54,487 nt of DNA from NCBI GenBank assembly GCA_025499625.1, contig JAFMVD010000042.1, forward strand, positions 1 through 54,487, read 5' to 3'. Positions within the stretch are counted from its first letter, which is position 1. Every line of letters starts with the position of its first letter. Source of the stretch: Carboxylicivirga fragile. GTDB lineage: Bacteria; Bacteroidota; Bacteroidia; Bacteroidales; Marinilabiliaceae. Under the pieces are notes generated by a model that was given only the letters and a program-made list of their open reading frames with translations, searched no databases and was not told where the DNA came from. Position numbers and translations under genes: made by a program. Positions 1-54,487 of the stretch are shown piece after piece.

Positions 1-45
1 ATGTAACTCCCATTGAATATGAATTAAATTATTACCAAGTTTTAA

Positions 46-1086
46 TTGCGGCTTAAGGTCTTAAAAAAACGTCCGGTTTTTATTTGTAATTCCAATAATC
101 GTTTTGAATGGAAAGACAAGTTTAATAAGGTTAAAACTGATGAGCTGCAAGCTATTTTTAACGAAGATGTAAAAAAACGAAGTATAAAAGAATATAAAAA
201 ATCAAAGCTGGTAATGATTGGCCGTGGATGGGTAAAAGCGGGTTTTGATTTTGGGAGTTTTAATGAAAAGAACTTTATCTATAACAAAAGGCGGCAAACT
301 ATTTATTTAATTGGCTTACAGCCTGAAATAATAAGTACTACCATTAATCCTTGGTTTATACCCGAAGAAGGTGTTGAGGGCTTTGAGTTTGTACTGGCTA
401 AAAAGGGAGGTTTGTACAATCCGGAGTATACTAAGAAGGTAAAAAGAAACTGTTTGAATAAATTAAAGGCTCAGGCTCAGGAGAAACAAATATTAGAGAA
501 AGCCAAAGAGAATGCGCAAACTAAGCTTAAAGCTTTTTTCGATATTCTAATTGAAGAGGACCTGAAAGATCTTAGGTTCTATTCGAATTACCTTAGCTAT
601 AATTTAAATGCATTTCTGAATGATAGCCTTATTGATAAAGATGTGGTTGCTTTGGATTCTATTTTATTACGTTATCATGCTAAGTATGATTCAAAAATTG
701 GGGGCAATTATGTTTTAAGTGCTTTTATGGATTCGATAAAGCGAAAAAAGTACTATGTAAATGATGTAAAATTTCAAGTTCATTCACGAAGCTCTGTGCT
801 GTACGATATAATTAACGATGATCAAATTGATTCATTGGATTATTTAAAAATTAAACAAGCAGATAAGATTAGTTTGACGGATTCTTTATGGTACAACAGT
901 ATTGAATTGGATGATCTTCATGCTTACGTTGCAAGCGATGTGGATAGTTTAGTGTCTGGGATAGTTAGATTTTTAAATCGACCTAATACGGTATTTAAGG
1001 ATTCTGTAACCAATGAACTAAGTAAAGTTCATATGGATAGATTATTGTTTCAACTTGAAGATAAATTTGGAAGTAAAGACGAATAG
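46..1086 (+). CDS. DUF4230-like protein, 5' end uncertain
   Basis: The protein resembles the DUF4230 family. The first third has a GRGWVKAGFDF stretch followed by a PEII-type turn. After it comes a charged helix (around residues 130-165) with the family-like pattern of a short 'ILEKAKENAQ' motif. The rest, about residues 165-346, is a charged helical region I do not recognise. The function of DUF4230 proteins is not established. The start is doubtful: the reading frame opens with TTG at 46 directly after an in-frame TAA at 43-45, the first in-frame ATG is only at residue 57, and no signal peptide or membrane helix is visible although family members often carry one. The frame beginning at base 3 is open up to TAA at 54-56 and may hold either the end of an upstream gene or a displaced N-terminus. 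The stop at 1086 is clear. Confidence 0.6.
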   Translation: MRLKVLKKRPVFICNSNNRFEWKDKFNKVKTDELQAIFNEDVKKRSIKEYKKSKLVMIGRGWVKAGFDFGSFNEKNFIYNKRRQTIYLIGLQPEIISTTINPWFIPEEGVEGFEFVLAKKGGLYNPEYTKKVKRNCLNKLKAQAQEKQILEKAKENAQTKLKAFFDILIEEDLKDLRFYSNYLSYNLNAFLNDSLIDKDVVALDSILLRYHAKYDSKIGGNYVLSAFMDSIKRKKYYVNDVKFQVHSRSSVLYDIINDDQIDSLDYLKIKQADKISLTDSLWYNSIELDDLHAYVASDVDSLVSGIVRFLNRPNTVFKDSVTNELSKVHMDRLLFQLEDKFGSKDE

Positions 1087-1118
1087 TGAACCTTCATTTA
1101 TTTTAGAGTTTTGTCAAT

Positions 1119-1937
1119 CTATTCTTTTAACAGCTCCTTTTTAAGGATTTGATATATTTTATGGCTTGGATATTTATCTATAGCTTGATTTATTGTTTGT
1201 AAAGCCTCAAAATAAAAATGCTTATTGTAGTAGCTTGAAATAGTATTCATATATTCATAATGAGACTTTGGCTGATCTACTATATTAAGTTCCTGCAGTT
1301 GCTTATTCTTTGCTATTATAATTGTGCCTATTTCAGGTTTCCCGCTTGGAGTATTGCTAATTATCCAATGGTATGATTTGCCTGTTTTAACGTCAGCTTC
1401 TGCTAAAGAAACAATACTTTCCGTTATGGAGGTTTGATAAACAAGCTTCTGTGTTTGTGAGTCAATGAGCTTTAACGATAGGTTTAATTCTTTGATATTG
1501 TCGTAATTAATGGTTAATGCAATGTTCTTTGGGAATAAAACCTTTGAAGAGCCTGGAAAAACAGCGCTCGTACCACGTATCTGATAAGCCACACCTGATT
1601 GGGATAGCAAACTTTTACCTGATTTATTGGTGTTAGCCATTTTTGATAGTTCAGAGGTTTTAGGGGTGTCTTCAATAGGGATAGTGTAATCAGATACAGC
1701 GGATATATTAATCTCTTCACCAGAAAATAACATGATGCTAGCATTTCCTTTATTCACTTTTAATTGGTCACTCTCGAGATAGCGCTGAGGTAACTCAAGA
1801 TTAATTTCTTTCGAGTCACGAATCAAAACCCCTTCGCCATCAAGCGTAAGAATCATGGCTGAATACTTTTCTTCATTTTGCGCGTTGCATAATTGAACTA
1901 GACTAATAAAGCCAAGTAATAATGTTATTATTTTCAT
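1119..1937 (-). CDS. Secreted FecR-like protein with TPR-like C-terminus
   Basis: A 272-residue exported protein. I chose the ATG at 1937, because the longer frame begins at a TTG (1961) and the ATG gives a standard signal peptide (MKIITLLLGFISLVQLCNAQ). Residues 25-130 resemble the FecR-type beta domain: a repeated 'value, threshold, dose' strand pattern with LDGEGVLIRDSK, a run ending in a gene-dose-like NKGNASIMLFSGEEI, and later GVAYQIRGTSAVF. The last 50 residues look like a TPR hairpin pair. FecR domains normally act as periplasmic regulators or ligand-binding modules; here there is no cytoplasmic or membrane segment, so it is likely a free periplasmic protein. It diverges from the SpoIIE phosphatase gene at 2025 and shares an 87-bp promoter region with it, which suggests a link to the phosphatase/caspase island. 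The assignment is by pattern only. Confidence 0.6.
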   Translation of the reverse strand: MKIITLLLGFISLVQLCNAQNEEKYSAMILTLDGEGVLIRDSKEINLELPQRYLESDQLKVNKGNASIMLFSGEEINISAVSDYTIPIEDTPKTSELSKMANTNKSGKSLLSQSGVAYQIRGTSAVFPGSSKVLFPKNIALTINYDNIKELNLSLKLIDSQTQKLVYQTSITESIVSLAEADVKTGKSYHWIISNTPSGKPEIGTIIIAKNKQLQELNIVDQPKSHYEYMNTISSYYNKHFYFEALQTINQAIDKYPSHKIYQILKKELLKE

Positions 1938-2024
1938 GAATCTCCATAAAAGTGAAATCAAAAATAGTACTAAATATTGGCTTTTAAACGCTTTGTGTTG
2001 TATTGATTTACTTAAATTGCGTCC

Positions 2025-4223
2025 ATGAAAATTATTAAAACCATTATAATATTTTTAATCTGTTCACAACATTTTGTTGCATCTGGTCAAGATGAATCTT
2101 CATCGCTATTATACGATTCGATTAACGTGAAAATACAAAATGACTTGCTTGAATACCGAGCTTCTATATCATCAATAGATGCCATTGAAGAGATAAAATT
2201 ATTAAAAGAAGTTGGGACTAATTATCACCGAATAAATGCTTTGGATAGTGCCGTTTTTTATTATGATTTAGGTGCACAGAAGGCTTTTAATATACAGAAC
2301 AAGGAGTTATTTTCTGCGTTAAAGTACAACCTTAGTTTGGTGTATTTTAATAAAGGCATGTTCCAATCGGCACTCGACGCGGCTATAATAGCATTAGAAA
2401 CAGATAAGAAACAGAATAACTTGGATAAGGTGGCTTCGTCATTAAATATTGTTTCACTTATATATCAAGAATGGAGTATTTATGATAGAGCCTTAGAGTA
2501 TCGTTTGGAATCTATAAAAATAAGTGAGGAGACGGGTAACTATGTGGAGCTAGCAAATGGATACTTTAACTTAGGAAGCCTTTTTGTGAAAATAGGAAAG
2601 CACGATAAGGCGATGAATAATTTTAGTACGGCTAAAAAGAAATACCAAACTTTGTTATTCGAGAATCCTTTGGATAAACAATTAAAACAAAATTTGTCGG
2701 AATGTATCTATTCTATCGGAGGGGTTTATCTTTATAAAGAAGATTATGACACGGCTCTGGAGATGTTTAACGAAGCCTTGGAGATAAAAATAAATTTAGT
2801 TGATAAGATCGGTATAGGGAATTGTTATTATCAAATAGGTTTGCTTAGTTTTTTACACAATGAGTTGGAACAAGCTAAGCAAAGTTTTTTTCATGCCTTG
2901 CAGTTTAAAAATAGTGCCGGAGATAAAAAAGGAATAGCACTGGTTTATTACCGAATAGCTGACCTCTATTACCATTGGAAAAGGTTTGATCAGTCAGAGA
3001 ATTTTGCTAGAAAAAGTATTCACGTGGCAAACGAAATTGAAGATCGTGAGCTGTTACAAGAGGGTTATAAATTGCTTTACCATATCTACTCTGATCAAAA
3101 GAAGTATAAAATGGCACTGCATTACCATGAGCTTTATAAATCACATTCTGATTTAATCATCAATGAAAACATAGCTAGTGTTGTTGAGGAGCTTAATGTG
3201 CGATACGAAACAGAAAAGCAAGAGAAGGAGAACAAGATTCTTATTGGAGAGAATAGAATAAAGGAGCTAACCATTCAGAAACAGAAATCGATGGGATTCT
3301 ATTTGATCGGAATGATTGTTTTAATTCTGGTAATCGTTATAGTGCTTTATATACTATATCGCTCCAAACGAAGAGCTAATCGCATAGTCTCGCATAAAAA
3401 TATCTTATTGGGCGAACAGAATGTGAGAATTGCTCATCAAAATAAAGAGATTGAAGCTAAGAGTAAAGATTTAACGGACAGTATACAATATGCGTTAAGA
3501 ATACAAGAAGCCATGTTGCTTGATAGTAAACAGTTAAATGAAGTGGTGCAAGATGCTTTTATTCTGTTAAAGCCAAAGGATATAGTAAGTGGTGATTTTT
3601 ATTGGTTTACTGAGCATGAAGATAAAGCGATTATTGCTGCTATTGACTGCACTGGTCATGGCGTACCCGGTGCCTTTATGAGCATGTTGGGAAATACACT
3701 TTTAAACCAAATAGTTTTACGCGAGGGCATTACTTCGCCAGAATTGATATTGGAGCGATTGAGTCAAGAAGTTCAACTGGCACTTAAACAGGAGAAGACT
3801 CAGAATCAGGACGGAATGGACATGGCATTGTGTGTGATTGATAAAACAAATAATAGTGTTTCGTATTCAGGTGCCAAAAATCCGTTAATCATCATTAAGG
3901 ATGGCGAAGCAACGCGTATTAAAGCCAATAAGAAACCCATTGGGATTAGCCGATATGAGAAGGAAGAGTTTGTGAAACATACCTTTGAGGTGGATGAAGA
4001 GACTTTTTTTTATATGTTTTCAGATGGTTTTGTCGATCAATTTGGCGGACCTAAAGGAAAGAAATTTATGGTGAAACGCTTTCAACAATTATTATTGGAT
4101 ATTCATCAGAAACCCATGCATGAACAGAGCGATACTTTGAATTCCACTTTAAATAAATGGATGAGGAACGACGAACAGATTGACGACGTATTAGTGGTTG
4201 GTTTTAAGTTAGTTGGTAAATAG
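2025..4223 (+). CDS. TPR-transmembrane-SpoIIE (PP2C) phosphatase
   Basis: A membrane-anchored Ser/Thr phosphatase of the SpoIIE/RsbU type with a large periplasmic sensor. A signal peptide ends near SGQ (residue 22). About eight TPR hairpins fill residues 35-390, a coiled coil follows, and one transmembrane helix lies at about 422-444. The cytoplasmic phosphatase starts near 484 (SIQYALRIQEAM). The metal-binding motifs are intact: GDFYW (~522), DCTGHGVPGAFMS (~540), DGMDMAL (~595), FSDGFVDQFGG (~664) and QIDDVLVVG (~717). In this family the phosphatase usually acts on anti-sigma-factor antagonists; no partner kinase or STAS protein is visible nearby. The next gene, an exported WD40-caspase, starts 28 bp after the stop, so the two are likely co-transcribed. 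Confidence 0.9.
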   Translation: MKIIKTIIIFLICSQHFVASGQDESSSLLYDSINVKIQNDLLEYRASISSIDAIEEIKLLKEVGTNYHRINALDSAVFYYDLGAQKAFNIQNKELFSALKYNLSLVYFNKGMFQSALDAAIIALETDKKQNNLDKVASSLNIVSLIYQEWSIYDRALEYRLESIKISEETGNYVELANGYFNLGSLFVKIGKHDKAMNNFSTAKKKYQTLLFENPLDKQLKQNLSECIYSIGGVYLYKEDYDTALEMFNEALEIKINLVDKIGIGNCYYQIGLLSFLHNELEQAKQSFFHALQFKNSAGDKKGIALVYYRIADLYYHWKRFDQSENFARKSIHVANEIEDRELLQEGYKLLYHIYSDQKKYKMALHYHELYKSHSDLIINENIASVVEELNVRYETEKQEKENKILIGENRIKELTIQKQKSMGFYLIGMIVLILVIVIVLYILYRSKRRANRIVSHKNILLGEQNVRIAHQNKEIEAKSKDLTDSIQYALRIQEAMLLDSKQLNEVVQDAFILLKPKDIVSGDFYWFTEHEDKAIIAAIDCTGHGVPGAFMSMLGNTLLNQIVLREGITSPELILERLSQEVQLALKQEKTQNQDGMDMALCVIDKTNNSVSYSGAKNPLIIIKDGEATRIKANKKPIGISRYEKEEFVKHTFEVDEETFFYMFSDGFVDQFGGPKGKKFMVKRFQQLLLDIHQKPMHEQSDTLNSTLNKWMRNDEQIDDVLVVGFKLVGK

Positions 4224-4251
4224 ATTACAGTCAAATTATACATTATTAGAT

Positions 4252-7200
4252 ATGCAAAAAGCATTAATTTCCATTCTTTCTATTCTTCTTTTCTATACGG
4301 CTTATTCGCAAGAGCCTATTCAGACCGTTCTTCAGAAAGGACATTCTCGTTATGTGACTTGTGTTGATATTAGTGCTGATGGAAAATATGCCATTACAGG
4401 TAGTGCTGATAATACCTTAAAGCTGTGGAATATAAAAAGTGGAAAAGAGATTAGAAACTTTACGATGCATACCGAAGCCATTCGTTCCGTTTTTTTTAAT
4501 GCCGAAGGAACTAAAATAGTGAGTGCTTCAAATGATAATAAAGCCATTGTATATGATGTGATAAAGGGTAAGGTATTGGCCGAGATGCAAATTGATAATA
4601 AGTTGGAGAAGGCCTGTTTTACACCTGATGGTAGTAAAGTAATTACGGCTGATGACCGTAATTTGCTAAGCCTTTGGGATGCCAACACTGGCCAGCTTAT
4701 TGGAGATTACAAGAAGCATTATTCGGCTGTAATATCTAAGCAATCATTTACTAACGACGGTAATGCTTTTCTGCAATATGTGGATAGAAACGAGATGGTA
4801 AGCGTAAATCTACAAGATAGTGCTGCTGTAATTTCGTTTAAGGCCGATAAGCCGTACGACTATGCCATTAGCCCCAATAATAAGTATGTTGCTATTGCTA
4901 CCGAAAAGAAAGAAGTGCTTTTGTTTGATTTAAAAACGGGAGAGAAGTTACGTGATTTAAATGCCACTGTAGATAAACCCTGCGATGGTTGTAAAAGTTA
5001 TTTGGTGTTCAGTCATAATAGTAAATACATGGCAACGGCATCAAAATATGCACCGGTAACTATTTGGGACATAAAAACAGGTAAGGTTGTTGCCCAATTT
5101 GAAACTGACGCCGATTGGTTTGATGAGCTTAAGTTTAGTCCTAATGATGAAAATGTTGTGTTATCTGCCGACGATGAAATGTGGGTATGGAATATTAAAA
5201 GCGGTAAGGAGTTATTAAACTTATCATTCGATGGTCTGGAATGCATACCCGTTATAAGCCCTGATAGTAAATCGATTTTAACAACTGGTACATTTAATAG
5301 GACGGCACTTTGGAGTTTATCATCTGGAAAATCGTTAAAACACTTAGGAGGATACCTGAATAAGGAGCACCAAGATGGCATACCTTTTAAACAAGGCGAT
5401 TGGTTTCATACCAACATACTTCGCTACCTTGGTTTGAAGTCAGGAATAACATTGAGTAGTGATGGTAAGTTTTTGGTAAAAGGAAGCATCGACTCAACAG
5501 CTTTTAGGCTCAACCTTGAAAATGGTAAAGTGGAGAAGTGGTTTCAAGGGCACACGAAGAAAGTAATAAGTACAGATCTTAGTCCTGATGGTAAATTATT
5601 GCTTACAGCCAGTGCCGATGGAAAACTGAAACTGTGGGATGTCGAAACAGGAAAGCTAAAACGCACTTATAAAGGGCATAGTGATTTGGTTTTTGATGCC
5701 CGGTTTAGTAATGATGGAACCAAAATAGTGAGTGGTAGCTGGGATTCAAGTTTAAGAATATGGGAGCTTGAAACAGGAAAGATTCATAGCTCAGCTCATT
5801 TGGATCAAGCATCACCTTATAGAGTCTCTTTTACACCTAACGATTTATATGTGCTTAGTAGCGACCTAAGTGAGCAGCTTCGTATGTGGGAGGTGGATGT
5901 AGCGAAACAATTTAGATCCTTAATCGGCCACACTAAACTGGCCACCGACATTTGTTATAGTCCCGATGGTAAGTACGTGCTGACTGCCAGTTTAGATGGA
6001 ATGGTTAAAATGTGGGATTTGTTTTCGGGTATGTTGGTGAACAAATTAAGTGGACACAGCTCTGGAGTATATTCACTGGCATTTGCACCCAATGGTGAAT
6101 TTATTGCATCGGGAAGTAATGATAGAAGTATCATTATTTGGGATCCTACGAGTGGAAAAAGAATTAGAACTTTAAAAGCTCATTCGGGGGCTGTCTCCTC
6201 CATACAAATTGACGCTGCAAGTCAGCGTATGGTTTCTTGTAGTGTTGATGGCGAAATTATTGTGTGGGATATGGCTAACTATACGCAGCTTTATACCTAT
6301 ATTCAAATAGATAGGGATAATTGGTTAGCGAAAACACCTGGAGGATATTTTGATGGGACACCCGAGGCCATAAAGAATATCAATTATGTGTCGGGACTCA
6401 TAGTGGTGGCAGTAGAAAGTTTATTTGAAAAGTATTATACGCCCAACCTTATTACACGTATCAATGCAGGTGAATATTTTCTGGACGAACAAAATGATAT
6501 CACCACGCAAATTAATACTGCACCTTCTATTCACTTAAATATTCATGATGAGAATTTTCACAATCATTTATCCGAGACTGATTCGGTAGCATGGTTTCAG
6601 AATCAAATTGATTTAACAGTTGCGCTTGTTGATGAAGGAAGTGGCTTGGATGAGCTTAGGGTGTTTAACAATGAGAAGCTGGTTTATAGCGAACAATTTT
6701 CTAAATCAAGTATTCGTAGAGGTAAAAAAGTAAAGCAGCATATTAATATCGCTGTAGCTCCAGGTGAAAACAATATTACAGCCATCGCCTATAGTAAACA
6801 ACGTACCGAATCAGCCCCTTCATCCATTAAGATTCATTATGATGGAGTGGAAACAGATGCTAAACTTTTTATTTTATCGGTGGGGGTCAATAAATATAAA
6901 AACCCGTCTTATAATTTATCGTATGCGGTTAACGATGCGAAAGCTTATACCAAAGCTATCCGAAAGAGCTCATCTGCTATTTTTAGGGATGTTGAAGAAG
7001 TATTTTTAAGTAATGATGAGGTGAGCAAGGAGTCACTAACAGAAGCTTTTGCCAACATCGCATTAAAATCAGAGCCACAAGATGTTTTTGTTTTCTATTA
7101 TGCAGGGCACGGTGTTATGAATTTGTCAAAGAATAGCGACGAAGATTTTTACATTATTCCACATGATGTCACCCAAATGTATGGCGATAAAGCAATGTTG

Positions 7201-7635
7201 ACACAAAAGGCATTGTCGGCAAAGGAAATGTTAGAGCTATCGAAGGAAATACCCGCACGTAAGCAGATGTTTATCCTCGATGCCTGTCAGTCGGGAGGAG
7301 CCTTATCTACTTTTCAAACACGAGGAGGGAATCGCGAAAAAGCCATTGCTCAGTTGGCACGTAGCACTGGCACCTATTTTCTTTTAGCCAGTGGTGCTGT
7401 TCAATATGCATCGGAAGCGAAAGAGCTAGGGCACGGTATATTTACTTATGCTATATTAGAGGGTTTAGAAGGGAAAGCTGATGGTATTTCGGGTGATGAA
7501 AAAATTACTGCCAATGAGTTACGCGCATACGTAGAGGATCGTGTCCCAGAGCTAACGGATAAATACATGTTAACCCCTCAATATCCTACTGGTTATAGTT
7601 TTGGTCAGGACTTTCCAATCGTAATAGTAAAGTAA
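4252..7635 (+). CDS. Exported WD40-repeat caspase-like (C14) protease
   Basis: A 1127-residue protein combining WD40 propellers with a C-terminal caspase/metacaspase domain. I prefer the ATG at 4252 over the upstream TTG (4213, overlapping the previous gene), because it gives a clean signal peptide (MQKALISILSILLFYTAYSQ). About fourteen WD-type repeats, enough for two propellers, cover residues 25-680; a beta-rich, Ig-like stretch follows to about 865. The peptidase domain begins near 870 (LFILSVGVNKY). The catalytic pair is visible: His953 in FYYAGHG and Cys1012 in ILDACQSGG, so it is expected to be active. Bacterial WD40-caspases have been suggested to act in stress or cell-death signalling; export to the periplasm is unusual for such a role. 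Its target is unknown. It lies directly behind a SpoIIE phosphatase gene. Confidence 0.88.
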   Translation: MQKALISILSILLFYTAYSQEPIQTVLQKGHSRYVTCVDISADGKYAITGSADNTLKLWNIKSGKEIRNFTMHTEAIRSVFFNAEGTKIVSASNDNKAIVYDVIKGKVLAEMQIDNKLEKACFTPDGSKVITADDRNLLSLWDANTGQLIGDYKKHYSAVISKQSFTNDGNAFLQYVDRNEMVSVNLQDSAAVISFKADKPYDYAISPNNKYVAIATEKKEVLLFDLKTGEKLRDLNATVDKPCDGCKSYLVFSHNSKYMATASKYAPVTIWDIKTGKVVAQFETDADWFDELKFSPNDENVVLSADDEMWVWNIKSGKELLNLSFDGLECIPVISPDSKSILTTGTFNRTALWSLSSGKSLKHLGGYLNKEHQDGIPFKQGDWFHTNILRYLGLKSGITLSSDGKFLVKGSIDSTAFRLNLENGKVEKWFQGHTKKVISTDLSPDGKLLLTASADGKLKLWDVETGKLKRTYKGHSDLVFDARFSNDGTKIVSGSWDSSLRIWELETGKIHSSAHLDQASPYRVSFTPNDLYVLSSDLSEQLRMWEVDVAKQFRSLIGHTKLATDICYSPDGKYVLTASLDGMVKMWDLFSGMLVNKLSGHSSGVYSLAFAPNGEFIASGSNDRSIIIWDPTSGKRIRTLKAHSGAVSSIQIDAASQRMVSCSVDGEIIVWDMANYTQLYTYIQIDRDNWLAKTPGGYFDGTPEAIKNINYVSGLIVVAVESLFEKYYTPNLITRINAGEYFLDEQNDITTQINTAPSIHLNIHDENFHNHLSETDSVAWFQNQIDLTVALVDEGSGLDELRVFNNEKLVYSEQFSKSSIRRGKKVKQHINIAVAPGENNITAIAYSKQRTESAPSSIKIHYDGVETDAKLFILSVGVNKYKNPSYNLSYAVNDAKAYTKAIRKSSSAIFRDVEEVFLSNDEVSKESLTEAFANIALKSEPQDVFVFYYAGHGVMNLSKNSDEDFYIIPHDVTQMYGDKAMLTQKALSAKEMLELSKEIPARKQMFILDACQSGGALSTFQTRGGNREKAIAQLARSTGTYFLLASGAVQYASEAKELGHGIFTYAILEGLEGKADGISGDEKITANELRAYVEDRVPELTDKYMLTPQYPTGYSFGQDFPIVIVK

Positions 7636-7704
7636 ATATGAGAATCCTTTTTGAGATTGACTAATTTTCCTACGTTACCCATGTAATAAATCTTTAATTG
7701 CGGT

Positions 7705-8007
7705 ATGATTACAATTTGTGCGACTATAAGTCCTACTAAAAATATTCGTGCAATGTCACGTAATATCATAGGCCAAGAAAATATTACGGAGATATTTTTA
7801 AATACGCCAATTAATGTTTGTGAAAAGCGAGATGTGAAAGGTCTTTATAGAAAGGCCAGGGTAGGGGATATTACAAATTTTACAGGTGTTTCTGCAAAAT
7901 ATGAAGAGCCAACAAATGCTGATTTAACAATCGATACTTCCCTAGTTGAACTTGAAGAAAGTATTAAAATGATTATGCAATTAATAATTGCAAAGATTAA
8001 GGATTGA
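7705..8007 (+). pseudogene. cysC: C-terminal half of adenylylsulfate (APS) kinase
   Basis: The 100-residue frame matches the second half of APS kinase, the enzyme that phosphorylates adenylylsulfate to PAPS. Recognisable pieces, in family order, are ISPTKNIRAMSRNIIG, IFLNTPINVCEKRDVKGLY, KARVGDITNFTG and a final ID-TS-LEESI helix. Full-length enzymes are about 200 residues and carry a GxxGSGKST P-loop near the N-terminus; neither this nor any other N-terminal part is found in the 69 bp upstream or within the preceding WD40-caspase gene. Without the P-loop it cannot be a working kinase. The surviving part is well conserved and has no internal stop, so the truncation looks fairly recent. No other sulfate-assimilation gene is in the window. 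A short functional derivative is possible but I think it less likely. Confidence 0.75.
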
Positions 8008-8133
8008 GAGAGTGTTTTTCCATCTGACACTCCTGATAATCTAATACTGTAAGCTTTCCAATATTAAGACTGATCCTCCTCCCAAACTATACATGTACTT
8101 CCCTTTTTTGTGTTCAATAAATTAGCTACGGCT

Positions 8134-9546
8134 TTACTTTCCGATACAAAAGTTCTTAAAGATATTGCCCAATACCTCGTCAGTGTTGATGTGACCAGTT
8201 ATCTCGCCTAGAAAATGTAAAACCTCACGTATATCTTGTGATAGCAAATCGCCAGACAAGCCAGTTTGTAGACCATCACTTACGCGCAAGATAGCTTCAT
8301 GCGATTTTGAAAGGGCTTCGTAGTGACGGGCATTGGTAACAATTACTTCATCGTTATCTAAAGCGGTTAGGTTAACTGTTTTAAGTAATTCCGATGTGAG
8401 CGTGTCAATGTTGCTTTGCATTTTCGCCGAAATGGGTACAAGAGAGTCAATGCCATTTAGTTCTCGAAATGCAGCTTGATCGAAACGGTTTTCGACCACG
8501 ATATCTTCTAATAAATCGGTTTTATTAATGACCACGATCAACTGTTGTTGCCCTTCCGTTAGTCGACTCTTAACATTGGTGATGGCCTCATGTATTTTTT
8601 CATCCGGATCGTTCACATCCAACATTAATAAAACAATATTGGCTTTGTCAATTTTACTATAAGTACGTTCAATACCTAGATTCTCAATTTTATCTTTGGT
8701 GGTACGAATACCGGCTGTGTCAATAAAACGGAATGTGATGCCTTCTATGTTAATGGTATCTTCAATTACATCGCGTGTAGTACCATGTATGTCTGATACT
8801 ATGGCTCTGTCTTCTTGCAATAGCGTATTGAGTAAAGTTGACTTGCCTGCATTGGTATGTCCAACAATAGCTACTGGAATACCGTTTTTTATGGCGTTGC
8901 CCAAGGAAAACGACTGACACAATTTATTAATTAAGGATTCAATGTTATTGACAAGCTCACTCAGTTCTGATCGGTCAGCAAATTCAACATCTTCTTCACT
9001 AAAATCGAGTTCGAGCTCAATAAGGGTGATGAAGTTTAACAGTTGCGCACGTAGATTGATTAATTCGTTAGAGAAACCACCACGCATTTGTTGCAGTGCA
9101 ACACGTCTTGCTGCTTCACTTTGAGAGGCAATTAAGTCAGCCACAGCTTCAGCCTGCGACAAATCCATTTTGCCGCTTAGGAATGCACGCTGAGTAAATT
9201 CGCCAGGAGTGGCGAGGCGTGCTCCTTTTTTAATAAGCAATTGCAAAATCTGCTGCTGTATATAGGGCGAACCGTGACAAGCTATTTCGGCAATGTCTTC
9301 GCCTGTAAAGGAGTGAGGCGCTTTAAAAATACTTATTAGTACTTCATCAATATTTGTTTCTTCATTGACAATAGAGCCAAAATGCACCGTGTTAGCTTTC
9401 TGATCAGCTAGAATTTTATTCTTCGAAGCTGGTTCAAAAATTGATTGACAAATTGAAAAAGATTCAGCTCCAGATAAACGGATGACAGCAATGGCTCCCA
9501 TGCCTTGAGCAGTTGATATGGCACAAATTGTATCGTTAAATTGCAT
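8134..9546 (-). CDS. mnmE: tRNA modification GTPase MnmE
   Basis: MnmE works with MnmG to build the carboxymethylaminomethyl group on U34 of certain tRNAs. The 470-residue length is normal for the family. The N-terminal formyl-THF-binding domain has the typical start (DTICAISTAQGMGAIAVIRL) and the ACHGSPYI motif near residue 90. The G domain carries GHTNAGKST (G1, about residue 228), DIHGTTRD (G2), DTAGIR (G3) and NKTD (G4). The protein ends with FCIGK, whose Cys is the conserved catalytic residue. It is the only housekeeping tRNA gene product in this stretch. It diverges from the TPR histidine kinase gene at 9657 with a 110-bp intergenic region between them. No mnmG is in the window. Confidence 0.97.
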   Translation of the reverse strand: MQFNDTICAISTAQGMGAIAVIRLSGAESFSICQSIFEPASKNKILADQKANTVHFGSIVNEETNIDEVLISIFKAPHSFTGEDIAEIACHGSPYIQQQILQLLIKKGARLATPGEFTQRAFLSGKMDLSQAEAVADLIASQSEAARRVALQQMRGGFSNELINLRAQLLNFITLIELELDFSEEDVEFADRSELSELVNNIESLINKLCQSFSLGNAIKNGIPVAIVGHTNAGKSTLLNTLLQEDRAIVSDIHGTTRDVIEDTINIEGITFRFIDTAGIRTTKDKIENLGIERTYSKIDKANIVLLMLDVNDPDEKIHEAITNVKSRLTEGQQQLIVVINKTDLLEDIVVENRFDQAAFRELNGIDSLVPISAKMQSNIDTLTSELLKTVNLTALDNDEVIVTNARHYEALSKSHEAILRVSDGLQTGLSGDLLSQDIREVLHFLGEITGHINTDEVLGNIFKNFCIGK

Positions 9547-9656
9547 CTGATAATAGTATTTAGTGCAAAATTAGTAAAATAGATGGTTTCATAGGATTAT
9601 TAATTCAATGAACTATTTCAAAAATTATAGTAAATTTACATTGTTAAATTATTTTT

Positions 9657-12068
9657 ATGCTTCAAAATCGCCTATTTATTTCATTGTTGATGCTATTGAT
9701 ACTACCGTTTGCTCATGCCAATGAAGCGGATAGTATTCAGGCTCTTATCAATTCAACAAATGATGTAAAAGCAAAAACAGAATGGTACATTGAGTTAGGT
9801 AATTATTGGCGAAATAAAAAGATTACGAAGGCGGAAGAGGCATTTAAACAGGCTGTTGTTCTTGCCGAAAGCCTTGATGATAAATCGTTAATGGCACAGG
9901 CTTACCTGGGCTTTGGTATAGTCCATGGCCGCTTTCATCGCAGAGATTCAGCCTACTATTATTATAAAGAAGCATTAGTCAGATTTAAGGAGCTGGATGA
10001 CAAATTATTAATTGGCCGTACTTTAAATAGCCTTGGCTTATTGAATTATAAACAAGGAAATTATTCTGAGGCCAGTAAGTGTTTCGATGAGGCATTAGCC
10101 ATGCCGGAACTGGAAAATGATAAGGAATTATTAACCATGCTGTATGGTAATATGTCGCTTCTGTATAAGCGTATTGGTGACTATTTGAGTTCTTTGGAGT
10201 ATTCGCAGAAATCCATTGATTTATGTCGTGAGCAAAATGATTTATATGGCTTGAGCAAGATACTGTCTAATCATGGTTTGTTATATGGACATCTAGGTAA
10301 GCATAAAACTGCCATTAAATATCATCTGGAGTCAATTGAGGTAAGAAAGCAGTTAGGCAATCTTTCGCGTTTAGCTTATCCTTTGCATAATATTGGTTTG
10401 GCCTATGAAGGTTTAAAGCAATACGACGAAGCTTTGGATTATTATCAACAATCGCTGGATATTAAAAAGAAAGTTAATGATGAAGCAGGAATTGCACGCA
10501 GCTATAACAATATAGGAATCATTCATAAGAGTAAAGGAGAATATGAACAAGCTTTGTATTATCTCGAAGAATCATTGAAGATAAAAAAGAAACTAGGTTT
10601 AAAAAGTGGCATTATTCATACCGAAGTTAATATTGCAAATCTGTTTAAAGATAAAGGAGAGCATATAAAGGCAATTGATTATTATCTTACTGTTTTAAAG
10701 AGTAAGCGAAAAATAATTGATAACTCTGAGTTGTTACGTGTATACAAGGGGCTCTATTCATGTTATAAAAGTGTTGGAAATCTGGAACTCGCCATTGATT
10801 ATTTAGAGAAATTTAATGTCTTGGAGGATGAGCAAATAAATGAGGAGACCAATAAACAGATAGCTAATCTTGAGGTGAAGTATCTGACAAAAGAAACAGT
10901 TGCTAAAAACCTTAATCTGCTTCAACAAAATGAGATAATAAGCTACCAAATTAAGTTGCGAAATATATACAGTTTATTATTAGCTTTGGTATTACTACTT
11001 GTTCTTGTGTTAGCTTTCCAGTTTTACAAGTCTAAGATTAGAGTTGCTAAAACCAATCAACTGTTGCAAAATAGAAATGAGGAAATAACTCATCAGGCCA
11101 AAGAGTTAGAGAGAGTGAATGAGGATTTGGTAAAGCTTACCCACTTTAAGGATGATGTCAATAGTATGTTGGTGCATGATTTGAAAAATCCTTTAAATAC
11201 GATTATCAATTTACCAAAACAACTTGATGTTCCCGACAAGGATAATATGATTATTAATGCTGGTAAGCAGATGCTGCAATTAGTGCTTAATATGCTTGAT
11301 GTGAATCAGTATGAACAAGGTAAATTAGAACTTAATAAGGGCAAGTGCCATTTTTCTGAAATTCTCATTCAAGCCATTGAAGAAGTGTCGTTTTTGGCAA
11401 GAACCAGATCGCTTACCATTAAAGATGATTCTGTTCAGGATGTGTTGTTAGAAGTAGACGCAGAGTTAATAAAAAGAGTATTGGTTAATTTATTATCAAA
11501 TGCCATTAAATTTTCTCCTCTGGATGGGATTATTACTTGTGAAGGAGAAGTGAAAAGTGGAATGTTTACCTTTAAAATTAGCGATCAGGGACCTGGTATT
11601 AGCGAAGATTTACAAGGCAAAATATTCGACCGTTTTGAAAGTTCCAAGGGCTTTGATACGGGTTTGAAATCAACCGGTTTGGGCTTGTCTTTTTGCAGAA
11701 TGGCTATTGAAGCTCATAGTGGAAGCATTGACGTTTCATCTGAATTAAATAAGGGAGCAACTTTCATTCTTAGCTTAAATGTCGAAGAAAGTCCGTCATC
11801 TGTTATTGAAGATATTAAAGAGAATCATTCCAGGATTGATTCTCTTTCCATTGATTGTAAAAATACCCTGGTTGAGTTTTTACAAACAATGCAATCTATG
11901 GAGTTATATCAACTATCGGAGCTTGAAGTAGTCATTTCAGATTTTGATAAGAAAGGTATTTGTGAGGTTTCATCTTGGTTGCAGCAATTGCGTGAGGCTA
12001 TTCAGGTTTGTGATGAGAGTAGATACAACGAGTTAATAAATCAAATGAATGAAGTACTCGAATTATAA
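9657..12068 (+). CDS. TPR-sensor histidine kinase
   Basis: A hybrid of periplasmic TPR repeats and a cytoplasmic histidine kinase. A signal peptide (ends near HAN, residue 22) is followed by about ten TPR hairpins (30-400), a coiled coil, a single transmembrane helix (about 438-460) and a second coiled coil. The kinase has the phospho-acceptor His507 in MLVHDLKNPLNT, an N box (NLLSNAIKFSP), a G1 box (DQGPGI) and a G2 box (TGLGLSFC). About 75 residues extend beyond the ATPase domain and are helical; I do not recognise them. The response regulator gene overlaps its end by 20 bp (ATG at 12049), so the two are translationally coupled and likely cognate. The signal sensed by the TPR domain is unknown. 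Confidence 0.93.
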   Translation: MLQNRLFISLLMLLILPFAHANEADSIQALINSTNDVKAKTEWYIELGNYWRNKKITKAEEAFKQAVVLAESLDDKSLMAQAYLGFGIVHGRFHRRDSAYYYYKEALVRFKELDDKLLIGRTLNSLGLLNYKQGNYSEASKCFDEALAMPELENDKELLTMLYGNMSLLYKRIGDYLSSLEYSQKSIDLCREQNDLYGLSKILSNHGLLYGHLGKHKTAIKYHLESIEVRKQLGNLSRLAYPLHNIGLAYEGLKQYDEALDYYQQSLDIKKKVNDEAGIARSYNNIGIIHKSKGEYEQALYYLEESLKIKKKLGLKSGIIHTEVNIANLFKDKGEHIKAIDYYLTVLKSKRKIIDNSELLRVYKGLYSCYKSVGNLELAIDYLEKFNVLEDEQINEETNKQIANLEVKYLTKETVAKNLNLLQQNEIISYQIKLRNIYSLLLALVLLLVLVLAFQFYKSKIRVAKTNQLLQNRNEEITHQAKELERVNEDLVKLTHFKDDVNSMLVHDLKNPLNTIINLPKQLDVPDKDNMIINAGKQMLQLVLNMLDVNQYEQGKLELNKGKCHFSEILIQAIEEVSFLARTRSLTIKDDSVQDVLLEVDAELIKRVLVNLLSNAIKFSPLDGIITCEGEVKSGMFTFKISDQGPGISEDLQGKIFDRFESSKGFDTGLKSTGLGLSFCRMAIEAHSGSIDVSSELNKGATFILSLNVEESPSSVIEDIKENHSRIDSLSIDCKNTLVEFLQTMQSMELYQLSELEVVISDFDKKGICEVSSWLQQLREAIQVCDESRYNELINQMNEVLEL

Positions 12069-12888
12069 AATATTGGTGGTTGACGATAAGGTAGAAAGTT
12101 TACAAACCATTGTTCACTTTTTAAAGCAATCGTACCAAAATTGTACCATTTATCAGACTAATATTAGTTCAAAAGCTTTGACTATTGCCATTAAGGAACT
12201 ACCTGATTTGATTGTAACAGATTGGGATATGCCTGATATGAATGGGATTGAGTTAATGAAAGCTTTGAAGTCGGATACAATCACCCGCGATATTCCAGTT
12301 ATTATTGCTACTGGCGTTATGCTTACCTCTGATAATTTGAAATTAGCGCTTGATGCCGGCGCCATGGATTATGTGCGTAAACCCATTGACCCTGTTGAAT
12401 TGAAGGCACGTGTGCATTCAGCCTTGGTACTAACGCAATACCATCGGCAGATGATTGATTTAAAGAATAAAAAATTAGCAGATAATGCGGTTAATCTAAT
12501 TAAAGCAAATGAGTTTAATGTTGAAATTAAAAACAAGATTTCTCATTTAGCCAATCACTTAGAATTACATAATGTTGATTCGCATATTTTATGTGAGATT
12601 CAAAGTGAGATAGATTTTAAAATCAAAAGTAATGGCTGGGATCAATTTGAGTCAGCCTTTGAAGCCGTACATCCAAACTTTAAAAAGACCTTACTGGATG
12701 CTTACCCGGGATTAACGCCAACCGAATTGAAGTATTGTGCTTTTATCAGGATGGGAATGAGTAGTAAAGATATTGCTTCAGTTTTATACCTTAACCCTGC
12801 TAGTGTTAAAGTAACTCGCTCTCGCTTACGCAAAAAGTTGGCCTTGGAAACGGCACAAAATTTAGAGATCTTTTTATCAAATTTTTAA
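12049..12888 (+). CDS. Response regulator with LuxR-like C-terminal helix-turn-helix
   Basis: A 279-residue regulator, the partner of the overlapping TPR kinase. The receiver domain covers residues 1-125 with the acidic pocket in VVDDK, the phospho-acceptor Asp58 in TDWDMPDMNG, the conserved Thr/Ala in IIATG and the Lys in VRKPIDP. A helical linker follows. The last 65 residues form a LuxR-like helix-turn-helix of the kind common in Bacteroidota TPR regulators: LTPTELKYCAFIRMGMSSKD, then IASVLYLNPASVKVTRSRLR. It should bind DNA as a dimer when phosphorylated. Its targets cannot be told from the sequence, but the next gene downstream, after 444 bp, is the giant T9SS protein, which is a reasonable candidate. 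Confidence 0.92.
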   Translation: MKYSNYKILVVDDKVESLQTIVHFLKQSYQNCTIYQTNISSKALTIAIKELPDLIVTDWDMPDMNGIELMKALKSDTITRDIPVIIATGVMLTSDNLKLALDAGAMDYVRKPIDPVELKARVHSALVLTQYHRQMIDLKNKKLADNAVNLIKANEFNVEIKNKISHLANHLELHNVDSHILCEIQSEIDFKIKSNGWDQFESAFEAVHPNFKKTLLDAYPGLTPTELKYCAFIRMGMSSKDIASVLYLNPASVKVTRSRLRKKLALETAQNLEIFLSNF

Positions 12889-13332
12889 ACTGCAGGATTT
12901 TTGGCTTATTAGCCGATCGCATAAAGATATTAAGGCTTTACTTAATTAGAGCGTTGGTATTCTCAAAAAAAATTATAACTCTAGTGTTTTAGAGAGCGAT
13001 TATTTAGAATGTCGAGATAAGTCAAGATGCGTGATGTTCAAATTAACAATGGTGATTACCGAACGTTCTTAGTATACGATATTCTATGTTTTCTCATTAT
13101 CATAGATTCTTTTTTTTCTTTCATCAAACAAACGTTTACTTTCATCAGCTTTACATTTCAATTTATCCGTGATTTGTGTATTGTTTACCTTTTGCTAACC
13201 TATTTTCTGTATCCTTAGTGGGCTTAGTTCGTATCAATGGTGTTAACAATTTTTGTTAACGCTTACTATGCCTTAAAATTTGGCAATTGATATTGAAGAA
13301 AATTAATTAAAATAAACCCAGTAAGTAGAAGT
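12889..13332 (+). other. 444-bp intergenic region upstream of the giant T9SS gene
   Basis: No convincing gene is present. A 63-codon ORF at 13027-13218 encodes a Phe/Ile-rich peptide with no good start context or family resemblance. A short GGCT/AGCC inverted repeat lies at 12903-12914, close behind the response regulator stop, but without a T-run it is a weak terminator. The region is very AT-rich. The last 100 bp contain two GTTAAC sites and a promoter-like pair, listed separately. The length of the region suggests that the adhesin operon has its own regulated promoter and is not simply read through from the kinase/regulator pair. Confidence 0.6.
13251..13282 (+). promoter_or_regulatory. 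Candidate Bacteroidota promoter for the adhesin operon
   Basis: TTTTG at 13251-13255 and AAAATTTG at 13275-13282 are separated by 19 bp, which fits the Bacteroidota sigma-A pattern (-33 TTTG, -7 TAnnTTTG) with one mismatch in the -7 box. The start codon is 50 bp downstream. Two GTTAAC palindromes (13242-13247 and 13255-13260), 13 bp apart, overlap the -33 element and could be an operator. No transcript data exist here, so both are inferences. Confidence 0.35.
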
Positions 13333-16300
13333 ATGGAAAACTTTACTCAACGAATTAAACTTTTATTGTGGTTGATGTTATTGTCAACCAGTATTATTTT
13401 TTCACAAGAGGAAATTAACGGACCAGTTAATAATACCGTAAAAATTATTAGTGTCACTGATCCTAATTGTGGTGATTGTGATTCACGTGAAGATTGTTGG
13501 TATAGAATTGAAGTTGAGGATGCCTCTGCATTTTCGGCTGATGATAGAGTGTTAATTGTGCAAATGAAAGGAGCGTCCATTGATGTTTCCAACACGGCTA
13601 GTGGAGGTCAGATTACAGATATTGGAAATGCTGGTAATTATGAGTTCTTTTTAGTTGGTAAGGTTGATTACGCTAACAATTATATTTATCCAAGAGGTGA
13701 ATTGAAGCGAACCTACGATTATGATGGTTTGATGCAATTGATTAAAGTGCCTACTTACACCGGTGATGTTGAAATTAATTCAGACTTAATTGGGGAGGCA
13801 TGGAATCCTGCAACAGGCAGAGGTGGAGTCATTGCCATTTTTGTTGACGGTACTTTAACTTTTAATGCCAACATTGATGTATCAGGTAGGGGTTATCAAG
13901 GGGTTACCGTAAGTGTTAATGGTTCGCCTGATAATTGTAGTGTGAATCCAAGTACTCAGATGGTATGGCCATCAGCGAATGCAGATGTGAGTCCAAAAGG
14001 GCAAGGTATTGTGGTTGATGACCCTCTCTATAATGGTGGACGTGCGCCTCGTGCCAATGGAGGCGGTGGCGGAGTTAGTGGTGACTCTGGTGGCGGCGGT
14101 GGATCTAACTATGGTGCCGGAGGTGCTGGAGGTGATCGCTGGTGTGATAATGGAGCTGCCCCGGCAGGTGGTTTAGGTGGTGTTGAAATGACTTCATATA
14201 TAGCACAGAATCGTATTTTCTTTGGAGGAGCCGGAGGAGCTGGTTTTGTTACAAGTGGTAATTCTGCATCTGCTGCCCATGGTGGTGGATTAATCGTTAT
14301 AAAAGCCAAAAAAATTATCGGTAACGGACATTCAATTTTGGCATCAGGATCGTCTCCTTCTGCTGCAGGAACAGGTATTGATGGTGGCGGCGGTGGCGGC
14401 GGCGGTGGTACCGTTGCTTTTGAAATACAGGAGTTTGAAGGAAGCTTAACCGTAGATGTTTCAGGTGGAGATGGACAAGACCTGGGAACAGCTGTTCTTC
14501 ACGGCCCTGGCGGTGGTGGCGGCGGTGGTGCCTTTTTGCATAACCTTCCAATATTACCTTCTGGTATTATAGTAGAAGCTAATGGAGGAGAAGGTGGAAT
14601 ACACAACGGAGGCGCACGAAATAATTCAGTTGATGGATCTGCTGGAGGTGTTGTTTCCTATTTTAACTTGGTTTATTCAGATGAGGATTCAGATGAAGAT
14701 AACATTAGTGACTACTGTGATTTAGATACTGATAATGATGGACTTCTTGATTCAGATGAGGATGGAAACACTGGGTTTGATCCTAGTAAAGATGCCGATG
14801 CTGATGGTATTCCTAATTACAAAGATAACGATGATAGTACACCTGGTTTTCCGGCTATGGTGGATACAAATAGTGACGGGATAAATGATCTTTACGATAG
14901 AGACAAAGATGGTATTGCGGATTTTCTTGATCTGGATAGCGATAATGATGGTATAATGGATGCTACCGAAGCTGGAGGTGTTGCAGATGCCTCTGGTGCT
15001 CTAAGTAACTATACTGATACAGATATTGATGGATTGAATGACTCTGTCGATCCTGATAATGGCGGAACGCCTCTAACTAAACCTGATTATGATGGTGATG
15101 GTGCTCCTGATTTTCTTGATTTGGATTCAGACAACGATGGTGTTTCTGATGCATACGAATCATCCGCCTCAACCATCGCTACAGGAGTAGATGATGATAA
15201 CGATGGTATTGATAATATATTTGATGTTGATCAAGGAGGGGTGTTTAATACGGTAATTGATCGCGATGGAGATACGATTGATGACATGTTTGATATTGAT
15301 TCCGATAATGATGGAATAACCGATTATTATGAAACCTCAGGTATTGCTCCAAGTGGATCAGACTCTGATGCTGATGGCATTGATGATACCTTTGATCTTG
15401 ATCAAACCGGGGGAGCTGATGTTGATGGTGATTGGATCGACGATAAATCTTTACCTCTGGATTCAGATAGTGATATGCTTTATGACATCCACGATTTAGA
15501 TGCTGATGCTGATGGTATCGTTGATAATATTGAAGCACAGTCTACATCTGGTTATGTTGCCCCACTAGGCATAGATACCGATACGGATGGTTTAGATAAT
15601 GCTTACGATGATGATAATGGAGGAACAATAATTATTCCTTCAAATATTGATGGTGATGATAAACCAGATTTTATAGATACCAACTCAGATGAAGATAGTA
15701 AATCTGATATTGTTGAAGCTCATGATTTTAACAGGGATGGTGTTAGTGATATTTTACCATTAGGAACTGATACAGATAATGATGGTATTGATGATATTTT
15801 TGATAGCATTGTTGGAAATGACCCTGCTGATGGAGGGGAATTACCAACCGATTATCCAGATGTGGATGATCCTGGTAATGATCGTGATTGGAGAGAGAAT
15901 TTACCGGGAGTGGTTCTTTCTGTTGACAGAGCTTTATTGGCTGAAAATGTTCAAGTTGCAACTATTACTTTAACATTGAGTGAAACTTCTTACCAACCAG
16001 TGACTATACCTTTAACTTATACTGGATCTGCTACAAATGTTGATGATTATAATCGGGCGGTTTTAAGTAATGCTCCAGACGTTAATTCTGTTGTAATACC
16101 TGCTGGACAATTGGTCGGTGAAATTACAATTACCACAGTTGATGATTCTGTGGATGAACAACCTGAAACAGTGATTGTGACAGCAGGCGTTGTGACCGGT
16201 GGAAAAATAATTGGTGATGATAATAGAACTATTACCATTGTTGATAATGATGCAGCCGGATATACTGTTTCGGCTATTTCAAATAGTATTGATGAAAGCG

Positions 16301-19300
16301 GAACTACAGCAACTTTTAGTGTTGTTTTAAACTCAGTTCCAACAGCTGATGTCGTGTTGGATTTAGCATTATCAGTTGATGATTTAACGGAGGCAAATAT
16401 TGATGCTCTAGGAAATGAGCTTACTTTTGAAGTTGGTAACTGGAATGTTGCCCAGGTCGTAACTGTTACTGGACAAGATGATGTCATTATTGATGGTGAT
16501 CAAACTTTTGATATTGTTATTAGTATCAAATCTACCACTGATGTCAATTATAATGTTTTAGGAGCCCAAACTATAAGCGGAACTAATATTGATGATGATG
16601 AAGCTCCTGTTGCTAATGACGATACTGATTTAGTAGCAAATGAAACAAATGAGGATGTTCCTTTTATAATAAATGTACTTTCTAATGATACTGACGACAA
16701 GGATGCGCTTAACTTAGCTTCTGTTGACTTAGATCAGGTAACAGGTGGTGTACAGAATAGTATTACAAATGCATATGGTACGTGGAACGTTAGTAATATT
16801 GGTGTAGTTACTTTTACACCTTTACTTAACAGTAGTGGCGTGGCTACAATTAATTATACAGTAGCCGATACGGATGGGCTTGTTTCTAATGAAGCTACCT
16901 TGTCGGTAAATGTTGTGGCTATCAACGACGCACCTGTTGCTGTTAATGATCTTAATAATTCTACAAACGAGGATACATCTTTAAATGATATTGTGATAGC
17001 AGATAATGATACCGATGTTGATGGTTCGGTTCAGGCTTCCACCATCATTTTAATCGATCCGGGCAATGTGACCAATACCGGTAATTCTTCAACTCCACTT
17101 ATAATTGCTGGCGTTGGTGTTTACTCTGTTGATGCTTCAGGAAATGTGGATTTTGTTCCAGCATTGAATTATAATGGACCTGCTAATGTCAATTATACTA
17201 TAGATGATGATATGGGTGCTACATCTAATGTTGCAACTGTTTTTATTACTGTGGATTCACAAAATGACGAACCTACTGCTGTTGACGATACAGGTAATAG
17301 TACCAATGAAGATAATCCGATTACGGTTGTAACCATTAATAGTAATGATACGGATGTTGACGGAAATGTTGTAGCAACAAGTATTGTATTAATAGACCCT
17401 TCGGATGCTGGTAACACAGCTAATAGTGGTGCTGATTTAGTAATTTCAGGTGTGGGAACTTATAGGGCGGATGTTATCGGTAATGTTTCATTTACTCCGG
17501 TAGCAAACTACAATGGTGCTGCCAATGTAAACTATACAATCCTGGATAATAGTGGCGCTATTTCAAATGTAGCAACAGTATATATAAATGTTGTGGCTCA
17601 GAACGATGCTCCAGTTGTGACAAATCCTGTTAATGTAATTACAGCAGAAGATACGCCATATACTTTTACTGGTGCTTTCCTGATAAGTGTAGCTGATGTT
17701 GATGGAGATGATCAAACAGTTACCGTAACAGTAACTAATGGAGTTGCATCTTTATCACAAATTACAAACCTTGCTTTTACAACAGGTGATGGTGATGCTG
17801 ATGCAACAATGGTATTTTCAGGTACATTAGGTGATATTAATGCAGCTTTAAATAACATCGTTTATACGCCAACAGCGGATTACGATGGATTGGCATCATT
17901 AAGTATAAATACTTCTGACGGAACTGCCTCCGATGATGGTGCTGTAAGTATTACGGTAACACCAGGTAATGATGCCCCAGTTGCCGTTAACGATTTAAAT
18001 AATTCTGTTGATGAGGATAATCCAATAACGATTAATTTTATTGCAAGTAACGATACAGATGTTGATGGGTCAGTATTAGCTTCTACTATTGTTTTGATAG
18101 ATCCAAGCAATGGAACTAATACAGGTAATTCAAGTACACCACTAGTGATTTCTGGTGTTGGAACTTATACTATTAATGCGCTCGGTAATTTAACTTTTAC
18201 ACCAGTACAAGATTTTAACGGATCAGCAAATGTATTTTATACAATTGATGACGATGGAGGTTTGACATCTAATGTTGCAACAGTGCAGATTACTGTTGAT
18301 CCGGTTAACGATGCCCCAGTAGCCGTTAATGATGTATTAATTGCTGATGAGGACAATGATGCGACTGTTAACGTAACAACAAATGATACGGATGTTGATG
18401 GAACAGTTGATGTAACAACTGTCGATCTTGATCCATCTACCGGAGGTATTCAAACTACCTTTGCAAGCACCAATGGTGATTGGAGTGTAGATAATACCGG
18501 ATTAGTGACCTTTACTCCTGATGCCAATTGGTTTGGAGATGAAGTAATCAACTATACAGTTAACGATAATGATGGAACCGTTTCAAACAGTGCAACTATA
18601 ACAGCTACCATTAATGACATTAACGATGCCCCAGTAGCCGTTAATGATGTATTAAGTGCTGATGAGGACAATGCCGCGACTGTTAACGTAACAACAAATG
18701 ATACGGATGTTGATGGAACAGTTGATGTAACAACAGTCGATCTTGATCCTTCTACCGGAGGTATTCAAACTACCTTTGCAAGCACCAATGGTGACTGGAG
18801 TGTAGATAATACCGGATTAGTGACCTTTACTCCTGATGCCAACTGGTTTGGTGTTGAGGTAATCAACTATACGGTTAACGATAACAATGGAACTGTTTCA
18901 AACAGTGCAACCATCACAGCTACCATTAATGACATTAACGATGCACCAGTGGCTGTTAATGATGTGTTAAGTGCTGATGAGGACAATATTGCGACTGTTA
19001 ATGTAACAACAAATGATACGGATGTTGATGGAACAGTTGATGTAACAACAGTCGATCTTGATCCATCTACCGGAGGTATTCAAACTACCTTTGCAAGCAG
19101 CAATGGTGACTGGAGTGTAGATAATACCGGCTTAGTGACCTTTACTCCTGATGCCAACTGGTTTGGAGATGAAGTAATCAACTATACAGTTAACGATAAC
19201 AATGGAACCGTTTCAAACAGTGCAACTATCACAGCTACCATTAATGACATTAACGATGCACCAGTAGCCGTTAATGATGTATTAAGTGCTGATGAAGATA

Positions 19301-22300
19301 ACAATGCAACAGTTAATGTTACGACTAACGATACAGATGCTGATGGTACAATTGTAGTAAGTACAGTTGATTTGGATCCATCTACCGGAGGTATTCAAAC
19401 TACCTTTGCAAGTACCAATGGTGATTGGAGTGTAGATAATACCGGATTAGTGACCTTTACTCCTGATGCCAACTGGTTTGGTGTTGAGGTAATCAACTAT
19501 ACGGTTAACGATAATGATGGAACACCATCTAATAGTGCTACTATTACAGCTACTATTAATGATATCAATGATGCACCAGTTGCAGTCAACGATGTATTAA
19601 GTGCTGATGAGGACAATGTTGCGACCGTTAACGTAACAACAAATGATACGGATGTTGATGGAACAGTTGATTTAACAACAGTCGATCTTGATCCATCTAC
19701 CGGAGGTATTCAAACTACCTTTGCAAGCAGCAATGGTGACTGGAGTGTAGATAATACCGGATTAGTGACCTTTACTCCTGATGCCAATTGGTTTGGAGAT
19801 GAGATAATCAACTATACGGTTAATGATAATGATGGAACTGTTTCAAACAGTGCAACTATCACAGCTACTATTAATGACATTAACGATGCACCAGTAGCCG
19901 TTAATGATGTATTAAGTGCTGATGAGGACAATGCTGCGACTGTTAACGTAACAACAAATGATACGGATGTTGATGGAACAGTTGATGTAACAACAGTCGA
20001 TCTTGATCCATCCACCGGAGGTATTCAAACTACCTTTGCAAGCACCAATGGTGACTGGAGTGTAGATAATACCGGATTAGTAACATTTACTCCTGATGCC
20101 AACTGGTTTGGAGTTGAAGTAATTAACTATACGGTTAACGATAATGATGGAACTGGTTCAAACAGTGCAACCATTACGGCTACTATTAATACAATTAATG
20201 ATGTGCCAGTTGCACAAGATGATGTGTACAGTGTAGCCCAAGGTCAAACAATCAATATCAATGCTGCCTCTGGTGTACTTGATAATGATAGCGATATTGA
20301 AAATGATCCTATAACAGCCATATTGGTGGATGATGTTTCTAATGGCACATTGACATTGAATGCAGATGGTTCGTTTGATTATTCACATGATGGAACTGTT
20401 ACTTATACCGACAGTTTTACTTACAAAGTAAATGATGGAACGGAAGATGGTAACACTGTTACAGTAACCATTAATATACTTGGAGTCAATAATATTCCTG
20501 TCGGTAATAATGATGTCTATTCGGTTAGTGAAGGTGGTACATTAACTATTGATGCTACTTCAGGCGTATTAGATAATGATACTGATGGTGATGGAGACGC
20601 GCTTAATGCCATTTTTGTTGGTGATGTTTCTAATGGTACATTGACATTAAATGCGGATGGTTCATTTATTTATACTCATGATGGCTCAGAGACAACAAGT
20701 GATAGTTTCACTTATAGGCCTAATGATAGTAAGCAAACGGGTAATTTGACTACAGTTACAATAACTGTTACACCCGTTAATGATACACCTGTTGCAGTAA
20801 GTGATGTGGCTTCAGTTGATGAAGATGGTGTATTGAATGGGACTACTGTATTAGGTAACGATAGTGACCCTGAAGGTGATGATCTTACGGTCAACACTAC
20901 ACCTGTTACAGATGTAACAAACGGTACTTTAGTTATCAACCCAGATGGAAGCTATACTTATACCCCAGATGCTGATTTTAATGGTACTGATTCATTTGAG
21001 TACGAAGTATGCGATGATGGTACACCATCGGCATGTGCAAGAGCTACAGTAACCATAACAGTAAATGCGGTAAACGATGCACCAGTTGCAGTAAACGATG
21101 TTGCATCAGTAGATGAAGACGGTGTATTGAATGGAACAACTGTACTAGCTAACGATAGTGACCCTGAAGGCGATAATCTCACGATTAACACAACACCAGT
21201 AACAGATGTTACAAACGGTACCTTGGTTATTAATCCGGATGGAAGTTATACATATACACCAGATGCTGGATTCAGCGGAAACGATTCATTTGAATACGAA
21301 GTATGCGACGATGGGACTCCATCTTTATGTACTAAAGCAACTGTTAGTATTACAGTTAATTCTGATAACGATTCTCCTGTTGCTGTCAGCGATGTGGCTT
21401 CAGTTGATGAAGACGGTGTATTGAATGGAACAACTGTATTAGAAAACGATAGTGATCCAGAAGGTGATAACCTGACTGTTAACACAACACCGATAACAGA
21501 TGTTAGTAATGGTACATTAGTTATTAATATTGATGGAACGTATACTTATACGCCTGATGCTAATTTCAATGGTTCTGATTCATTCGAATACGAAGTATGC
21601 GACGATGGCACACCATCGGCATGTGCAAGAGCTACAGTAACTATTACTGTTAATGCAGTAAACGATGCACCAGTTGCTGTCAACGATGTTGCATCAGTAG
21701 ATGAAGACGGCGTATTGAATGGAACAACTGTACTAGGAAACGATAGTGACCCGGAAGACGATAAGCTCACGATTAACACAACACCAGTAACAGATGTTGC
21801 GAATGGTACATTGGTGATTAACCCAGATGGAAGCTATATATATACGCCAGATGCTGATTTCAATGGTGATGATTCATTTGAGTATGAGATTTGCGATGAT
21901 GGCACGCCATCGTTATGTACAAAGGCTACGGTAAATATCACGGTAAATTCTGTTAACGATGCACCAGTAGCAGTAAATGATATGGCTTCAGTTGATGCAG
22001 ATCAGGTTCTAAACGGCTCATCTTTATTAGCTAATGATAGTGATCCGGATGGAGATAACTTGCTTATTAATACAACTCCGCTTGTTAATGTAAGTAATGG
22101 TACATTAGTTATTGATACCGATGGCACCTACACTTATACACCTAATGCGGGATATGTCGGATCAGATAGCTTCGAATACGAGGTATGTGACGATGGTACT
22201 CCATCGGCTTGTTCAAGAGCTACTGTTAGCATAACAGTTCATGATGTTAATGCTGCACCGATAGCTGTAGACGATGAAGCCACAACAGGTAGAAATGAAA

Positions 22301-22920
22301 CCTTAAATGGAAGCAGTTTATTGGCTAATGATATTGATCCTGATGATGATAATTTAACTATTAATACAACACCAGTATTAGAACCAGCCTATGGTACATT
22401 AACAATTAATACGGATGGTACATATACCTATGAGCCGAATGCGGATTATGTAGGTACTGACTATTTTGAATATACAGTTTGTGATGATGCATCATCTCAA
22501 TTGTGTAGCACTGCAGGCGTACGTATCGATATTATAATTAAAGATACCGATGGTGATGGTTTACCGGATGATATAGAAGGCGATGGCGATTGTGATAACG
22601 ATGGTACTCCTGATTGGTTAGATGCTGATAAGTGTTATGACGAATTAGAGCAACTTGACGGCTTCTCACCAAATGGTGATGGTATCAATGATAATTACAT
22701 TATTCCTTGGTTGAACCAGTTCGATAAGGTAAGCTTTGAGGTATTCAATCGCTGGGGTAATATAGTTTATCGTCAAGATAAATATGAAAATAACTGGAAA
22801 GGTGAGTCCAATGTGGGTATGAGTTTAGGTGATGAATTGCCGGTTGGAACCTACTATTACATCATTGTTATTAAAGACAATGGCCAGAAGTTGAATGGAT
22901 ATATTTATTTGAATCGTTAA
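13333..22920 (+). CDS. Giant multidomain T9SS type B cell-surface protein (adhesin-like)
   Basis: A 3195-residue exported protein. A signal peptide ends at about residue 25. Residues 240-440 hold a very Gly-rich segment with GGGGG runs. Residues about 450-850 contain Asp-rich thrombospondin type 3-like calcium repeats (DTDNDGLLD, DSDNDGI). A Calx-beta-like domain follows (about 855-960), then some 19 cadherin/Big_9-like beta domains marked by NDAPVAVND. The C-terminus (from about 3110) is a gliding-motility/CHU_C type B sorting domain with FSPNGDGIND, FEVFNRWGNIVY and a final KLNGYIYL. Such proteins are secreted by the type IX system and kept at the cell surface, as SprB in Flavobacterium johnsoniae. 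The next gene encodes a PorP/SprF partner, the usual companion of type B cargo. A role in adhesion or gliding is an inference; no ligand-binding domain is recognised. Confidence 0.93.
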   Translation: MENFTQRIKLLLWLMLLSTSIIFSQEEINGPVNNTVKIISVTDPNCGDCDSREDCWYRIEVEDASAFSADDRVLIVQMKGASIDVSNTASGGQITDIGNAGNYEFFLVGKVDYANNYIYPRGELKRTYDYDGLMQLIKVPTYTGDVEINSDLIGEAWNPATGRGGVIAIFVDGTLTFNANIDVSGRGYQGVTVSVNGSPDNCSVNPSTQMVWPSANADVSPKGQGIVVDDPLYNGGRAPRANGGGGGVSGDSGGGGGSNYGAGGAGGDRWCDNGAAPAGGLGGVEMTSYIAQNRIFFGGAGGAGFVTSGNSASAAHGGGLIVIKAKKIIGNGHSILASGSSPSAAGTGIDGGGGGGGGGTVAFEIQEFEGSLTVDVSGGDGQDLGTAVLHGPGGGGGGGAFLHNLPILPSGIIVEANGGEGGIHNGGARNNSVDGSAGGVVSYFNLVYSDEDSDEDNISDYCDLDTDNDGLLDSDEDGNTGFDPSKDADADGIPNYKDNDDSTPGFPAMVDTNSDGINDLYDRDKDGIADFLDLDSDNDGIMDATEAGGVADASGALSNYTDTDIDGLNDSVDPDNGGTPLTKPDYDGDGAPDFLDLDSDNDGVSDAYESSASTIATGVDDDNDGIDNIFDVDQGGVFNTVIDRDGDTIDDMFDIDSDNDGITDYYETSGIAPSGSDSDADGIDDTFDLDQTGGADVDGDWIDDKSLPLDSDSDMLYDIHDLDADADGIVDNIEAQSTSGYVAPLGIDTDTDGLDNAYDDDNGGTIIIPSNIDGDDKPDFIDTNSDEDSKSDIVEAHDFNRDGVSDILPLGTDTDNDGIDDIFDSIVGNDPADGGELPTDYPDVDDPGNDRDWRENLPGVVLSVDRALLAENVQVATITLTLSETSYQPVTIPLTYTGSATNVDDYNRAVLSNAPDVNSVVIPAGQLVGEITITTVDDSVDEQPETVIVTAGVVTGGKIIGDDNRTITIVDNDAAGYTVSAISNSIDESGTTATFSVVLNSVPTADVVLDLALSVDDLTEANIDALGNELTFEVGNWNVAQVVTVTGQDDVIIDGDQTFDIVISIKSTTDVNYNVLGAQTISGTNIDDDEAPVANDDTDLVANETNEDVPFIINVLSNDTDDKDALNLASVDLDQVTGGVQNSITNAYGTWNVSNIGVVTFTPLLNSSGVATINYTVADTDGLVSNEATLSVNVVAINDAPVAVNDLNNSTNEDTSLNDIVIADNDTDVDGSVQASTIILIDPGNVTNTGNSSTPLIIAGVGVYSVDASGNVDFVPALNYNGPANVNYTIDDDMGATSNVATVFITVDSQNDEPTAVDDTGNSTNEDNPITVVTINSNDTDVDGNVVATSIVLIDPSDAGNTANSGADLVISGVGTYRADVIGNVSFTPVANYNGAANVNYTILDNSGAISNVATVYINVVAQNDAPVVTNPVNVITAEDTPYTFTGAFLISVADVDGDDQTVTVTVTNGVASLSQITNLAFTTGDGDADATMVFSGTLGDINAALNNIVYTPTADYDGLASLSINTSDGTASDDGAVSITVTPGNDAPVAVNDLNNSVDEDNPITINFIASNDTDVDGSVLASTIVLIDPSNGTNTGNSSTPLVISGVGTYTINALGNLTFTPVQDFNGSANVFYTIDDDGGLTSNVATVQITVDPVNDAPVAVNDVLIADEDNDATVNVTTNDTDVDGTVDVTTVDLDPSTGGIQTTFASTNGDWSVDNTGLVTFTPDANWFGDEVINYTVNDNDGTVSNSATITATINDINDAPVAVNDVLSADEDNAATVNVTTNDTDVDGTVDVTTVDLDPSTGGIQTTFASTNGDWSVDNTGLVTFTPDANWFGVEVINYTVNDNNGTVSNSATITATINDINDAPVAVNDVLSADEDNIATVNVTTNDTDVDGTVDVTTVDLDPSTGGIQTTFASSNGDWSVDNTGLVTFTPDANWFGDEVINYTVNDNNGTVSNSATITATINDINDAPVAVNDVLSADEDNNATVNVTTNDTDADGTIVVSTVDLDPSTGGIQTTFASTNGDWSVDNTGLVTFTPDANWFGVEVINYTVNDNDGTPSNSATITATINDINDAPVAVNDVLSADEDNVATVNVTTNDTDVDGTVDLTTVDLDPSTGGIQTTFASSNGDWSVDNTGLVTFTPDANWFGDEIINYTVNDNDGTVSNSATITATINDINDAPVAVNDVLSADEDNAATVNVTTNDTDVDGTVDVTTVDLDPSTGGIQTTFASTNGDWSVDNTGLVTFTPDANWFGVEVINYTVNDNDGTGSNSATITATINTINDVPVAQDDVYSVAQGQTININAASGVLDNDSDIENDPITAILVDDVSNGTLTLNADGSFDYSHDGTVTYTDSFTYKVNDGTEDGNTVTVTINILGVNNIPVGNNDVYSVSEGGTLTIDATSGVLDNDTDGDGDALNAIFVGDVSNGTLTLNADGSFIYTHDGSETTSDSFTYRPNDSKQTGNLTTVTITVTPVNDTPVAVSDVASVDEDGVLNGTTVLGNDSDPEGDDLTVNTTPVTDVTNGTLVINPDGSYTYTPDADFNGTDSFEYEVCDDGTPSACARATVTITVNAVNDAPVAVNDVASVDEDGVLNGTTVLANDSDPEGDNLTINTTPVTDVTNGTLVINPDGSYTYTPDAGFSGNDSFEYEVCDDGTPSLCTKATVSITVNSDNDSPVAVSDVASVDEDGVLNGTTVLENDSDPEGDNLTVNTTPITDVSNGTLVINIDGTYTYTPDANFNGSDSFEYEVCDDGTPSACARATVTITVNAVNDAPVAVNDVASVDEDGVLNGTTVLGNDSDPEDDKLTINTTPVTDVANGTLVINPDGSYIYTPDADFNGDDSFEYEICDDGTPSLCTKATVNITVNSVNDAPVAVNDMASVDADQVLNGSSLLANDSDPDGDNLLINTTPLVNVSNGTLVIDTDGTYTYTPNAGYVGSDSFEYEVCDDGTPSACSRATVSITVHDVNAAPIAVDDEATTGRNETLNGSSLLANDIDPDDDNLTINTTPVLEPAYGTLTINTDGTYTYEPNADYVGTDYFEYTVCDDASSQLCSTAGVRIDIIIKDTDGDGLPDDIEGDGDCDNDGTPDWLDADKCYDELEQLDGFSPNGDGINDNYIIPWLNQFDKVSFEVFNRWGNIVYRQDKYENNWKGESNVGMSLGDELPVGTYYYIIVIKDNGQKLNGYIYLNR
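14047..14655 (+). repeat. Gly-rich low-complexity segment of the giant protein
   Basis: The DNA is rich in GGT/GGC/GGA codons and contains runs such as those at 14385-14408 and 14511-14528, which code for poly-Gly blocks. It stands out from the AT-rich background. Slippage in these runs could change the number of Gly codons without breaking the frame only when whole codons are gained or lost. Confidence 0.8.
18310..20199 (+). repeat. Six tandem 315-bp repeats (105 residues each)
   Basis: Unit starts, taken at the codon for the Asp of NDAPVAVND, fall at 18310, 18625, 18940, 19255, 19570 and 19885, with the block ending at 20199: six units of exactly 315 bp. Long stretches are almost identical in DNA sequence between units (for example the part coding for PSTGGIQTTFAS), while the fourth unit (19255) has several silent and replacement changes in its first third. 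Each unit encodes one cadherin/Big_9-like beta domain. The near identity points to recent duplication or ongoing gene conversion. Confidence 0.95.
20782..22545 (+). repeat. Six tandem 294-bp repeats (98 residues each)
   Basis: Unit starts at 20782, 21076, 21370, 21664, 21958 and 22252 are exactly 294 bp apart and the sixth ends at 22545. Each codes for a domain with ASVDEDGVLNG, NDSDPEGD, GTLVINPDGSYTYTP and EVCDDGTPS. The DNA is more diverged than in the 315-bp block, most of all in the last two units. Each unit keeps two Cys (in VCDDGTPSAC), absent from the other repeat blocks, which could form a disulfide in every domain. Confidence 0.93.
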
Positions 22921-22934
22921 CCAAAAAAAGATAC

Positions 22935-22957
22935 TCCCCCGGTATAAAGCCGGGGGA
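22935..22957 (+). terminator. GC-rich hairpin between the adhesin and PorP/SprF genes
   Basis: CCCCCGG (22936-22942) pairs with CCGGGGG (22950-22956) around a 7-base loop, with one further T-A pair outside. No T-run follows, so it is more likely an mRNA-stabilising or attenuating hairpin inside the operon than a full terminator. It could let the very long first gene and the partner genes be expressed at different levels. Confidence 0.6.
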
Positions 22958-22983
22958 ATTCCAAAAGCCTAAAAAATATAGCA

Positions 22984-23931
22984 ATGAAGATATTTTTAAA
23001 ATATAAAAAGCATGTTGTAGTAGTAGCTTTACTCTTACTTGCTTTTACTTCGCAGAAAGCCGTAGCTCAACAGGAGCCTCTGTATACACAATACATGTTT
23101 AATACAGTTTCGGTAAATCCTGCATATGCAGGAACGCGCGATGCGATGAATGTGTTATTCTTGTCACGTCACCAGTGGACTGGTATGGATGGAGCGCCAA
23201 AAACATATGATTTCACAATGCACACACCACTTAATAATTACCGCATGGGTTTAGGTTTGTCCATTGTTTCTGATAGTTATGGGCCAGTTAATAATTACTA
23301 CATCAACTTTAATTATGCTTATCGTGTAAAGCTTAATGAAAAGATGACACTTTCCATGGGTGTTAAAGGAGGTATTTATAACTACTATGTTGATTTAAAT
23401 GGGCTTAATGTCGGAGAAGAGGATCCATCATTTAGTTCAGATTTTGAACAAAAGCTTCAGCCAAATGCCGGACTAGGTCTTTACTTATATACCGACAAGT
23501 ATTACATTGGTGCATCCGTTCCTAAATTAATATCGACGGATCTAAGCGGAAACCAAACAACAACAAGTACCCTGGGTGAACTTAAACAACATTTCTTTTT
23601 GATGGGTGGATATGTGATGGATTTAAATAGCGAGTTTAAGTTTAAGCCATCTGTTATTACTAAGATGGTTCAAGGTGCACCTCCTTCAACCGATTTAACA
23701 GCTCAGTTTTTATACCGTGGTACTTATTGGATTGGAGCTACTTATCGTATTGGTGATGCAGTTGCGTTTATTGGTAATATTCAAGTTAATAAGCAGTTGA
23801 TGGTTGGTTATTCTTACGACTATTCGGTTTCGGAATTAAGTCATTATAACAATGGCTCTCACGAAATAATTATAAGTTACGATTTTGATGGCTTCTTGAA
23901 AAACAAAGTTAAGTCACCAAGATATTTTTAA
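22984..23931 (+). CDS. PorP/SprF family type IX secretion membrane protein
   Basis: A 315-residue outer-membrane beta-barrel protein of the PorP/SprF family. A signal peptide ends near VAQQ (residue 30). The family signature follows at once: QEPLYTQYMFNTVSVNPAYA, then a hallmark SRHQWTGMDGAPKTY block. The rest is alternating beta strands with aromatic girdle residues (YYINFNYAYRV, YYIGASVPKL, and a final IISYDF). In Flavobacterium johnsoniae, SprF is required to secrete the type B cargo SprB. Because this gene directly follows a giant type B protein, it is most likely the specific partner that anchors or exports that protein. The gene starts 63 bp after the adhesin stop, with a GC-rich hairpin in between. 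Confidence 0.93.
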   Translation: MKIFLKYKKHVVVVALLLLAFTSQKAVAQQEPLYTQYMFNTVSVNPAYAGTRDAMNVLFLSRHQWTGMDGAPKTYDFTMHTPLNNYRMGLGLSIVSDSYGPVNNYYINFNYAYRVKLNEKMTLSMGVKGGIYNYYVDLNGLNVGEEDPSFSSDFEQKLQPNAGLGLYLYTDKYYIGASVPKLISTDLSGNQTTTSTLGELKQHFFLMGGYVMDLNSEFKFKPSVITKMVQGAPPSTDLTAQFLYRGTYWIGATYRIGDAVAFIGNIQVNKQLMVGYSYDYSVSELSHYNNGSHEIIISYDFDGFLKNKVKSPRYF

Positions 23932-23959
23932 TCAAACAACCTAAGCAATACAATATAAC

Positions 23960-26161
23960 ATGAGTAATCGATATAAATCCATAATATTATTTCTGCTGTT
24001 GTGCTTCGTTTTTGAGGGAGTATCAAGTCAATCTTTTAAGCAGAAGTTAGATAGCTTGTACTCGTCTTATCGAATCGACAGAGCTGATAAAGCGTTTGAT
24101 AATATGGCCTATAAAAAAGCCATTGACCGTTATGAGAAGATGCATGTCAAACAGCAACTGCCAGATTCGGTCAAGGGGAAATTGGCCATGGCTTATTTTA
24201 AAGTGAGTGATACACAAAAAGCTGAAGAAGTATTCGCCAGTGCTAGCGCAGGCAGCTTAAATGAAGAGGAGCTTTTTATTTATGCACAAACCTTGAAATA
24301 CAATGGAAAATACAGTCAGGCGGATGATTTAATGAATCAATACCATAAACTGAATGCAGCCGATTCAAGAGGGGAGAAGCAATTAAATGCAAGACCTGTC
24401 ATTGAAAAGATATTATCTGAAGAGCGTTACTTAATTGAAGAAGTAGACTTTAATTCGACAGAATCGGATTTCGCACCTTATGTACTAAAGGATGAATTAT
24501 TTTTTAGTTCGGCTCGAGATGTTGATTTTGTAATTAAAAGAGAATACGCATGGAAAGAAACACCTTATTTAAACCTCTTTAATACGCGTATAAAAGAGGA
24601 TGGTGATTTTTCCAATCCAAAAATTTTTTCAAGTGATATGCGTTCGATGTATCACGATGGTCCTGTTTGTTTTAGTGCTGATGGTGAAGAAATGTTTCTA
24701 ACACGAAATGCTTACCATACAATGCTAAAGAAAGGTGAGGATGGGTATAACAATCTTAGAATTCTTCGCTCTACTAAATTAATTGATGGTAGCTGGAGTA
24801 AACCAGAAGAATTACCATTTAACAACCCTGCCTATTCATGTGGTCATGCCTACTTGGTGGCCGACGGTAGTAAGTTGTATTTTACTTCAGATATGCCTGG
24901 AGGTTTCGGTGGAGCAGATATCTATTACGTAGAACGTAATGGTGATAGTTGGGGAGAACCGGTAAATATGGGTGCTCAAATCAATACCGAAGGTGAAGAA
25001 ATGTTTCCTTTCGAAGGCAAAAATGAACAAGTCTATTTTGCCTCTAACGGCCATTTAGGCGTAGGTGGTTTGGATATATTTGTTGCCAATAAAAGTATAG
25101 ATGGCTATCAAGTGAAGAATATGGGTTATCCTATCAATACTGAGAAAGATGATTTCTCCTTATACATGATGGCTGATGGTATTAATGGTTATTTTGCTTC
25201 GAACCGTGAAGGAGGCAAAGGTGATGATGATATCTATCGTTTTAAAGTACTAAAGGAGATTGCTTTCAAGCGTCCGTTAAATGGCCGTTTGATCGATCAG
25301 AATACCAAACAAATAATTGCCCATACACCTGTTGAGCTACGCGGACCGGATGGTGCCATAGTTGCTAGTTTAGTTACGGATGCCAATGGTATCATAAGCA
25401 CTGAATTGGAAGAGATGGCTTCGGTAACAGCTATTGTTAATGCCGAAGATTATTTTCCATATGAAGAAACGGTACAATTGGATACTGAAACAACAGAGTT
25501 TGAGTTAGCTCTTGTGCCACGTCCTTATTATGGCATTTATGGATCAGTCTTTTTGTTACCTGATATGACAGCAATTCCAAATGTAACAATGAAGATACAG
25601 TCAAAAAGTGGTGCTTTAAATGAACTATCAACAGGCGAAGATGGTAATTTCAAAACCAAATTATTGGCCGATACCGAATATGACATTGTATTTACAAAGA
25701 AGCAGTTTTTTACCAAACGTGTTAATTATAGTACCGTTGGTAGAGATACTGGTTATGTGAATTTAAACGAATTCATGGAACTTGAATTAGAAGAAGCTGT
25801 GGTTGGAAAAAGTATTGAGATAAATGTGCTTTATGATTTGGGGAAATGGGATATTCGTGAAGATGCAGCCGTTGAGTTAGATGATATGGTTCAATTTTTA
25901 TTGGATAATCCTGATATTCAAATTGAACTAGGTTCACATACCGATGCGCGAGGAAGCCAATCGAGTAATCAACGCTTATCACAGAAACGTGCTGAATCAG
26001 CTGTGAATTATATGGTTGAGAAAGGCATTAGCCAGGATAGAATGACTGCCACAGGTTATGGTGAAACACGCCTTAAGAATAAATGCGCCGATGGTGTTCG
26101 TTGTTCCGAGGAGGAGCATCAGGCCAATCGTCGTACAGAAGTAACCATTGTTGCAATGTAA
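23960..26161 (+). CDS. PorE-like TPR/PD40/CRD/OmpA protein
   Basis: A 733-residue envelope protein with the domain order known for PorE of Porphyromonas: N-terminal TPR (about residues 25-150), a PD40/WD40-like propeller (about 170-425, with LYFTSDMPGGFGGADIYY and VYFASNGHLGVGGLDIF), carboxypeptidase regulatory-like beta domains (about 435-600) and a C-terminal OmpA peptidoglycan-binding domain (from 619). The OmpA signature is intact (GSHTDARGSQSSNQRLSQKR). A signal peptide ends near SSQS (residue 25). PorE-type proteins are thought to tie the T9SS complex to peptidoglycan. It starts 28 bp after the PorP/SprF stop, so the three genes form one cassette. Many Bacteroidota carry several paralogues of this type beside type B cargo genes, so this one may serve only the giant protein. 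Confidence 0.9.
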   Translation: MSNRYKSIILFLLLCFVFEGVSSQSFKQKLDSLYSSYRIDRADKAFDNMAYKKAIDRYEKMHVKQQLPDSVKGKLAMAYFKVSDTQKAEEVFASASAGSLNEEELFIYAQTLKYNGKYSQADDLMNQYHKLNAADSRGEKQLNARPVIEKILSEERYLIEEVDFNSTESDFAPYVLKDELFFSSARDVDFVIKREYAWKETPYLNLFNTRIKEDGDFSNPKIFSSDMRSMYHDGPVCFSADGEEMFLTRNAYHTMLKKGEDGYNNLRILRSTKLIDGSWSKPEELPFNNPAYSCGHAYLVADGSKLYFTSDMPGGFGGADIYYVERNGDSWGEPVNMGAQINTEGEEMFPFEGKNEQVYFASNGHLGVGGLDIFVANKSIDGYQVKNMGYPINTEKDDFSLYMMADGINGYFASNREGGKGDDDIYRFKVLKEIAFKRPLNGRLIDQNTKQIIAHTPVELRGPDGAIVASLVTDANGIISTELEEMASVTAIVNAEDYFPYEETVQLDTETTEFELALVPRPYYGIYGSVFLLPDMTAIPNVTMKIQSKSGALNELSTGEDGNFKTKLLADTEYDIVFTKKQFFTKRVNYSTVGRDTGYVNLNEFMELELEEAVVGKSIEINVLYDLGKWDIREDAAVELDDMVQFLLDNPDIQIELGSHTDARGSQSSNQRLSQKRAESAVNYMVEKGISQDRMTATGYGETRLKNKCADGVRCSEEEHQANRRTEVTIVAM

Positions 26162-26189
26162 TATATTAACGATATAGAATCGGGGGGAA

Positions 26190-26237
26190 GGGGCTCTTTC
26201 GCGCTTTATTAGTTTAAAGTGTGGAGGAGCCTTTTTT
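26190..26237 (+). terminator. Probable terminator of the T9SS cassette
   Basis: GGCTC (26192-26196) pairs with GAGCC (26227-26231) and is followed at once by TTTTTT. The 30-base loop contains a further CTTT/AAAG pair. It lies 31 bp after the OmpA gene stop and closes the cassette. Confidence 0.6.
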
Positions 26238-26388
26238 AATGCGAACCAGACTTTTTAAAATTCGTTTCATTCCCAAATATAAACCATTCAATATCGAATT
26301 AATCGTATTGATCCCTTTTGCACATGAGTTAATAAAGTGACTTGTTAATTTTAAGATATAGTTAACCCATTTCTTGAAATTGATTCAA

Positions 26389-27129
26389 ATGCGCTTTATA
26401 ATCTATTTAATATCAATATTGTCTCTAATTGGCTGCGAGAAGGATCTGACAGAAAATGCCTTTGTCAAGAAAAAGACCTATACCAGCACGCAGAATATTA
26501 TCAATTATAATCGCTTGGTTAAGAAATCGAAAACAGAGTTTAAACCGTTTAAACTTGCATTGTGGTCGAATCATGAAGGCAATAATAATTTGCTAAGGGC
26601 GCATATGAGTTCAGTATTTAAAGTTGATTTTGGTATTCATTTAGGCGATTTTACAGCTAGCGCTGAACAAAGTGAATATGAAGGCTATATTGAAGCTTGC
26701 AAGCAATGGGAGCCGCCGATAATGACGGTAAAAGGGGAATTAGACGGTGGTGAATTATTTGAGAACTATTTTGGTTCTAGCAGCTTTAGCTTCGAATACA
26801 ATACATGTAAATTTATTGTGTTGGATAATACTACTGAAACGCAAGATTTAGAATGGTTTAGGAAGGAGTTGGAGTGCGACGATAGCAATGTTTATACCAT
26901 CGTTCTGTCCCACCTAGTTAGTAAAGAAACATTTGATGAAGAAGTTTGGAATAATTACGATGAACTCATTCGTTCCAATAATGTTGACCTTGTCATTCAT
27001 GGCTATGAAAGTGATTTCATCCAAAGTGTTGATTCAAAAGTATTAATAGTTCCGCCCGCCTATCATCAACAAATAGCAATACTTAATTTTACCGAATCAG
27101 GTATACAAATTCAGCATTCTAGTATTTAA
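26389..27129 (+). CDS. Lipoprotein with degenerate metallophosphoesterase fold
   Basis: A 246-residue lipoprotein. I prefer the ATG at 26389 over the TTG at 26374, because it gives a short lipoprotein signal with the lipobox LIGC (residues 13-16). The remainder follows the calcineurin-like phosphoesterase layout, but the metal ligands are changed: LWSNHEG stands for the usual DxH, HLGDF keeps the GD, VKGELDGG stands where GNHD is expected, LSHLV keeps a His, and IHGYES stands for GHTH. With several ligands missing it may be inactive or bind another ligand. Resemblance is by eye, at the edge of what can be recognised. Neighbours are the T9SS cassette (upstream, behind a terminator) and NfeD; no operon is evident. 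Confidence 0.55.
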   Translation: MRFIIYLISILSLIGCEKDLTENAFVKKKTYTSTQNIINYNRLVKKSKTEFKPFKLALWSNHEGNNNLLRAHMSSVFKVDFGIHLGDFTASAEQSEYEGYIEACKQWEPPIMTVKGELDGGELFENYFGSSSFSFEYNTCKFIVLDNTTETQDLEWFRKELECDDSNVYTIVLSHLVSKETFDEEVWNNYDELIRSNNVDLVIHGYESDFIQSVDSKVLIVPPAYHQQIAILNFTESGIQIQHSSI

Positions 27130-27283
27130 TCAAACGAATTCCTCCAGGCTTGCCTCATGAGTAGTTAACTTTAAGGATTTTCTTTATTGAAGTAAATAAA
27201 TAAGGGCAATACCTTTGTCAGGTGTTGAATCAACGCATTTTTTCTTACTTTTATATCAAGTCTAAATACGTAACCTTATCAAT

Positions 27284-28687
27284 ATGATCAGAAAGCTGTT
27301 GTTATTTTCCCTTGTTGCTTTTGTTATCAGTTCATTGTGCGCGCAAGATGTGTCGGATTCTTTGTTAACAAAACAAGTGTATACTTTCAAGATATTCCGA
27401 GAAATTGGAAGTACTTCATGGATTCATACGCAAGAAGCATTTGCAGAAGCTGAGGCAATGAATGCCGATGTAATTCTCTTGCACATGAATACCTATGGAG
27501 GGCAAGTTGTATTCGCTGATTCAATTCGTACAAAAATTTTGAATAGTGATATACCAGTACACGTGTTTATCGATAATAATGCGGCATCAGCCGGTGCATT
27601 AATTTCAGTTGCTTGCGACAGTATTTATATGCGCCCGGGAGCAAATATAGGTGCGGCTACGGTGGTTAATCAGAGTGGTGAGAAAATGCCAGACAAGTAT
27701 CAGTCTTACATGCGTTCAACGATTCGTTCTACAGCGGAGGCACATGGTAAAGATACTGTTGTGGTAGGCAAAGATACGACTTATGTTTGGCGACGCGATC
27801 CTCATGTGGCTGAAGCAATGGTTGATGAGAGTATTTATATTGCTGGTGTTGTTGATACAGGAAAGATTTTAACCTTTACCACTCTGGAAGCTATCGAACA
27901 TGGCTTCTGCGAAGGTCAGGCTGATAACCTTAGGGAAGTCTTGGAACACCTGGAGATATATGAATATGAAATGCATTCGTTTGAACCTTCCGTTTACGAC
28001 GGAATAAAAGGCTTTTTAACAAGCCCGGTATTGCAAGGTATACTGATTTTAGTAATTATGGGAGGCATCTATTTCGAACTGCAATCACCGGGAATTGGAT
28101 TCCCACTGTTGGCTGCATTAATAGCTGCAGTATTATATTTTTCACCACTGTATATTGATGGATTAGCTGCCAATTGGGAGATTATACTCTTTATAGTCGG
28201 ACTGGTGCTTATAGGGCTTGAAGTTTTTGTGATTCCTGGTTTCGGTGTTGCTGGTGTTTCCGGTATTATATTGGTTGTATTTGGACTGACGGTGAGTATG
28301 CTTGATAATGATTGGTTCGATTTTGCTCCTGTTGGAATGAATAAGATGTTTGAAGCATTGGGTGTTGTTTTATCAGGTTTCTTTGGAGCGTTTTTAGCCA
28401 TTATATATTTAAGTAAGAAATTATTGACCTCAAGTACCTTTGGCGCTAAAATAGCATTGCAGACAGAAGAGACAGTTGAACTTGGATATATTGGAGTTGA
28501 AGCATCAATGCAGGATGTGGTTGGTGAGTATGGTGTTGCAGCTACAACATTACGACCATCGGGTAAAGTAATCGTTGGGAACGAAACCTACGATGCAGTT
28601 GCCGAAACTGGTTTTATTGTAAAAGATACCAAGGTAAAGGTAAGTCGTTTTTCGCATGGTCAATTATATGTGATCAAGACAGATTAA
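27284..28687 (+). CDS. NfeD-family membrane serine protease
   Basis: A 467-residue long-form NfeD protein. A signal peptide (ends near CAQ, residue 21) leads into a ClpP-like protease domain (about 30-230) with the nucleophile Ser102 in NNAASAGALIS and a Lys about 50 residues later as the likely general base. Four or five membrane helices follow (about 245-380), and the C-terminus (about 400-467) is the OB-fold-like NfeD soluble domain. Members act in membrane protein quality control, often with a stomatin/slipin partner, which is not found next door here. The tag gene follows 12 bp after the stop and may be co-transcribed. Confidence 0.9.
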   Translation: MIRKLLLFSLVAFVISSLCAQDVSDSLLTKQVYTFKIFREIGSTSWIHTQEAFAEAEAMNADVILLHMNTYGGQVVFADSIRTKILNSDIPVHVFIDNNAASAGALISVACDSIYMRPGANIGAATVVNQSGEKMPDKYQSYMRSTIRSTAEAHGKDTVVVGKDTTYVWRRDPHVAEAMVDESIYIAGVVDTGKILTFTTLEAIEHGFCEGQADNLREVLEHLEIYEYEMHSFEPSVYDGIKGFLTSPVLQGILILVIMGGIYFELQSPGIGFPLLAALIAAVLYFSPLYIDGLAANWEIILFIVGLVLIGLEVFVIPGFGVAGVSGIILVVFGLTVSMLDNDWFDFAPVGMNKMFEALGVVLSGFFGAFLAIIYLSKKLLTSSTFGAKIALQTEETVELGYIGVEASMQDVVGEYGVAATTLRPSGKVIVGNETYDAVAETGFIVKDTKVKVSRFSHGQLYVIKTD

Positions 28688-28699
28688 AAATATTATTTA

Positions 28700-29266
28700 A
28701 TGGAAAAGCAACGATGCGCTTGGTGCGAGGGGTCTGACTTATATCGTGCTTATCACGATAACGAATGGGGTGTGCCTTTACACGATGATGATCTGTTATT
28801 TGAGTTCTTAATACTGGAAGGGTTTCAGGCTGGATTAAGTTGGTCAACTATTCTTAATAAGCGAGAAAATTTCCGAATAGCTTTTGATAGTTTTGATGCC
28901 CGTATTGTGGCGAACTATAATGATGAAAAGCTTGAGGAATTAATGAATAATGCTGGCATTATTCGAAATCGATTAAAAATAAAAGCCGCCATTACCAACG
29001 CCAAATTATTTCTTGAAAAGCAAAAAGAGTTTGGTTCATTCGACAAGTATATTTGGCAATTCACTTCTTATAAAACCATAACTAATCGTTTCAAAGAATT
29101 AGCTGAGGTGCCTGCTACAAGCGCCATTTCTGATGCCATGAGCAAGCAATTGAAAAAGGATGGATTTAAATTTGTTGGCTCTACTATTTGTTATGCCTTC
29201 ATGCAAGCCACTGGCATGGTTAATGATCATGTGTTGAGTTGTTATAGGTATGGTGAAATAATATGA
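28700..29266 (+). CDS. tag: DNA-3-methyladenine glycosylase I
   Basis: Removes 3-methyladenine from alkylated DNA as the first step of base excision repair. At 188 residues it has normal length. The zinc-binding Cys/His set of the family is visible: Cys in QRCAWC at the N-terminus, His in YHDNEWGVP, and His and Cys in NDHVLSC near the C-terminus. The GLSWSTILNKRENFR block, which lies in the base-binding part, is typical. The start codon is 12 bp after the NfeD stop. It is a housekeeping gene; nothing odd is seen. Confidence 0.95.
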   Translation: MEKQRCAWCEGSDLYRAYHDNEWGVPLHDDDLLFEFLILEGFQAGLSWSTILNKRENFRIAFDSFDARIVANYNDEKLEELMNNAGIIRNRLKIKAAITNAKLFLEKQKEFGSFDKYIWQFTSYKTITNRFKELAEVPATSAISDAMSKQLKKDGFKFVGSTICYAFMQATGMVNDHVLSCYRYGEII

Positions 29267-29405
29267 ATGTAGATGTGATCATTTTTTACTCTAGCGACAT
29301 TTTTTTTCATGAGATTTATTCTATGTAGTACTTGGGGTCAAGTATTATTCCATTTTTTAAAAAGACAAAATTGTTGTAATGATTAATTAAAACTAAACTT
29401 AGCAA

Positions 29406-30029
29406 ATGAAACAAGTAATTTTATTGTTAGTGGTGTCGTTATGCGCTAGCGTTGGCTTTTCACAGAAACTAAAAACAACGATAGGTGAGCCAAATGTTAT
29501 TGAAGGAGATAAAAATATAAATATTGTCTTCACCTACAACAATCTGAAAGTAGGTAAAATGGAAGAAAGCGCATATGTTAAGCGCGAAATTAAAGAACGC
29601 GATACGAAGAAGGAAGGAACTGGTAACGAGTGGGCAATCTTATGGAAAAAGGATAAAGTTGAGTGTTATCCTGATGGGTTCATAAAACTATTTAATAAAT
29701 ACGGCGAAAAGTTGTTTGATGCTACAGTTGTTCCGAATACAATAGATTCGAAGTATACAATTGAAGTAAATACCTCATATATAGAACCAGGTTTTAATGC
29801 TGCAATAATAAGAAGACCCTCAGAAACTAATCATGAGATAAGAATTTATGAAACTGCTAATCCTGATGTTATCATCCATAGTCTTGAACTTGAAGGTAGT
29901 TATAGTAACAGTAATAACAGTGCTATGGATGGTGGTGATTATTATAGCGCCAGTCAAAGAATTAGAGAGTCTTTTGCTAGAGCTGCTAAAGAATATTGCA
30001 AGTTTATCTACAAAGAACATATCAAATAG
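29406..30029 (+). CDS. Secreted protein of unknown function
   Basis: A 207-residue protein that I do not recognise. It has a signal peptide (MKQVILLLVVSLCASVGFSQ), then a beta-rich region (25-165) and a helical C-terminus with several basic residues (about 180-207). A Ser/Asn run (about 163-170) separates the two parts. No Cys-based lipobox, transmembrane segment or enzyme motif is seen. The gene stands alone: 139 bp without a gene lie before it and a strong terminator follows, so it is probably a single transcription unit. Confidence 0.7.
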   Translation: MKQVILLLVVSLCASVGFSQKLKTTIGEPNVIEGDKNINIVFTYNNLKVGKMEESAYVKREIKERDTKKEGTGNEWAILWKKDKVECYPDGFIKLFNKYGEKLFDATVVPNTIDSKYTIEVNTSYIEPGFNAAIIRRPSETNHEIRIYETANPDVIIHSLELEGSYSNSNNSAMDGGDYYSASQRIRESFARAAKEYCKFIYKEHIK

Positions 30030-30086
30030 AAAGTTTTTTTCACTTTCGTTTTTTAATACAAACAAGAGTGCTTAAAGGAAATTGTA

Positions 30087-30114
30087 AACCTCCGCTTTTA
30101 GTGGAGGTTTTTTT
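30087..30114 (+). terminator. Rho-independent terminator
   Basis: AACCTCCGC (30087-30095) pairs with GTGGAGGTT (30101-30109) around a TTTTA loop and runs directly into seven or more T. It ends the secreted-protein gene and lies just beyond the end of the convergent GNAT gene, which it may also help to stop. Confidence 0.88.
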
Positions 30115-30116
30115 CA

Positions 30117-30920
30117 TTAAATAGTAAAAGATAGCATCTGATGCTTGCTTATAAAACCACTTCTTTCAAGCGTTTTTTGTGAGGCAATATTGTCAATGGC
30201 ACATCCGCATGAAGGGATTAATTCATTTGCTTCAGCAAGGCTTTTTAGATGGAGTATTATTTGGGCACCAATTCCCTTTTTACGATAATCTGGATGAACC
30301 CAAACACCCAAGTCACAGAAATTCCAATCTTGATGTGTTTTGATAATCATGCCGCAGCCAATCAGTTGATTGTGCTTACGAAATAATATTACTTTTTCTT
30401 TTTGAATAAACTGATGTAGTTGTTCTTCAGTTTCAAACAACTCCTTAATTGATTCATCCTGCTGCATTAAAAGAGGAATATTAACTTCGCTGGCATTTCT
30501 GTAATTTATTTCAGCATCTATTGATAGCACTTTTTCTTTAAAGTCGCGAAATAACAAACCAAGAGGTGAGGCTTGTAGCCCTTTTAATTCGCACATGGAT
30601 AATAGATCTGTATCAAAGGACTTACAATAGATCTTTTTAATGTTCAGCTCCTTCAGAACTAGTTCAAAATAATTTTGGCTTTTCTCTTTAAACTCTTCCT
30701 TGATATGGAATTCAAGAAGCACATGTTCATCGTTGACAATAGCATATGCAATGTTTGTTTCATCGGATTTGAGTAGATAATATGAAGCGTTCTGAATCGT
30801 AATTTCAAGAAATAACTCCTGAAACAAAGTAAGGCCGCTTAGGTAAGCTAACCTTAGTTTTTCTATTTGTGCGTAACTGCTTGCGATTATTTGCATCTGG
30901 CTTATATTCTTAAATGCCAT
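30117..30920 (-). CDS. GNAT-family N-acetyltransferase
   Basis: A 267-residue protein whose C-terminal half (about 140-260) is a GNAT acetyltransferase domain. The acetyl-CoA binding motif is visible in DLGVWVHPDYRKKGIGAQII, and GCGMIIK is the preceding beta strand. A further conserved feature is the NIASQKTLERSGF motif. The N-terminal half is a separate alpha/beta region that I do not recognise and that may be a degenerate second GNAT repeat. The substrate cannot be predicted. The gene lies 45 bp downstream of the FAH-family gene, with a short 7-bp tandem repeat in that gap just before the start codon. Confidence 0.85.
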   Translation of the reverse strand: MAFKNISQMQIIASSYAQIEKLRLAYLSGLTLFQELFLEITIQNASYYLLKSDETNIAYAIVNDEHVLLEFHIKEEFKEKSQNYFELVLKELNIKKIYCKSFDTDLLSMCELKGLQASPLGLLFRDFKEKVLSIDAEINYRNASEVNIPLLMQQDESIKELFETEEQLHQFIQKEKVILFRKHNQLIGCGMIIKTHQDWNFCDLGVWVHPDYRKKGIGAQIILHLKSLAEANELIPSCGCAIDNIASQKTLERSGFISKHQMLSFTI

Positions 30921-30934
30921 TAGCTAGAAGCTAA

Positions 30935-30960
30935 TAGCTATCAGCTATCAGCTATCAGCT
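30935..30960. repeat. 7-bp tandem repeat (AGCTATC)
   Basis: Three or more copies of AGCTATC, plus a variant copy (AGCTAAT), lie in front of a run of eight T (30960-30967). They lie 15-40 bp before the GNAT start codon on the minus strand. The same CTGATAGCTAT string occurs in the palindrome at 49543-49560, so it may belong to a dispersed repeat. A change in copy number could alter expression of the GNAT gene. Confidence 0.7.
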
Positions 30961-30965
30961 TTTTT

Positions 30966-31577
30966 TTACTTCACCAAAAAATCAAACATCTTTTCGCCTT
31001 GCAAATAACCTTGCATACGGTCGTTGATAGTGATTGGGCCTACGCCAGCAGGTGTTCCTGTGTAAATTAAATCACCAATCTTAAGTGTGAAGAATTGCGA
31101 CACATGTGCAATGATTTCATCGATTGGGTAAATCATTAGTGAGGTATTTCCATTTTGACGAGTTTCGTCGTTTACATTTAAATGGAAATCGATGTTTTGT
31201 ACATCCTTAAATTTATCCTTTGAAACAAATTCCGACAAAACGGCCGAACCATCAAATGCCTTGGCTTTCTCCCAAGGCAAGCCTTTTTCTTTCAGTTTAC
31301 TTTGTAAATCGCGCGCCGTAAAATCTATACCCAAACCAATTTCATCGAAATAGCGATGTGCGAATTGTGGGGCAATATTTTTCCCAAGACGGTTGATCTT
31401 AATAACCACTTCTACTTCATAATGAAAATCCTTAGCAAAATCAGGAATGAAGAAAGGTTTATTCTTCAAAAGAAGTGCGGAGTCAGGCTTAGAAAATATG
31501 ACTGGTTCACCAGGCATTTGATTGTTAAGCTCCTTAATATGATCGACGTAATTACGGCCTATACATAGAATCTTCAT
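30966..31577 (-). CDS. Fumarylacetoacetate hydrolase (FAH) family protein
   Basis: A 203-residue protein of the FAH superfamily, which includes acylpyruvate hydrolases and oxaloacetate decarboxylases. The start, CIGRNYVDHIKELNN, and KPDSAL are typical. The metal-binding Glu-x-Glu lies in YEVEVVIKI and the Asp in GIDFTARDLQ. The final part has the characteristic GDLIYTGTPAGVGP loop. Small single-domain members of this size are mostly acylpyruvase-like. The substrate cannot be told from sequence. It lies 8 bp downstream of the exonuclease gene on the same strand, so the two are probably in one transcript. Confidence 0.93.
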   Translation of the reverse strand: MKILCIGRNYVDHIKELNNQMPGEPVIFSKPDSALLLKNKPFFIPDFAKDFHYEVEVVIKINRLGKNIAPQFAHRYFDEIGLGIDFTARDLQSKLKEKGLPWEKAKAFDGSAVLSEFVSKDKFKDVQNIDFHLNVNDETRQNGNTSLMIYPIDEIIAHVSQFFTLKIGDLIYTGTPAGVGPITINDRMQGYLQGEKMFDFLVK

Positions 31578-31585
31578 CGGGGGAA

Positions 31586-32356
31586 TTATTTTTTATTAAA
31601 ACTACGAAGTTTAATATTGGTCAATACCTTCTTGGTGAATAATGGGAAATCACCTTTCATCATCCATCCATAATACGAAGGATCTTTGGCTAGTATATCT
31701 TCTACTGATTTTCCTTTGTGTTTTCCAAAGTTGAATACTTCTACACCATTCTCGTCGAAGATGATACGACCAATGAAATCGACATTTTTATTAAACGATG
31801 AGAAATCATTTAGAAACTCAACATCATTTTCTAACTCAGGATAACGATCCAACTGAGCCATTAAAACTTCGTAAGTGGCACGGGTGTCGGCCTCTGCTGA
31901 GTGAGCATTGGTTAAATCCTTGTCGCAGTAGAATTTATAGGCGGCTACCAAAGTACGCTTCTCCATTTTGTGGAAGATGGTTTGCACATCAACAAACTTA
32001 CGCTTCTTCATGTCGAAATCAATATCGGCACGAATAAACTCTTCAGCCAAAAGTGGAATGTCAAACTTGTTGGAATTAAAACCACTTAAATCACAACCTT
32101 CAATTAGTTTGGCAACTTTTTTACCAATTTCCTTAAAGGTGGGTGCATCTTTTACATCTTCATCGTAAATGCCATGTATCTCCGAAGTAACCTTGGGTAT
32201 TGGAACCTCAGGGTTTACTCGATAACAAAACGACTCTTCACTGCCATCAACGTTAATTTTGAGTATTGCAATTTCTACGATACGATCTTTTGCGATATTA
32301 ATACCAGTGGTTTCTAAATCGAAAAATGCAATAGGATTCTTAAGTTGAAGTTTCAT
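31586..32356 (-). CDS. DEDDh 3'-5' exonuclease (DnaQ/epsilon-like)
   Basis: A 256-residue exonuclease. The DEDDh residues are visible: Asp and Glu in FFDLETTG near the N-terminus, Asp in NSNKFDIPLL and His plus Asp in HSAEADTRATYEVL. The exonuclease domain covers about residues 5-175. The C-terminal part (about 200-250, FNFGKHKGKSVEDILAKDP then YYGWMM) is the short domain often fused to ExoX/DnaQ-like proteins. It could be a proofreading-type or repair exonuclease; no polymerase gene is near. A TATTTTTG box on the minus strand at 32402-32395 fits a -7 promoter element. Confidence 0.92.
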   Translation of the reverse strand: MKLQLKNPIAFFDLETTGINIAKDRIVEIAILKINVDGSEESFCYRVNPEVPIPKVTSEIHGIYDEDVKDAPTFKEIGKKVAKLIEGCDLSGFNSNKFDIPLLAEEFIRADIDFDMKKRKFVDVQTIFHKMEKRTLVAAYKFYCDKDLTNAHSAEADTRATYEVLMAQLDRYPELENDVEFLNDFSSFNKNVDFIGRIIFDENGVEVFNFGKHKGKSVEDILAKDPSYYGWMMKGDFPLFTKKVLTNIKLRSFNKK

Positions 32357-32394
32357 CTAATAGTTGTTTTGTTATTATGTAATGTGTCTTTGTG

Positions 32395-32402
32395 CAAAAA
32401 TA
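32395..32402 (-). promoter_or_regulatory. Candidate -7 element (TATTTTTG)
   Basis: On the minus strand this perfectly fits the Bacteroidota -7 consensus TAnnTTTG and lies about 40 bp upstream of the exonuclease start, close to the end of the previous gene. No good -33 TTTG is found at the usual distance, so the call is weak. Confidence 0.35.
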
Positions 32403-32404
32403 AA

Positions 32405-33943
32405 TTATTCTTCGGGTTTTGTAACTATCAATTGTAAACGATTAGCAATGGCTTCGTACCATTTTTCAGGAACTTCTAATCGCTGACTGAAACTAGGAAT
32501 GATGTCATCATCAATTTTTATGTCGTAAAAACCTGGTGTTAAGGCAATGATGAATTTTGCAGAGTCAGCTGAGGCTTTGTAACGACCGACGACATTACCC
32601 AATGTATCACACACCTCAATACGCGGTTCGTGAATTGGAATAACTAAACCTGTGTCAGTATCTAGACGGATGTCGCATTTTATAATGGCATTATAGGCTT
32701 CCTTCTCATTAAATATGACTTTGTAAATGTCGCGGCAACCTTCTCCTTCTGGACGAATGGCTGACACATAAGCATGTCGTTTACCATAAACCCACGATAT
32801 GCTATAGTTGTCGTAGGTATCATTAATCGGGAAACCCATATTGATAGGTTCTCCCCACTCTTTACTTATCGGGTTCAGATCAGAATAATACAAATCATAT
32901 CCACCCATCGATTGCTTGTTGTCAGATGAGAAATATAAACGGGTGCCGTCCTCAGATAATACCGGAAAATTTTCGTTTCCACTTGTATTAATCTTTCCTT
33001 TTAAAGGACGTGCTTCTCCCCAATAACCATTAGGAAGCTTGATGGCATAATATAAATCGGTATGGCCAGCAGCATCATCGCCCGAAAAGAAAATAGAATC
33101 CTGACCAGCAGTCATCCATACGCCATACTCCGAACCTTTTCCATCCAGCGGCGTTCCAAACTCTTCAATCAAATCGAAGTTGTGTTTACCGTTATATTTT
33201 GCATAGGCCATCATTTCATCATTATGCTTATTGTGATAAAACATCAGCTGTTTGCCATAGGGATCGATACCAGCAACCATTTCATCAAATACGCTATTAA
33301 CCTTCGAACCTATCGTTTTTCCCTTCTCAAAACGGTGTTTGCTCATTTCTGCCACACATACATTGAAGTAATAGATACCAGCATAGGAGTTGTACCTTTT
33401 ATCTGACGAATAAAAAAGTGTTTGCTCGTTATAGGTAATATATGGATTAATCTCATTTCGAGCCGTGTTTATTTCTTTACCAAGGTTGATGAAGCTAACG
33501 TCAATGGGGTTTTGTACCAGTATTTTAGCATTTTCTATCCAAAGAAGTAGTTGATCACTTTCTTTTTTAAGTTCGACGTTTTGACCTATTAGCGCTTTCT
33601 TTTTGCTAAGTATCTCTTTAGATTTATCGAATTGATGCGCATGAAATAAGGCAATAGCCATGTCCAAGTGAGCTTCTGCATCATTGGGTTTTAATTCAAG
33701 TAATTTTTCGATAAATGGAATGGCGCTTTCTCGTAAGGTATTGTCCTTGAGATGGCAAGTAATAATTTTTTTTAATAAATCAACATTATCCTTATCCTTT
33801 CGATAAAGCCGCTTATAATCCTTTAATGCTCTTTCGTAGTTGTAATACTTAAAATATTTATCGGCCCTCTGTTCGTACTTTTTTTGCCCAATGGCGTTTA
33901 TTGAGAACAAAATAAGGAAAGCAAGTAGTAAATTTCTATTCAT
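32405..33943 (-). CDS. TPR/PD40 propeller protein without OmpA domain
   Basis: A 512-residue exported protein with a signal peptide ending near AIGQ (residue 19), TPR-like helices (about 20-150) and a PD40/WD40-like propeller (about 155-420) with the repeats TLFYSSDKRYN, SIFFSGDDAAGHTDLYY and LYFSSDNKQSMGGYDLYY. The C-terminal 90 residues are beta-rich. It resembles the PorE-like protein at 23960 in its first two domains but lacks the OmpA part, so it cannot be anchored to peptidoglycan that way. Its role, perhaps in the T9SS or the cell envelope, is an inference. The stop codon is only 48 bp before the exonuclease gene on the same strand. Confidence 0.8.
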   Translation of the reverse strand: MNRNLLLAFLILFSINAIGQKKYEQRADKYFKYYNYERALKDYKRLYRKDKDNVDLLKKIITCHLKDNTLRESAIPFIEKLLELKPNDAEAHLDMAIALFHAHQFDKSKEILSKKKALIGQNVELKKESDQLLLWIENAKILVQNPIDVSFINLGKEINTARNEINPYITYNEQTLFYSSDKRYNSYAGIYYFNVCVAEMSKHRFEKGKTIGSKVNSVFDEMVAGIDPYGKQLMFYHNKHNDEMMAYAKYNGKHNFDLIEEFGTPLDGKGSEYGVWMTAGQDSIFFSGDDAAGHTDLYYAIKLPNGYWGEARPLKGKINTSGNENFPVLSEDGTRLYFSSDNKQSMGGYDLYYSDLNPISKEWGEPINMGFPINDTYDNYSISWVYGKRHAYVSAIRPEGEGCRDIYKVIFNEKEAYNAIIKCDIRLDTDTGLVIPIHEPRIEVCDTLGNVVGRYKASADSAKFIIALTPGFYDIKIDDDIIPSFSQRLEVPEKWYEAIANRLQLIVTKPEE

Positions 33944-34152
33944 TGTACAGGTTCAGTCAAATACGATGCTAAAGAAAGTAAATTTGAAAGACTTATAAAA
34001 AGCTTAATCGACCTTTATATTTAAAAGCTCTGTCCTTGAACAAAGAATTAAGGTACTTGTTAAGTAATTATTGAAGAATGGTTGGAAATTATTTACGAAA
34101 TGAATTGGATTAAGCTTATTAAAGCTCTTCTGGTTATTATAATGAGATAAAT

Positions 34153-34896
34153 ATGAAACGTAGACATTTTATAGGCATGCTTGGTTTAGGAACTGTTGGA
34201 GCATGTACGTCAGCAGGGAGCAGTAAAACAAGGTCGAATGCTGAGCAAAATGCCGTAAAATCGGCACCCATTTCAGGTCACTTCTTTCCGGCATTACCAT
34301 TTGATTATAACGCTTTAGAACCGCACATAGATGCGGAAACCATGGCTTTGCATTACGATAAGCACCATCGTGGCTATTTCAAAAAGTTTACTGCTGCTAT
34401 TGAAGATACTAATTTGGAAACAATGGCCATGCGTGATATTTTTGCCGAGGTTTCGAAACATGGTTTGGGCGTGCGAAATAACGGTGGAGGGTACTATAAC
34501 CACATGCTTTTTTGGGAAAATTTAAGCCCTGAACAAACAGAGCCTTCTGCACGTTTTTTAAGTCATATCGTAAAGAACTTTAAATCTCTGGAAACTTTTA
34601 AGGAAACCTTTTTCAAAGCAGCTAAAACACGTTTTGGTAGCGGATGGGCATGGTTAATACTCACTGATGATCGTAAATTAGAGGTTGTATCTACGCCAAA
34701 TCAAGATAATCCTTTGATGGATGTTGTTGAGAAACGTGGTATTCCGTTAATGACCATTGATGTGTGGGAGCATGCTTATTATTTGAATTATCAGAATAGG
34801 AGAGGTGATTATATAAATGCCTTCTGGAATGTTGTAAACTGGAAAGTGGTAAGTAAGCGATTCGAAAAAGCTTTAAAAGGAGAGTGGTTAGGTTAG
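34153..34896 (+). CDS. Exported Fe/Mn superoxide dismutase (lipoprotein-like)
   Basis: Converts superoxide to hydrogen peroxide and oxygen. Metal ligands are all present: His67 (ALHYDKHH), His117 (NHMLFW), Asp203 and His207 (DVWEHAYY). GSGWAWL is typical of the family. Unlike the cytoplasmic enzyme, this one has an extra 45 residues at its N-terminus: a KRRHFIG twin-Arg motif, a hydrophobic stretch and a possible lipobox (VGAC, Cys17). That points to Tat export of the folded enzyme and lipid anchoring in the envelope. Iron or manganese use cannot be told for certain. A strong terminator follows; no operon. Confidence 0.93.
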   Translation: MKRRHFIGMLGLGTVGACTSAGSSKTRSNAEQNAVKSAPISGHFFPALPFDYNALEPHIDAETMALHYDKHHRGYFKKFTAAIEDTNLETMAMRDIFAEVSKHGLGVRNNGGGYYNHMLFWENLSPEQTEPSARFLSHIVKNFKSLETFKETFFKAAKTRFGSGWAWLILTDDRKLEVVSTPNQDNPLMDVVEKRGIPLMTIDVWEHAYYLNYQNRRGDYINAFWNVVNWKVVSKRFEKALKGEWLG

Positions 34897-34925
34897 GAAA
34901 ATATTACTTTCAATAATAAATTCGC

Positions 34926-34952
34926 AAAAGCCCTTAAATTTTAAGGGCTTTT
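34926..34952 (+). terminator. Rho-independent terminator after superoxide dismutase
   Basis: AAAAGCCCTTAA (34926-34937) pairs with TTAAGGGCTTTT (34941-34952) around a 3-base loop, with Ts at the 3' side. It is A-rich on the other side and so may work in both directions. Confidence 0.85.
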
Positions 34953-34988
34953 CTTGTATTTTCACCATTGTACAAAATATCTTAACAG

Positions 34989-35579
34989 ATGAGAAAGATC
35001 CTTTTGCTTTTTGCACATCCTATTCTTCAGAAGTCAAGAATTAATTCTGCTATGATTGATGCAGTTAGAAATGTAGAAGGACTTACGACTCATAATCTGT
35101 ACGAAGAATATCCTGATTTTTTTATTGATGTAAAACGTGAGCAACAATTACTTTTAGAGCATGACATTATTATCTGGCAGCATCCTTTCTACTGGTATAG
35201 TGCACCTGCCATTTTAAAAGAATGGTTTGATTTGGTATTGGAACATGGTTTTGCCTATGGTAGCGAAGGTGAGGCCTTGAAAGGAAAAATGGCAATGTCG
35301 GTAATTACAACTGGTGGTAAAAAAGAATCTTATGCCACAGGCGGATTGAATTCGTATCCGATAAACCAGTTTTTATTACCCTATGAGCAATCTTGTAATT
35401 TATGTCAGATGACTTACTTGCCTCCATTTGTAGTGCATGGTACACATTTATTATCAGAAAGAGGTATTGATTTATTAAAGGTGGACTACCTAAAGCTTAT
35501 GGCTTTGCTAAAGGATAAAAACATTGGTCTGGACGAAATAGATAATACGATGTTTGTCAACCAATATTTAAACGAATAA
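34989..35579 (+). CDS. KefF-like NAD(P)H quinone oxidoreductase
   Basis: A 196-residue flavodoxin-fold NAD(P)H oxidoreductase. Visible features are the N-terminal LLLFAHPILQKSRIN (flavin phosphate loop), DIIIWQHPFYWYSAPAILK (central segment) and WFDLVLEHGFAYG. In Escherichia coli KefF is the ancillary subunit that activates the KefC K+ efflux system. Here the KefC-like antiporter gene starts 2 bp after the stop, and this pairing is the main reason for the KefF-like call over a free-standing MdaB-type quinone reductase. Confidence 0.88.
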   Translation: MRKILLLFAHPILQKSRINSAMIDAVRNVEGLTTHNLYEEYPDFFIDVKREQQLLLEHDIIIWQHPFYWYSAPAILKEWFDLVLEHGFAYGSEGEALKGKMAMSVITTGGKKESYATGGLNSYPINQFLLPYEQSCNLCQMTYLPPFVVHGTHLLSERGIDLLKVDYLKLMALLKDKNIGLDEIDNTMFVNQYLNE

Positions 35580-35581
35580 GT

Positions 35582-37486
35582 ATGCACCTCGATTCTATAT
35601 TTTTTCAAATAATGATTTACCTCTTGGCAGCGGTTATTCTGGTGCCTCTAGCCAAACGTATAGGACTTGGTTCTGTACTAGGCTATTTATTAGCGGGTAT
35701 TGTTATTGGTCCATTTGTTCTCGGATTAGTTGGTAGTGAAGGAGCTGATGTAATGCATATTGCTGAATTTGGAGTGGTAATTATGCTATTTCTGATTGGT
35801 TTGGAGCTCCACCCTAATATGCTGTGGCGTATGAAACGGCTTATATTTGGCTTGGGTGGTTTGCAGATTGGTATTACAGCCTTTATTATTAGTGTTTTTG
35901 GAGCCCTCATGTGGCTCGATACCGCACAAGCCATTACCACAGGGTTAATATTAGCTTTATCTTCTACCGCAATTGTAATTCAGACTTTATCAGAAAAAGG
36001 CTTACTTCAAACCATCGGTGGAAAACATAGCTTTTCTGTTTTGCTAATGCAAGACATCTCGGTTGTTCCCATATTTGCAATTGTGGCTTTTATGGCCACA
36101 TCAAATAACTCTATTGCCATGGGTGGAGATATGGTTGAAGATGTTGTTGTATTGGAGGGTTGGCAGAATCTCTTGCTTGTGATTGGAGCTGTGGCAACAA
36201 TTATAGTAGGAGGGAAGTACCTCGCTCATTTTATTTTCAAGATTATTGCAGAAACGGGCTTGCGTGAGTTGTTTTTGGCAACCGCCTTACTGTTAGTTGT
36301 TAGTATTGCAATCGCCATGGATGCTGTTGGTTTATCGCCAGCCTTGGGTACTTTTTTGGCTGGTGTGGTTCTTGCTAATAGTGAATATAGGTATGAACTG
36401 GAAAATACGCTGGAGCCTTCCAAAGGAATGTTGTTGGGCTTGTTTTTTATTTCTGTTGGTGTCAGCATTAATTTCACCTTATTAAAAGATCAGTTTGTGC
36501 TTATTTTAGGATTACTATTTGTCCTTTTGGTGGTGAAATTAATTGTCTTATTTGTGCTTGGTAAGCTGTTTAAACTTAATTTAAGGCAGAATTTGCTATT
36601 CACATTTAGTTTAGCACAAGCCGGCGAATTTGGTTTTGTTCTAATTTCCTTTGCCTCTCAAAACGGTATATACGATGAATTTACAGGAGGTATCCTTTTA
36701 ATTGTTGTCGCTTTATCCATGTTGATAACTCCGGTTCTCTTTATTGTGAATGAAAAGATTATATTACCTGGTTTATCTATTAAGAAAGAAACGGAAGTGA
36801 AGGCTGATGCAATTGAGGATAATACCAATCCTGTGATTATTGCTGGCTTTGGTCGATTTGGTATGGTACTTGGCCGTTTTTTAAATGCCAATGGCATTAA
36901 ATCAACCATTCTTGATATCAATCCACACAATATCCAATACCTGAAGAAGTTTGGTTACAAAGTGTATTATGGCGATATAACTAAACCTGAGATGCTCGAA
37001 GCTGCGGGAGCTGCCAATGCCAAGGTATTGGTGATTGTTATGGGGGATCGTATGCAGATTGATAAACTCATAAAAGTTGCAAGTAAGAAATACCCGCATC
37101 TTAAATTGGTAGTTCGTGCGGTGGATGCAGCCCACGATTTAGAATTAATAAATAAGGAAGTGGCCTCGCACCGACAGGAAACCTTTGATTCGGCAGTGAG
37201 TCTGGGTGCTGATGCACTCGAGAATCTTGGTGTAAGCAGATATCAGGCACATCGCGCTGCCACTACATTTAAACATCAGGATTTAAGGTTTATGCGTAAC
37301 CTTCAGAAGCGTTATGGTGAAGACGATGCGCATTTTGTGATGGAGACGAAACGTTTTTCTGAGCACATCGAGAACATACTACTCATGCAACAAAAGCACC
37401 CGTACCAAGATATGGATTGTGCATGGGATACGGATACCTTGATTGATGAAGCGAAAGAATCACAAGAGGAAATTAGAAAAGGTTGA
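35582..37486 (+). CDS. KefB/KefC-type CPA2 K+/H+ antiporter
   Basis: A 634-residue glutathione-gated-type K+ efflux antiporter. Residues 1-390 form about twelve or thirteen membrane helices, with the CPA2 features LGYLLAGIVIGPF, LFLIGLELHPNMLWRMK, and GLSPALGTFLAGVVLA. The TrkA-N/RCK domain begins near 415 with the Rossmann motif IAGFGRFGMVLGRFL and a typical Asp at the end of the second strand (LDIN). It probably protects against electrophiles by exporting K+ and acidifying the cytosol, as in Escherichia coli. The usual glutathione dependence may not apply, because many Bacteroidota lack glutathione; this is an inference. The KefF-like gene lies 2 bp upstream. Confidence 0.93.
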   Translation: MHLDSIFFQIMIYLLAAVILVPLAKRIGLGSVLGYLLAGIVIGPFVLGLVGSEGADVMHIAEFGVVIMLFLIGLELHPNMLWRMKRLIFGLGGLQIGITAFIISVFGALMWLDTAQAITTGLILALSSTAIVIQTLSEKGLLQTIGGKHSFSVLLMQDISVVPIFAIVAFMATSNNSIAMGGDMVEDVVVLEGWQNLLLVIGAVATIIVGGKYLAHFIFKIIAETGLRELFLATALLLVVSIAIAMDAVGLSPALGTFLAGVVLANSEYRYELENTLEPSKGMLLGLFFISVGVSINFTLLKDQFVLILGLLFVLLVVKLIVLFVLGKLFKLNLRQNLLFTFSLAQAGEFGFVLISFASQNGIYDEFTGGILLIVVALSMLITPVLFIVNEKIILPGLSIKKETEVKADAIEDNTNPVIIAGFGRFGMVLGRFLNANGIKSTILDINPHNIQYLKKFGYKVYYGDITKPEMLEAAGAANAKVLVIVMGDRMQIDKLIKVASKKYPHLKLVVRAVDAAHDLELINKEVASHRQETFDSAVSLGADALENLGVSRYQAHRAATTFKHQDLRFMRNLQKRYGEDDAHFVMETKRFSEHIENILLMQQKHPYQDMDCAWDTDTLIDEAKESQEEIRKG

Positions 37487-37552
37487 AAATTTGAAGAGTA
37501 CTATTTAATTCTTGACGTTGTTGTTTCAAGTGCAAAAGTGTTTTTACTGCAC

Positions 37553-37581
37553 GTTCATTCTGCTATTATTAGGGTTCATTC
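37553..37581 (+). promoter_or_regulatory. Paired direct repeats upstream of tolC, candidate LytTR site
   Basis: GTTCATTC occurs at 37553-37560 and again at 37574-37581, exactly 21 bp apart, 60-90 bp before the TolC start codon. LytTR regulators bind paired 9-bp direct repeats about two helix turns apart, with a GTTN[AG][TG] core, which both copies match (GTTCAT). A LytTR regulator is encoded at the end of the same gene cluster. The link is an inference. Confidence 0.4.
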
Positions 37582-37640
37582 CAAACCTTATACTATAAAC
37601 TTAAGGCATTGTATTTCTTTGGCAGAAAATAACTTTTGCC

Positions 37641-38990
37641 ATGAGAAAAATACTTTTTACAATCCTTTTAATAATTATTTGTACACCTAATTACGCTCAG
37701 AATAGTGTAATCGATACTTATGTGCTTAAAGGCATTGAGAGTAACCTTGTATTACAGCAGCGTGAGTTGGCCTTACAAAGTTCAATCTTAAAACTAAGAG
37801 AGGCAAGGGGGCTATTTATGCCTCAGGTAAACTTTAGTAGCCGATTAACCATGAACAAAGGAGGTCGGTCATTTGAATTTCCGATTGGCGATTTGGTCAA
37901 TCCCATTTATCAATCCTTAAATGCCTTAACCCAGAGCCAGTTTCCTACCATGGGAAACCAAAGTTTTCAACTGATGCCCGAAGAGGAACAGGAAGCTAAG
38001 TTATCGGTTTATCAGCCCGTTTATAATCGAAGTTTGATATTAAATAATAAGATTCAAAAGGAAGCGATTGGCATCAGTGAAGCAGAGCTTTTACGTTATC
38101 GTCAAACCTTAACCTTTCAGATAAAAGAAGCCTATTATAATGTGTTGCGAAGCAAGCAAATTCTTGACTTAGTAGAATCAACAAAAGCTTTGGTAAATGA
38201 GAATCTGAGAGTGAGTCAGAAATTACTTGAAAACGATGTGGTAACCAAAGAAGTTGTTTTACGATCGCGCACTGAGGTTAACCGCATTGAGTTAAATGAA
38301 ACGGAAGCTCAAAAAGGTTTCCAACTTGCCATTAACTATTTGAATTTTTTAACGAACCAACCCTTGGATACGCCAATTGAAATAGTTGAGTCTATTCAAT
38401 TGGGTTTACTTCCTAATGTAGGCAATGCTGAAGAGTTAGCACTTGACAGGCGTTCAGAGCTAAAGCAAATAACGCATCAGGTTAATAGTGTTGGATATTT
38501 GGCTAAAATGCATCAAGCTGAGAATTTGCCAAATGTTAGTTTGGTAGGCGATTATGGCTACCTAAGCCAAGACTACCATTTTAATAACAATAATGATTTC
38601 TTCTCAGGTTCGGTGGTTTTAAACTGGACCTTATTTAAAGGTACCGTAAACAAACAAAAGAAAGCTCAAGCTAAACTTCAACAACAACAGCTAGTTCTGG
38701 CTAAACAAGATTTACAGAATGGAATAAGGCTGGAGGTAAAAGAGAGTATACTTGAAATGAAACGCCAAAATACTAATGTTAGTTTAAATAAAACACGAAG
38801 TATTGAGGCATCAGAAGTGTATCGGATTAGCGAAAAGAAGTACCGTTTGGGCGAGCTATCTCTAATCGAATTAATTGATGCACGAACCAATATGACAGAG
38901 GCGGAATTTACCGCCATCATAAGCAAGTTTGATTATATGTTGAGTATGGCAAAATATGAGTATGTAACAGCTTCTTTCAATCCTCAATAG
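37641..38990 (+). CDS. TolC-family outer-membrane efflux protein
   Basis: A 449-residue outer-membrane channel of an RND tripartite pump. A signal peptide ends near NYAQ (residue 20). The two repeated coiled-coil halves are visible: residues 20-240, with an EAYYNVLRSKQILDLVE helix, and 250-449, with a SVVLNWTLFKGTVNKQKKAQ segment and a second helix pair ending in YRLGELSLIELIDARTNMTE. That last motif is typical of TolC proteins. It is the first gene of the pump cluster, followed after 106 bp by the adaptor and the RND permease. Confidence 0.93.
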   Translation: MRKILFTILLIIICTPNYAQNSVIDTYVLKGIESNLVLQQRELALQSSILKLREARGLFMPQVNFSSRLTMNKGGRSFEFPIGDLVNPIYQSLNALTQSQFPTMGNQSFQLMPEEEQEAKLSVYQPVYNRSLILNNKIQKEAIGISEAELLRYRQTLTFQIKEAYYNVLRSKQILDLVESTKALVNENLRVSQKLLENDVVTKEVVLRSRTEVNRIELNETEAQKGFQLAINYLNFLTNQPLDTPIEIVESIQLGLLPNVGNAEELALDRRSELKQITHQVNSVGYLAKMHQAENLPNVSLVGDYGYLSQDYHFNNNNDFFSGSVVLNWTLFKGTVNKQKKAQAKLQQQQLVLAKQDLQNGIRLEVKESILEMKRQNTNVSLNKTRSIEASEVYRISEKKYRLGELSLIELIDARTNMTEAEFTAIISKFDYMLSMAKYEYVTASFNPQ

Positions 38991-38995
38991 TACTA

Positions 38996-39024
38996 TTCAT
39001 TCCGAAAAATGTTGGCTTCGTTCC
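38996..39024 (+). promoter_or_regulatory. Second pair of 21-bp-spaced repeats, before the adaptor gene
   Basis: TTCATTCC at 38996-39003 and TTCGTTCC at 39017-39024 are 21 bp apart, as are the repeats before tolC. A weaker copy (ATCGTTCA) is at 39031-39038. They may be a second binding site for the LytTR regulator of this cluster. The site is inside the gap between tolC and the adaptor gene. Confidence 0.35.
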
Positions 39025-39096
39025 AAAGCAATCGTTCAGAAATGCAGTCAATCTCCATATTTGTTCGAATAATTCATAAATATTAAAACCATAACC

Positions 39097-40188
39097 ATGC
39101 AAACAAATAACTTACCCCAAAGGAATTTAAATCTTATAAAAGGAACATTTATAATTCTAAGTTTGATTTTATCAAGCCTTGGTTTTTACAGCTGTACCGA
39201 ATTAAAAGCTACTGCTCCTGAAAATGAGGAGTCTGAACTTGCCATCCCAATCAAAACTGCCAATGTCAAGTCTGAATCAATAGCCATTCCAATTGGTATT
39301 TCAGGGACACTTTCGCCTCAGAAAGAAACACGACTGAGCTTTAAGGTTGGCGGCGTTGTAAAAAGTGTTTTGGTGGAAGAAGGAGATAGGGTAAAAGCAG
39401 GGCAGCTTTTAGCAACTATAAATTTAGATGAAATTAACGCACAGGTGCAACAGGCCAAATCTGGCCTTGAGAAAGCAGAGCGCGATTATAAACGTGCCAC
39501 AGCCTTGTATGCTGATAGTGTTGGAACATTGGAGCGTCTTCAGAATGCGAAAACGGCGCTTGATATGGCAAATGCACATTTAATAATGTTGAAGCATAAC
39601 CAGCAATATTCTTCAATTGTAGCTCCGGATGATGGCATTGTTTTAAAGAAGTTCATTGAGGAGAATGAGTTAATAGGAATAGGAAATCCCGTTTTTTTAT
39701 ATGCATCAACAAATAATAGTTGGATGATAAAAGTTGGATTAACCGACAAAGATGTGATTCGCATAAAAGAAGGCGATAAGGCCATTGTAACTTTAGATGC
39801 ATGGGATGATAAAGAGTTAGAAGGAAAAGTGACCCTTATTGGTGATTCTCCCCATTCTCAAACCGGTTTATACACAATTGAACTTAGCGTAAGCACGGAT
39901 GATCTGGAAGTTAAACCTGGTTTTTTTGCACGGGCTATTATTCAGCCAAGCAATAAGCAGGATTACACTATGATTCCAATAGAGGCACTTCACGAAGGTT
40001 TAGGCGATAAGGCGAGCATCTTTATACTTGATAAAGATCGAGTGCAAAAAGAACAAATAATAGTTAAGCATATTATCAATGAGCATTTAGCTTTAGTTGG
40101 AAACGATGACTTAATAAACCGGCAGGTTGTTGTTGAAAGCGCTCGTGAGCTAAAAAGTAATCAGTTGGTTAGTTTAAATTCGAAATAA
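39097..40188 (+). CDS. RND efflux periplasmic adaptor (HlyD/AcrA-like) lipoprotein
   Basis: A 363-residue membrane fusion protein. The N-terminus has a hydrophobic stretch with a possible lipobox (YSC, around Cys33). The barrel-sandwich (lipoyl-like) domain holds KVGGVVKSVLVEEGDRVKAGQLLATI, here read as two adjacent strands, followed by a coiled-coil hairpin (about 115-165) and the returning strand IVAPDDGIVLKKFIEENE. The beta-barrel and membrane-proximal domains follow, ending near PIEALHEG and VQKEQIIVKHI. It links the RND permease (starts 7 bp after its stop) to the TolC channel. Confidence 0.93.
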   Translation: MQTNNLPQRNLNLIKGTFIILSLILSSLGFYSCTELKATAPENEESELAIPIKTANVKSESIAIPIGISGTLSPQKETRLSFKVGGVVKSVLVEEGDRVKAGQLLATINLDEINAQVQQAKSGLEKAERDYKRATALYADSVGTLERLQNAKTALDMANAHLIMLKHNQQYSSIVAPDDGIVLKKFIEENELIGIGNPVFLYASTNNSWMIKVGLTDKDVIRIKEGDKAIVTLDAWDDKELEGKVTLIGDSPHSQTGLYTIELSVSTDDLEVKPGFFARAIIQPSNKQDYTMIPIEALHEGLGDKASIFILDKDRVQKEQIIVKHIINEHLALVGNDDLINRQVVVESARELKSNQLVSLNSK

Positions 40189-40195
40189 TAGTAAG

Positions 40196-43100
40196 ATGCA
40201 ATTACCACGTTTAGCCATAAATAATTATCAGTTTACTATTGTTATTGTGCTGATGCTTTCCGTTTTAGGAATCGTATCCTATCGCACAATGCCTAAATCG
40301 GAAGACCCATACGTAGAGTATAAAGCAACTAATATATTAGTTGTTAATCCGGGTTCATCTCCTGAAGATATGGAGACTTTAGTGGCCAATCCTATTGAGG
40401 AAGCAATTAATGAGTTGGCTTACATTAAGACCATTTCAACAGAGATTACGGATGGTGTTTGTTTTTTATTCATCGAATTCGAATACGGTAACGATTATAA
40501 TAATATCCATCGCGAAATTGTACAAAAGGTAAATGAGATTCGTGATGATTTACCGGAAACCATTGTTCGCATGGATGTTGATCAGCCATCCATATTGGAT
40601 GTCAGCATTATGCAATTAGCCATAAGCTCCAGCGTGGAAGGGCCTGAAGTACTTAAGACAACGGCAAAAGATTTAAAACAAAAATTAGAAAGTACAGCCG
40701 GAGTTCGTGCGGTTGAGATGGAAGCCGAGAGAAGTCCAGAATTAAGCATTGTTTGTGACCTAGAAAAAATGGCACATTACAATTTGTCTTTAGGACAAGT
40801 TATGGCTACGCTGCAAAGTATAAATCGTAGTATACCAGGAGGAAGTGTTGATATTGGAAATAAACAATTCAATGTCTTGTCAAGTGGTTTGTTCAACGAT
40901 TTAGATGCTATTCGCAATACGGTTTTAAGTGGAGCTAATAGCCATGTGGTTTACCTCAAGGATGTTGCCAAAGTTGAGTTTGATTACGAAAAGGAAAATG
41001 TTAAAGCCTATTTTAACGATCAACCTACAGTTTGGTTATCGGTTCGACAGAAAAAAGGAGTCAATATATACGATGTAAATAAACGGCTTGAAGAGCGAAT
41101 TGAAGCGTTTAAGGGGGCGCTGTTAACAGATGTTGAAGTCAAATATGTATTTAAGCAAGCGGATAGTGTTAGCGCGCGTATTGGGCAATTTTCTTCTAGC
41201 TTTTTGCAAGGTATTCTTTTGGTTGGATTGATTGTGATGCTTGCGGTTGGTTTTAGAGCATCCGTAGTGGTGATTGTTTCAATTCCCCTTTCCATTCTAA
41301 CAGCCATTGGTTTACTCGATTTTGGTGGCTATGGTTTGCAGCAAATGTCCATTGCGGGATTAATTATTGCTTTGGGTATGCTGGTCGATAATAGCATTGC
41401 CATTGTTGAGAATATTTACCGTTTTATAAAATTGGGCTACAAACCGGTTGAAGCAGCCGTGAAAGGTGCTTCCGAAATTGGACTCGCTTTGATCAGTTCA
41501 ACAGCAACAACGGTCTTAGCTTTTGCTCCCATGTTAATGATGGGCAATGATGTTGGCGATTTTATAAAAACACTTGTACTTATCGTCATTTATGCTTTGT
41601 TGGCTTCGCTTTTTATAGCTTTAACTTTTGCTCCATTTATTAGTAGTAGAGTCTTAAAGAAGAAAAAGGAAAAAAATAAAAAATCGTTATTAGAACGTTT
41701 CATTACTAATTATTACAAACCTCTGGTTAAGGGTGCCATTAAGCGACCTGTTTTAACCATAGCGGTTTCACTCGTTGTGTTTATAGGTTCCATTGCTTTG
41801 ATGCCCTATATAGGAGTGAGTTTTTTTCCAAAAGCGGAGAAAAATCAGTTGTTGGTTAACGTATCTACCCCTGAAGGAAGTAACTTAAGTTATACCGAGG
41901 GTGTGATGAAAGAAGTGAGTGAGGTGCTCAAAAGTTATCCGGAAGTTGATAATGTTGCTGTAACCATAGGAGAAGGAAACCCCATCGTTTATTATAACAT
42001 GATGACTTTTAAACCTGCTGTTAACAAGGGACAATTACTGGCCGTTTTGGATGATTATGATAGTGAACGAATGCATTTAATAATTAAAGAATTAAGGCAG
42101 CGATTCGAAAGCTATAGCTCTGCTCAGGTTGAGGTGAAGGAATTTGCTCAGGGGCCACCAGTAAATGCGCCCATCGAAGTGCGTTTATTTTCAGATGATA
42201 TGGAACAACTAAAATCCATGGCTTCTGATGTTGAGCTAATGTTGCGAAAAGCCCCTGCTGCAATAAATGTAAATAACCCGATTGGTAAGGATAGAACAGC
42301 CTTGAAGATTAAAATCAACTATGATAAGGCTGGTATGCTTGGGGTTGGTGTTTTAGATATCGATATGGCCGTTCGTGCTGCTGTAAACGGACTAAATATT
42401 GGCAATTATCAGGATGCTTTGGGTGAAGATTATGATATTATCTTAAAATCAAATATGGTTGGGAACAATGATATTCCGGCCTTGGATCGCATTTTTATAC
42501 CTTCGCACAAAGGTGGTCAGATACCGCTTTCACAAGTGGCCGATATTGCGTTTGATAAAAATATTAAACGCATTGATCACTACGATCTGGAACGGTATAT
42601 TACTGTTACAGCCGATGTGGATGAGAATATCGAAAGCATTGCTAAGGTGACCAGTGAATTGATGTTAGAACTTGAGCAATACGATTTCCCTAATGGTACA
42701 CGATATATGATGGGAGGTGAGCAAGAAAGCAGGGATGAAAGTTTTGGAAGCTTAGGGCAAGCCTTAATAATTGCTTTACTTGGCATTTTCGCAGTTTTGG
42801 TATTGCAATTTAAGTCCTTCTCGCAACCATTGATTATATTCTCAGCCATACCCTTGTCTATTTCAGGTGCTTTTGTTGCATTGTTTATTACAGGATATTC
42901 ATTCTCATTTATGGCCTTTGTTGGTTTAACCAGTTTGATGGGGATTGTTATTAATAGTAGTATCATTCTTGTCGATTATGCCAATCAGAAACGGTTGGAA
43001 GGAAGCAATATTTTGGAAAGTGTTGTGGAAGCTGCGCAAACGCGTTTTACACCAATACTACTTACCACTATCACAACTGTAGGAGGTTTGTTACCTTTAA

Positions 43101-43225
43101 CACTTCGTGGAGGTGATATGTGGGCGCCAATGGGATGGGCCATTATTGGAGGTTTAATTCTGTCAACAGGGTTAACCTTAGTGCTTGTTCCTGTATTGTA
43201 TAATCTTTTAACGAGAAAGAAATAG
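40196..43225 (+). CDS. RND-family efflux permease
   Basis: A 1009-residue inner-membrane pump of the HAE-type RND family with the usual twelve helices and two large periplasmic loops (after helices 1 and 7). The proton-relay helix 4 reads LGMLVDNSIAIVENIY: one Asp is kept and the second, found in AcrB, is Asn, as in many non-AcrB members. The family box GLTSLMGIVINSSIILVDYAN is present near residue 920. It is slightly shorter than AcrB (1049). Substrates cannot be predicted, but the LytS/LytTR regulators behind it suggest a stimulus-controlled pump, perhaps for antimicrobial peptides or signals. Confidence 0.95.
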   Translation: MQLPRLAINNYQFTIVIVLMLSVLGIVSYRTMPKSEDPYVEYKATNILVVNPGSSPEDMETLVANPIEEAINELAYIKTISTEITDGVCFLFIEFEYGNDYNNIHREIVQKVNEIRDDLPETIVRMDVDQPSILDVSIMQLAISSSVEGPEVLKTTAKDLKQKLESTAGVRAVEMEAERSPELSIVCDLEKMAHYNLSLGQVMATLQSINRSIPGGSVDIGNKQFNVLSSGLFNDLDAIRNTVLSGANSHVVYLKDVAKVEFDYEKENVKAYFNDQPTVWLSVRQKKGVNIYDVNKRLEERIEAFKGALLTDVEVKYVFKQADSVSARIGQFSSSFLQGILLVGLIVMLAVGFRASVVVIVSIPLSILTAIGLLDFGGYGLQQMSIAGLIIALGMLVDNSIAIVENIYRFIKLGYKPVEAAVKGASEIGLALISSTATTVLAFAPMLMMGNDVGDFIKTLVLIVIYALLASLFIALTFAPFISSRVLKKKKEKNKKSLLERFITNYYKPLVKGAIKRPVLTIAVSLVVFIGSIALMPYIGVSFFPKAEKNQLLVNVSTPEGSNLSYTEGVMKEVSEVLKSYPEVDNVAVTIGEGNPIVYYNMMTFKPAVNKGQLLAVLDDYDSERMHLIIKELRQRFESYSSAQVEVKEFAQGPPVNAPIEVRLFSDDMEQLKSMASDVELMLRKAPAAINVNNPIGKDRTALKIKINYDKAGMLGVGVLDIDMAVRAAVNGLNIGNYQDALGEDYDIILKSNMVGNNDIPALDRIFIPSHKGGQIPLSQVADIAFDKNIKRIDHYDLERYITVTADVDENIESIAKVTSELMLELEQYDFPNGTRYMMGGEQESRDESFGSLGQALIIALLGIFAVLVLQFKSFSQPLIIFSAIPLSISGAFVALFITGYSFSFMAFVGLTSLMGIVINSSIILVDYANQKRLEGSNILESVVEAAQTRFTPILLTTITTVGGLLPLTLRGGDMWAPMGWAIIGGLILSTGLTLVLVPVLYNLLTRKK

Positions 43226-43305
43226 CATAAACAAATTAACCAGTTTACCCGAATAACTAATAGAATGCCTTATTTTTAAGACCGTTTTTATATTAGAATA
43301 AAATT

Positions 43306-44457
43306 ATGAAGATCACCTGGAAGACATTTAAGTGGTTTATTTTTGCAGGACTATTACCAGCCTTGTTTTTTAAGATACAGCATTTCTATTTTGAAGGATT
43401 TGGGGCTGATTTTAATATTTTCCGTGATTTTCTATTATGGTTAATTATTTCCGTAGTGCTCACTTCTTCTATTGCATATGTTGTATTATCTGAAATAATT
43501 TGGCTTGAAAAGAAATTGCCTTGGAAGAAGCATCAGTTGATTCGTGTTATTGTAGAGGTGTGCTTAACCAATGCAACGGTTATTATAGCAATGGTTTTGG
43601 TTAATTTTTTCCTGTATCCTTTGCATGAGTACCTTCAAATGAGTCACTCATTTACTTTTAAGGAGCATTTATTCCAAGAAATCACGATGGGGATTGTAAT
43701 TAATGCCTTGTTGGTATCATTAGCCGAAGGTGCATTCTTCTTTAATCAATGGAAAGATAGTGTATTGTTATCTGAGCGTTTGCAAAAGGAGAATATGCAG
43801 TCTCAACTTGAAGTATTAAAAAGTCAGGTTAATCCACATTTTCTATTTAATAGTCTGAATGTGCTTTCCTCATTAGTGCACGATGATGCAGATAAAGCAG
43901 AAGAGTTTATTGATGAGTTTGCCTCAGTGTATCGTTATATTTTAAATATTCAAGGACGCACTGCAGTTAGCCTGCGAGAAGAGCTACATTTCTTAGATTC
44001 CTATGTTTTTCTGCAAAAGATTAGGTTCGAAGATGGTTTAAATATGCATTTGCACATTGATGAGGCATATTTGAATAAGTATTTGCCGCCGCTTTCATTA
44101 CAGATGTTAGTTGAGAATGCCATAAAGCATAATGTGGTTGGAAAAGAACAGCCTCTGGATATAAAAATATTTATTGAAAAAGATAAGCTGGCTATTGTTA
44201 ATACTTTGCAAGTACGACAAGTGGAAGCAAGTGGTACTGGTATGGGATTAAAGAATTTAAGAGAACGTTACTTCCGAATTGCTGGTCTGGAACCGGTGTT
44301 TGAGAAGACAGAGAAAGAGTATGTAGCACATATTCCTTTGTTTGAAGGAGAACATACAGATGCTATTGGAACAAATGAAAGTGATTCGTTTAAATGTCAC
44401 TCGTTTAAGATGGGCATATTTAAAACTAATTGTAAACGCCATAAGCACCATTCGTAA
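43306..44457 (+). CDS. LytS-type membrane histidine kinase
   Basis: A 383-residue sensor kinase of the His_kinase (LytS/YehU) family. Four membrane helices lie in residues 10-150, followed by a short coiled coil and the phospho-acceptor His178 in QVNPHFLFNSLNVLSSL. The ATPase part has LPPLSLQMLVENAIKHNV (N box) and GTGMGLKNLRERY (G box). About 35 residues beyond the usual end (after VAHIPLFE) are Ser/His/Lys-rich and look unstructured. The response regulator ATG follows the TAA immediately, so the two are coupled. Sensor input is likely at or in the membrane, for instance the drug or envelope stress that the pump removes. Confidence 0.92.
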   Translation: MKITWKTFKWFIFAGLLPALFFKIQHFYFEGFGADFNIFRDFLLWLIISVVLTSSIAYVVLSEIIWLEKKLPWKKHQLIRVIVEVCLTNATVIIAMVLVNFFLYPLHEYLQMSHSFTFKEHLFQEITMGIVINALLVSLAEGAFFFNQWKDSVLLSERLQKENMQSQLEVLKSQVNPHFLFNSLNVLSSLVHDDADKAEEFIDEFASVYRYILNIQGRTAVSLREELHFLDSYVFLQKIRFEDGLNMHLHIDEAYLNKYLPPLSLQMLVENAIKHNVVGKEQPLDIKIFIEKDKLAIVNTLQVRQVEASGTGMGLKNLRERYFRIAGLEPVFEKTEKEYVAHIPLFEGEHTDAIGTNESDSFKCHSFKMGIFKTNCKRHKHHS

Positions 44458-45210
44458 ATGAAAGTATTAATTGTAGAAGATGAGCGTATTGCTGCCAATA
44501 AATTGGAGAGGCAGCTCTTGCAATTAGATGCGAATATTTCTATTGAAAATAAAATAGAATCGGTTGCAAGTACCGTGAAATGGTTGGCAGAAAACCAGGT
44601 TGATTTAATTTTTCTGGATATACATTTATCCGATGGTTTATCCTTTGGTATTTTTGATGATATTGAGGTTAAGGTACCTGTAATTTTCACTACTGCATAC
44701 GATCAATATGCCATTCAGGCATTCAAAGTAAATAGTGTAGATTACCTATTGAAACCAATAAATAAGTATGATCTGGAGCGTAGTTTAGATAAATTCAAAA
44801 ACTATCATGCAAATGAACCAGTTGTTGATTATAAGGAAATAATGCAAGCCATGAAATCTGATTCACTGCAGTATCAAAAACGTTTCATGGTAATGGTGGG
44901 TGAGCGAATAATGTCTATTTGTATCGATGATGTTGCTTATTTCTTTGCTGAGGGTAAATACGTTTTTATTGTTGATAAGCAAGGGGAACGTTACTTAATC
45001 GATTTTACTTTAGATAAATTAGTTGAAGTACTTGATCCGAGTGTTTATTTTAGAGTCAATCGTCAGATAATAATTCGAATTGATGCAATAAAACAAATGC
45101 ACAGCTGGTTTAAGAGGCGGGTTAAAATTGATCTAATGCCGGATTTTGACAAGGAGGTGATAGTAAGTAACGAGCGGGTAAAAGATTTTAAAAAATGGTT
45201 AAATAGTTAA
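44458..45210 (+). CDS. LytTR-family response regulator
   Basis: A 250-residue regulator, the partner of the adjacent LytS-type kinase. The receiver domain has the phospho-acceptor Asp54 (LIFLDIHLSDG), VIFTTAYDQYAIQAF and the Lys of DYLLKPI. The LytTR DNA-binding domain covers about residues 145-250: it starts with KRFMVMVGERIMSICIDDV and ends with the RVNRQIIIRIDAI and NERVKDFKKWL blocks. LytTR proteins bind paired direct repeats; candidate sites precede tolC and the adaptor gene. It is most likely the local activator of the pump. Confidence 0.94.
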   Translation: MKVLIVEDERIAANKLERQLLQLDANISIENKIESVASTVKWLAENQVDLIFLDIHLSDGLSFGIFDDIEVKVPVIFTTAYDQYAIQAFKVNSVDYLLKPINKYDLERSLDKFKNYHANEPVVDYKEIMQAMKSDSLQYQKRFMVMVGERIMSICIDDVAYFFAEGKYVFIVDKQGERYLIDFTLDKLVEVLDPSVYFRVNRQIIIRIDAIKQMHSWFKRRVKIDLMPDFDKEVIVSNERVKDFKKWLNS

Positions 45211-45292
45211 GCGTTTTGAATCATAGATATTGTTGTTTCCCTTACTAGTTCTAGCTTTTGTTGAAAGTGTATTTTTTCAATTCTTTACTTTA

Positions 45293-45308
45293 TGGCACAT
45301 TTATTGAT
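45293..45308 (+). promoter_or_regulatory. Candidate sigma-54 promoter (-24/-12)
   Basis: TGGCACA at 45293-45299 is a perfect -24 box. After four bases comes TTGA (45304-45307) in place of the consensus TTGC; the GG and GA pairs are separated by the expected 10 bp. The likely transcript start is about 12 bp downstream, with the small-protein ATG at 45333. A sigma-54 activator gene is the next one. The mismatch in the -12 box lowers confidence. Confidence 0.4.
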
Positions 45309-45332
45309 GTTCATTTAATAATATTAACAGAA

Positions 45333-45461
45333 ATGAATGCCATGAGGGAAGAGATAAAGAGAAAGTTAATAGCTAGAGATATGGTTTTAGAACTTTTGTT
45401 AACTGTAATCGTTTCAGCATTGCTTTTATTAATTGCGTATGTCACCTTGCATATGCTGTAA
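45333..45461 (+). CDS. Small single-span membrane protein (42 residues)
   Basis: The frame could start at a TTG (45258), but the ATG at 45333 gives a compact 42-residue protein: a charged, Arg/Lys-rich N-terminal helix (MREEIKRKLIARD) followed by one hydrophobic helix of about 20 residues (LLLTVIVSALLLLIAYV) and a short tail. The N-in orientation is suggested by its positive charges. No homologue is recognised. It sits between the RND regulator genes and the sigma-54 activator, and a sigma-54-like promoter lies 25 bp upstream, so it may be the activator's target. A chance ORF cannot be excluded. Confidence 0.45.
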   Translation: MNAMREEIKRKLIARDMVLELLLTVIVSALLLLIAYVTLHML

Positions 45462-45589
45462 CTATCAGGTTATAAATATAAAAAGGCTACATTGTCTACA
45501 GAGCTTGTTTAGTCTTGTTTCATAAAAATACTTAAAAGAGTGGATATTCGGATATAAAGGTCTTAAATTAAGAAAAGAATTGAGACGTT

Positions 45590-46930
45590 ATGGGAAGAAT
45601 GGGTAGTGTATTAGCAGTGGATGCTAATAAGGATGTTGTGTATGCTCTAAAGTCTTTATTGGAGGTGCATGTGAAGAGGTTTGATTCGGTGAATAGCCCA
45701 TGTCAAGTCACAAAGTTTTTAAAGAGTCATGAGTATGACGTCGTTATCCTGGCACTTGATATTGAAACAGAAAGTAAACAGAAGGATGCAGGTTTTAAAG
45801 TTTTGCATCATATCCTAAAGCATAATGAAAATGCGAATGTCTTATTTTACACACCGCATGGACGAATTGAAGATACCGTAAATGCGATTAAATCGGGAGC
45901 CAAGGATGTGATTAAAACACCTTGGGAAAATGAGCGACTTGTTCAGAAAGTATTATCCTATTTAAAAAAGGAAGAAAGCCCACCAATTAAAAAGAAACCA
46001 TCCAATGGTGATATAAAGTTTATTTATCGATCACCGTGCATGCAGGAGATTGTGCGTACCATAAATAAGGTTGCGCCATCTGATGCAAATGTATTAGTAT
46101 TAGGGGAAAATGGAACAGGGAAGGAGCTTGTAGCAGATGCACTTCACAAGGTTTCATCGAGGAAAAAGAATTTATTACTAAGTGTTGATATGGGATCCTT
46201 AAGTGAATCCTTATTTGAGAACGAATTATTTGGTCATTCTAAAGGAGCCTATACTGATGCTAAAGCAGCATGTCCTGGACGATTTGAGATGGCACATGGA
46301 GGCACTGTATTTCTCGATGAGATTGGCAACCTTAATTTATCTTGTCAATCAAAACTTTTAACAGTAATTGAAAAGCGTGAAATAACTCGTATTGGTGAAT
46401 CGAAACCTCGACCGATTGATGTGAGGTTGGTGTGCGCTACTAATAAATCAATTTACCAAATGGTAAAGGATGATGAGTTTCGGCAGGATTTATTATATAG
46501 AATTAATACGGTTGAAATAGTTTTACCTCCACTTCGTGAGAGAAAGGAAGACATTCCTTTATTAGTATCACATTTTATAACCTTGTATTGCAGCCATTAT
46601 CGAAAGCCACCAATGAAGGTAGATAAGTCTGCACTCCGATGCATGATGGATTACGCATGGCCTGGTAATGTGAGGGAGCTTCAGCATGCGGTTGAAAAAG
46701 GGGTTATTATGGCTGATAATAATCTGCTGTCCAAAAAAGATTTATGTCATCATAATGGTGATAGTTATGGCGACGATGTGTATTTCGATACTTATAACCT
46801 TGAAGAGATTGAGCGACACGTCATCAATAAAGTACTGCAAACACAGGAAGGCAATCTTACGCATTCGGCAGAGGCATTAGGAATAACGCGTACAGCCTTA
46901 TATCGACGAATTAGAAAGTATGGTTTATAG
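45590..46930 (+). CDS. Sigma-54-dependent response regulator (NtrC-like)
   Basis: A 446-residue activator that drives sigma-54 RNA polymerase. An N-terminal receiver-like domain (about 1-125) has the acidic pocket VDAN and a likely phospho-acceptor in ILALDIETE, though this region is somewhat degenerate. The AAA+ domain has Walker A GENGTGKE (172-179), the sigma-54 contact loop GAYTDA (about 220, in place of the classical GAFTGA) and Walker B TVFLDEIG (about 237). The C-terminus has a Fis-type helix-turn-helix (SAEALGITRTALYRRIRKY). A sigma-54-like promoter lies about 285 bp upstream. No partner kinase is adjacent. Confidence 0.93.
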   Translation: MGRMGSVLAVDANKDVVYALKSLLEVHVKRFDSVNSPCQVTKFLKSHEYDVVILALDIETESKQKDAGFKVLHHILKHNENANVLFYTPHGRIEDTVNAIKSGAKDVIKTPWENERLVQKVLSYLKKEESPPIKKKPSNGDIKFIYRSPCMQEIVRTINKVAPSDANVLVLGENGTGKELVADALHKVSSRKKNLLLSVDMGSLSESLFENELFGHSKGAYTDAKAACPGRFEMAHGGTVFLDEIGNLNLSCQSKLLTVIEKREITRIGESKPRPIDVRLVCATNKSIYQMVKDDEFRQDLLYRINTVEIVLPPLRERKEDIPLLVSHFITLYCSHYRKPPMKVDKSALRCMMDYAWPGNVRELQHAVEKGVIMADNNLLSKKDLCHHNGDSYGDDVYFDTYNLEEIERHVINKVLQTQEGNLTHSAEALGITRTALYRRIRKYGL

Positions 46931-47006
46931 TTCCATCTGGTTTTCGATGCGTTGATATTATTTATATTAAACCTTTTTTATCTTCGTAGAGCAAAATGAC
47001 AAAATC

Positions 47007-47774
47007 ATGAATATTGTTTTAATTGGTTCTGGTAATGTAGCAACACAATTGGGTTTAGCTCTGGTTAAAAGAGGACATAGAATATCACAGGTATTTAGTA
47101 GAACTCATACTAACGCAGAAGTGCTGGCGAATAAGTTATCGTCTAAGGCCATTAGTTGTAAGAGTGAACTAAATTTGCAAGCTGAACTTTACATTGTATC
47201 GGTTAAGGATGATGCTTTGGTAGAGTTTATTGCAGATTTACCTGAATTGAAAGGTATAGTGTGTCATACAGCAGGTAGTGTAGATGTGCAAGTATTGAAT
47301 CGTTTTGATCAATATGGTGTTTTTTATCCATTCCAAACTTTTACCAAGGAAAAGCAAGTTGATTTTAAGCAAGTGCCAATTTTATTGGAAGCAGATAATG
47401 ATAAGGTCTACAAGTGTTTATTGAAACTAGCAGAAAGCTTATCTGACAAAGTAAGCAAGGCCAGTTCTCAACAACGTGGCCAACTGCATGTTGCTGCTGT
47501 TTTTGCTTGTAATTTTGTCAATCACATGTATCGTCTATCCGAAGATTTATTGGATGATAGTGGACTATCATTTGAATTATTAAACCCTTTAATTAAAGAA
47601 ACAGCTGATAAGGTAATGAGCCTTTCACCTCGATTAACACAAACCGGACCGGCTAGTAGAAACGATCAATTGATTATTCAAAAACATATGCGCTTATTGA
47701 AGGGTAATGAACCTTTTGAATCTATTTATAAAAACTTAACTGAATCGATATTAGCTTTGAGCAAGAGTAAATAA
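47007..47774 (+). CDS. DUF2520/Rossmann-fold dehydrogenase-like protein
   Basis: A 255-residue protein with an N-terminal NAD(P)-binding Rossmann domain (IVLIGSGNVATQLGLAL, residues 3-19) and a C-terminal helical DUF2520 domain (about 125-250). The family resembles F420-dependent NADP reductases and pyrroline-5-carboxylate reductases, but its reaction is not established. The mid-part GIVCHTAGSVDVQVL and GVFYPFQTFTKE is characteristic of the family. A TATCTTCG box lies about 20 bp upstream of the ATG and fits the -7 promoter element with one mismatch. Confidence 0.88.
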   Translation: MNIVLIGSGNVATQLGLALVKRGHRISQVFSRTHTNAEVLANKLSSKAISCKSELNLQAELYIVSVKDDALVEFIADLPELKGIVCHTAGSVDVQVLNRFDQYGVFYPFQTFTKEKQVDFKQVPILLEADNDKVYKCLLKLAESLSDKVSKASSQQRGQLHVAAVFACNFVNHMYRLSEDLLDDSGLSFELLNPLIKETADKVMSLSPRLTQTGPASRNDQLIIQKHMRLLKGNEPFESIYKNLTESILALSKSK

Positions 47775-48058
47775 AGTATTGTTCTCTTCTAATTCCATTT
47801 TACATCACAGGATAGCTATAAGTATATTAGTCTTTCTTTTACATTAAACTTTTTGTAACACCAAAATGTATTGCAAGTCTCATGTTTTGAAAATGAGGCA
47901 ATATTGAAATGTATGTTAATATTAACCAAATTACATTAATCCTTAGTTTTTTGGTACACCATATGGATATAAGTGAACGATTGTTAAACATTCCTTTTGG
48001 TGTAACCACTCCGATTAATTTTCGTTGAATGGAACATTAGGGGGCTAAGAGAGTTGGG
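47775..48058 (+). promoter_or_regulatory. 284-bp upstream region with repeated TTTTGGTG-like motifs
   Basis: Three copies of a TTTTGGTGTAAC-like motif lie here: one on the minus strand at 47855-47866, and two on the plus strand at 47949-47960 and 47995-48006. They could be operator sites for the following gene. The rest is AT-rich and holds no ORF of note. Confidence 0.3.
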
Positions 48059-48523
48059 ATGAAAAGATATATTGAACAATTGATTGAAGATTTAGATGTG
48101 GCACGTTGTAATGCTGCGGATAAGCTAAGCGGCCTGCATACAAACACTTTTCTTAATGAGTATATACCATTTATTGATGATGACCATAAAGGCATAAGGG
48201 TTGCAGACTTAATTGGACTTGAGCAGTTTGTATTCCCTCGCTTGTCACTTTTGTCAAATATTGAGGTAACTGAACTTTGTCAGTCATTAATTGAAGTATA
48301 CAAGGCATATGGTTTAAATCCAATATTTTCACCTTGTGTTCCTGATTTAATTCGATACGGACAATTAAGGGAACACATTAAACACCATGTTTACCCACAG
48401 GTTGGTTCTATGGTTGACATTGAATTGTGTGATTATATTCCACCTGATTGCCCATTCTTTAAAATTTGCCCTTCAACTAAAAATGGAGCTAAATGTTGTA
48501 GCGAGCTACAAAAACGCGCCTAA
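48059..48523 (+). CDS. Unknown Cys-rich small protein
   Basis: A 154-residue protein that I do not recognise. It has no signal peptide or membrane helix and looks cytoplasmic. The first two thirds are mostly helical, and the C-terminal 40 residues contain a Cys cluster, CPFFKICP and CC, plus further Cys around residues 17, 77 and 97, which could bind a metal or an Fe-S cluster. It is expressed from its own upstream region and converges with the TerB-like gene, whose end is 2 bp away. Confidence 0.65.
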   Translation: MKRYIEQLIEDLDVARCNAADKLSGLHTNTFLNEYIPFIDDDHKGIRVADLIGLEQFVFPRLSLLSNIEVTELCQSLIEVYKAYGLNPIFSPCVPDLIRYGQLREHIKHHVYPQVGSMVDIELCDYIPPDCPFFKICPSTKNGAKCCSELQKRA

Positions 48524-48525
48524 TA

Positions 48526-48933
48526 CTATTTAAGTATTGCTTCTACGTCCTCAAATTTAATTAATGATCTTTCATGCTCTTTGACAAATTCAAGAGCTTT
48601 GTCTACTTTATTAGTATTAATATAAAGTCGCGCACCAAGATCTTTACAAAGTTTTAGTTCTTTTTCATCGATTTTAAGATCGACCTTCATTAATTGAACC
48701 ATTCGAAAGAACATAAAAAAACGTTCTCTTTCTGTTTTTGGAGTTTGGAAACTAAATTTCTCAAGGTTTTCATTTATCTCCTTTAGCTCTTGTGGACTTA
48801 TGCCTAAACTAATGGTAACAAAGTTTAACCACATGTTTTCTGAGGTTAAGAGTTCACCGTCAGCTTGTGCCAATTTAATTAAACTAGCGGCGTAACATTT
48901 CTTTTCATCAAAATAATCTGAAAAATTAAGCAT
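48526..48933 (-). CDS. TerB-like protein
   Basis: A 135-residue all-helical protein of the TerB fold. The typical first metal-binding-like turn is LAQADGELLTSEN and a second acidic turn is VDLKIDEKELKLC. TerB-like proteins are associated with stress and tellurite resistance but the biochemical role is not clear, and no other Ter gene is in the window. Convergent with the preceding gene. Confidence 0.75.
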   Translation of the reverse strand: MLNFSDYFDEKKCYAASLIKLAQADGELLTSENMWLNFVTISLGISPQELKEINENLEKFSFQTPKTERERFFMFFRMVQLMKVDLKIDEKELKLCKDLGARLYINTNKVDKALEFVKEHERSLIKFEDVEAILK

Positions 48934-49034
48934 GGATTGCTTCGTATTATGAGTTATCTATATCAATTGTCGTTGTAAATATAAATTAATCATAATTATT
49001 AAAGCGCATTCTATGCATATAATTTTTGCAGATT

Positions 49035-49499
49035 CTATTCTTCTACAAACTTTAAAGAAATGGAATTAACACAGTGTCGTGTGTTTTTTTTTGTAAATCC
49101 CTCACCCAGAAATACGTGACCCAGATGACCATCACAATTGGCACAAACTATTTCGGTTCGTTTACCATCAATGTCTGGGATGCGTTTCACTGCGTCTTCA
49201 ATTTCATCGTCGAAACTTGGCCACCCACAATGCGAATCAAATTTTGAGTTTGAATGATATAAAGGTGCATCACATTGTTTACACTGATAGGTACCCTTTC
49301 CTTTATGATTGGTAAATATGCCAGTATACGGTAATTCAGTTCCTTTATTTATTATAACTCGTTTTTCTGCTTCATTCAAAGAATTGTAGTTAAGACTGTC
49401 TTTTGCTTGTGCCATAAGTTGTGTGTTTGATAAAAGCATTAGGCTTAAAACAATTAAAGTAAAGGATATATTTTTATAATGCTTGTTATGCGTTTTCAT
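49035..49499 (-). CDS. msrB: Exported peptide-methionine (R)-S-oxide reductase
   Basis: Reduces the R form of methionine sulfoxide in proteins. A signal peptide ends near LMAQ (about residue 31), so the enzyme is exported to the envelope. The structural zinc Cys pairs are CKQC and CANC, and the catalytic Cys is in RHCVNSISL close to the C-terminus. GHLGHVF is typical. Length is normal once the signal is removed. It is unlinked to msrA here. With the exported superoxide dismutase at 34153, it suggests a set of envelope oxidative-defence enzymes. Confidence 0.94.
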
Positions 49500-49918
49500 G
49501 TGTCTAAAATTTAATTCTTAATGGTCACATGGAACTCGCCTCCTGATAGCTATCGGGATTAGTCATTCTCCTGTGCGAGAGAGCTTCTCTCATGGCTCGT
49601 TTCATATTATGAATACTAATAAAGTATGTCTGTTACTTATACTAATTATAAATAAAGCAAATCAACAGGTTTTTTGTTCATTTAGTGATGATTTGAAAGA
49701 GTTTAGTGTTTTTGTTGAAGTCTTGTTGTCTAATGTTCAGTTAATCAGTGTTAATAGTGGCTGGTGATGGTGTTGCTTATGCATGCTGAAAAAGCCTTTG
49801 TTGAATGTGTACATATTATAAGTGTATGATTGTTAATGTTTTTGTTTGAGCTTTGTTAATTCACTTGTTTTTATATATTTGTCGTCCGTTAATAATTCTT
49901 TACCAAAATATTGAAGCG
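49500..49918. other. 419-bp intergenic region between msrB and etfB
   Basis: No convincing gene: a 64-codon ORF (49573-49767) has a non-ATG start and Phe/Ser-rich, non-family content. A palindrome with GATAGCTATC at its centre lies at 49543-49560, and an imperfect GAGAG/CTCTC hairpin at 49577-49591. Both could be terminator or regulatory structures. Divergent promoters for msrB and etfB must lie here but no clear -7 box is seen. Confidence 0.5.
49543..49560. repeat. GATAGCTATC palindrome
   Basis: A 10-bp perfect palindrome flanked by CCT and GGG, giving a stem of about eight base pairs. It shares CTGATAGCTAT with the 7-bp tandem repeat at 30935. Confidence 0.6.
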
Positions 49919-50791
49919 ATGGGATTAAAAGTTATTGTTCTTGCTAAGCAAGTTCCTGATACCCGAAATGTTGGCAAGGATGCCATGAAAGCTGACGGAA
50001 CGGTGAACCGTGCGGCATTGCCTGCCATCTTCAATCCTGAGGATTTAAATGCTCTTGAGCAAGCGCTCAGATTGAAAGATAGATACCCTGGAACCGAAGT
50101 TACTATATTAACAATGGGACCAGGACGTGCAGCTGATATTATTAGAGAAGGTTTGTTCAGAGGAGCCGACGATGGTTATTTGTTAACCGACCGTGCGTTT
50201 GCCGGATCTGATACCTTAGCTACTTCTTATGCTATTTCGTGTGCCATTAAAAAGATGAATGGGGTTGATTTAATTATTGCTGGTCGTCAGGCCATTGATG
50301 GTGATACTGCCCAGGTTGGACCTCAGGTTGCCGAGAAATTAGGTTTGCCTCAGGTTACTTATGCCGAAGAGGTATTGTCAGTAGACAAAGATAAGATGGT
50401 TATTAAGCGTCGTTTGGAGCGTGGAGTAGAAACAGTTGAGATGCCATTGCCTGGTGTTATTACTGTTAATGCCAGTGCACCGGATTGTCGCCCGCGTAAT
50501 GCTAAATTAACTATGAAATTTAAGCATGCGAAAACCATAACAGAACGCCAAGGCGAAGCCGAAGATTATATCGACATGACAGCTGATCGTCCATATCTTA
50601 ACATTGCAGAAATGAGTGTTAATGATATTGATTCGGATGCTAAATGGTTAGGTTTAACAGGTTCTCCTACTAAAGTGAAGAAAATTGAGAACGTTGTGTT
50701 CCAGGCGAAAGAGTCGAAACGCTTAACGCCTTCCGATGAAGAGATTGATGAGTTAATGAAAGACTTAATTGCAAATCACACAATCGGATAA
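49919..50791 (+). CDS. etfB: Electron transfer flavoprotein, beta subunit
   Basis: A 290-residue ETF beta subunit. I prefer the ATG at 49919 to the earlier start in the ORF (TTG at 49853), because the family start MGLKVIVLAKQVPDT is immediately there. Other typical parts are the adenine-nucleotide motif AGRQAIDGDTAQVGPQ and LPGVITVNASAPDCRPRN. With EtfA it takes electrons from acyl-CoA dehydrogenases, one of which is encoded downstream. The three genes form one operon. Confidence 0.96.
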   Translation: MGLKVIVLAKQVPDTRNVGKDAMKADGTVNRAALPAIFNPEDLNALEQALRLKDRYPGTEVTILTMGPGRAADIIREGLFRGADDGYLLTDRAFAGSDTLATSYAISCAIKKMNGVDLIIAGRQAIDGDTAQVGPQVAEKLGLPQVTYAEEVLSVDKDKMVIKRRLERGVETVEMPLPGVITVNASAPDCRPRNAKLTMKFKHAKTITERQGEAEDYIDMTADRPYLNIAEMSVNDIDSDAKWLGLTGSPTKVKKIENVVFQAKESKRLTPSDEEIDELMKDLIANHTIG

Positions 50792-50853
50792 TTGTTGACA
50801 ACAAGTTGGTTTGATAACATCAAATCACATGTCGTAATCTTAAATCTTATACA

Positions 50854-51873
50854 ATGAACAGCATATTTGTAATTTGCGAAATAGAGGAGGGAAAAGTTGC
50901 CGACGTTAGTCTGGAATTAATGACTAAAGGACGTTCCCTTGCCAATGAATTAAAGTGTAAGTTAGAAGCTTTGGTTCTTGGACATAACCTTAAAGGAGTT
51001 GAAAAAGAGTTATACCCTTTTGGTGCCGATGTGGTACATATTGGTGATGACGCTCGTTTAGATCCGTATACAACATTGCCACATACTTCGGTAATTGTTG
51101 AATTGTTTGAAAAAGAACAACCACAAATAGCATTATTAGGAGCTTCAACATTTGGTCGCGATTTGGGGCCACGTGTTTCCTCAGCTCTTCAAAGTGGTTT
51201 GACTGCCGATTGTACTTCTTTGGTAATTGGTGATCACGAGGATAAAAAAGCGAAAAAAGAATATAAAGACTTATTATACCAGATTCGTCCTGCGTTTGGT
51301 GGTAATATTGTTGCTACCATCATTAACCCTGATTGTCGCCCACAGATGGCTACAGTACGTGAAGGGGTAATGAAGAAGGAAGTGTACGATGCCGCTTATA
51401 AAGGAAAAGTTAATAAGTTGGACATTGACAAAATGTTAAAACCTGAAGATTTGGTGGTGAAAGTTATCGAACGCCACATGGAAAAATCGAAGGTTAATAT
51501 TAAAAATTCTTCAATTATTGTAGCTGGTGGTTACGGTGTTGGTTCAAAAGAGAATTTTGCTCAGTTGGAAGAATTGGCGCATGTATTGGGTGGTGAAGTT
51601 GGTGCTTCACGTGCAGCAGTTGATGCTGGATATGCCAGTCATGAACGTCAGATTGGACAAACAGGAGTAACGGTTCGACCTAAGTTATACATTGCTTGTG
51701 GTATTTCTGGTCAGATTCAGCATACAGCAGGTATGGAAGAGTCGGCTATGATTATTGCCATTAATAATGATCCGAATGCACCAATTAATAAAATTGCCGA
51801 TTATGTAATAACTGGTGATTTGGGTGCTGTTGTACCTAAGTTGATTAAGTTCTATAAAAAGAACACTAAATAG
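50854..51873 (+). CDS. etfA: Electron transfer flavoprotein, alpha subunit
   Basis: A 339-residue ETF alpha subunit. The C-terminal FAD domain has VAGGYGVGSKENF, GASRAAVDAGY, and the signature LYIACGISGQIQHTAGME, followed by INNDPNAPINKIADY. The FAD-binding residues appear intact. It starts 62 bp after etfB and is followed after 129 bp by acyl-CoA dehydrogenase. The heterodimer passes electrons from that dehydrogenase to the membrane quinone pool or, in bifurcating types, to ferredoxin; the type cannot be told for certain by eye. Confidence 0.97.
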   Translation: MNSIFVICEIEEGKVADVSLELMTKGRSLANELKCKLEALVLGHNLKGVEKELYPFGADVVHIGDDARLDPYTTLPHTSVIVELFEKEQPQIALLGASTFGRDLGPRVSSALQSGLTADCTSLVIGDHEDKKAKKEYKDLLYQIRPAFGGNIVATIINPDCRPQMATVREGVMKKEVYDAAYKGKVNKLDIDKMLKPEDLVVKVIERHMEKSKVNIKNSSIIVAGGYGVGSKENFAQLEELAHVLGGEVGASRAAVDAGYASHERQIGQTGVTVRPKLYIACGISGQIQHTAGMEESAMIIAINNDPNAPINKIADYVITGDLGAVVPKLIKFYKKNTK

Positions 51874-52002
51874 ATTAGTAGACAACGAGATGATAGACAT
51901 GCTGAATAAAGTCTAATCGTCTAACATCTAAAAATCTATTATCTAATTAAATAAATGTTGGATCAGAATTCCGAGTGATTGGAACTCAAAATATAAAACA
52001 AA

Positions 52003-53715
52003 ATGGCAAATTTTTTCACAGATAACCCGGATTTAAAGTTCCACCTGGAGCATCCGTTAATGAAAAAGATTGTGGCTCTTAAAGAACGCAATTTTGCTGA
52101 TAAAGATAAATTCGATTACGCACCCATGGACTTTGAGGATGCCATGGATAGCTACGAAAAAACCTTAGACATTGTAGGTGAGATTTGTGGTGACATAGTA
52201 GCACCAAACGCCGAAAGTGTGGATCAGGAAGGTCCAAAGATTGTTAATAACGAAGTGGTTTATGCCAAAGGAACTCAAGAGAACCTTGACGCCTTGGTGA
52301 AAGCTGGTTTGATGGGCATAACATTACCTCGTAAATACGATGGGTTGAACTTCCCTATTGTACCTTACATCATGGCTGCTGATATTGTATCACGTGCCGA
52401 TGCTGGTTTTGTTAACATTTGGGGCTTACAGGATTGTGCCGAAACAATCAATGAATTCGCTGATGATGACCAGAAAGAGCGCTATTTAAAACGTGTTTCG
52501 CATGGTGAGACAATGGCTATGGATTTAACTGAGCCGGATGCTGGTTCAGACTTGCAAGCTGTTCAGTTAAAAGCTGAATTGAAAGATGGCAAGTGGGTAC
52601 TTAATGGTGTGAAACGTTTTATCACCAATGGTGATGGACATATTGCATTAGTGTTGGCTCGTTCTGAGGAAGGTACTCAAGATGGACGTGGTTTATCTAT
52701 GTTTATCTACGACCGTAACGATAAAGCAGTTATTGTACGTCGTTTAGAGAATAAAATGGGTATCAAAGGTTCTCCTACCTGTGAGTTAGTGTTTAAGGAT
52801 GCTCCGGCTGAATTGGTTGGTTCACGTAAAATGGGATTGATCAAGTATGTGATGGCCTTAATGAACGGTGCTCGTTTGGGTATCGGTGCTCAATCTGTTG
52901 GTGTTTCTGAATCGGCTTATCGCGAAGCTTTGGCTTATGCTAAGGAACGTGAGCAGTTTGGCAAACCTATTATACAGTTCCCTGCTGTATATGAGATTTT
53001 GGCAACAATGAAAGCTAAGCTTGATGCGTCTCGTACTTTATTGTACGAAACATCTCGTTACGTTGATATTTACAAAACATACATGCACATTTCTGAAGAG
53101 CGTAAACTTGAAAAAGAAGAGCGTCAGGAAATGAAACGTTACCAAAAGTTGGCTGATTATTTCACGCCACTGTTGAAAGGTATTACCAGTGAGTACAGTA
53201 ACCAATTGGCCTACGATGCAGTTCAGGTTCATGGAGGTTCAGGATTCATGAAAGATTATCCGGTTGAGCGTATTTATCGCGATGCTCGTATTACATCTAT
53301 TTATGAAGGAACAACTCAGCTGCAAGTTGTAGCGGCCATTCGTGGTGTAACTACTGGTGGTTTGTTAGATCGTATTCGTGAATTCGAAGTAATGGATCTT
53401 AAGCCTGAACTACATGGATATCGTCGTACCTTAATTGGTATGACCGATGAGTACGAAAGAGCTGTTAAAGCTGTAGTTGACGTTAAGGACACTGAGTACT
53501 TGGATTTTCAAGCACGTCGTTTAGTTGAAATGGCAGGTAACATCGTTATGGGTTACTTATTGTTATTAGATACCCAACGTGATGACAAATTCAGAGGATC
53601 AACAGATATTATCATTAAACGAGGAAAAGCAGAAAACCATTCAAAAGCTGGTTTCATCTTTAACTCAACTATCGATGATTTAGGATTCTATAAGCCTGGG
53701 TTAGAAGAAGCATAA
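52003..53715 (+). CDS. Acyl-CoA dehydrogenase
   Basis: A 570-residue flavin dehydrogenase, oxidising acyl-CoA to enoyl-CoA. The conserved DLTEPDAGSDLQAVQ motif lies at about 175, the catalytic Glu is likely Glu435 in IYEGTTQLQ, and VQVHGGSGFMKDYPVERIYR is the second family signature. It is longer than the classical 380-residue enzymes: an N-terminal extension of about 60 residues and a C-terminal one of about 125, as in the AcdA-like C-terminal-extended group common in Bacteroidota. Its electron acceptor is likely the ETF encoded upstream. The chain-length preference is unknown. Confidence 0.96.
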   Translation: MANFFTDNPDLKFHLEHPLMKKIVALKERNFADKDKFDYAPMDFEDAMDSYEKTLDIVGEICGDIVAPNAESVDQEGPKIVNNEVVYAKGTQENLDALVKAGLMGITLPRKYDGLNFPIVPYIMAADIVSRADAGFVNIWGLQDCAETINEFADDDQKERYLKRVSHGETMAMDLTEPDAGSDLQAVQLKAELKDGKWVLNGVKRFITNGDGHIALVLARSEEGTQDGRGLSMFIYDRNDKAVIVRRLENKMGIKGSPTCELVFKDAPAELVGSRKMGLIKYVMALMNGARLGIGAQSVGVSESAYREALAYAKEREQFGKPIIQFPAVYEILATMKAKLDASRTLLYETSRYVDIYKTYMHISEERKLEKEERQEMKRYQKLADYFTPLLKGITSEYSNQLAYDAVQVHGGSGFMKDYPVERIYRDARITSIYEGTTQLQVVAAIRGVTTGGLLDRIREFEVMDLKPELHGYRRTLIGMTDEYERAVKAVVDVKDTEYLDFQARRLVEMAGNIVMGYLLLLDTQRDDKFRGSTDIIIKRGKAENHSKAGFIFNSTIDDLGFYKPGLEEA

Positions 53716-53737
53716 GAGCAATATAACTGATTATAAA

Positions 53738-53769
53738 AAAAAGGCCATTCTGTGAGGGATGGCCTTTTT
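53738..53769 (+). terminator. Rho-independent terminator of the etf/dehydrogenase operon
   Basis: GGCCAT (53743-53748) pairs with ATGGCC (53759-53764), flanked by an A-run before and a T-run after. It is the end of the operon and is A-rich on the other side, so may also act in the reverse direction. Confidence 0.92.
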
Positions 53770-53787
53770 AGTTGGTAGCACTAAGGG

Positions 53788-54039
53788 TTACATATGCTTC
53801 TGTATCGCTTGTGTAGGGTGCTGGCCTTGTTGCATACCGTGCTGTATACCTTACATACGCTTCTGGTCTCCTTACATATGCAACTATCAAGCTTAAATAC
53901 TTCGTTGCTTCTATTGGTTGTCGTTTTGTAAACCTTACATACGCAGCTATATGCTATGCATTAAGCCCCAATACTGATACATACGATTCTGTTGATTATA
54001 CACATGGTGCTATTTTTCTTACATGCCATGCCGACTGGA
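53788..54039. repeat. 12-unit degenerate tandem array, exact 21-bp period
   Basis: Units start at 53788 and then every 21 bp to 54019 with no insertion or deletion. The first 15 positions share the core TTACATACGCTKCTG; the last six are mostly variable. Conservation by column: T at position 2 in all 12 units, T at 6 in 11, A at 5 in 10, C at 13 in 10, T at 14 in 10; position 3 is A in eight and G in four. All frames checked on both strands contain stops, so it is not a coding repeat in its present form. The array lies behind the operon terminator and about 280 bp before a lipoprotein gene. The period equals two DNA turns, which would place every core on one face of the helix. I know no family for it. 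Confidence 0.88.
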
Positions 54040-54316
54040 CTGCTTAGTAATTAACCTGAGATGCTAATAGTCTACATTAGTTTGCAATTTTATCACATTT
54101 CACATCCAGTTATTTGTACTGTTAATAATGAAGGTGAAATTTTGTTTATTCGTCAGTAAAATATATCGGTTCACATGGTAATTTGCCGTATTTATCATGT
54201 TAGACTAAAATTATTATCTAAAAACATGTTACGTTTTCGCGTTTCTGCAATTAACTGGTAGTGTTTAATTGGGAAGATTTTTTTACATAAAAAATATTGA
54301 ATTAAATAATTAAAAA
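54040..54316 (+). other. 277-bp AT-rich region before the lipoprotein gene
   Basis: No gene is seen; the longest ATG frame found (54130) has 17 codons. The region is AT-rich and probably holds the promoter of the gene at 54317, but no clear -7/-33 pair stands out. Confidence 0.5.
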
Positions 54317-54487
54317 ATGAAACAAAACCAAACCCTGATTACCCTGTTAGCAGTCTTGCTATTGTTTGCGGGGTGTTGTAAGGATGATGAAGCGTCGCCA
54401 CCTTACAACGTACTGAATGGGCGCAGTACAGCTGTTTTTAACCCCGACAAAAATTACGGAACAGTTAGCGACATTGATGGCAATGTA
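54317..54487 (+). CDS. FISUMP-domain lipoprotein, 3' end outside the window
   Basis: Fifty-seven codons are visible, open to the last base. The first part is a lipoprotein signal with lipobox FAGC (Cys19) and a KDDE stretch after it, typical for a surface-exposed lipoprotein of Bacteroidota. The visible mature part ends with NYGTVSDIDGNV, which fits the opening of the FISUMP (Fibrobacter succinogenes major paralogous) domain; in complete proteins this is followed by YKTV-IG-QWWMAENL. The domain function is unknown. The codons look more GC-rich than in the neighbouring genes. Confidence 0.65.
   Translation, partial: MKQNQTLITLLAVLLLFAGCCKDDEASPPYNVLNGRSTAVFNPDKNYGTVSDIDGNV

Follow-up and report, generated by a model that had tools for sequence, protein, structure and literature searches.

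A 21-bp repeat array of fixed spacing and changing sequence upstream of a protein family in Bacteroidota

Introduction

Direct repeats in helical phase, placed upstream of a gene whose small protein product binds them cooperatively, are familiar from plasmid iterons and from parC/tubC-type centromeres. In these systems the repeats are closely similar, are recognised by their sequence and stand next to replication or motor genes. BrickBuilt of Porphyromonas gingivalis is a minisatellite carried in a MITE, with a 23-nt unit of one consensus (PMC4596501). TIGR arrays alternate repeats of 8-12 nt with 9-nt spacers and are accompanied by a Nop-domain Tas protein and processed 36-nt RNAs (PMC12045711). 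Here we analyse a 21-bp array in a Carboxylicivirga genome, its relatives across Bacteroidota and a protein family encoded beside them, and we compare the pairing with these systems.

Results and discussion

The array in the window

The window, by which we mean the whole stretch of DNA analysed (54,487 nucleotides), is an entire contig, C77 of the genome G000, and its array is likewise called C77 (Table 1). All steps between the units of this 252-base array are 21 bp, and its self-match was 0.43 at a lag of 21, 0.49 at 42 and 0.48 at 63. The phase information came to 184.4 bits, compared with 49.5 (sd 9.3, maximum 84.2) in 2000 dinucleotide-preserving shuffles, which bears out the 12-unit, 21-bp array proposed by the first-pass annotation; the array is real and stands well above chance. 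On re-reading we also found the two conserved T that it describes, position 2 being T in all 12 units and position 6 in 11. Tandem Repeats Finder at a score of 30 did not report the array, because its units are too divergent for a standard repeat finder. A search of Rfam with window positions 50000-54487 and six loci gave no match above the gathering score.

Table 1 Features of the window around the array
Feature	Position	Strand	Basis
Upstream gene (context only)	52003..53715	+	ORF
Intrinsic-terminator-like hairpin and T run before the array, assigned to the upstream gene	53740..53769	+	seen in sequence
Array of 12 units x 21 bp, unit TTACATAY-N3/4-GCTG-N6	53788..54039	+	model matches E 1.8e-14, 4.0e-11, 4.0e-10
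37-bp leader motif (GTTACG...TGCAATTAAC), in relatives 5' of the 224-aa gene	54220..54256	+	blastn
FISUMP-type lipoprotein gene, 5' end (cut by the contig end)	54317..54487	+	open ORF and similarity

A terminator directly 5' of the array was considered as a general rule and rejected: it was seen in the first three arrays, but 57 arrays gave 7 such cases vs 5.2 in shuffles, which is no excess. Elsewhere in the window, at 18305-20210 and 20782-22001, there are long tandem repeats of 315 and 294 bp, apparently within a gene for a large repetitive protein.

Sister arrays and a linked gene in Carboxylicivirga

The search for related arrays that the first-pass annotation proposed was productive both in the window's own genome and in the genus. 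We used the core pattern in the former and a sequence-only model of 23 four-unit chunks across 14 Carboxylicivirga genomes, scoring the best 150 of 636-1009 candidates per genome. At least 15 arrays of the window type (TTACATAY, then GCTG about 4 bases on) occur in at least seven of the 14 genomes. Among the scored candidates, four lie in the window's genome (C77, C22, C68 and C44), three each in G007 and G005, two in G010 and one each in G011, G009 and G003; three further genomes yielded weak model matches only (E above 0.02). The statement that units follow one another without indels is correct for the window array and does not extend to the sister arrays, where a few other steps (22, 43, 39 and 18) are found.

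Two of the arrays in the window's genome, C22 and C68, are paralogous and can be aligned unit for unit across 14 units with 81% identity. The alignment contains 58 differences in 294 bases and zero indels, the flanks are unrelated and the homology ends ~15 bp beyond the array. The differences are not depleted in the conserved core columns, a pattern that fits relaxed constraint on one or both arrays. Two ~50-bp stretches that resemble each other (ATACCAWTTGTATTCC...; L046, about 8870-8926 and 9221-9300) lie on either side of the C22 array and are perhaps traces of array movement. Homogeneous 21-bp arrays with two alternating unit types were seen in G002:C1 near 2.90 and 2.84 Mb (L091 1875-2441 and L092 1866-2306); they have similar sequence at separate sites of one genome, no 224-aa gene adjacent to them, and can be described as young. 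More model matches lie near 2.92 Mb of the same contig, and the G002 genome also holds intergenic minisatellites of 23 bp (L202 735-1141), 42 bp (L205 2018-2464) and 40 bp (L212 15470-16034).

Open reading frames were examined around 17 array loci, namely the 15 genus arrays and two in G002. Downstream of six arrays (G000:C68, G010:C75, G010:C86, G005:C77, G005:C127 and G003:C30) we found a gene for a 224-aa protein, in the same orientation and 200-360 bp distant; 9 of the 15 window-type arrays of the genus stand without it. A FISUMP lipoprotein gene comes after the 224-aa gene in G010:C86 and G003:C30 and directly after the array in G007:C43, and the FISUMP copies of G003 and G007 match PF09603.

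Homologues of the 224-aa protein were present in 13/14 genomes of the genus (35 matches), 27/149 sampled from the order and 20/395 sampled from the phylum. Only weak matches below threshold were obtained in Pfam (12 homologues), NCBIfam (2), PHROGs (8) and PADLOC (8), as well as with the family profile against PDB sequences; several of the sub-threshold matches of the family are coiled-coil families, and no DNA-binding domain was recognised in it. The linked protein is unannotated, about 200-240 aa long and probably helical. Four longer homologues from the order (L132, L134, L135 and L138) bear a C-terminal CarboxypepD_reg-type domain, which is odd in that a signal peptide is not evident by eye. 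One 224-aa protein was used to query 72,556 plasmid and 50,697 phage records and matched none of them; a scan of viral contigs for the pattern, made with the close set A5, likewise yielded no relative.

In the window itself, the 224-aa gene left no trace in the tail (tblastn) or in the whole stretch (profile). The leader motif is 97% identical to the leader of G010:C75 and was matched by blastn in 11 of the 12 leaders compared. The lipoprotein ORF shares 33/53 residues with the G007 copy (L055; E 1e-22), which itself matches PF09603. We read the window copy as a solo array from which the 224-aa gene is missing, with the leader motif kept and the FISUMP lipoprotein gene now next to it. The gene upstream looks like an acyl-CoA dehydrogenase, a name taken from its sequence alone, and is found in 14/14 genomes of the genus. 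Beside it, no array of the window consensus was seen in the other 13 genomes among the scored candidates (best 150 of 636-1009 per genome); G008 has a different 21-bp array at this place (z 11.9) and G007 a weak signal (5.7).

Association with the protein family across Bacteroidota

To follow the pairing beyond the genus, we computed autocorrelation at lags of 12 to 61 bp over the 1.5 kb preceding the gene and recorded the top lag, for 30 genus, 30 order and 28 new phylum loci; two loci that had been retrieved twice are omitted from the order count. The top lag was 21 or 42 at 26/28 usable genus, 16/20 order and 19/27 phylum loci, and at 15 of the 18 phylum loci with a complete 5' end. Shuffled upstream sequences gave 0, 1 and 0 such positives for genus, order and phylum, and regions downstream of the gene gave 2/26, 1/18 and 0/25. 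A z above 6 was reached by 25 genus, 13 order and 20 phylum loci. By its top lag the array went undetected at 2/28 genus, 4/20 order and 8/27 phylum homologue loci; the misses include L157 and L164, with a top lag of 20 bp, and L178, where a 16-bp repeat outscores the 21-bp signal. Two loci (L174 and L223) contain N runs; L174 remains positive when N matches are excluded, and L223 is doubtful. Publicly named loci were positive in 15 of 16 cases, 12 of them identical to earlier loci and only four new, one of the new ones being Aequorivita vladivostokensis, from a different class.

A second, remote family, defined by the N-terminal part of the FN3-like protein L172, was positive at 7/10 loci (the doubtful L223 being among this family), compared with 1/10, very weakly, for control proteins that have only the FN3 part in common. 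A gene of this second family also occurs in the window's genome (L228, G000:C71, gene about 53558-54196), and the 21/42-bp array upstream of it is strong (z 14.8 and 16.4). For comparison, a 400-kb stretch from a complete relative contained 7 tandem regions; the top lag was 21 or 42 in three of these, and no homologue was detectable next to those three. The pairing of array and protein family extends more widely through Bacteroidota. It is apparently undescribed, since a literature search on such arrays, and on FISUMP names with repeats, listed nothing that matches by title and abstract, within a coverage that is sparse for subscription journals.

Spacing, sequence and helical rhythm

The sequence of the arrays changes quickly from locus to locus. 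Across 54 arrays, the similarity of array consensuses averaged 0.71 where the proteins were at least 70% identical, 0.37-0.38 at 35-70% and 0.28-0.29 below; the reverse-complement background was 0.27-0.29, and arrays of proteins less than 35% identical lie near it. In single cases the turnover is faster: L096 and L100 encode proteins that are 71% identical and have unrelated arrays, and L096 and L110, at 87% protein identity, have arrays that are weakly similar, which argues against a simple fixed code between protein and array. Given this speed, one of three options is to be expected: recognition co-evolves fast, another factor does the recognising, or it is periodic self-similarity that matters.

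While the sequence drifts, the spacing is kept, as the first-pass annotation had supposed from the window array, and the 21-bp period recurs with unrelated units upstream of one family across the phylum sample. The evidence for the period lies in the lag spectra. Steps were counted in 63 parsed arrays, a set that was selected for lag 21, permitted shifts of no more than 1 bp and contains two duplicates along with several weak arrays; of the 850 steps, 828 were 21, 13 were 20 and 9 were 22. These arrays have 9-28 units and lie 7-392 bp from the gene in 60 cases and 616-759 bp in three. For comparison with the zero indels of C22 and C68, the gene leaders, compared over 15 non-independent pairs, carry 23 gaps per 282 mismatches, and an intergenic pair carries 6 gaps per 43 mismatches; three other array pairs do carry gaps (2 per 35, 1 per 10 and 6 per 79). 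Indel avoidance is strong in the C22/C68 pair, and as a general property of the arrays it is not proven. To our knowledge, it is unusual for a protein-DNA array to hold its spacing constant while its sequence is free to change.

A length of 21 bp corresponds to two turns of the double helix, and conservation within the unit follows this geometry. We analysed information per column in 55 arrays (the 63 minus 8 that were duplicate, weak or N-bearing) and found a dominant second harmonic, at 10.5 bp, with a mean power of 0.278 vs 0.100 for permuted columns (z 14.5). None of 2000 permutations was as high, the harmonic was dominant in 29/55 arrays, and 50 less redundant arrays gave a z of 12.4. The first harmonic was elevated as well (0.150, z 4.1). 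In 11 register-aligned arrays of the window type, conservation profiles correlated at 0.72 in register, -0.43 at a shift of 5 and +0.30 at a shift of 11, and the window array correlated at 0.81 with the mean of its ten sister arrays. Each 21-bp unit is made up of conserved blocks of about 7 and 3-4 bp and variable stretches of 4-6 bp. Contact on a single face of B-DNA predicts such a rhythm of 10.5 bp, and the suggestion of the first-pass annotation that the cores face one side of the helix agrees with this harmonic. The C22/C68 differences, being no rarer in the conserved columns, speak against such contact. An alternation of A and B dimers was rejected as a rule, with an even-odd contrast of -0.003 over the 55 arrays and a strong contrast in L133 and L165 only.

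Proposed mechanism and alternatives

From the linkage to the gene, the fixed period, the 10.5-bp rhythm, the upstream position and the turnover of unit sequence, we propose a mechanism to which we give about even odds. Our main reading, with a probability of roughly 0.55, is that the array acts as a cis-acting element of double-stranded DNA within a two-part module, cooperatively covered and acting on the adjacent gene. The first part would be the 9-28 units of 21 bp, whose conserved blocks, lying about one helical turn apart, would present contacts on one helix face. The second would be the downstream gene, usually within 400 bp, whose product of about 200-240 aa is probably helical and in some relatives carries an additional C-terminal domain, for example CarboxypepD_reg. 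A protein may bind the array cooperatively on that face, upstream of the gene's promoter, and the bound array may control or organise the neighbouring gene. The simplest putative ligand would be the product of the linked gene or a dedicated partner. Weighing against this reading are the homologue loci at which no array was detected, the window-type arrays that stand without the gene, the 21/42-bp arrays in a relative's genome that have no homologue beside them, the array turnover between close homologues and the gaps in other array pairs. Between array and gene, the promoter-like pattern TTG-N18/21-TANNTTTG was seen 3 times vs 0.3 expected, and before the arrays -7 elements on the minus strand numbered 18 vs 8.4, both being small counts.

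Neutral turnover could produce part of the picture. A minisatellite hitchhiking with a multi-copy gene family would preserve its phase by duplicating whole units, and the cell would not read the array at all. Higher-order duplications of whole units do occur (5 units in L098, L102 and L121, 6 in L111, 2 in L133 and L165), solo arrays exist, and the C22/C68 differences are not depleted in the core. We nevertheless think this unlikely: turnover predicts neither a 10.5-bp rhythm of conservation nor the conservation of identical columns in independent arrays, and 21 bp recurs with unrelated sequences upstream of one protein family across classes. The first-pass annotation had called the array non-coding and had offered the remnant of a heptad-repeat gene as an alternative, 21 bp being 7 codons; the first view holds and the second, to which we assign a next to negligible chance, found no support. 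The frame TTR-CAT-AYN-NNN-CTR-NYR-NNC is largely open, as follows from the motif itself, but the window array has stop codons in it, the C22/C68 differences split 17/16/25 over codon positions, the 3-bp harmonic is 0.063 vs 0.10, and several arrays contain 1-bp steps.

A transcribed repeat RNA, also raised by the first-pass annotation, would in its most specific form be a guide-RNA array in the manner of TIGR-Tas, cut to short RNAs that the linked protein uses. The resemblance, superficial as it is, lies in units with two conserved and two variable segments, in repeats specific to the locus and in a single, probably helical protein alongside (PMC12045711), and -7 elements on the plus strand inside the arrays are in slight excess (15 vs 8.8, small counts). 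Against it, the variable stretches measure 4-6 nt and not the 9 nt of TIGR spacers, plus-strand -7 elements before the arrays are not in excess (5 vs 8.3, small counts), pairing scored 18307 vs 17934, 17066 and 20708 for control letter sets, no Pfam match above the cut-off, Nop included, was found among 12 homologues, and the window's genome gave no Nop match. RNA hairpins were rejected on similar grounds: column covariation of 16421 exceeded the 13487 (sd 237) of column-shuffled units, but non-pairing letter sets scored equally or higher, so the signal reflects shared ancestry of the units. We regard the guide-RNA explanation as quite improbable. In another explanation, intact double helices would recognise one another, unit with unit or with further copies, through contacts once per turn, as has been proposed for RIP in Neurospora (PMC4858203). 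The seemingly arbitrary yet self-similar unit sequence, with one block per helical turn, would suit such duplex recognition. We know of no such process in bacteria, however, and hold it to be very improbable. A related idea, for us a long shot, is that the module, throughout the phylum, addresses DNA by register and not by sequence, each locus having its own arbitrary 21-bp unit and selection keeping once-per-turn self-similarity, read by duplex-duplex recognition or by a protein that senses periodicity.

A protein family without Pfam assignment is now tied to a DNA element. The unusual design, fixed in spacing and free in sequence, poses the question whether the cell reads phase, sequence or both.

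Comparison with known systems

Our arrays resemble BrickBuilt in being spacer-free intergenic direct repeats of about two helix turns, present in many copies in the same phylum (PMC4596501). BrickBuilt has a leader and a tail with inverted repeats, and the available part of its description mentions no linked protein family, whereas the arrays described here have a period of 21 bp, locus-specific units and a linked gene. The window unit also differs from the 23-nt consensus as printed there (PMC4596501). With TIGR they share locus-specific tandem arrays, two repeat blocks with two variable stretches and a single effector gene beside them (PMC12045711). They differ from it in the 21-bp period, in the 10.5-bp DNA rhythm and in giving no Nop match by sequence, and the TIGR layout of repeat and spacer is not matched by their conserved blocks (about 7 bp and 3-4 bp) and short variable parts (4-6 bp). 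The likeness to iterons and centromeres lies in directly repeated units in helical phase beside a gene, with cognate binding here only putative. In contrast to those systems, the units within most of our arrays are about 35-70% identical and their sequence changes between close homologues; Pfam identified no replication initiator or partition motor among the ten array-flanking proteins scanned. BrickBuilt and TIGR arrays are each at variance with ours in a tested defining feature, and iteron and centromere arrays agree with them in the phased layout. We rate the protein-array module as a new kind.
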